Below, piece after piece: positions 1-37,067 of a stretch of 37,067 nucleotides of DNA. The stretch comes from Acidobacteria bacterium RIFCSPLOWO2_02_FULL_61_28. GTDB lineage: Bacteria > Acidobacteriota > Terriglobia > 2-12-FULL-54-10. The position numbers and the translations under genes are program-made. The stretch covers positions 91,685 to 128,751 of the forward strand of contig MEKR01000164.1 of NCBI GenBank assembly GCA_001767035.1, written 5' to 3'. The notes beneath the pieces are model-generated. The model had not been told where the DNA came from. It ran no database searches and saw nothing but the letters and a program-made list of their open reading frames with translations. Each line of letters begins with the position of its first letter. The stretch's first letter is position 1.

Positions 1-50
1 ATTTTACCGTTTTTGAAAACGGGGTATAAACCGCCATCGGCAAGCCGGCC

Positions 51-305
51 CTAGTGGTGATGATGAACAATGTCTTCGTGTTCAGCGATTTGCTTATCCC
101 GCAGTTCGGTTCTCTCGAATTTCTCCCTGGCGGCCTTCAAGGCGGACTTGCTGCGCTCCTCGGAGTTGACGGCAAACTGCGAGACCAGTTGTTCGAGATC
201 CCGGCTGTGACACGAGGGGCATTCCGGCGCGTCCGTTGACCGGGGCAGGATCAACGCCTCGAACTCGTTTTGGCAACCCCGGCACTTGTATTCGTAGATT
301 GGCAT
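51..305 (-). CDS. FmdB-family zinc ribbon protein
   Basis: [20 protein letters not shown]...[18 protein letters not shown]; two CxxC pairs typical of FmdB. Start moved to the internal Met (MPIYEY). C-terminus is VHHHH. Confidence 0.9.
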
Positions 306-382
306 GGTTCCCTCAAAAGATCGGGCTTCGACTCCACGCACTTCCGTGTAACCAGAACTTCCGCTTTCCCGCTTGAAAATAC

Positions 383-459
<77 letters not shown>

Positions 460-614
460 GCTCTGCAGCGAGTTAATGATAAGCGTGGGATGATCGGAAA
501 TCAAGCCAGAGTAATTTCCCACTTTCCGCAATCTTGGGGGACCGGCGCAGAAAGCTGCTTCCTCCCCCATGCCTTCCTTTCTGCTGCTCTATGGCCCCGG
601 CGCTGGTTCGCTTG

Positions 615-1064
615 TCAATCGGCCTGGTTCGCGCTCAGGGGAGTGGGACCTGCATGTCCTTGGTTTCCCGGACCAGATCTCTGCCATCCCCCCCTTTGAA
701 GCGGGGGGAACCGTTTCACGAATTTTTCAACCCGGCTTAAATGGGTCATCGTGGCAAGTAATAAGTCATAAGGTAAAGAGACCGGAGACGGTACCTGCGG
801 GCGGCTTTTTGCTGGAGAAACAAATTTGCGTTCGTAGAATGTGACGATCAGACTGGCAGTCATCAGAAAAATACCTGCCCATGCCCCGAAGCTCGCCCAG
901 CGCAAGGCTGGCGGCCGCGGCTGGCCCGCGAAGCCGAATGAAAACGGATCGAAAAAGGCTAATAAACCTACAACAAGAACGGAGAGTACGACCAACGTCC
1001 CTCGGCGTTGCTTCGCCGCCAGGGAAACGCCAACGATCAGGGAAATTGCGAAAATGGTAAACAC
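615..1064 (-). CDS. small multi-pass membrane protein, unknown function
   Basis: 149-aa ORF with hydrophobic segments (MFTIFAISLIVGVSLA, GTLVVLSVLVVGLLAFF, WAGIFLMTASLIVTF). The C-terminal tail (RFPPLQRGGWQRSG) reads through a poly-C/poly-G hairpin repeat and may not be native. Confidence 0.5.
   Translation of the reverse strand: MFTIFAISLIVGVSLAAKQRRGTLVVLSVLVVGLLAFFDPFSFGFAGQPRPPALRWASFGAWAGIFLMTASLIVTFYERKFVSPAKSRPQVPSPVSLPYDLLLATMTHLSRVEKFVKRFPPLQRGGWQRSGPGNQGHAGPTPLSANQAD
688..708. repeat. CCCCCCC-TTTGAAGC-GGGGGG hairpin repeat
   Basis: Direct inspection: short perfect C/G inverted repeat of a common intergenic type. Confidence 0.6.
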
Positions 1065-1077
1065 CGGTTCCTCCTTA

Positions 1078-1185
1078 CTACCCCCACAAAGCTAGAAACG
1101 CATTCATCAGATAGACACTCATAGCAAAAATGATTAAGCCGCCAATCACGACTTCGGGCCACCCTCCCCATGTGTAGTCTTCCAT
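1078..1185 (-). CDS. 35-aa single-TM small protein (below ORF-track cut-off)
   Basis: ATG...TAG on minus strand: MEDYTWGGWPEVVIGGLIIFAMSVYLMNAFLALWG*; one TM helix; immediately upstream of and co-directional with the 149-aa membrane protein. Confidence 0.5.
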   Translation of the reverse strand: MEDYTWGGWPEVVIGGLIIFAMSVYLMNAFLALWG

Positions 1186-1511
1186 GTTAGAACCCTCCGT
1201 TTCCTCGTCTTCGCTCTTCCTTTATTGCATTCAAGATGCCAAATTGCAGTCCCCGGAGGCAGCTTGGCTAATTGCTTTGTTCGCTATACGATCCAGAGCG
1301 GGCGGCGTTACCTTGTTAGCTGAAGAAATTGAAGCGGGGTGTTCAAAATTGATATCGCTGTCTAAAACCGCGACACAAGTTCTGCGAAAAGGATGCCTTG
1401 CAGAAAACTCCGCCCGACGGGCTACAGGTCAGGTTGACAGTCGCCTGTGCCGCGGCTCGCGTATTTTCGCAATTGGTGTAGAGTACCGTTCGGGGAGGTA
1501 GATTTCCCCTG

Positions 1512-2849
1512 TCATCGGGCGCTTACGTAGCGTCCCGTTCCCGGCGGAGCCGAGACTTTCCCATCCTGTGCCACAATGGCTCCGCGCAGCAGGGTCATGG
1601 TCGGGCGGCCCTTTACCGACAAGCCATCGAAGGGAGTCCAACCGGCTTTGGAGAGAATCCTGGCATTGCTGAGCGTGTGTTCTTGCTGCATGTCCACGAG
1701 GACCAGGTCGGCATCCGATCCGATGCGGATGGCGCCTTTCCGCGGAAACAAGCCGAGCAGGCGCGCGGGCGTCTCGCTGTAGGTGCGAGCCACCTGCTCG
1801 AGCGAAATCTTGCCTTGATTGACGCCATGGAGCAACATCGTGAGAGTCGTCTCCACGCCGGGCAGGCCAAAGGGGCACTCCCAGATATCTTTCCCGAATT
1901 TTTGTTGCAGCGTGGAAGGGGCATGATCGGTAGAGATGATGTCTACCTCGCCGCGCTCCAGGCGCTGCCACATTTCCGCTCTCGCGGCTTCGCTGCGCGC
2001 GGGAGGAGTGAATTTTCGAATGGGTCCAAGTTTCTTCACATCTTCGGAGGTCAGATAAAAATACTGCGGGCAACTCTCCACCGTGAGCGCCGCCCCCAGG
2101 GCTTGTTCGCGGCGAACCAGGTCAATAACTCCGGGCTGGCTGGCATGGGCAATGGTGACATTCGCCTTGGTCAACCGGGCCAGGAGAGCGACCATGCTGA
2201 CCGCGAGCAATTCCGCTTCCGTCGAGCGCCACTCGGTGATCACGCCATAATCGGTCCGCAGCGCCTTGTGCAGGCGCTCTTCGTTGTCCTCCGTAATGAG
2301 TTCATCCTCGCAATGGACGAGTGCCCGGCCGCCGATCTCCGCCAACGTCCGGAAGAAGCGCAGCAAGTCATCGCTGAGCAAGGCCGGAACGCCATGCGTG
2401 GTGCAGGTGAATACCTTGAAGAAGGCGGTTCCCGCCTTCCACAGCGCGGGCGCGTTCTCAATGGTTTGGGGGAAGACGTGCGCCGCGAAACCGAAATCAA
2501 CGATGGAACGGGCCGCGAGATGGGCGGCCTTCTCGCGCAAGTTCTCCACGGTCAAGACCGGATGGCTGTGGGTGTGCTCGACCACCGTCGTCACTCCGCC
2601 CACCGCCGCGGCGCCGGAGCCGGTAATAAAATCCTCGCGCTCCGTGGCGCCCGGGTCCATGAAGTGGACGTGTTGATCCACCATCCCCGGCAGCGCCACC
2701 AGCCCCGTCGCATCCATCTTGACGGCAGCGGAACCGGACGGCTCTTCCAGGAGGGCTGCGATTCGGCCATCGCGAATCGCAATCGTGCCTTGTTGACGGC
2801 CACTCCGAGTGACGATCGTAGCTCCTGAAATTTCCAAATCGAAATTCAT
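1512..2849 (-). CDS. dihydroorotase/allantoinase-like cyclic amidohydrolase
   Basis: GLVALPGMVDQHVHFMDPG metal site, IAHAS, STDHAPSTLQQK, WECPFGLPGVETTL; start at internal Met (MNFDLEISGATIV). Confidence 0.88.
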   Translation of the reverse strand: MNFDLEISGATIVTRSGRQQGTIAIRDGRIAALLEEPSGSAAVKMDATGLVALPGMVDQHVHFMDPGATEREDFITGSGAAAVGGVTTVVEHTHSHPVLTVENLREKAAHLAARSIVDFGFAAHVFPQTIENAPALWKAGTAFFKVFTCTTHGVPALLSDDLLRFFRTLAEIGGRALVHCEDELITEDNEERLHKALRTDYGVITEWRSTEAELLAVSMVALLARLTKANVTIAHASQPGVIDLVRREQALGAALTVESCPQYFYLTSEDVKKLGPIRKFTPPARSEAARAEMWQRLERGEVDIISTDHAPSTLQQKFGKDIWECPFGLPGVETTLTMLLHGVNQGKISLEQVARTYSETPARLLGLFPRKGAIRIGSDADLVLVDMQQEHTLSNARILSKAGWTPFDGLSVKGRPTMTLLRGAIVAQDGKVSAPPGTGRYVSAR

Positions 2850-2972
2850 AGGTTCTGTTGCCTCCCGTTTCGTCGCACGACAGTCCGTTGGACAGTGAAT
2901 CACCACCCCGTGCGACAAAGCTTCGATGCAAATGATCAAACCGTTTTCCTGGTTCCTGTGGACCGGTCTGGA

Positions 2973-3360
2973 AGCCCCGCAAGGGGCGAAAGATTCTGGC
3001 CCAGGGCGCAAGCCCAATAAGCGTTAACCTAAAGGGATTTGCGGCCCGTTATCGTTCTATCTCCCTTGCCCGAAGGGCAATCCCGTGAATAGCCGTCCCG
3101 CTGAGCGGGACGGAAACGGATTCCCAAACCTGATCCCGGCCCCGAAGGGGCCGAACCATCCCAACCTGCCGGTCAACCCCTTGCGGGGTTGAACTTCCTC
3201 CGCTGGCTCTGCTTCCGTAGGTTAAAACCTACGGCTATTCACGGTCGGCCCTGCCGGGCCGGGCGCTCACTCGAACGCGGCCGACAGCAAGAAGGGCCGA
3301 CTTAGGTTAACGCTTATTCGGCTGACGCCGTGGGCCAAACTCTTCCGCCCCTCCGGGGCT
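2973..3360. repeat. Modular palindromic element bounded by ~60-bp imperfect inverted repeats
   Basis: 2973-3032 is inversely repeated at 3302-3360, including a perfect 17-bp core AATAAGCGTTAACCTAA / TTAGGTTAACGCTTATT. Internal 14-bp inverted pair CCGTGAATAGCCGT (3083-3096) / ACGGCTATTCACGG (3231-3244). Six GC-rich hairpins inside. Confidence 0.85.
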
Positions 3361-3391
3361 GGCAAACGGGATACACCATGCTGAAAGCGCC

Positions 3392-6300
3392 CTAAAACGA
3401 GAAGCGCAAGGCAAACTGAATCTGCCGGGCTGTCGTGGCGGTGCGGTTCAGTCTTCCCGCGGTCGGATTGCGTGAGGGAGCGGACCCGGAACCGGAGAAG
3501 ATGGTATTGGGACCTCCCGAACTCCCTTGGAAACTGGGATGATTCGGCAGATTGAACGACTCCGCCCGGAATTGAAGCCGCCGCTTGCCGTCCAGCACGA
3601 ACTCCCGTTGCAGGGAGACGTCCACATTGAATACGCTCGGCGCAAGGACGGTGTTTCGTCCCAGATTACCGAGGATGCCCGGCGGGGGCGCGCTGAAGGC
3701 GCAGGGGTCAAAATAAAGGTTCGGATCTCCCAGCGTTCGACCACCCTCCACTCCTTCGCAGCCCGCTGTAACGCCCTGCGCCGGGTTATTGCTGCGGCCG
3801 GGAAGCAGGCTAGGCCGGGCGGGTGAAAACAGGTAACCGCGCGTCCGGAGCCGGACTTCCGGGGTGAACGGGACCCCGTTGCGGAACTGCACGATCCCGC
3901 CCAGCCGCCAGCCTCCGAAAAGGCGCGAAAGGGGGCCGGATTGCCACCAGCGTTGCCCGCCCCCGAACGGGAGAGCCAAAAAGTAGTTGACCGACAGGCG
4001 ATGGCGGATGTCGAAATCGGAAAGGCCCCGGTCCAGAGTCCGCAGGAGTCCATACTGGGCGGAACTGTCAACCTCGTTGTTGCCGCCAAAGCCCGAGGAG
4101 GCGTCATCCACCGACTTGCTGTAGGTATAGCTGGCCTGCACGGACACTCCCCGGCTGAAGGTCCGGTTCGCGGAAACCTGCAGGGAGTTGTAGAAGGATT
4201 GCGCGTCACTGCTGACGATGTTGATCCCTCCGAACGCAGGATTGACCGGGCCGGCGCCGGGCCGGCAGGACGCCGAAGGATTCCGATTCTGCGGATCATT
4301 GCAGTCGTCGGGGAAAAAGAGCGACCCGTCCGCCCTGGTTTCCGGAACCGGAGCCAAGTTGGCTTCGTAGCCCCGAAACAGATGATTTCCCCTGGCCCCC
4401 ACGTACGACGCCTGGAAACGCCAGCCTCCGGGAAGCGCCTGCTGCAGCGAGAAGGTGTAGCGCAGCACCGTCGGGGTAACCGTATTGTGATAGTCCAGGA
4501 TGCGGGCGCGGACCGGCTCTCCTGCGGAGGACGCCACGGCGTCGGGGAATCCTGCCGGCTCGCCCAGGCGGTTTCGCCCGGTGGCCGGAGAAGCGTCAAA
4601 GTTGGTCCGCAGCACCAAATTGTAAGAAGGCGGAATCACTCTCCGGGCCGACACCGCGTATCCCAGCACTTGATCGTAGTAAACGCCAAAGCCACCCGTC
4701 AGCACCGTCGTTCGAGCGCTTCCCGCAGACCAGGTGAAGCCGAAGCGAGGAGCAAACGCGAGCAGCGAGGGGTTGTTCTTCATAAAGGTCCCCCCCTGCA
4801 AGGTGGAGTCCCGAACCGGGTCGGGCAGGAACGCCATATTCTGGCCACGCCGGTCGAGGAGCCGCGAGGCAAATTCATAGCGCAGACCCAGGTTCAACTG
4901 GAGGCGGGAAGTGGCTCGAACCGTATCCTGAAGATAAAACCCCGCCAGGGTCTGGCGGCGAGAAGTGACGTTGTCCCAGCCCGGCAATACCGCATTCAAG
5001 CTGGTGCCCTCCGGCCCTCCCCGCAGAAAGCTCTCCAGGCTGTTGAAGGACCACGTGCCTGCCATGGTCCAATAGGAGTACCCGTTCCAGCGGTAGCGAT
5101 GCATGTCGAAACCCATCTTCAACGCGTGGGCTCCCCGCTGCACGATCAGGTCATCCGCAAATTGAAAGGTGCTCATGAATGTGCCCATCGGCTCGGAAGT
5201 AGTCGGGCCGAAAACACTCATCCCGGGAATCAGGATTTGCCCCATGTGGGGAGCGTCGGGAACAAAGAATAACCGGCGCGGAATCTCCAAGGTAGAAGTG
5301 CTGTCCCGTTCCACGGCTTGCCGCGTGAACCCCAGGCGGAAGGCGTTCAAAACACGGGTGCTGAAAATATGGCTTGCGACCAGGGTCAGGTACTGCTGCC
5401 GGCTGTGGGCCAGCGACGCGAACAGAAACGTGTCTTGGGAGCTAGAGCTGGTGGCGTCGTCAAACGTGTAGCGCGTGAAAAAACTATCCCGCTCGGAAAG
5501 CTGGTGATCCAGCCGCATGGTGAAAAAGCTTTCGTTGGTGGGCAGGAATTGGGGAGAGCGGCGCTCGCCGATTCCTTTTCTTCCGATCGGCGGCATGTTG
5601 GGTAACGGAATCAGCTCCAGGTAGGGGATCACCTTCGGTTCCAGGAGCACGGTCGGATTCCCGTTCTGGTCCGGAAACCCCCGGCGCGCCAGCTCGTCGG
5701 GAAAGTAGCTCACATCGGTTTCGGTCAGCCGGTCGCGCAGCCCTTCGAAGCTGCCCATCACAAAGGTTCTTTCCTTCACCACCGGCCCCGTCAGCGTGAA
5801 GCCGAACTGGTTGCGCTTGAAGGCGGGAATCGGCTCCTCCGGCAGGTCAAAATAGTTTTTCGCATCGAGCTTGCTGTTGCGAAAGAACTCGAAGAGCGTG
5901 CCATGCCACTCCGGGGTCCCGGAGCGAGTAATGGAGTTCAGGACGCCGCCGCTGTTGCGGCCATACTCGGCCCCGTAGTTGCTGCTGAGGACCTGGACCT
6001 GCAATACCGCATCCGAACCCAGTTGCACTCCTGCGGCGCTGCGCGGAACCCGGTTGTCATAATCCAGGATGTTGGTGCCGTCGAGCAAGATGTTGTTGGA
6101 GGTGGAACGCCCTCCGGCCACGGTCAGCCCGCCGCCGCCGATTCCCCTGGAACCGGTAGCGGCCGAAGGATCGCTGATCCCCGCCTGCAAGGTCGCCAGT
6201 TGGCTGTAGCTGCGGCCGTTCAGAGGAAGGCCCACCAGTTGGCTCTCGCTGATCCGGTTGACGGCCGGAGCGACAGGGGTCTTGGCCGCTTCGCCGTCCG

Positions 6301-6691
6301 TGCCCTGCCCGTTCTGTCCCGACGGGGCGGTCGCGCGCGCCAGCACGAAGTCGAGCGTCCCTGTCTGTGCTGCTTGCAGTTCGAATCCTTCGCGGGCCTG
6401 GCTTACATACCCTTCCCGGGCCGCCCGGAACTCGTAAGTCCCCGGGGTCAATTCCAGGATCTCAAACTGTCCCTGCGAGTCGCTGTGGACTGTGCGCCCC
6501 TGGCCTGTCGGAAGGCTCTTGGCAACGATGGTCGTTTCTGGAAGGGGAGCCCCGGCCTGATCCCGCACCTCGCCCCGTACCGCGGCGCTGCTCTGCCGCA
6601 GTTGGGCCGACAGATCTGTCCCCGGCAAGCAAAGCAGGGCGGTCAGAATCACAGCCGAAGCAGTGAATCCATGTATGATCGCTCTGTACAC
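3392..6691 (-). CDS. TonB-dependent receptor, Oar-like, with N-terminal carboxypeptidase-regulatory-like domain
   Basis: Signal peptide, AAVRGEVRDQAGAPLPETTIVAKSLPTGQGRTVHSDSQGQFEILELTPGTYEF, plug region (VGLPLNGRSYSQLATLQ), terminal Phe (LRFSF). Confidence 0.9.
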   Translation of the reverse strand: MYRAIIHGFTASAVILTALLCLPGTDLSAQLRQSSAAVRGEVRDQAGAPLPETTIVAKSLPTGQGRTVHSDSQGQFEILELTPGTYEFRAAREGYVSQAREGFELQAAQTGTLDFVLARATAPSGQNGQGTDGEAAKTPVAPAVNRISESQLVGLPLNGRSYSQLATLQAGISDPSAATGSRGIGGGGLTVAGGRSTSNNILLDGTNILDYDNRVPRSAAGVQLGSDAVLQVQVLSSNYGAEYGRNSGGVLNSITRSGTPEWHGTLFEFFRNSKLDAKNYFDLPEEPIPAFKRNQFGFTLTGPVVKERTFVMGSFEGLRDRLTETDVSYFPDELARRGFPDQNGNPTVLLEPKVIPYLELIPLPNMPPIGRKGIGERRSPQFLPTNESFFTMRLDHQLSERDSFFTRYTFDDATSSSSQDTFLFASLAHSRQQYLTLVASHIFSTRVLNAFRLGFTRQAVERDSTSTLEIPRRLFFVPDAPHMGQILIPGMSVFGPTTSEPMGTFMSTFQFADDLIVQRGAHALKMGFDMHRYRWNGYSYWTMAGTWSFNSLESFLRGGPEGTSLNAVLPGWDNVTSRRQTLAGFYLQDTVRATSRLQLNLGLRYEFASRLLDRRGQNMAFLPDPVRDSTLQGGTFMKNNPSLLAFAPRFGFTWSAGSARTTVLTGGFGVYYDQVLGYAVSARRVIPPSYNLVLRTNFDASPATGRNRLGEPAGFPDAVASSAGEPVRARILDYHNTVTPTVLRYTFSLQQALPGGWRFQASYVGARGNHLFRGYEANLAPVPETRADGSLFFPDDCNDPQNRNPSASCRPGAGPVNPAFGGINIVSSDAQSFYNSLQVSANRTFSRGVSVQASYTYSKSVDDASSGFGGNNEVDSSAQYGLLRTLDRGLSDFDIRHRLSVNYFLALPFGGGQRWWQSGPLSRLFGGWRLGGIVQFRNGVPFTPEVRLRTRGYLFSPARPSLLPGRSNNPAQGVTAGCEGVEGGRTLGDPNLYFDPCAFSAPPPGILGNLGRNTVLAPSVFNVDVSLQREFVLDGKRRLQFRAESFNLPNHPSFQGSSGGPNTIFSGSGSAPSRNPTAGRLNRTATTARQIQFALRFSF

Positions 6692-6761
6692 GTGTAGACT
6701 CCATATTTGCCCCGTTACACCAAAATTCCATTATAGCCTCCCTGGCGGAATTTACCCGATC

Positions 6762-8600
6762 CTATTCAGGAGCGAAGGCCAGGAGCACGTTGCCGCTGCC
6801 GTTCCCCGACGTAAAGCTGTAACCGGACCCGACAAAGAGCATTCCGCCCGCGATGGTTGGGCCGGCCGAGGACATCATATTGCCCCTCGCAGCGACTTGA
6901 TTGACGGTGGGGAAGTCTTTATTCGTATCAAATTCCCACAAAATGCGGCCGTCCGAAGTCGAGAGCGCGTACAGCATCCCGGTTACGGAACCCGAGAAGA
7001 CCACGCCTGGTGTGGCCGTGACGGCGGCTGGATTCCCGCCCCGGCCGCGGCCAGGCGGTGGCGGCAAGGGATTGAACCAGACGCGTTCTCCGGTCGCGAG
7101 TTGAATGGCGGCCACTCCACCGGTGGTAAGCCCGTAGTACACATTCTGCTCGTCCGAAGCGCCGCCCCACAGGAAGCCCGCGGGTCCCGGCACAACGTTC
7201 ACCGTCCACAGCAGCGCACCCTTCTGGTCGGGGTCCACCGCGAAAACATTCCCGCTTTTCGTTGCCGCCACCAGGATTCGCTTCCCGTTCCGAAGCGTTC
7301 TCAAGATGGGCGAATTCCCGATATCCCAGTCCGGCCCTCCCAGTTCCGGGCAGTTCTCCGGCTTATTGGCCGGGGGACAGTTGACCAGGTACACGTCGTT
7401 CGATTCCGTCTGATAAGTCCAGAGAAGCTTTCCGGAGGTCATATCCACGGCCACGACCGCGTCGCTGGTTTCGGGCGCCGGCCCGACGGAGGCCTCGCCG
7501 GTTCCGAAATAGATGGCGTTGCGCCGGGGGTCCACGGTCGGGGCATTCCAGACCGAGACGCCCGCGGGCCCGTATTGCTGGGTTCCCATCGAGTTCTTCT
7601 TGGTCGGCTTCGGCGCTTCCGGATTGGTAAAAAACTTCCACAATTGGCGGCCCGTGTTCGCGTCGAGCGCGATCACGCTGCCACGATGCGTGCAGCACGG
7701 GTATTCCGGTGCCTTGGCATTCATGGACTCCCAGTGTGAGATGGGAACGAACAGCCGGCCCTCGTACAGCGTCGGTGCTCCCGTCACTACGGACGTAAAG
7801 TGATCATCGGCGCGGGCAACCCACAGCTCCTTGCCGGTCTGGGCGTCCACGCCGTAGGTAAATCCCCTCTGGTCTCCGAAATACACCGCATACCGGGTTG
7901 TCCCGTGCCCCTTCACCGGCCCGAAACTGATCGCGTTGCGCATCATGGCCTTTGGCTTGTAGGACCAATACACACACCCGGTGGCCGCGTCCAACGAATA
8001 GACCCACCCGGCATTGGAGCCGACAAAAACGCGGCCGGAGACGATGGTCGGCTGCGCCGATGCGGAGGTCCCATGCGGAAAACCAAACGCCCATTTGAGC
8101 TTCAAGCGCGGTGCCTGATCCGCCGCAATGCTGGCGGCTCTTGCCGGTTGGAAGCGGGTGTTGGCTGCGTCGTTGCCCCAGCCATTCCAAGCCGGTCCAG
8201 CGGCCGGGTCGGCCAGAGGAGGATTGGACGGGCACTGGTTCGGCATCTGCCTGGCGTCCCCGTCCGCGTTGGTGCCCAGGAGCCGGCCACTGGTCGCTTC
8301 AGCGGTATGTCGCAGTTGATCGTCGTTCAGCCTCAATTCTTTGTGGGCCGCCGTGGTCGTCAGGATTTCATAAACCCGTTCCGGAGGATATTCCTTTTCC
8401 CGAAGCGCCGCGATGGTGGGCAACTGCGGCATACTCGCCTTTCCATGACAGGCCATGCACTGCTGCTGGAGCACTCCGTAGCCGTACTGCGACCCCAATC
8501 GCGCCGCCGGCGGTTGCCCCGGCGCTTGTGCTTGCGCCCCGTAAACCCAGACGGTAAGGACGAAAATTCCCAGCCCTGCAACGGACAAACTGTTCTTCAT
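6762..8600 (-). CDS. PQQ-binding beta-propeller quinoprotein with N-terminal cytochrome c domain, polyvinyl-alcohol-dehydrogenase-like
   Basis: Signal peptide; heme motif CMACH; NDAANTRFQPARAASI, LDAATGCVYWSYKP, YGPAGVSVWNAPTVD, WDIGNSPILRTLRNGKRILVAATKSGNVFAVDPD, characteristic of PVADH-type PQQ propellers. Confidence 0.87.
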   Translation of the reverse strand: MKNSLSVAGLGIFVLTVWVYGAQAQAPGQPPAARLGSQYGYGVLQQQCMACHGKASMPQLPTIAALREKEYPPERVYEILTTTAAHKELRLNDDQLRHTAEATSGRLLGTNADGDARQMPNQCPSNPPLADPAAGPAWNGWGNDAANTRFQPARAASIAADQAPRLKLKWAFGFPHGTSASAQPTIVSGRVFVGSNAGWVYSLDAATGCVYWSYKPKAMMRNAISFGPVKGHGTTRYAVYFGDQRGFTYGVDAQTGKELWVARADDHFTSVVTGAPTLYEGRLFVPISHWESMNAKAPEYPCCTHRGSVIALDANTGRQLWKFFTNPEAPKPTKKNSMGTQQYGPAGVSVWNAPTVDPRRNAIYFGTGEASVGPAPETSDAVVAVDMTSGKLLWTYQTESNDVYLVNCPPANKPENCPELGGPDWDIGNSPILRTLRNGKRILVAATKSGNVFAVDPDQKGALLWTVNVVPGPAGFLWGGASDEQNVYYGLTTGGVAAIQLATGERVWFNPLPPPPGRGRGGNPAAVTATPGVVFSGSVTGMLYALSTSDGRILWEFDTNKDFPTVNQVAARGNMMSSAGPTIAGGMLFVGSGYSFTSGNGSGNVLLAFAPE

Positions 8601-8706
8601 GGCACTCCTCTAAGCCCGGTTACTGCATCTTGCCCGGATTATTCATGAACGTTTGGCACAACGCGCCGGTCTCGGCGCTCCCAGGCTGCTTCTGCGGCCG
8701 TTCCTC

Positions 8707-8897
8707 TTTTCTCTAGCCCCAGCTTTCAGGCCGGGGTCATTGGCGAAATTTATTCTACAGGCCGTTTTAACGGCCTTCCCTCGTCTCGGCTTCCGCCCTG
8801 GGTGAAGCTCCAGCCGCCTTCGGGAAGCCCCCTGAAGGGGGCTGCGGAAGATCAGTTGCCCCCCGGACCCAGGCGTGAACGCCTGGGCTAGAGAAAA
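8707..8897. repeat. Second modular hairpin element bounded by 13-bp perfect inverted repeats
   Basis: TTTTCTCTAGCCC (8707-8719) vs GGGCTAGAGAAAA (8885-8897); internal hairpins GGCCGTTTTAACGGCC, GCCCCCTGAAGGGGGC, CCAGGCGTGAACGCCTGG. Confidence 0.8.
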
Positions 8898-8925
8898 ATG
8901 GGCCTTCCTTCATGAATCATCCGGG

Positions 8926-9447
8926 CTATTGAAACTCGATCCGGGTCTTGGCAGCTTCGAGTTTCTTCGCATCCACGCCGGCGACCTTCAGAAGATCGTT
9001 CCACTCCTTAAATTCGCCCTTCTGAACGCGGTACGCCACGATGGCTTTCGCTTCCTCCGCGGTGAGCGACAGACCGGTCTCCAGTTCGGCGGCTCCGGCC
9101 TTGTTGACGTTGACCCGCGGCTCTTCCTTGCCGAAGTTTCTCGCGAGGTAATCAACAATCGCATTGCACTCGTCGTCGGTGGCGTTGGCTCCGTTTCCCT
9201 GCATCGTGTAGACGAGGTCTCGCCAGCCGTCCTTGGTATGGCGAAGGCTTGCGACCGAATCTATTTCGTGGCATTGGGTACAGACCCGCAGAAAAATTTC
9301 CTTCCCCGGACCTTCGGGAAACTGCTCCTGTTGTGCCCGAGCCGACAGAATGCCCGGCTGAATCCCCGGTAGAATCCACAGCAGAGAGGAAACCAGCAAA
9401 CCCCCGACGCTGCCCCCTGCCAGGTTTCTTCCTCGCCGTCGGTTCAT
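8926..9447 (-). CDS. Cytochrome c fused to C-terminal ComEA-like helix-hairpin-helix domain
   Basis: Heme motif CTQCH, then RVNVNKAGAAELETGLSLTAEEAKAIVAYRVQKGEFKEWNDLLKVAGVDAKKLEAAKTRI, a classic HHH (ComEA/HHH_3) pattern; N-terminal membrane/signal segment. Confidence 0.87.
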   Translation of the reverse strand: MNRRRGRNLAGGSVGGLLVSSLLWILPGIQPGILSARAQQEQFPEGPGKEIFLRVCTQCHEIDSVASLRHTKDGWRDLVYTMQGNGANATDDECNAIVDYLARNFGKEEPRVNVNKAGAAELETGLSLTAEEAKAIVAYRVQKGEFKEWNDLLKVAGVDAKKLEAAKTRIEFQ

Positions 9448-9512
9448 CCCGCATACCCCCCCTTTCCAGCGGCCTGTCCGAGGACTGAATTATTAAAATC
9501 CAAATCCCTGGT

Positions 9513-12500
9513 TCAAAAAACCAACTTCAGGCCGAACTGAATCTGCCGCCCGGTCGTGGAAGTGGAGGTGATCAGCCCCGCCGCCGCGTTCCGGGGAGGG
9601 TTGGGGTTCCCCGTCTGCGGCAGAAAGACCGCGCTTCTGGGGAGCCGGAAGTTCGCCCGGTTGAACAGGTTGAAGAATTCCGCCCGGAATTGCAGGCCGA
9701 CTCGTTCGGTCAACGAGGTCGTTTTCGACACATTGAAGTTCCAGGTCGCCAATCCGGGTCCCGTCAGGGTGTTTCTCCCCCCGTTTCCAAACACGCGACG
9801 CGGGCAGCCCGTGGCCGTGGGCGTCGCAACGCACTGAGGAGTCAGCGGGGGCAACACGAAGGCGGTGGGATCGAAGTACTGGTTCGTGTACTGCGGCGTC
9901 CCTCTCTCCGCAATGTCAGAGTTGCGGACCCGGTCGGGCTTGTGAGCGCCCAGGCCCATGGGCAGGGACCCGGGAAAATCGCCGCCGAGGGCCACCATAA
10001 AGGGAGCTCCCGTACTCGCCGTGACCACTCCACTGAGGCTCCAACCCCCCAGCAGCTTGCCCGCCGCCCCGGTCAGACTTCCGCCCAGGGCTTTTCCCGG
10101 TCCGAAGGGCAGGTCGTAGGCATAATGCAGGGACCAGTAGTGTCGCAGGTCCCAAGCGGAGAGGCCCCGGGTGGCCTTGGTATTGAACGGCCAGTCCGTG
10201 CCCGAGCTGCCCTCCCCGTCGAAGTTCCCCCCGTGGATGCGGTTCGAGTTCGTATCAATGGACTTTGACCAAGTGTAAGAGCTGCTGATCTGGAACCCCT
10301 GGCTGAACCGCTTCTCCGCGGAGACCTGCAAGGAGTTGTAATAGGAATCGTTTTCGGCGGTGGCCCACCGGATCACTCCGAAGTTGGGGTTGCGGCGCGA
10401 TGCCTCCAAGGGGATGTATCTTCTCCCATCGGGACCCGCGATATCCTGTCGCGCGTTGGCCTCCGCGTTCACGCCCAGCAGGTTCACTCCGCGGGAGCCT
10501 ACATAACCCACATGCAGCATCGTGTTGGGCAAAACCTCCTGCTGAATGCTGAAACTGTAATTGATGTTGTAAGGCTGGGCCAGGTTGAAATCAATCGCGT
10601 CCAGCCGGAGCTGAGGCCCGCTGGAGGGCGCCACGCGGCCGGCCGGGATGTTGGGAAACACCAAGGGGTAGCTCAGTGGCTGGCCCGGGAGGCTGGTGGC
10701 CAAAATGCCATCCCAGATCGGGGGCATCCGGTCTCCGGGCAGAATAAAGTCGGTATTGCGGATGGCCTGCTGAAAAATCCCCAGGCCTCCCCGCACGGCG
10801 GTCTTGCCATTATTAAACGGGTCCCAGGCGAAGCCAAAGCGGGGGGCGGCATGGGCAAAGGCGGAGATTTGCTCCCAAAACGGGCTGCCCACCACGGTCG
10901 CCGGATCGCGGAAGAGATCCCGGAGCTGGGCGATTCTGCCGTTGACCTCCGTGGGCACCGTGGCCCACTCGAAGCGAACTCCCAAGTTCAACGTCAGGTT
11001 GGGAAGCACCTTCCAATCGTCCTGGAGGTAGGTCCCGATGATCCAGGAGCGCCAGCCCCGGTTCGCATCCGAGGTTGGACCTGCACCGATTACATTGAGA
11101 GGTCTTTCGGCGTAAAAATCTTGCAGCGAAGAGAACGTCCAGTTCCCCCCGTAAGAAAAGCGCCCATCCTGGTTGTCATGGTTCCGTTGCAGGGAAGCTC
11201 CCAACTTCAACGAGTGATTTCCCCGCGTGTAGGAAATGTCATCGGCGTACTGGTAGGAGGTCCACCATAAAAAATTGGGGTTGCCGATCCAGGGCCCAAT
11301 CGCGCCGGCCGGGGAGACCGTCACATATCCTGGACCTCTACCCGGAACGCCCACCAACGGCGAAAGATCGGCCTTCCCGGCATCCGTGCTGTCCTGTAAA
11401 GACACCGACCGGCCGACGCCGACGCGAAAGTTATTCAGCAGGGTAGGGCTCAGCAGAGAAGTGAAACTCAGCATCAGGTGCTGGTACCGGGTATCCCGGG
11501 AGTCCCTCGTCAGCTCGTCATTGGCCAAGAGGCTGGAATTGGCGTCGGAGAATGTGTAGCGGCCAAACATGAAGTGTTGCTCGTTCAAGGTATGATCGAG
11601 CCGGATCGCGAAGTAGTTTTCGGTGGTCGGATTGGAGGGCGCTGACCTGAAGTCCGCCGTGCCGTCGCCGTAATTTCTTCCACCCGGGGTGGGAAGAGGA
11701 TACAAGTTCAAAACTCTCTGGGCTGTCGGCCCTACCGTACAGCCGGTTGCGCACGGCCCGCTGGGCAAAATTCCCCGGCGCGCCTCCAGGGTCGGCACGC
11801 GCATGAAGATGGTGCTGCCGAGCCGTTGCCGCAGCCCTTCGTAATTGCCGAAGAAGAAGGTGCGGTCCCGTTTGATGCGGCCTCCCAGGGTGCCCCCGAA
11901 CTGGTTCCTCTTGAATGGCGGAACCTTCGCGTCGAAGAATTCGCGCGCGTCCAAGGCGCTGTTGCGGAAGAACTCAAAGGCGGACCCGTGGAGCGTATTG
12001 GTGCCCGAGCGGGTGACCGCAGTCATGATTCCTCCCGCGACCTGGCCGTACTCGGCGCTGTAATTGGAGGTCAGCAAGCGAAACTCCCGGATGGCGTCGG
12101 TCCCCAGCAAGCCTCCGGCGGCGCTGCCGGGCGTTGCCACCACCGTGTCGTTAATAATCAAGCCGTCCATAATGTAGTTGTTCTGCGACGGGTGCGCCCC
12201 GGCCACGCTGAATTTGGCGGCAATACCAAAAAACCGCTGACCCGCTGACCCCCTCCCGGGGGCCGCCCCGGCGATGTTCTTGACGTTGGGCTGCAAGTCC
12301 ATCAGGTCGGTGAAGCTGCGGCCATTCAGGGGCAGTTCCCGCACCGTCTTTTCGTCCACCAGACCGGAGACCGTCGAGGTCGTGGTCTCCACCAGCGGGG
12401 CCTCTCCCACGACTTCAATTCGTTCGGTGGTCGTTCCCACTTGGAGCGAAAAATTCACGATCGCTTCCTGGCCGACCGTTAAGGTGATCCCCCGGCGGAC

Positions 12501-12803
12501 CGTGGTCTGGAAGCCGGCGGCCGTAACCTCCAATTCGTAGCCGCCGGAGACCAACTGCTGCGCCGAATAACGTCCCGCGGCGTCGGTCGTAATGGTGCGG
12601 TCTATTCCCGTCTCGAGGTTCCGGACGGTGACGGTCGCGCCCGGGACCACCGCCCCGGAGGAATCCGAGGCAGTGCCCGAAATCGTCCCGCCAGTCAACT
12701 GTCCCCAGGAGCTCGTTACCGCCAAATGCGCCAGCAACACAGCAACCAGAATTCTCCCTGCCCCGCGCAGTGAGATTCGACCTGCGTATCCTTTTCTCTG
12801 CAT
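9513..12803 (-). CDS. TonB-dependent receptor, Oar-like, with carboxypeptidase-regulatory-like domain
   Basis: GGTISGTASDSSGAVVPGATVTVRNLETGIDRTITTDAAGRYSAQQL..., plug VRELPLNGRSFTDLMDLQPNV, C-terminal LKLVF; start placed at MQRKGYAGRISLRG. Confidence 0.9.
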   Translation of the reverse strand: MQRKGYAGRISLRGAGRILVAVLLAHLAVTSSWGQLTGGTISGTASDSSGAVVPGATVTVRNLETGIDRTITTDAAGRYSAQQLVSGGYELEVTAAGFQTTVRRGITLTVGQEAIVNFSLQVGTTTERIEVVGEAPLVETTTSTVSGLVDEKTVRELPLNGRSFTDLMDLQPNVKNIAGAAPGRGSAGQRFFGIAAKFSVAGAHPSQNNYIMDGLIINDTVVATPGSAAGGLLGTDAIREFRLLTSNYSAEYGQVAGGIMTAVTRSGTNTLHGSAFEFFRNSALDAREFFDAKVPPFKRNQFGGTLGGRIKRDRTFFFGNYEGLRQRLGSTIFMRVPTLEARRGILPSGPCATGCTVGPTAQRVLNLYPLPTPGGRNYGDGTADFRSAPSNPTTENYFAIRLDHTLNEQHFMFGRYTFSDANSSLLANDELTRDSRDTRYQHLMLSFTSLLSPTLLNNFRVGVGRSVSLQDSTDAGKADLSPLVGVPGRGPGYVTVSPAGAIGPWIGNPNFLWWTSYQYADDISYTRGNHSLKLGASLQRNHDNQDGRFSYGGNWTFSSLQDFYAERPLNVIGAGPTSDANRGWRSWIIGTYLQDDWKVLPNLTLNLGVRFEWATVPTEVNGRIAQLRDLFRDPATVVGSPFWEQISAFAHAAPRFGFAWDPFNNGKTAVRGGLGIFQQAIRNTDFILPGDRMPPIWDGILATSLPGQPLSYPLVFPNIPAGRVAPSSGPQLRLDAIDFNLAQPYNINYSFSIQQEVLPNTMLHVGYVGSRGVNLLGVNAEANARQDIAGPDGRRYIPLEASRRNPNFGVIRWATAENDSYYNSLQVSAEKRFSQGFQISSSYTWSKSIDTNSNRIHGGNFDGEGSSGTDWPFNTKATRGLSAWDLRHYWSLHYAYDLPFGPGKALGGSLTGAAGKLLGGWSLSGVVTASTGAPFMVALGGDFPGSLPMGLGAHKPDRVRNSDIAERGTPQYTNQYFDPTAFVLPPLTPQCVATPTATGCPRRVFGNGGRNTLTGPGLATWNFNVSKTTSLTERVGLQFRAEFFNLFNRANFRLPRSAVFLPQTGNPNPPRNAAAGLITSTSTTGRQIQFGLKLVF

Positions 12804-13021
12804 TGGAAACCTCCCTCTTCCCACCAAGAATTTCCCGTCTCCACCGCAACCTATTCTTGTCTTAATCTGGAACTTCCGATCTACCACACCCTTCGTACGA
12901 AAGACTACGCCAGCCACGCTGTGGAGTCAAGGTTGAATCGCCAGGGGACACGGTCCATGATTCCTTTCACCCGGTTGGAGTATACTGGGCGCAACCGCGC
13001 GGACCGAATGGCTGCGGAGGG

Positions 13022-13165
13022 ATGCGAATGGTGCTGCAACCGGGCATGTTCCTGGGTCCCTACGAAATCCTCGCGCTGATCGGCAAGCAGGAAGCTGCCA
13101 CGCAGATCAACGTGGTGCTGAACTGGTTTGAGGAGTTGAAACGCTGGGTCCCTTCGGGACGGTGA
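13022..13165 (+). pseudogene. Internally deleted Ser/Thr protein kinase remnant (N-terminus joined in frame to C-terminus)
   Basis: 47-aa ORF MRMVLQPGMFLGPYEILALIGKQEAATQINVVLNWFEELKRWVPSGR*. The first ~20 aa match the usual start of acidobacterial PknB-like kinases (PGxxLGPYEILxxxG); the last ~20 aa match the usual C-terminal end of kinase-propeller proteins (INVVLNWFEELKRRVP). Confidence 0.7.
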
Positions 13166-13229
13166 GTGGGAATTAGGGAACAGTTTCCCGCTCGCTTGCG
13201 CTCACGGCTCTGATTAAATCCTCTCCGGT

Positions 13230-13751
13230 TTACCCCATGGCGTCCAGGAGCGGAAGAATCGCTTCCAGTTCCTCGCGCTCCTCCTGCAATGCCGAAGATG
13301 CGGGACCTGCTTCGGAAGCCTGCGGCGACTGGAGCAAGCTGCACCCCTCGGGAGTGTCCTGACCGGCCCAGGGAACGTTCTCGCGCTCCAGCCACAAGAG
13401 CAGTTGGGGCATCCCGCGCACTTCGCCCAAAAACTGGATGGCGAGCAGGTCCGCACTGGTCCGGACGACCTGGCTCCGTCCCTGAAGCTCTGCGGGATAT
13501 TCATCCACCGTAAACCCAACGCGCAGTATGGTTCCTTCCGGGACGAGCACGTTCGTGCGCACCAGCATTCCGTACCGGCCGATGTTGACCAGCGTGCCGG
13601 AGGATTCCGGCGAGCCGGTGTGGAAGATCACATCCCCTTCCACGATGTAGCGCACGCTCCGCCGCCGTTCGGACCGCCGTTCAGGCCGTCGTTCGGGCCC
13701 TCGCTCGGACGCACGTTCGGACGCCCGCTCGGAAATGACACCTGGTTGCAT
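13230..13751 (-). CDS. PilZ-domain protein with repeat-rich N-terminus
   Basis: RRSVRYIVEGDVIFHTGSPESSGTLVNIGRYGMLVRTNVLVPEGTILRVGF... PilZ-like pattern (RxxxR ... beta-barrel); start placed at MQPGVISERASERASERG. Confidence 0.75.
   Translation of the reverse strand: MQPGVISERASERASERGPERRPERRSERRRSVRYIVEGDVIFHTGSPESSGTLVNIGRYGMLVRTNVLVPEGTILRVGFTVDEYPAELQGRSQVVRTSADLLAIQFLGEVRGMPQLLLWLERENVPWAGQDTPEGCSLLQSPQASEAGPASSALQEEREELEAILPLLDAMG
13663..13734. repeat. Six degenerate 12-bp tandem repeats inside the PilZ gene
   Basis: Units CGCCGTTCGGAC, CGCCGTTCAGGC, CGTCGTTCGGGC, CCTCGCTCGGAC, GCACGTTCGGAC, GCCCGCTCGGAA, encoding SERASERASERGPERRPERRSER-type sequence. Confidence 0.85.
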
Positions 13752-13928
13752 ATTGGTGTACCCTCCCTTGCCGCAACAATGCCGCAACAAACACGTGGGC
13801 CAGCCGGACGCAACCCGACTGCGCTCCCTGCCTCACGACCGTTTTATCGGCACACGAAGCCGGGTTGTTCAGGTTTTTTTGACGAGCGGGGAGTTGATCC
13901 TGGCAATGGCAGGATTGGAACAGCAAAG

Positions 13929-13973
13929 TTGAGTATGGTAATATTGGGTTGTAATGCATTGCGATGCAATGCA
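13929..13973 (+). promoter_or_regulatory. Candidate promoter (TTGAGT-N17-TAATGC) overlapping palindromic operator TGCATTG-N5-CAATGCA
   Basis: -35-like 13929-13934, 17-bp spacer, -10-like 13952-13957, palindrome 13955-13973. Confidence 0.4.
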
Positions 13974-13984
13974 GGGGGGTGGCT

Positions 13985-14212
13985 GTGGCGAAGGGGAAAA
14001 AGAGAATTAGCAAGAAGGAATTTGAAGAGCGTTTCACGGCTCTGATAGCTGACCATCTTTCTACCATGCCGCTAGAGGAGCAAAAAGCCAGACTCCATTC
14101 CGCCGAACGGAGGCTTTCTAAAATCTGCCGCGCCGAGCGTCCCACAGCTTCACGCATTCCCGAAACTTCGCCGATCCGTCTTTCAGCCCGAGGTCGCCAC
14201 GAAGAACGGTGA
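13985..14212 (+). CDS. small charged hypothetical protein (possibly 3'-disrupted)
   Basis: GTG start; VAKGKKRISKKEFEERFTALIADHLSTMPLEEQKARLHSAERRLSK...; the C-terminal third overlaps the convergent ORF 14118-14372. Confidence 0.45.
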   Translation: MAKGKKRISKKEFEERFTALIADHLSTMPLEEQKARLHSAERRLSKICRAERPTASRIPETSPIRLSARGRHEER

Positions 14213-14372
14213 TGTAGTTCTCTCTGCTACATTCCTTGTTCTCAAGCATCCGTATTACTTTGCGGATTTGACGGGAAATCTCTAGATTCTCTGCTTTTAG
14301 CGGTTGACGTCTCCCACGGCTTCTCTCTTCGGCCATCACCTGCTTCAAATCCTCATCCGTTTTCTTTGCCAT
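14118..14372 (-). CDS. hypothetical protein
   Basis: MAKKTDEDLKQVMAEERSRGRRQPLKAENLEISRQIRKVIRMLENKECSRENYITVLRGDLGLKDGSAKFRECVKLWDARRGRF; plausible composition; start at internal Met. Confidence 0.55.
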   Translation of the reverse strand: MAKKTDEDLKQVMAEERSRGRRQPLKAENLEISRQIRKVIRMLENKECSRENYITVLRGDLGLKDGSAKFRECVKLWDARRGRF

Positions 14373-14479
14373 GTAGGATCTCCCGATCTCCCAAGCCGTC
14401 CGGCCCTGCCGACCTATCGACCCAAGCTCCAATTGCCGTGCTCATTCATTGTGGTGTTCCGTGAGCGCGAAGAAACCCA

Positions 14480-15013
14480 TTAAAAGATGGATGCTCCAAC
14501 TTCCGTCGCGCGCTTCGTGAAAGCCCCCCACCAATTCTCAGGAATCTGACCTTGCTCTCGAAGTCTCTTTATTACTTTGTGAGGATGGGACAACAAAATG
14601 TATCCATACTTCCGGCTGCCGTTAGGCTTGATGCTAACGAAACCGAGGTTTTGCAAGATATCCATGCGCTCGCGCCAACTGCGCACGTTTCTTCCGGTGG
14701 TGCTGTATCCACTGGAGTAAGCAAAAGTCTCTTCGTCCGTTACCTCCACGAAGGAGTCGTCCATCTGCCGACACCACAGATCGATGTAAACCCGCGATGC
14801 ATCCTTCCCGCCTCCCAGGTTATCGATCAGGCTTAGGATTAGCGGCAGAGTTCGCGGTATGGTTGAATAACCGTCCTCTTTACTTCTGTGCCAAAGTTCG
14901 GCTCGCGCGTCCGGCCAGAGGCTATCCAGCATTTCGAGTCTTCGGCTCGCTGCCTTGGTCATGGTCTTAGGCATGACGCTTACTTTCGTGCTCGGGGGCA
15001 TCTTGTCCTCCAC
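14480..15013 (-). CDS. hypothetical protein of mobile-element type, possible winged-helix fold
   Basis: 177 aa: TIPRTLPLILSLIDNLGGGKDASRVYIDLWCRQMDDSFVEVTDEETFAYSSGYSTTGRNVRSWRERMDILQNLGFVSIKPNGSRKYGYILLSHP. Confidence 0.6.
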   Translation of the reverse strand: MEDKMPPSTKVSVMPKTMTKAASRRLEMLDSLWPDARAELWHRSKEDGYSTIPRTLPLILSLIDNLGGGKDASRVYIDLWCRQMDDSFVEVTDEETFAYSSGYSTTGRNVRSWRERMDILQNLGFVSIKPNGSRKYGYILLSHPHKVIKRLREQGQIPENWWGAFTKRATEVGASIF

Positions 15014-15379
15014 CTGTATGTTAAGCTAAAAATAGCGAACTGGTGTATATCAAACGCTGTGAAAGTTTTCGAGCGGTTTGCCGCTAGCAGAGGGGAATGA
15101 AGCATCATCAAATTTAATGCTACCGAGTAATATGCTGTATGTCAAGGACTTAGATTCGCTATGGGATGCTCAATGATTTTTCAAGAAAGAGGGGGCTAAA
15201 AGGGAGGAAGGAACCAATAGTGGCAAAGCCATGAATTAAAGGGGCTATTTTACGCCTTAAATTGACTGATATCATTATTGGTTAGCTCATCATGTAGTGC
15301 TCCCTGTGCTCCTATGTTCTCCTTGTCCTCAGCGTCGTTATCGTCCTCCATAGGCGGGCGGTTTCGGCGCGCCATGCCG

Positions 15380-15568
15380 CTACTGCCGATCCGGCAGCGT
15401 GAAGACGTACAAGGCATTGCCGTTCAGCGGGTGGTGGATATCGGGTGATATGGTTTGAGGCCCGTTTCGCGGGCTCCCGCCGCCGAGTCCGGTGGAGACG
15501 GCGATGTACTGTTTGCTGCCGACGCTGAACGATACCCGGAACCCCTGCACGGACGTTGCCAGCCGCAT
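15380..15568 (-). pseudogene. C-terminal remnant of a PQQ-dependent (alcohol/glucose-type) dehydrogenase
   Basis: LATSVQGFRVSFSVGSKQYIAVSTGLGGGSPRNGPQTISPDIHHPLNGNALYVFTLPDRQ*; matches the quinoprotein C-terminal pattern GxPvxFxxxGKQYVAVxxGxGGGSPR...GNALYVFALP. No upstream propeller; in-frame stop just upstream. Confidence 0.7.
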
Positions 15569-15740
15569 CTGCCGCGTTGGACTCCCCTCAGCCTACTTTA
15601 GAACCAGCGGTATTTCGATAGAAAAGTGGTTATACGACTTGAGATATTTCCCACTTTCACCGCTTATTTGACCCCTTCCTCAGCAGCGCGCTATTCTACT
15701 CTGGGGTAGTTTGACCTAAGCCCCGGAGAGTGATCCTGGG

Positions 15741-18575
15741 ATGGCGATTGAGAAAATCACGGTGCGCGGCGCGCGCCAGCACAACCTCAAAAACATTACC
15801 GTCGAGATTCCCCGCAACACCTTCACGGTGATTACGGGCTTGAGCGGCTCGGGGAAATCGTCACTCGCCTTCGACACCATCTACGCCGAAGGCCAGCGCC
15901 GCTACGTCGAGACGCTCTCGGCCTACGCGCGGCAGTTCCTCGACCAGATGGAGCGCCCGGACGTGGATACGGTCGAGGGCTTAAGCCCGGCCATTTCCAT
16001 TGAACAGAAAACGGCGTCGCACAGCCCGCGCTCGACCGTGGGAACCATCACGGAAATTTACGACTACCTGCGGCTGCTCTACGCGACCATCGGCGTCCCC
16101 TACTGTCCGAACTGCCGCAAGCCGATCTCGCGCCAGTCGGCGCAGCAGATCGTCGAGCGAGTGATGGCGCTACAGGGCAGCGACCGCGTCATGATCCTGG
16201 CGCCGCTGGTGCGCGGCCGCAAGGGGGAATTCAAGAAGGAACTCGAGAAGCTGGCCCGCGAAGGTTTTCTGCGCGCGCGCATTGACGGCGTGCTGCACAA
16301 TCTGGATGAGCCGATCCGCCTCGACCGGCGCAGGAACCACACCATCGAGGTCTTGGTGGACCGGCTGCTGGTACGGCCGGGCATTGAAAAGCGCGTGGAA
16401 GGCTCCATCGCCACAGCGATCAAACTGGCGAACGGGCTGGTGCTGGTTGCGGTCGTGGGCGGCGAGGAACATCTGTTTTCAGAAAAGCTGGCCTGCCCGG
16501 ATTGCGGAGCGAGCCTCCCGGCCTTCGAGCCGCGCTCATTTTCCTTCAACAGCAAGTACGGGGCCTGCGAGGTGTGCGAGGGCCTCGGCAGCAAATGGGA
16601 TTTGGATCCCACTAAGCTGATCGGGGACTGGTCGAAGCCGCTGCTCGACGGCGGCCTGGCCTTGCCGCTTGGCTCCGACTATTGGGCGCGGTCGCTCCAG
16701 GAAGTGGCCGCGGCGAATGAGTTTGATCTGCGGACTCCGTTTTGCGATTTGCCCAAAAAGGCGCAGAACCTGGTTCTCTATGGAACGCACGGAAATGGAC
16801 ATCCCGGTGGGGGAAAGCAGGTCCCTCGCTCCGCTCGGAATGACAAGAAGAGAGAGAGTCACTTTCCGGGGATCATCCCGCTGTTCCGGCAAGAGTACGA
16901 GCACACGCCTTCGGAGAGCTACCACGAGTGGCTGGCCCAATACATGTCGGCAGCGCCGTGCGCCGCCTGCGGAGGCCGCCGGCTGCGGCCGGAGAGCCTT
17001 GCGGTGCGCGTGGATCGTTATTCGATTGCCGACCTGACGGCGGCGCCGGTGGACCGCGCCGTCGAGATCGCCAGGAAATTGCGCCTCAATGACCGCGAAG
17101 AAAAACTCGCCGGGCGGATCGTGAGCGAGATTCGGGAGCGCCTCGAATTCCTGCGCGCCGTGGGCCTGGGCTACTTGAGCCTCGACCGCGCCGCCCCGAC
17201 GCTCTCGGGCGGCGAAGGCCAGCGGATTCGCCTGGCGGCGCAGATCGGCTCCAAGCTGCGCGGCGTGCTCTACGTGCTCGACGAACCTTCCATCGGCCTG
17301 CATCACCGCGACAACACGCGGCTGCTCGAGACTCTGGAAAATTTGCGCGACCTCGGCAACACCGTCCTGGTGGTCGAGCACGACGAGGAGACCATCCGGC
17401 GCGCCGATTACGTGGTGGACCTCGGGCCGGGCGCGGGACGGCACGGCGGCTACGTGGTCGCTGTCGGCAAGCCCGAGGAAATCGCCGCCACCGAGGCCTC
17501 GCTGACCGGCCAGTACATCGCCGGGAAATTGGCCATCCCGCTCCCGGCGGCGCGCCGCAGTCCGAACGGGAAGTTCCTGACCATCCGCGAAGCGCGCGCC
17601 AATAACCTGAAGAGCATTGATGTTTCGTTCCCGCTCGGGCTTCTGACGGTCATCACGGGCGTCTCCGGCTCGGGCAAGTCCACGCTCGTGAACGACATCC
17701 TCTACCACGCCCTGGCCCGGAAGCTTTACAAGGCCAAGGAAGAGCCGGGCACGCACAAGCGCATCGAAGGGGCGGACTGGATAGACAAGGTGATCTGCAT
17801 TGACCAGACGCCCATCGGACGCACGCCGCGCTCGAACCCGGCCACCTACACGGGCGTCTTCACGCCCATCCGCGAGCTGTTTGCGCTGCTGCCCGATTCG
17901 CGCGAGCGCGGGTATAAGCCGGGGCGTTTCAGCTTCAACGTGCGCGGCGGGCGCTGCGAAGCCTGCCAGGGCGACGGCCAGCGCCGCATCGAGATGAACT
18001 TCCTTCCGGATGTTTTTGTCACCTGCGACATCTGTCGCGGTCGCCGCTACAATTCCGAGACGCTCGCCGTCAAGTACAAGGGTCACTCGATCGCCGACAT
18101 CCTCGAGAGCACCGTGTCGGACGCTCTGCCGGTCCTGGAAAACATCCCGCAGATTATCCAGAAGCTCCGGACGCTGGCCGACGTGGGCCTGGGGTACATC
18201 CATCTCGGGCAGTCCTCGACGACGCTTTCGGGCGGGGAGGCGCAGCGGATCAAGCTGGCGCGCGAGCTGAGCCGCCGCCAGACCGGGCGCACCATGTACA
18301 TTCTCGATGAGCCGACCACGGGCCTGCATTTCGACGACGTGCGCAAGCTCCTCGACGTCCTCAACCGCTTGACGGGCCTGGGCAACACCGTCATCATCAT
18401 CGAGCATAATTTGGACGTGATCAAAACGGCGGATTGGGTGATTGACCTCGGGCCGGGAGGCGGCGAGGCGGGCGGCGAAATCGTCGCCCAGGGCACTCCC
18501 GAACAGGTTGTCAAAGTGGCAAGGTCGTTCACGGGGCAGGCGTTGGTGCGGCTCTTCCAGCGCCGCAAGCAGTAA
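15741..18575 (+). CDS. uvrA: excinuclease ABC subunit UvrA
   Basis: [52 protein letters not shown], CxxC zinc pairs, two LSGGE(A/G)QRI signatures, [27 protein letters not shown]. Confidence 0.98.
16811..16846. repeat. Intergenic-type repeat copy inside uvrA
   Basis: GGGAAAGCAGGTCCCTCGCTCCGCTCGGAATGACAA; close match to 22258-22293 (GGGAAAGCAGATCCTTCGCTGCGCTCAGGATGACAG). Confidence 0.8.
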
Positions 18576-18576
18576 G

Positions 18577-18694
18577 ATGCCACAGAGACACCGAGGAAAG
18601 AAGGAAGTCGGAAGTCAGGAGTCAGAATGGGACTGCGAATGCTTTTCTTCTGGCTTCTGAATTCTTCTTCTGTGTCTCCGTGCCCCTGTGGGCA
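18577..18694. repeat. Imperfect inverted repeat GCCACAGAGACACCGAGG ... TGTGTCTCCGTGCCCCTGTGGGC with AGTCAGGAGTCAGA heptamer-like repeats
   Basis: Direct inspection of the uvrA 3' intergenic region. Confidence 0.55.
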
Positions 18695-18709
18695 ATGAGG
18701 AAGTAAACG

Positions 18710-18814
18710 ATGCTGAAACCAGGAACCTTTCTGGGCCATTACGAAATCCTTGCGCTGCTCGGCGTGGGTGGCATGGACAAGGCGTTCCGCGCGCTGGTGA
18801 TGGAGAAGCATTAG
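18710..18814 (+). pseudogene. Ser/Thr protein kinase N-terminal stump
   Basis: 34-aa ORF MLKPGTFLGHYEILALLGVGGMDKAFRALVMEKH*; matches kinase N-terminus through the Gly-rich loop (GxGGM), then diverges and stops. Confidence 0.65.
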
Positions 18815-18845
18815 AGTTTGTCCGGAGGCGGTATAATCGTTTGCC

Positions 18846-21380
18846 ATGCCGACCAAGGTTGCCATCCCCGTTACCATCAGGGAACCAGCGTGGAGTGTGC
18901 CCCCTGAACGGGATATTCTTGAACATGTGGATTTTTACCGGCAAGACGCCTCCCGGAAGCTTGACAAGCGCAGGCGGGCCGAAATGGGACAGTTCCTCAC
19001 CCCTGCACCGGTTGCACGCATTATGGCAGGCATGTTCCAAAGTCCGCGCGAAACCGTCCGGCTACTCGATGCCGGAGCTGGCGTCGGTTCCTTGACAGCC
19101 GCCTGGATTAGCTGGGTCTGCAGCCGAGAGAATCGCCCTCGGAAGGTCTCGGTTACGGCGTTTGAGATAGACCCAATCCTTTCTGAATACCTAGCATCTA
19201 CCCTTGAAATGTGCCGCCGCCGTTGCGAAGAGATCGGCATCAGCTTCACGTCCGAACTCGTGCAAGAGGATTTTGTCAAGATGGCCGTTGACCAACTCCG
19301 CGCTCCTCTTTTTAGGCAGTCGGCAGAGGGCTATGATTGTGCCATTCTCAATCCACCCTACCGGAAAATCAACTCCGAATCCGAAATTAGACTAGCACTC
19401 AGGCTTGTTGATATCGAGACCAGTAACCTGTACGCAGCGTTCCTTGCTTTGGTTTCACGGCTTTTGCGGCCAAGCGGCGAATTGGTTGCAATCACACCAA
19501 GGAGTTTCTGCAATGGCCCGTACTTCCGTCCCTTCCGGGAGATGTTCTTGTCTCTGATGGCTCTCAAGCGAATCCATGTTTTCGAATCTCGCAAGCGGGC
19601 CTTCAAGGACGACGATGTGCTTCAGGAAAACGTTATCTTTCATGCGATCCGTGGGGGGGCCAAGGACGGTGCCGTTACGATTGCCTCTAGCACAGGTCCT
19701 GGTGACGAACTGCCCACCTTAAGGGACGTTCCATACTCTCAAGTCGTCTCTCCCCTCGACCCCGATTCCTTCATTCACATCGTCCCGGACGACATTGGTC
19801 AGCAGATTGCTGAGCAGATGGCTCACTTTGCAACTTCTCTCGAAGAACTCGGCATAAGTGTCTCAACTGGTCGTGTCGTTGACTTTCGGGCTGCCAAGTA
19901 CCTACGCGCCAACCCCTCCGACAACACCGCGCCTCTTATCTATCCACACCACCTGTCGAATGGATTCGTTTCTTGGCCGAAGCATCACGCAAAGAAACCG
20001 AACGCGGTTCTTATCGCTCCCGCTACGATTGATTCCCTTGTCCCTTCGGGGACTTATGTTCTCGTAAAACGTTTTTCCGCTAAAGAGGAGCGCCGGAGGA
20101 TTGTTGCTGCAATTTTTGACCCGAAGAAATTGCAAGCAGACCTTCTTGCTTTTGAGAATCACCTTAACTACTACCACAAGGATGGAGAAGGTCTTCCGGG
20201 AAAGCTGGCTTCCGGTCTGGCGGTTTTTCTCAATTCAACTCTCGTGGACTTATACTTCCGGAATTTCAATGGTCACACCCAGGTCAATGCCGCCGACCTC
20301 CGAATGCTACGCTATCCGCCGAGAGAAGAGTTGGAACGTCTCGGTTCGAGGATAGGCGACTCCCTTCCGCACCAAGACGAGATTGACCGTCTGATACATG
20401 ACGAACTTATGCCAAAAAACCTAAACATCCCAAACCCAGTCGAGGCAAAAAAGAAGATCGAACAGGCGCTGGAGATTCTCAAAGTGTTAGGGTTCCCCCG
20501 TCAACAACACAACGAGCGCTCTGCCCTCACATTGCTTGCTTTGCTTGACCTCAAACCCAGAGACTACTGGTCTGATGCAAACAATCCGCTTCGGGGAATT
20601 ACCCAGATGCTGGACTTCTTTGCGGAGCATTATGGTAAGCGTTACGCTCCAAACTCCCGCGAGACGGTCCGACGCCAAACCGTTCACCAATTCAGACAAG
20701 CAGGACTGATCCTTGAAAACCCTGACAACCCGTCACGACCAACCAACAGCGGCCAGACGGTTTACCAGATCGAGCCTAGTTCCCTCCAGGTGTTGCGCAC
20801 CTACGCCACTGACGGATGGATCACTGCTCTCAAGGGCTACCTTTCAGCCTCGGAAACGCTGGCAACCCGCTACGCCCAACACCGTGAGATGCAGAAAATA
20901 CCTCTTCAGATAAAAGAGGGTCATGTCGTTGCACTCTCACCCGGTGGACAGAACGTGTTGATTGAGAAAATTATTCCGGAGTTCTGTCCTCGGTTCACGC
21001 CGGGAGGGAAGGTGATCTATGTCGGGGACACTGCCGATAAGTTCGCATATTTCGACAAGGAAGCGCTTGCAGATCTCGGTGTCGAAGTGGACGAACACGG
21101 CAAGATGCCGGATGTGGTGATTCACCATGTAGAGAAAGACTGGCTGGTACTCATCGAGGCAGTCACAAGCCACGGCCCCGTGAATCCGAAGCGACACAAT
21201 GAGCTCAAGGAGCTTTTCCGAGAGTCCAGGATTGGACTTGTTTTCGTCACAGCCTTCCTGACGCGCCGGGATATGATCAAGTACCTGGGCGAAATCGCTT
21301 GGGAAACCGAAGTGTGGGTCGCGGAGACGCCGACCCATTTGATCCACTTCAACGGAGAGCGATTCTTGGGGCCGTATTGA
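18846..21380 (+). CDS. Fused type II restriction-modification protein: Eco57I/PstI-like N6-adenine methyltransferase plus BsuBI/PstI-family endonuclease
   Basis: AEMGQFLTPAPVARIMAGMF, LLDAGAGVGSLTAAW, NPPY (19350-19361); C-terminus KMPDVVIHHVEKDWLVLIEAVTSHGPVNPKRHNELKELFRESRIGLVFVTAFLTRRDMIKYLGEIAWETEVWVAETPTHLIHFNGERFLGPY is BsuBI/PstI-type. Confidence 0.92.
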   Translation: MPTKVAIPVTIREPAWSVPPERDILEHVDFYRQDASRKLDKRRRAEMGQFLTPAPVARIMAGMFQSPRETVRLLDAGAGVGSLTAAWISWVCSRENRPRKVSVTAFEIDPILSEYLASTLEMCRRRCEEIGISFTSELVQEDFVKMAVDQLRAPLFRQSAEGYDCAILNPPYRKINSESEIRLALRLVDIETSNLYAAFLALVSRLLRPSGELVAITPRSFCNGPYFRPFREMFLSLMALKRIHVFESRKRAFKDDDVLQENVIFHAIRGGAKDGAVTIASSTGPGDELPTLRDVPYSQVVSPLDPDSFIHIVPDDIGQQIAEQMAHFATSLEELGISVSTGRVVDFRAAKYLRANPSDNTAPLIYPHHLSNGFVSWPKHHAKKPNAVLIAPATIDSLVPSGTYVLVKRFSAKEERRRIVAAIFDPKKLQADLLAFENHLNYYHKDGEGLPGKLASGLAVFLNSTLVDLYFRNFNGHTQVNAADLRMLRYPPREELERLGSRIGDSLPHQDEIDRLIHDELMPKNLNIPNPVEAKKKIEQALEILKVLGFPRQQHNERSALTLLALLDLKPRDYWSDANNPLRGITQMLDFFAEHYGKRYAPNSRETVRRQTVHQFRQAGLILENPDNPSRPTNSGQTVYQIEPSSLQVLRTYATDGWITALKGYLSASETLATRYAQHREMQKIPLQIKEGHVVALSPGGQNVLIEKIIPEFCPRFTPGGKVIYVGDTADKFAYFDKEALADLGVEVDEHGKMPDVVIHHVEKDWLVLIEAVTSHGPVNPKRHNELKELFRESRIGLVFVTAFLTRRDMIKYLGEIAWETEVWVAETPTHLIHFNGERFLGPY

Positions 21381-21399
21381 ACACCACAGGCTGTCCTCG

Positions 21400-21578
21400 G
21401 CCGGTTATCTTAGAATGGCCAGAGCGCCCTGGGCGGCAGCTCTTGGCATCACGGGACCGGCAGGAGCGGGCCGGGCCGGTGGCGGTTTCGAGTGGGCGAT
21501 TATCGCATCCGCTTCGATATCGAGGGCCGGCTGCTCCTTTTCTACCGCGTCTGTCACCGGCGGGAAGTGTATGAATAA
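21400..21578 (+). pseudogene. RelE/ParE-family toxin C-terminal remnant, frameshifted
   Basis: Frame 1 ARAPWAAALGITGPAGAGR, then after shift WRFRVGDYRIRFDIEGRLLLFYRVCHRREVYE*; GGGCC duplicated at 21468-21477. Confidence 0.75.
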
Positions 21579-21768
21579 AGCAGTGAGGAGTGAGAAGTGA
21601 CGAGTGACGAGCGAATCGGAGCCGCCCTTCGGCTTACGCTCAGGGCCGTGAGCGACAGTCGAACGGCGACCGTCAGCGAGCGGCAGGGTAGAAGTCAGGG
21701 CGAGGAGTCAGAAGTGTGGATAGATTCGTGCCTTTCCGGGTAGATAATGGAGTTGTGAGGGGTCAGCC

Positions 21769-22011
21769 ATGCTGAGGAACTACATTCAAGCAGCGATGCG
21801 GCAAGCGCGATACGAAATTCTGCCGGACGACGGAACCTACTATGGAGAAATCCCCGGATTTGAAGGGGTCTATGCCAACGCGGACAAACTGGAAGCTTGC
21901 CGGGAGGAGTTGGAGGAGGTTCTGGAAGAGTGGTTGCTGCTGGGAATCTCGCGCAACCACCCGCTGCCGGTCGTGGATGGGATTGAGTTGACGATTAAAG
22001 AGACCGTGTAA
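21769..22011 (+). CDS. hicB: HicB-family antitoxin
   Basis: MRQARYEILPDDGTYYGEIPGFEGVYANADKLEACREELEEVLEEWLLLGISRNHPLPVVDG; HicB-like; stop overlaps downstream ATG (TAATG). Confidence 0.85.
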   Translation: MLRNYIQAAMRQARYEILPDDGTYYGEIPGFEGVYANADKLEACREELEEVLEEWLLLGISRNHPLPVVDGIELTIKETV

Positions 22012-22230
22012 TGCCTCGTCTTGGTCCCATTGGCCGTGAGGACCTGATTTTCTATTTGAAAACGACTTGGATTTGAGGGTCCGTATTCCGGCGGGAAGCA
22101 TCCATTCATGGTCAGAGGTAATTCCCGCCTCGCAATTCCCAATCCTCACCGGAAAGAAATCGGAATCTCTCTGGTCAGTCGCATTCTCCGGCAAGCAGGA
22201 ATTGACAAGGGCGAGTGGGAGGAATTGTGA
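22011..22230 (+). pseudogene. hicA: HicA-family toxin with single-nucleotide (+1) frameshift
   Basis: Removing one A from AAAA (22059-22062) gives MPRLGPIGREDLIFYLKRLGFEGPYSGGKHPFMVRGNSRLAIPNPHRKEIGISLVSRILRQAGIDKGEWEEL* (72 aa), a complete HicA. Confidence 0.88.
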
Positions 22231-22257
22231 AACCGGGAGGGGTTGTCAACGAATCGC

Positions 22258-22293
22258 GGGAAAGCAGATCCTTCGCTGCGCTCAGGATGACAG
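22258..22293. repeat. Intergenic repeat (HPERSEGS-type) copy
   Basis: GGGAAAGCAGATCCTTCGCTGCGCTCAGGATGACAG; reverse translation gives CHPERSEGSAFP; homologous to the copy inside uvrA. Confidence 0.85.
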
Positions 22294-22321
22294 CACTCGG
22301 GGTGCAGCCCGGTAAAAACGC

Positions 22322-23302
22322 ATGAGCGTCTATAAGGAAAAACCGCTGGACCGGACGGGGTTGAAGACGATCCCGCTGGCGGAGCGCCCGGCAAAGGTAA
22401 CGGTGAGCCAGTTTGCGCGGCCCTACCAGAAAGGCGAAGGGGTGACGGGGCTGGTCGAGTCCATGCCGCGGATTCTGGCGGGGGTGAGTTTCCGCGAGGT
22501 GGTCGAGGCCGTCTGGCGCGCTTGGGAGATCGAGAAGCCGATTCTGTGGGGGCTGGGCGGCCACGTCGTCAAGGTGGGTCTGGGGCCGACGCTGATTGAC
22601 CTCATGGAGCGCGGGTTCGTGAGCGGCATCGCCATGAACGGCTCGACCGCGATCCACGACTTCGAGGTGGCGCTGGTTGGGGCCACGTCCGAGGAGGTGG
22701 ACGCGGCGCTGCCCGGAGGCAAGTTCGGCATGGCCGAGGAAACCGGCGCGTGGATGAATCAGGCCATCACCGACGGCGACGCGCGCGAGATCGGCATCGG
22801 CGAAGCCTTGGGGGAATTCCTGCTCCGGAAATTCGAGGAGTCCTCCAGCTCAACGAAAACGAGCGTGGCCTTCCCGAATGCCAGCCTGCTCCTGCAAGCC
22901 TACCGGCGGCGGATTCCCGTGACGGTTCACGTGGCGATCGGGACCGATACGCCGCACAACCACCCTCTGGCCGACGGGCGCGCCATCGGCGGCGCATCGC
23001 ATCGGGACTTCCTGCTCTTCGGCGGATTGGTGCGCAACCTCGAAGGCGGCGGCGTGTATCTGAACGTCGGCTCGGCGGTCGTCCTGCCGGAGGTGTTCTT
23101 GAAAGCCGTCTCGGCGGCGCGCAACCTGGGACACCCGCTCCAGAATTTTACGACCGTCAACCTGGACTTCGTGCAGCACTATCGGCCGACCGAAAACGTG
23201 GTACGCCGTCCGACGCTCGAGAGCGGCCAGGGCTACGCCCTCACCGGGCACCACGAAATCCTGTTACCGTTACTGGCGGCGGCCCTGGTCGAGCATGAAT
23301 GA
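22322..23302 (+). CDS. deoxyhypusine synthase-like protein
   Basis: KPILWGLGGHVVKVGLGPTLIDLMERGFVSGIAMNGSTAIHDFEVALVGATSEEVD...; family assigned from memory of the bacterial DHS-like group. Confidence 0.65.
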   Translation: MSVYKEKPLDRTGLKTIPLAERPAKVTVSQFARPYQKGEGVTGLVESMPRILAGVSFREVVEAVWRAWEIEKPILWGLGGHVVKVGLGPTLIDLMERGFVSGIAMNGSTAIHDFEVALVGATSEEVDAALPGGKFGMAEETGAWMNQAITDGDAREIGIGEALGEFLLRKFEESSSSTKTSVAFPNASLLLQAYRRRIPVTVHVAIGTDTPHNHPLADGRAIGGASHRDFLLFGGLVRNLEGGGVYLNVGSAVVLPEVFLKAVSAARNLGHPLQNFTTVNLDFVQHYRPTENVVRRPTLESGQGYALTGHHEILLPLLAAALVEHE

Positions 23303-23308
23303 TCGAGC

Positions 23309-24187
23309 ATGAATGAATTCGAGCCGGGAACAACCGAAAACACCGAGCTAATCTCGTCCTCCGAGAATTCTGGGGGAACCGAGGGCGCGTCCCAACTCTC
23401 GCTATGGGGGGAGGAACCCGGAGGGCTTGCCCCGGTCAGCCCGCCGGAACCTCTGGACCCGCCTTGGACCCTCGCCGATCTGGGGTTCTTTGTCCTCTTC
23501 GCTGCCGTGATTGCGTTTCCCCTGGCGAACCTGGCAGTGGTCGGAGTCTTTCTCGCCCTGCGCTACAGCCTGGGATGGGAGCTCACCGTCGAGCAGGCCT
23601 TCACCCGCACGCCGTTTGTGGTTTCGATGCAGACCGGATGGGAAGGGCTTTGGCTCGTCTTCATCTACCTGACGATCACGTTCAAGTATGGGCGGCAGTT
23701 CTGGCAGGCCATCAAATGGACGCGCGGGCCGCATCCGTGGGCAGCTTATCTGGTGGGAGGAGCGGGGCTGGCCGTGCTGGCGCAACTGCTCTTCTACCTC
23801 TCTCCGACCGAGAACGAGCTGCCGATCGAACGCTTGTTTACCAGCCCGGCGGCGGGCTATCTGCTGACGCTTTTTGGGATTTGCGTGGCGCCGTTTGTCG
23901 AAGAGCTGGTGTTTCGCGGATTCTTCTATCCGGTATTTGAGCGGCTTTGGGGTTTCGTGGCGGCGGTCGTGCTGACGGCGCTCCTGTTCGCCTCGATCCA
24001 CGCTTCGCAGTTGTGGGGCGGCTGGCAGGAGATTGCGGCGATTTTTGGGGTCGGGTTGACTCTGTCCTACTTCCGGGGTAAGACCGGCTCGCTGGTCCCT
24101 TCGTTTCTGATGCACCTGGCGTATAATACGGCGCTCTTTGTTTCGCTATACTTTTCGACAGACCGCTTCCGCACGTTGAGCGGATAG
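23309..24187 (+). CDS. CPBP-family intramembrane metalloprotease (CAAX protease/Abi-like)
   Basis: [35 protein letters not shown] motifs; multiple TM segments. Confidence 0.92.
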
Positions 24188-24206
24188 CGGGTGCCCGTTC
24201 TGCAAA

Positions 24207-25307
24207 ATGGGGAGACGCGCTCATCGAAGCTGCGAGGGTGGATTGCCTGTAACCAATGACACCGTAGTGAGAACCATCGAGTGGACTCCCGAAGGGGTGG
24301 TATTGCTCGACCAGCGAAAGCTCCCCCGACGCGAGGAGTATCACCTCTGCCGCACATATCAGGAGGTGGCCGAGGCGATTCGCGGCATGATAATTCGGGG
24401 CGCCCCCGCCATCGGCGTGGCGGCCGCAATGGGAATCGCGCTGGGTGTGCGGCAGTCCCCGGCAGCCAGCTTGGATACCCTGAAAGCGGAGTTCCGCGGG
24501 ATTTGCGACACGCTGGCGGCGACCCGGCCCACCGGCGTCAACCTGTTCTGGGCGATTGGCCGCATGCGCCTGTTGTTTGATGACCTGATGGAGCGGCGCG
24601 CGGACCTCTCCGCAATTCGGGCACGGCTGGTAGAAGAAGCCCAGAAGATCAAGGAAGAGGACATCGCCGCCAACCGCGCCTTGGGGGATTACGGAGTTGC
24701 TCTGGTGCCCGCCGGAAAAACCGTGATGACCATCTGCAACGCCGGGGCGCTGGCTACCGCCGGATACGGGACCGCGCTCGGGGTGATCCGCTCAGCAATC
24801 CGCGAAGGGAAGAATGTGGATGTGCTGGCGCTCGAGACCCGGCCGTTCCTGCAAGGCGCGCGGCTGACTGCTTGGGAACTCCAACGAGACCGCATCCCTA
24901 CGACGCTCATCACCGACAACATGGCGGGCCACTTTCTCCACTCCGGGCGCATTGGCTGCGTTGTCGTCGGCGCAGACCGGATCGCCGCCAATGGGGACGT
25001 TGCCAACAAGATCGGCACCTATACGGTGGCAGTCCTGGCCAAGGAGAACGGCGTTCCTTTCTACGTGGCTGCTCCGCTCTCGACCGTGGACCTGAACATT
25101 CCCTCCGGGGACTCCATCCCCATCGAGGAGCGGCCGGCGGCAGAAGTCACTGAAATTCAGGGCGTTCCGATCGCGCCGGCGGGCATTGCCGTCAGCAATC
25201 CTGCCTTTGACGTTACGCCGAACTCCTACGTGTCGGCTATCATTACCGAGCGCGGCGTGGCCAGGCCCCCTTACACGGAAAGCCTGCGTCAACTGAAACA
25301 ACGGTGA
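24207..25307 (+). CDS. mtnA: S-methyl-5-thioribose-1-phosphate isomerase
   Basis: [91 protein letters not shown]. Confidence 0.96.
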
Positions 25308-25538
25308 CGGGCGGCTCCGCCTTCGAGTTACCTTAACTGGGGCTTCTGAGCCTTATCTTTCAAGTGACTGCCAAGTTGTATTTGCCGATGATTTTTTCTA
25401 AAAAGTAATTTATCTTAATCCTGGGAAAGTTGTTTGGAATCAGCGCCTCGTTTGGTATGCTGGTAGCCTGCCGTCACCAGGCAGTGCGCAGGAGCCAATT
25501 GGGGAAGCTCCGTGCGATTCCAGTGCCAGGAGGGTTTC

Positions 25539-27734
25539 ATGTTCAAGAGCCGGATGCCGATCTTTTTACTTTGCGGATTTCTGCTGGGTGTCGTGGGAGC
25601 GCACGGACAGGCACAACAGCCGGAACAGCGTTTCCTCGGGCCGACGGCCAGCCTTCATGGCAACACCGGCCTGTGGAACGTCGTAAGCCCCCAGACGCTG
25701 GCTCCGGGCAACGTAGCTTTTTCGGTCTGGTATGACCGCATTGCCCGGGATCCGGGAGCCTTGACCATCAGCACGGTGGGCGTGGGTGGGGCCGTGGGTC
25801 TGAATAGTTGGCTCGAAGTGGGGGCCAACTTCGACATCAACCGCCGCATCTTGATGCGCCATTTCGAGCACCTGAGTCTCGGCCAGCAGTCCCTCGGCTT
25901 TTTTGGCAATCATGCTCCCGGCGCTGCTCCAACACTCGGTGAACTGGCGGCGGGCAGCACGCTCCTTCCGCAGTTGCGTTCTCCGGCCACTCGCACGGGC
26001 GCTTTGACGGGCGCGGCAGGATATTACAATGAGTTCCCCTTTGTCAGCGGCATCCAGGGCAACGGCGTAGGCCCGGTCACGCTCGGGCTGAAAATTAATA
26101 TTTTCGCGGAATCCAAAGGCGACCCGGTGGCCTTGGGTGTCTATACGTATGCCACCATCCCGACCCACCGATCCGCCAAGTATCTCCTGTTCCGGCCCAC
26201 ACAGACCGGCGATTGGCAATTTGGTTCCGATGTGCTGGTAAGCAAGAGTATTCGGAATGCCGCCCGTTTGTTTTGGAATGTCGGCTTCCGCCGCCTCCAA
26301 AGCCCCGACAACGGACGGATCGTTCTTCTCTCCGATGTCGTGCCGATCCGCATGGGCTTGGTGGCGCCTCTAGCCACTCGGGTGCAGTTTGTGGCCGAAG
26401 GCACCGCCGATCTGTTTGTCGGCGCCCGGACGCCGAATACATCCTTCGGCGCCGAAGATCCGGTGGATATCGCGTTGGGATTCCGAGCTTTCTTGAACCG
26501 CAATATGCATCTGAGCGCTGGCTACCGCCGAAATGTCAACCAGGGCGGGAGCGACAAGAACGGGTTCGTGGTCCTGCTGGGGTACAACTACGGCCCGCCG
26601 CCCGTGGAAGTTCTTCCGACGCCCCCGAGCCTGACCTGCACCGCGGATCCGGCGGAGGTTCTGGCCGGGCAGACTGTTCGCCTCTCCGCCCAGGGCGTGT
26701 CCTCGACCGGCGCGGCGCTCACCTATACGTGGAGCACGACCGGCGGGACCATCGAAGGGAGCGGGCCTGCCGTCACTCTCCGCACGGATAATCTGGCTGC
26801 GGGAACCTATACGGCTACCGTGCGGGCTTCCGAAGCGAGCGGCGTGTCGGCCGATTGCAGCACACGGGTCACCGTGCGCCAGCCTCCGCCTCCGCCGCCA
26901 CCTCCGGCACGGCCTCCGACGGTGAGCCTCCGGGTAGATCGGCCTCGGGTTCAGGTCGGCGAGATTGTGAATGCTATCGCGACGGCGAACAGCCCGGACA
27001 ACCGCCCGCTGACGTATCAATGGACGGTAACGCCGCGAGGCCAGGTGCAGGGCACGGGCGCCAACGTTCGGATAGACACCACGGGCTTGCAGCCGGGTAA
27101 CTACACCGTGAGCGTTCGCGTGACCGACGACCGGAACCTGAGCGCCGAGGCTGCGGCTCAGTTTGCCGTGGACGCGCCGCCGCCCCCGCCGCCCCCGCCG
27201 CAAGTCTCCAAGCTCGATGAGTGCTTGTTCCGGCGGAATTCCGCGCGGGTGGACAACGTTTGCAAAGCCAAGCTTGACAACGCGGCGCTGCGCCTTCAAA
27301 GCGAGGCCGACGCCACACTCACCATCGTCGGTTTCGCCGAGAACAACGAAGCCAATGCGGCACGCCTTGCCCAGAACCGAGCCAACAACGTTCAGACCTA
27401 CCTCACGCGGGACAAGGGGATTGCCGCGGCTCGCCTGAATGTCCGAACCGGCACGGGGGCCCGCGGAGCCGAGTACCGCCGGGTGGACCTCCACCTGGTG
27501 CCGCGCGGCGCCACCTTCACTGGCGCTCGCGTTTTCCCCAGCCTCCGGGAGACTCCGGTGATGGCAGCCGATCGCGGGGCGGCTTCGCCCCCAGCGGCCA
27601 AGGTTGCGGCTCCGGTCGCGGGAGTAACAGCCCGAGTGGCCCCGCCGAAGCCAAGTTCCGGCGGGGTTAATTCACCTCAAGCCGCACTGCAACGGTCAGA
27701 TGTGAAACGGATCATTCTGGCGAGGACCCGGTGA
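25539..27734 (+). CDS. Outer-membrane protein: beta-barrel-like N-domain, two PKD/Ig-like repeats, polyproline linkers, OmpA-like C-domain
   Basis: Signal MFKSRMPIFLLCGFLLGVVGAHGQAQ; PPSLTCTADPAEVLAGQTVRLSAQG...TYTWSTTGGTI and PTVSLRVDRPRVQVGEIVNAIA...TYQWTVTPRGQV; PPPPPPPP linkers; ADATLTIVGFAENNEANAARLAQNRANNVQTYLTRDKGI OmpA-like. Confidence 0.8.
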   Translation: MFKSRMPIFLLCGFLLGVVGAHGQAQQPEQRFLGPTASLHGNTGLWNVVSPQTLAPGNVAFSVWYDRIARDPGALTISTVGVGGAVGLNSWLEVGANFDINRRILMRHFEHLSLGQQSLGFFGNHAPGAAPTLGELAAGSTLLPQLRSPATRTGALTGAAGYYNEFPFVSGIQGNGVGPVTLGLKINIFAESKGDPVALGVYTYATIPTHRSAKYLLFRPTQTGDWQFGSDVLVSKSIRNAARLFWNVGFRRLQSPDNGRIVLLSDVVPIRMGLVAPLATRVQFVAEGTADLFVGARTPNTSFGAEDPVDIALGFRAFLNRNMHLSAGYRRNVNQGGSDKNGFVVLLGYNYGPPPVEVLPTPPSLTCTADPAEVLAGQTVRLSAQGVSSTGAALTYTWSTTGGTIEGSGPAVTLRTDNLAAGTYTATVRASEASGVSADCSTRVTVRQPPPPPPPPARPPTVSLRVDRPRVQVGEIVNAIATANSPDNRPLTYQWTVTPRGQVQGTGANVRIDTTGLQPGNYTVSVRVTDDRNLSAEAAAQFAVDAPPPPPPPPQVSKLDECLFRRNSARVDNVCKAKLDNAALRLQSEADATLTIVGFAENNEANAARLAQNRANNVQTYLTRDKGIAAARLNVRTGTGARGAEYRRVDLHLVPRGATFTGARVFPSLRETPVMAADRGAASPPAAKVAAPVAGVTARVAPPKPSSGGVNSPQAALQRSDVKRIILARTR

Positions 27735-27779
27735 TCGCTTGGGTCTGGAGAGTTTTGTTGAAGCTCCAGGACGAATGTA

Positions 27780-28013
27780 ATGAAGACCTACATCTTTCCC
27801 GTCGTGCTTGAACAGGAAGAGGACGGGAGATGGAGTGCCTGGATAGAGGCTTTGCCGGGCTGCACGGCGTGGGGCCACAACAAGGCAGAGGCCCTGCAAG
27901 CAATCAAAGATGCAGCGGAAGCCTACCTGGAAGACATGGTGGAAGCGGGAGAGGATCTAGCCAAGGAAGGAGTAAGCGTAGTAGAAGCTCCCGTAGTGAC
28001 AATCAGTCGTTGA
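27780..28013 (+). CDS. hicB: HicB-family antitoxin (second locus)
   Basis: MKTYIFPVVLEQEEDGRWSAWIEALPGCTAWGHNKAEALQAIKDAAEAYLEDMVEAGE; canonical HicB-like. Confidence 0.9.
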   Translation: MKTYIFPVVLEQEEDGRWSAWIEALPGCTAWGHNKAEALQAIKDAAEAYLEDMVEAGEDLAKEGVSVVEAPVVTISR

Positions 28014-28017
28014 CTTC

Positions 28018-28269
28018 ATGGATTCCCCCGATCCGAGTCACCTCCTCCGGAATGCTCCTGTCCGAGAGTTGATTGCAGCATTGGAACGCGACGGTTTTAC
28101 ATTTCGCCGAAGCAAGGGTTCCGGCAGAGTGTACCGTCACCCGGACGGAAGACGCGTCGTCATCCATTACCACCACTCCGGCGATACACTCCCGCTGGGC
28201 ACTCTCCGAAATGTGCTAAGAGGAGCACGCTGGACCGAGGCGGACCTGCAAAGCCTTGGGATGCTTTAA
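28018..28269 (+). CDS. hicA: HicA-family toxin (second locus, intact)
   Basis: RELIAALERDGFTFRRSKGSGRVYRHPDGRRVVIHYHHSGDTLPLGTLRNVLRGARWTEADLQ; 4 bp after hicB stop. Confidence 0.88.
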   Translation: MDSPDPSHLLRNAPVRELIAALERDGFTFRRSKGSGRVYRHPDGRRVVIHYHHSGDTLPLGTLRNVLRGARWTEADLQSLGML

Positions 28270-28511
28270 TTGCCAGCTCGGCCCAAAAGGACTCTTCTGG
28301 CCCTCGGAAAATCATCTTGCTCGGCGGCCCGGTAATTGCCCGGCGTGGCGATTTTGTATTGCGGCTTCGGATTTAGAGCAGCCAAGCAGCCATTAACACA
28401 AATAAGTAGCCACGGGAGCGCCTCACTGCTGCCATCCCGAGCGCAGCGACCGAGCAGCAAAAACGCCACGAGCAGATTAGCTGCGCACGCAGTCTTCAAG
28501 GAGGGAACCCA

Positions 28512-28964
28512 ATGGAATACACCATTTTTGCTACGCTCCATGAAGAAGCGAATAACGGTTGGGTCTGGCTGTCCCAACCCCACTGGGAGCGGCAGATCAT
28601 TCGGATTCGTAATAGGAAAACTCACAAGAAAGTTTTTTGCGAATAACGCTTAATAGATGACAACTTCAGAAAAATCTACGACAATCGTCTTCAGACGCAG
28701 GGCCTACCAACTATGGGCTCCGAAGAACCCTTGGTGATAAGCGAATGGTATCGCCGCAAGCTCGGCATCGAGAAAACACAGATATCTGTTGACCTTGATG
28801 TCAAGCCCACGTGTTGGTGGCTATGGGCAGCAATTCGCGCTGGGTGGCACCATCCCGATGCAATCGTCCGAATGGCCACTTGGCTTGCGGTGATTTCATG
28901 CTCACTGGGGTTTTTAAGTCTTGCGCTGGCCCTTTGGGCGGCCTGCAATCTCCTTAAGTCGTAA
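28512..28964 (+). pseudogene. Hypothetical membrane-anchored protein interrupted by one in-frame TAA
   Basis: MEYTIFATLHEEANNGWVWLSQPHWERQIIRIRNRKTHKKVFCE*RLIDDNFRKIYDNRLQTQGLPTMGSEEPLVISEWYRRKLGIEKTQISVDLDVKPTCWWLWAAIRAGWHHPDAIVRMATWLAVISCSLGFLSLALALWAACNLLKS*; same frame either side of TAA 28644-28646. Confidence 0.6.
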
Positions 28965-28967
28965 CGT

Positions 28968-29318
28968 TTGCCGAGAAGTGGAGGCCGAGTGCGTTTCAAC
29001 AAAAGGCAAAAGGCTGTTCTTCTTGCAGGAACCCTTGCTGCACTGGTCATCGGTATTTACCCACCATGGATTCTGAGTGGGTCTCTTGAGGAGAATTATG
29101 CTCCGGTCCAAGTCTCACTGGGCTATGGATTGATTTTTGTCCCTCCAATTGCCGACGCCGAAAAGATCAAAAAGGTTGGTTTTACGCACGACTCCATCCT
29201 AGAAGCAGTCTTAGCAAGCAAGGAGGGCGTAAGCCTGGACACGGCTCGACTCGGAACCGAATGGATAACGCTTATAGTGGTAGTAATCGGTTTGTTGCTA
29301 TATCTAAACGACGAATGA
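28968..29318 (+). CDS. hypothetical membrane protein, two TM segments
   Basis: RFNKRQKAVLLAGTLAALVIGIYPPW... ...EWITLIVVVIGLLLYLNDE*; likely GTG start near 28989. Confidence 0.6.
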   Translation: MPRSGGRVRFNKRQKAVLLAGTLAALVIGIYPPWILSGSLEENYAPVQVSLGYGLIFVPPIADAEKIKKVGFTHDSILEAVLASKEGVSLDTARLGTEWITLIVVVIGLLLYLNDE

Positions 29319-29431
29319 CGAGGGCTAGGCTCAACCTTCGAAGCTAGGTTGGAATAGCTGGAATAAAAGGTTTAGTCTGGATCGCTGCTATCTGGCGGAG
29401 TTCGAGCGAGAGATGGGCTTGTAAGGAAAGA

Positions 29432-30199
29432 TCACCTTCCACGCGATGGAGTCTCAGAGGCCCCGAACAGATCCACTCCCTTCTTCCCGTTCACAAATCG
29501 CCACAACGTGTCGTAGCGGTCCGGCGGCAAGGATTCCTTCAACTGGAACTGATAGACGCGGCGCGAGGCGTAGTGGAATTTCTGCTGCTCGTGGGTGGTG
29601 AGCGTCAGGTCGTAGAGGCCGGACGACGAAACGCTCTCCAAATCCTCGTAGCGCCAGGTTCGGTTCCCGCCCTTCTCGTCGGACTGAAGGACAACCCATC
29701 GCTCGGTGAACAACAGCCGCCCTTGTCGGCCCTTCAAGACGCCGAGGTGCTTGACGGGGAACTCGTATCGAACTTCGCCGAGGTCCGCAATCCGCAACCC
29801 GGCGGCAATCGGCCGGCGCGTGCGGGCGCGGAGGAAGTCATAGACTTCCAGCGGAGTCGGTTCGCCATCCGTCCAGGTAAACTCGAACACCTTGTCTGCC
29901 CCCAGCCGCCACTTGCGGTCTTCGTACGTGATTACTTTCAGCCGCTGCCCATCTTCCACTTGAAACTGCTGCACCTCTTCGTAAGTCCAGTTACGGGCGT
30001 CCTTCGTATGAGTGGTTTCGTACCGCACGCCCTGGTCATCGAGCGTCACGGTGCCGGAGCAACTCCCCCAGCCGTGATCGTGACGGACGTTCAGCAGCAG
30101 CGGGCTTTGTGCTGGAAGAGAGATGGCTCCTTGGACCAAAACGGCAATCAAGAAAATCGTCCCGGTGACCCACGATCGGATTTTGCGGCTCTTCTTCAT
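29432..30199 (-). CDS. secreted/anchored hypothetical protein
   Basis: MKKSRKIRSWVTGTIFLIAVLVQGAISLPAQS signal; start ATG overlaps the end of the upstream ORF by 4 bp. Confidence 0.7.
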   Translation of the reverse strand: MKKSRKIRSWVTGTIFLIAVLVQGAISLPAQSPLLLNVRHDHGWGSCSGTVTLDDQGVRYETTHTKDARNWTYEEVQQFQVEDGQRLKVITYEDRKWRLGADKVFEFTWTDGEPTPLEVYDFLRARTRRPIAAGLRIADLGEVRYEFPVKHLGVLKGRQGRLLFTERWVVLQSDEKGGNRTWRYEDLESVSSSGLYDLTLTTHEQQKFHYASRRVYQFQLKESLPPDRYDTLWRFVNGKKGVDLFGASETPSRGR

Positions 30200-30678
30200 A
30201 TCGAATTCCCCACCTTGTTTCCCGCTATGGGCGCCCACCGCCCCTCCCGAGCGCCCAGCTCGCGCAAGCGTTGCTTCATTTCCTTCAGGCACCGGGTCTC
30301 ACACTCATCCACCGGGCGTTCGTAGCCTTCCCGGTGGGTGATCTTGATCGCCAGGACCACGTCCGGGCGCTCGCCTCGTTTCCGATCATAGTGAATCGCT
30401 TGATCGTAGATTCCCAGGTCTGACCGGGAGGGCCGGTATTCCTGCGGCAGAACGCCCTCGGCGATCGTTTGGAGAGCGTGAAAGACACGCAGGCAGTGAT
30501 CGCAACCCGGCGAGGGATGTTCCACCCAAGGCTCGTGAGTTCCGTAAAGCTCCAGATCAAACCCAACCTGCCTTCTTTCCTGTTTCACATAGGCATATTC
30601 CGGCGAGACCTCCCAACACACCCGGAACTGTCTCACCAAGTCGGTTAACGATTTCGTATTGTTCTCAACCGTACCCAT
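30196..30678 (-). CDS. hypothetical protein
   Basis: 160 aa, MGTVENNTKSLTDLVRQFRVCWEVSPEYAYVKQERRQVGFDLELYGTHE...; tightly packed between cusA-like gene and 29432-30199. Confidence 0.65.
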   Translation of the reverse strand: MGTVENNTKSLTDLVRQFRVCWEVSPEYAYVKQERRQVGFDLELYGTHEPWVEHPSPGCDHCLRVFHALQTIAEGVLPQEYRPSRSDLGIYDQAIHYDRKRGERPDVVLAIKITHREGYERPVDECETRCLKEMKQRLRELGAREGRWAPIAGNKVGNSI

Positions 30679-30686
30679 AGGACCTC

Positions 30687-33600
30687 CTATTCGGCCGTCG
30701 GCAACCCCTTTGCCCGGCCGAGTTCATGCTTCACTTCCCCATGCCATTTCCAAATCGTGTACACCGGCGGATAGACGATGAGTTCCATGATGAAGGAGGT
30801 CAGGATGCCTCCGATCATGGGAGCGGCGATGCGCTTCATCACGTCGGCGCCGGTTCCGGCGGACCACATGATGGGAAGCAGTCCCATCAACATGACCGCC
30901 ACCGTCATCACCTTGGGGCGCACGCGCTGGACCGCGCCGTGCAGGACCGCTTCCCGCAGGTCGGCCCAACTCTTCATCCGGCCCTGCTGGCGCATCTCCT
31001 CATACGCCAGATCGAGATAGAGCAGCATGAAGACCCCGGTCTCGGCGTCCACGCCCATCAACGCGATCAACCCCACCCAGACCCCGATGCTCATGTTGTA
31101 GCCGAGATAGTAAAGCAGCCAGATAGCGCCCACCGCCGAGAACGGCACCGCCAGCAGAACGATCAGCGTCTTCGCCGTGGAGCGGGTATTCAAATAGAGC
31201 AAGAGGAAAACGACGAAGAGGGTGAGCGGGACAACCACCCGGAGCCGCTCTTCCGCCCGCTGCTTGTACTCGTACTGGCCGGTCCAGGTCAGCGTGTAAC
31301 CGGGAGGCAGCGCGAGCCTCGCCGCCACCGTTCGTTGCAACTCCTGGACGTAGCCGCCCAGGTCGCGTCCCCCCATGTCAATATAGACATAGCCCGCCAG
31401 CAAGCCCCCTTCGTCGCGGATCATGCTGGGGCCAAGCGTGAGCCGGATGTCGGCCAACTGGCCGAGCGGAATTTGCGCGCCGCGCGGCGTGGGAACCAGC
31501 ACGCGCCGGAGCTGCTCCAGGTCATCGCGCAGGCCCCGCTCGTAGCGTACGTTGACAGGATAGCGTTCGCGCCCCTCGATGGTTTGTGTGACGTTCTCGC
31601 CGCCGATGGCCGACTGGATCACGTCCTCCACGTCTCCCACCGTGAGGCCATACCGCGCCGCGGCCACACGGTCCACGCGAATGTCGGTGAAGTAGCCCTG
31701 CGCCACGCGCTCGGCGTAGACGCTGCGCGTGCCGGGCACGGCGCTCACAATCGGCTCGATCTGTTTTCCCAAGCGCTGGATTACTTCCAGGTCCGGCCCG
31801 GCAATCTTGATCCCGACGGCGGTCTTAATGCCCGTGGTCAGCATGTCAATGCGGTTGCGGATGGGCATGGTCCAGACGTTCGGGAAGCCGGGGAACTGGA
31901 GCTTCTGGTCCATCTCCGCGACCAGTTCCTCCATGGAAATCGGCCGGGTTTCCGGCCACACCTGGCGCAAAAAGCCGCGCAGAAACTCCGGCGCCCAATG
32001 GGAATACCACCGCTCGACCGGCACGTGCCGCCATTGCTCTTGCGGCTTGAGCGCCACGGTCGTGTTCACCATGCCCATCGGGGTATTGTCTGTGGCAGTG
32101 TTGGCGCGGCCCGCTGTGCCGAACACGCTCTCCACTTCCGGAAATTGCCGCAGGATGCGGTCCTGAATTTGCACTAGCCGCCCGGCCTCGGTGATGGAGA
32201 GGCCCGGCAGGGCGGTCGGCATGTAGAGGATCGTGCCTTCGTTGAGCGGCGGCATGAATTCCGAACCGAGGCGCAGGAACACCGGCACGGTGCTGGCAAC
32301 GACGGCAATGGCCGCCAGGATGACCAGCCAGCGGAAGCGCAAAGCCATCTCGGCTACCGGCTGATAGGCAGCGATCAGGATGCGGCTGATCGGATGCTTC
32401 GTCTCGTGATGAATCGTTCCGACCGCAACCGAACTGACCACGGCGGACAGCCATCGCGGCCGGAAGCGAAACCGCTCGGCGCGGATGAACAGCAACGACA
32501 GCGCCGGAACCAGCGTAATGGCCAGCACCGCCGCGATCGCCATCGAGAAATTCTTGGTGAAAGCCAGGGGCCGGAACAGCCGCCCCTCCTGGGCTTCGAG
32601 CGTGAAGATGGGGATAAAGGAAACAGCGATCACCAGGAGCGAGAAAAAGCTCGGGCCGCCCACTTCCTGCACGGCCTCGATGATGACCTCGCGGTAAGGG
32701 CGGGGCTTTCCTTCGGCGTCCCAGCGTTCGAGCTTCTTGTGAACTTGCTCGACCACAATAATCGCGGCATCCACCATGGCACCGATGGCAATGGCAATGC
32801 CGCCAAGCGACATGATGTTCGAGGTCACCCCGCTGAACCTCATCGGGATGAACGAGATCATGACGGCGGTAGGGATCGTCAGGATCGGGATCAGGGCGCT
32901 CGGAAGGTGCCAGAGGAACAGCAGGATGATCCCGCTCACGATCAGCAATTCTTCGAGGAGCGTGATCTCCAGCGTATGAATCGAGCGCCGGATCAAGTCC
33001 GAGCGGTCATACGTCGGGACGATGCGGACGCCTTTCGGCAAGGACGACTCGACTTCGCGCAGCTTCGCTTTGACGCCGTCAATCACGTTCAGCGCGTTTT
33101 CGCCGAATCGAACGATGACGATGCCTCCGACGACTTCTCCCTTGCCGTCCATTTCCGCGATGCCGCGCCGCAAATCCGGCCCCAGCGTCACGCGCGCGAC
33201 GTCTTTGACGCGGATGGGCGTGCCCATCGCGTTGGCCGCCACGGCCACCTCCTCAATATCGGAGATGTTGCGGATGTAACCGCGACCGCGCACCATGTAC
33301 TCGCGGCCCGAGAATTCGAGCAGCCGCCCCTCGACGTCGTTGTTGCTGCGCTGGATGTTCTCGACGACCGTTTTCAAGGGAATGCGGTAGGCGGCGAGTT
33401 TGTTGGGGTCCACTTGCACCTGATACTGCTTGACGAAGCCGCCGATGGCGGCCACTTCCGCAACGCCCGGCACCGCCGCCAGCCAGTAGCGCAAGTACCA
33501 ATCCTGCAGGCTCCGAAGCTGGGCCAGGTTGTGTTCGCCGGTTTCATCCACCAGCGCGTACTCAAAGACCCAGCCGACGCCGGTGGCGTCGGGCCCGAGC

Positions 33601-33983
33601 ACGGGGTTGACGCCCTCGGGAAGCCGCCCGCGAATCCCTTGCAGATATTCGAGCACCCGCGAGCGCGCCCAGTAGAGGTCCGTCCCATCCTGAAAGATGA
33701 CGTAAACGTAGGAGACGCCGAAGTCGGTGAAGCCCCGGACCGTCTTGACGCGCGGCGCGGAAATGAAGGCCGTTACGATCGGATAGGTGACCTGGTCTTC
33801 GATGAGATCGGGGCTGCGGCCGGGCCATTCGGTCCAGACGATTACCTGCACGTCGGAGAGGTCCGGGATTGCATCGAGCGGCACGTTCCGCAGCGACCAC
33901 CAGCCTGCCGCCACCAGAAAGGCCACAAAGAACAAAACAAAAAAGCGGTTCTGGGCGCACCCTTCAATGATTTTGCTGATCAT
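30687..33983 (-). CDS. CusA/CzcA-family RND efflux transporter
   Basis: MISKIIEGCAQNRFFVLFFVAFLVAAGWWSLRNVPLDAIPDLSDVQVIVWTEWPGRSPDLIEDQVTYPI; GAMVDAAIIVVEQVHKKLE; full-length HME-RND pump. Confidence 0.96.
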   Translation of the reverse strand: MISKIIEGCAQNRFFVLFFVAFLVAAGWWSLRNVPLDAIPDLSDVQVIVWTEWPGRSPDLIEDQVTYPIVTAFISAPRVKTVRGFTDFGVSYVYVIFQDGTDLYWARSRVLEYLQGIRGRLPEGVNPVLGPDATGVGWVFEYALVDETGEHNLAQLRSLQDWYLRYWLAAVPGVAEVAAIGGFVKQYQVQVDPNKLAAYRIPLKTVVENIQRSNNDVEGRLLEFSGREYMVRGRGYIRNISDIEEVAVAANAMGTPIRVKDVARVTLGPDLRRGIAEMDGKGEVVGGIVIVRFGENALNVIDGVKAKLREVESSLPKGVRIVPTYDRSDLIRRSIHTLEITLLEELLIVSGIILLFLWHLPSALIPILTIPTAVMISFIPMRFSGVTSNIMSLGGIAIAIGAMVDAAIIVVEQVHKKLERWDAEGKPRPYREVIIEAVQEVGGPSFFSLLVIAVSFIPIFTLEAQEGRLFRPLAFTKNFSMAIAAVLAITLVPALSLLFIRAERFRFRPRWLSAVVSSVAVGTIHHETKHPISRILIAAYQPVAEMALRFRWLVILAAIAVVASTVPVFLRLGSEFMPPLNEGTILYMPTALPGLSITEAGRLVQIQDRILRQFPEVESVFGTAGRANTATDNTPMGMVNTTVALKPQEQWRHVPVERWYSHWAPEFLRGFLRQVWPETRPISMEELVAEMDQKLQFPGFPNVWTMPIRNRIDMLTTGIKTAVGIKIAGPDLEVIQRLGKQIEPIVSAVPGTRSVYAERVAQGYFTDIRVDRVAAARYGLTVGDVEDVIQSAIGGENVTQTIEGRERYPVNVRYERGLRDDLEQLRRVLVPTPRGAQIPLGQLADIRLTLGPSMIRDEGGLLAGYVYIDMGGRDLGGYVQELQRTVAARLALPPGYTLTWTGQYEYKQRAEERLRVVVPLTLFVVFLLLYLNTRSTAKTLIVLLAVPFSAVGAIWLLYYLGYNMSIGVWVGLIALMGVDAETGVFMLLYLDLAYEEMRQQGRMKSWADLREAVLHGAVQRVRPKVMTVAVMLMGLLPIMWSAGTGADVMKRIAAPMIGGILTSFIMELIVYPPVYTIWKWHGEVKHELGRAKGLPTAE

Positions 33984-34005
33984 CGCGCTCTCCAATCTTG
34001 AAAGA

Positions 34006-34242
34006 CAGTGATGAGTGACAAGTGACGAGTGACAAGAAAAAATCCGTTCCGATCAACCTCTTGCTTGTCACTAGAACTGGTTTCAAAAATGCGCTTTATG
34101 GCGCAACCGACAAGAACGGACGGTCCCTCAGGGGCTGAAGCCGTGCCCTGACGTTTCTCCCCCAATAGGCATTTTTGAAACCAGTTCTAATCACTTATCA
34201 CCGCTTTCCTCTCTTGCTCGTCACTCGTCACTATTCACTTGC
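34006..34242. repeat. Short tandem repeat (AGTGACGAGTGACAAG) hairpin between cusA and cusB
   Basis: CAGTGATGAGTGACAAGTGACGAGTGACAAG at 34006-34036; complementary CTTGCTCGTCACTCGTCACT at 34213-34232. Confidence 0.75.
34072..34189. mobile_element. 118-bp MITE-like element with perfect 21-bp terminal inverted repeats, TA ends
   Basis: TAGAACTGGTTTCAAAAATGC at 34072-34092 and its exact reverse complement GCATTTTTGAAACCAGTTCTA at 34169-34189; no ORF; sits inside the short-tandem-repeat hairpin. Confidence 0.8.
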
Positions 34243-34253
34243 CACTGCCCTTC

Positions 34254-35849
34254 CTACGGCTGGGCCGTCACCGTCAACTGCCGTGAACCGATCAAAGCCC
34301 CTGCCCTTTCGGCCGTGACGGTTACCTGCCAGGTTCCGGGCGTGGGAAGAGCGATCTCCCCTCGGTACACACCCGGCCCGCCGGGATTGAGCGATGCCGC
34401 CGCCCGCATGGCGGCCATGCCCATGGCCGGCATCGCGGGCATATAAAAGACAACTCGCACGGAAGCGTCCGCAACGGGATTTCCGGCAGCGTCCGTCACC
34501 GTCACCGAAAGATTGTTTCTCCCGGCACGCGGCGGCGTCGGCTCCGAGCGGAACTGAATTTGAGCTGTAGGCCCGGCGGGGGCGCTCGCCGCAGGAGCGG
34601 CAGCCGGACGGCCAGCCATCTCGGTAACCCCCGTTCCCATCGTCATCGAGCCGAGCGCAGCACGCAATTGGCTCTCCGAATCAATCAGGAAGTTGGCGGA
34701 GGTGACGATCTCTTCTCCGGCCCGGAGTCCCTGGAGAATTTCCACCGATCCGTCCACGCGGACCCCGGTGCGGATATCGCGCGGCAGGAAGCTCCCCGGC
34801 GCGCGGACCACAAAAACGATCTGGCGTGTTCCCGTATCCACGACCGCGCTCTCCGGCACGACCAGCCGCCGCCCCAGTGGAATATTCAGTCCGACGTGCA
34901 TGTACATTTCCGGTTTCAGATCCAAGTCCGGATTGGGAAACTCCAGGCGCACTTTCAGGGTGCGTGTCTCATGGTCCATGTGGGGCCAGAGGTAGCTGAG
35001 GCGGCCGGTGAAAACCCGGCCGGGGTAGGCTTCCGTGGTCGCCACCGCGCGCTGGCCCATTTGGACAAAACCGATCTCGGATTCATAGATGTCGGCGTTG
35101 ATCCAGACCACCGAGTGGTCCACGATGGTGTAGACTTCCATCTCGGGCGTCACGTAGGTCGAGGGGAAGACGCTCCGTTGCCTCACGTGACCCATGATGG
35201 GGGAATAAATCGTAATCGTGCGCTGGACCTGGCCCGTTCGTTCGATCTCGGCGATTTGTTCCGGTGAGATGTCCCAAAGCGAGAGACGGCGGCGCGTCGC
35301 CTCGAGCAGAGTACCGGCCCCCCGGGATACGCCGGGAACCGCGCTATTGCCCAGGAAGTCCCGCGCTTTCAGGGCCAGGAGCAGTTCTTCCTGTGTCGCG
35401 ACCAGTTCGGGGCTGTAGATCGTAAAGAGCGGGTCCCCTTTCTGGACGTGTTGGTAGGTATAGTCCGCGAAGACTTGCTCCGCCCATCCGCTGATCTTGG
35501 TGTGGATGTGCGCGATGCGGGTCTCGTCCACGTCCACGCGGCCCACGGCGCGAATCGTCTTCTCCAGCACGCGATACTCCGTCCGCCCGGTGGTCACGCC
35601 GATCAAATGCTGCTGGGCCGGACTGAGGTCCACCGGGGCGTACGCCACCGCCTCGACCGGCCTTTCGGGGAGAGCGGCCGCAGGCTCCGGCTGCGGCATG
35701 GACCCGTCATGAGCAGGGGTGGCTGCGGCGGGCGGACCGCCAGCCGGTTCGCGCTCCCGCCAGAGCCGATAGCCAAAGTACACGCTCGTAGCTGCCAACC
35801 CCAGTAGAACGAGGCTCAGAAAAGCGCCGAAGATTCGTTGACCGGACAT
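34254..35849 (-). CDS. CusB-type RND periplasmic adaptor with C-terminal FixH-like domain
   Basis: KISGWAEQVFADYTYQHVQKGDPLFTIYSPELVATQEELLLAL, YTIVDHSVVWINADIYESEIGFV; C-term NNLSVTVTDAAGNPVADASVRVVFYMPAMPAMGMAAM...GVYRGEIALPTPGTWQVTV. Confidence 0.93.
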   Translation of the reverse strand: MSGQRIFGAFLSLVLLGLAATSVYFGYRLWREREPAGGPPAAATPAHDGSMPQPEPAAALPERPVEAVAYAPVDLSPAQQHLIGVTTGRTEYRVLEKTIRAVGRVDVDETRIAHIHTKISGWAEQVFADYTYQHVQKGDPLFTIYSPELVATQEELLLALKARDFLGNSAVPGVSRGAGTLLEATRRRLSLWDISPEQIAEIERTGQVQRTITIYSPIMGHVRQRSVFPSTYVTPEMEVYTIVDHSVVWINADIYESEIGFVQMGQRAVATTEAYPGRVFTGRLSYLWPHMDHETRTLKVRLEFPNPDLDLKPEMYMHVGLNIPLGRRLVVPESAVVDTGTRQIVFVVRAPGSFLPRDIRTGVRVDGSVEILQGLRAGEEIVTSANFLIDSESQLRAALGSMTMGTGVTEMAGRPAAAPAASAPAGPTAQIQFRSEPTPPRAGRNNLSVTVTDAAGNPVADASVRVVFYMPAMPAMGMAAMRAAASLNPGGPGVYRGEIALPTPGTWQVTVTAERAGALIGSRQLTVTAQP

Positions 35850-35871
35850 AACGGTTTCTCTCCTTTCGAAA

Positions 35872-37067
35872 TCACTCCAGCAGCCGGCGGCCGCTGGTCG
35901 CTTCCAGGCGCACCAGCGCTTCTTGAAACCCCGCGAATTCCTTGTGGTATTCCACTTCGTAGTCGAGCAATTGCTGGAAATTGGTCAGCAACGACAGAAA
36001 ATCGAGCGTCCCGACCTGATAGCTTGCCATGGCGGACTCGAGCGCCAGCGTGGTCTGCGGAATGATTGCCTGCGAATACAATTCCATCAACTGCTCACTG
36101 GCCTTCGCCATCAGGTAGTCGTCCTTGATCCGGTAGTGAAGGGTTTGCGTCGTGGCCTCGTACTCACGCCGGGACTGCTCCAGGGTGTGGGCCGATTCCG
36201 CGACGGCGGAGCGCTGCTTGCGCCAGAAATAGAGCGGGACCTTGACGTCGAACCGGAGGCTCCACAGATCGCGCAGTCCGCCGCGGGAGAACCAGCCGGC
36301 GCCGACGGCAAAATCCGGGTAGTAGTCCTTGCGGGCCAGATCCAGGGCGTAGGTATTTTTCTCAATCATGGCCTGCTCTTGCCCGAGAACCGGCGCCTGG
36401 CTCCGGACCGCCTGATAGAGTTCGTCCAAGCTCACGGCGAGCGTCGTTTTGGGAGAATCGGCGGGCCGGCCGAGAGGCGACTCCGGAGGCCGGTTGAGCA
36501 GGCTGACGATCTTGGCTTCGAGGCTTCCCCGCTGCTGCTCCAGCTCGATGCGCTTCTTTTCGAGCGCAGTCAGTTCCACCTGCGCCCGCAGTACGTCTTG
36601 CTGAATTGCTTTCCCGACGGCGTAGCGCGCTTCCGCGATCCGGGCGAACTTATCGAGCAGGTCTTTGTTTTTCTCCACCACGTCCAAGGTTTGATGGACG
36701 AAGCGCAAACGATAGAAAGCCTGCTTTACCTCGGAAACAACCTGGAGTTCGACTCCCCGGTAGCCGTGCCAGTCCGAGTCGGCATCCTTTTGCGCCATCT
36801 TTCCTTTGAGCAGCAGCTTGCCGGGGAAGGGCAGCTCCTGCATCAGATCAAAACCCGTCATGCTCATGTCTTCCTCGCCGAGCGTCGTGATCGGGACAGG
36901 ATTCCCGATGTTGTTGGAAGAAAAACTGAGCATGGGGTCGGGCAGCGTGGACGATTGCGACGGGCGCTGCCGGCTCGCTTCGTATTTTCGTTGTGCGGCC
37001 CGAATGTCCCGGTTGTTGCGCAGCGCCTCTTCGACCAAGTCGTTGAGGAAGACCGCTTCTGCGATCC
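35872..37067 (-). CDS. TolC/CusC-family outer-membrane efflux protein, truncated by window edge
   Basis: Frame is open to the right edge (IAEAVFLNDLVEEALRNNRDIRAAQRKYEASRQRPSQ...), so the ORF-track start at 37038 is not the true start; SYQVGTLDFLSLLTNFQQLLDYEVEYHKEFA is OEP-typical. Confidence 0.93.
   Translation of the reverse strand, partial: IAEAVFLNDLVEEALRNNRDIRAAQRKYEASRQRPSQSSTLPDPMLSFSSNNIGNPVPITTLGEEDMSMTGFDLMQELPFPGKLLLKGKMAQKDADSDWHGYRGVELQVVSEVKQAFYRLRFVHQTLDVVEKNKDLLDKFARIAEARYAVGKAIQQDVLRAQVELTALEKKRIELEQQRGSLEAKIVSLLNRPPESPLGRPADSPKTTLAVSLDELYQAVRSQAPVLGQEQAMIEKNTYALDLARKDYYPDFAVGAGWFSRGGLRDLWSLRFDVKVPLYFWRKQRSAVAESAHTLEQSRREYEATTQTLHYRIKDDYLMAKASEQLMELYSQAIIPQTTLALESAMASYQVGTLDFLSLLTNFQQLLDYEVEYHKEFAGFQEALVRLEATSGRRLLE

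Follow-up and report, generated by a model that had tools for sequence, protein, structure and literature searches.

The window, a stretch of 37,067 nucleotides, was found to contain one uninterrupted open reading frame of 844 amino acids (18846–21380, + strand) in which a PstI/BsuBI-type methylase is fused to its nuclease. The gene is best explained as a PstI/EcoGIII-like Type II restriction-modification system in which the tandem methylase (M) and endonuclease (R) genes were joined in frame, probably with two products (probability about 0.7). This explanation was built on the reading frame, domains, motifs, homology, start-codon position, Shine-Dalgarno enrichment and genomic insertion, and it predicts activity, specificity, dimerization and internal initiation. 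The M half would methylate adenine in a site that is probably CTGCAG, and the R half, with its own helix-turn-helix recognition domain, would act as a dimer and cut that site when it is unmethylated. A start codon at the joint would give a second product, a free endonuclease of 323 amino acids in the window's copy, beside the full M-R protein.

An intact fused gene with all key motifs in place had been proposed in a sequence-only reading of this DNA, and the analysis bore out both points. The M half (aa 24–521, 18915–20408; all coordinates are on the + strand) matched Eco57I (aa 147–251) and N6_Mtase (aa 42–215). The SAM-binding motif I, LLDAGAGVGSLTAA (aa 73–86, 19062–19103), precedes the catalytic motif IV, NPPY (aa 169–172, 19350–19361), the order of an Eco57I-like N6-adenine methylase, which this half is predicted to be. 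D75, G77, G79 and G81 of motif I were invariant across 53 aligned fused relatives, and so was NPPY. The R half (20409–21380) was covered over its full length by the helix-turn-helix domain BsuBI_PstI_RE_N (PF17728; aa 535–673, 20448–20864; E 4e-50, 169.7 bits) and the catalytic domain BsuBI_PstI_RE (PF06616; aa 686–838, 20901–21359; E 7e-62, 207.9 bits), against a cut-off of 27 bits. D728, P755-D756 (21108–21113) and E771 (21156–21158) are common to SdaI, the EcoGIII endonuclease and the fused set; they appear to supply the retained acidic residues of a putative PD-(D/E)XK-type core.

The AlphaFold2 model of the fused protein had a mean pLDDT of 87.4. The two halves join in a coil between helices 510–521 and 531–547. 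Residues 1–21 formed a low-confidence region, and homologues align to the protein from about aa 23–24 onward. Foldseek matched the M half to M.BseCI, CamA and M.TaqI, and the R half to SdaI. The sequence TATAAT at 18832–18837, 8 nt upstream of the start codon, is a possible −10 box and suggests a leaderless or very short-leader mRNA. A single copy of the gene was found in the host genome. Among the neighbors tested, none was recognized as a separate M, S or C gene, in line with the sequence-only reading.

The joint lies where the endonuclease gene begins in split systems, and in the window it carries an in-frame ATG (Met522, 20409–20411), placed in coil in the model. This start-codon position is conserved in the family. 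Among 69 dereplicated fused loci, the junction start codon was ATG in 59, TTG in 8 and GTG in 2, and it was followed by A, T or S in 48. At each locus, the start codon closest to a set position was taken, within a window of 11 codons; random 11-codon windows of the same genes give ATG at a rate of 18% and any start codon at 45%. Methionine occupied the junction in 86% of the loci; over the eight positions downstream no residue exceeded 33%, and the two positions just before reached 13% and 26%. The mean Shine-Dalgarno energy at the junction was −6.5 kcal/mol, against −4.35 in synonymous shuffles drawn by each gene's own codon usage (p 2e-8); for 994 other internal ATGs the mean was −2.16. This excess held for representatives below 65, 60 and 55% identity (at 55%, n = 21, p 4e-4). 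Synonymous shuffles were, in addition, more structured than the actual junctions (p 1.5e-4). Two further fused loci of the window's class lie outside the set: one (L195) has TTG in the usual place with CAGGAGAT upstream, and in the other (L196) the in-frame ATG lies further downstream than usual. These patterns are most simply read as retention of the endonuclease's own translation start inside fused genes. Since the start codon, usually with a strong Shine-Dalgarno sequence, is kept at the joint, most family members probably make free endonuclease besides the M-R fusion. It is reasonably likely that selection keeps the R start, so that one gene yields both M-R and free R while the boundary between one gene and two switches freely.

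Alternatively, the gene may encode a strict Type IIC enzyme, of which only the full-length M-R protein is made, with the junction Met a relic of the old gene boundary. This is an unlikely account of a family in which the start codon and Shine-Dalgarno sequence are kept though the surrounding linker varies. The 10 non-ATG cases carry TTG or GTG in the same place; their codon-usage shares multiply to 2.5e-7, a value inflated by picking the codon as a start codon. An assembly model for Type IIC proteins has been published (PMC12707154), an artificial Eco29kI R-M fusion was active as one chain (PMC3039593), and the window's copy itself lacks a Shine-Dalgarno sequence at the junction (pairing 0 kcal/mol), all of which agree with a strict Type IIC enzyme. 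The junction start codons could also be partly relics of repeated, recent fusions, because fused and split forms have switched several times. The window's junction site stood at the 89th percentile of openness relative to the rest of the gene, and was not more open than synonymous shuffles. With an ATG that lacks a Shine-Dalgarno sequence, internal initiation is less certain in the window than for the family, and the chances of it in the window's own gene are about even. The earlier description of a single-polypeptide system stands as far as the single reading frame is concerned; a single product is not established, since the family keeps a junction start codon, usually with a Shine-Dalgarno sequence.

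The M-R fusion as such is already known: the PADLOC profile PDLC03359, of 840 positions, matches the protein from aa 23 to 844 (E 1.8e-276). Seven full-length fused matches were found in six of 396 same-phylum genomes, including the window's, plus several split pairs. A profile scan of genome contigs gave mostly fused loci, which were over-sampled because these hits were ranked. At the first stage, 78 of the 157 loci were open through both halves. The 69 loci of the fused set fall under about 14 phylum-level names, which include Acidobacteria, Myxococcaceae, Chloroflexi, cyanobacteria, Gemmatimonadetes, Planctomycetota, Bacteroidetes and Proteobacteria; many family loci come from metagenome assemblies. 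With this spread and an existing profile, the earlier view of the fusion as unusual is not supported. Carriers in culture include Pyxidicoccus fallax (L041) and Myxococcus xanthus AM003 (L045), and L063 and L043 are fused relatives with a strong Shine-Dalgarno sequence. A sequencing or assembly accident as its source was rejected, given the 78 open loci, several of them from isolates.

The fused and split states needed six changes on a tree of 56 representatives (6–7 in bootstraps), at least four of them forced by well-supported branches. A single origin of the fusion with one fused clade was rejected (AU p 1.3e-8, for a sampled tree in which ranked hits favor fused loci). On this phylogeny, fused and split forms are taken to have interconverted several times. 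In split relatives the start of R and the stop of M often overlap by 4 bp, and a small indel is then enough to fuse the two genes or part them. Other arrangements were also observed. In L022 and L024, a BsuBI/PstI-like endonuclease adjoins an apparent cytosine-5 methylase (DLFAGCGG), not an adenine methylase. In four viral contigs (L120, L125, L129 and L154), M and R lie on opposite strands, and these form one clade outside the tandem forms.

Among relatives whose methylome has been published, the split EcoGIII system, which recognizes CTGCAG, is the closest. The R half is 59.3% identical to the EcoGIII endonuclease and 43.7% to SdaI, and the M half is 47% identical to the EcoGIII methylase. 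An EcoGIII-type locus (L158) shares 99.8% DNA identity with those of E. coli 95JB1 and 95NR1, strains in which CTGCAG sites are 100% m6A (PMC6602927). R.EcoGIII was reported to be active (PMC3893438). PstI-like specificity, considered in the sequence-only reading, is plausible for the window's system on these identities. The CTGCAG site noted earlier inside the gene (19118–19123) is real, and one site per 2.5 kb is unremarkable. In 346 kb of the host, CTGCAG was seen 31 times against 99 expected (O/E 0.31), which ranks it 7th of 64 palindromes. In three relatives where no copy was detected, O/E was 0.46–0.74, so the site is depleted there too, less strongly. The host depletion only weakly supports a CTGCAG target, since depletion in the family extends to many palindromes. 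Within the window alone, counts of CTGCAG were uninformative (5 seen, 9.2 expected).

SdaI, the only relative with a solved structure, is an endonuclease that cuts an 8-bp target. PstI, with a 6-bp target, is related to SbfI, with an 8-bp one (PMC4081073), and the same anatomy might serve another or longer target, such as CCTGCAGG as in SdaI/SbfI. This seems improbable for the window's system, whose R half is closer to EcoGIII than to SdaI and whose host is depleted in CTGCAG itself. The host counts of CCTGCAGG (6 seen, 4.6 expected) were too few to test an SdaI-like site. The depletion of CTGCAG also speaks against the view that the gene is an orphan methylase whose endonuclease tail is dead or unused. 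Several fused relatives (L037, L042, L077 and L098) have a stop inside the R half with the M half open, a possible decay to orphan methylases. The window's copy, however, has an R half of full length in which all 47 positions common to SdaI, the EcoGIII endonuclease and nearly all of the fused set are retained, and an orphan methylase is very improbable there. Separately, CAGCTG was almost absent from the host sample (L175–L194 plus the window; 4 seen, 86 expected) and was also depleted in three relatives, which suggests another long-standing restriction pressure.

In four genomes of the same family, uvrA adjoins a GSU2086-like gene. In the window, about 3.7 kb (18576–22321) lies between them and holds the fused gene, a UPF0150/HicB-like gene and toxin-like remnants. 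The G+C content is 51–54% in the fused gene and about 61% around it. The insertion between uvrA and its neighbor, together with the drop in G+C, makes horizontal acquisition of the fused gene probable. The gap between uvrA and the GSU2086-like gene may be a hotspot. Positions 21769–22230 carry the 80-aa UPF0150/HicB-like gene and then a HicA-like piece of 40 aa, below the Pfam cut-off and by appearance truncated or frameshifted. A 28-aa piece at 21492–21578 is similar, by a weak Pfam match (E 0.023), to the C-terminal end of a toxin-antitoxin toxin of the ParE/RelE type and is probably a remnant. A 34-aa ORF at 18710–18814 (HYEILALLGVGGM) resembles a cut-short N-terminus of a Ser/Thr protein kinase; it had no Pfam match.

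How a new host survives the entry of such a fusion had been raised as a question, and for Type IIC proteins a proposal already exists: methylase monomers act before nuclease dimers form (recent review, PMC12707154). A strict Type IIC enzyme would enter in just this way, with monomeric M active before R dimerizes. If the internal start is used, survival would also depend on how much M-R is made relative to free R. In that case an internal ribosome-binding site would determine the proportion of methylase to nuclease, which would offer a direct way to study how these systems spare a newly entered host, and annotation pipelines would be mislabeling fused genes as single-chain enzymes. Oliveira et al. 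2014 (PMC4176335) reported close similarity to two-gene systems for only 0.9% of Type IIC systems, and no natural Type IIP M-R fusion, or internal start in one, was found in the open literature searched. Such joining of two-gene Type II systems has been described as rare; the PstI-like family provides many natural examples beside split relatives.

Compared with known systems, the window's gene shares both enzymes and the M-then-R order with EcoGIII, a PstI-like system borne on Stx phages whose CTGCAG sites are methylated in vivo (PMC6602927, PMC3893438). M.EcoGIII and R.EcoGIII are encoded by two genes overlapping by ATGA, whereas the window has a single ORF. SdaI (PDB 2ixs) aligns with the R half over its full length, and its chain of 323 aa equals the length of the predicted internal-start product. 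SdaI is a stand-alone protein, while the R half of the window is fused to a methylase. The Foldseek match to SdaI had poor overall superposition (TMt 0.48, rmsd 15), so the domain arrangement either differs from that of SdaI or is poorly modelled.

Type IIC/IIG enzymes (Eco57I, MmeI, BpuSI) likewise have R and M in one ORF, with the same methylase class. Their usual layout is an N-terminal R with one shared specificity module, and most are R then M (PMC4081073); the window's gene instead places M at the N-terminus, and its R half supplies a separate helix-turn-helix domain for recognition. Type IIC enzymes hold both activities in one polypeptide; here one ORF was seen, and its internal start may give free R. 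Two products from one defense gene by an internal in-frame start are known for McrB-L/McrB-S and Cas8b/Cas11b (PMC12707154, PMC11899642). Those proteins are unrelated to the fused R-M, and their short products were demonstrated, while here the short product is predicted from genes. An internal start codon with an initiation signal is conserved in the family, and the window has the start codon without a Shine-Dalgarno sequence. The artificial Eco29kI fusion joins head-to-tail Type IIP genes in one chain, as in the window, and the same paper lists BsuBI among natural fusion candidates (PMC3039593). The Eco29kI fusion was engineered with R first, whereas the window's fusion is natural, with M first and the start codon kept at the joint.
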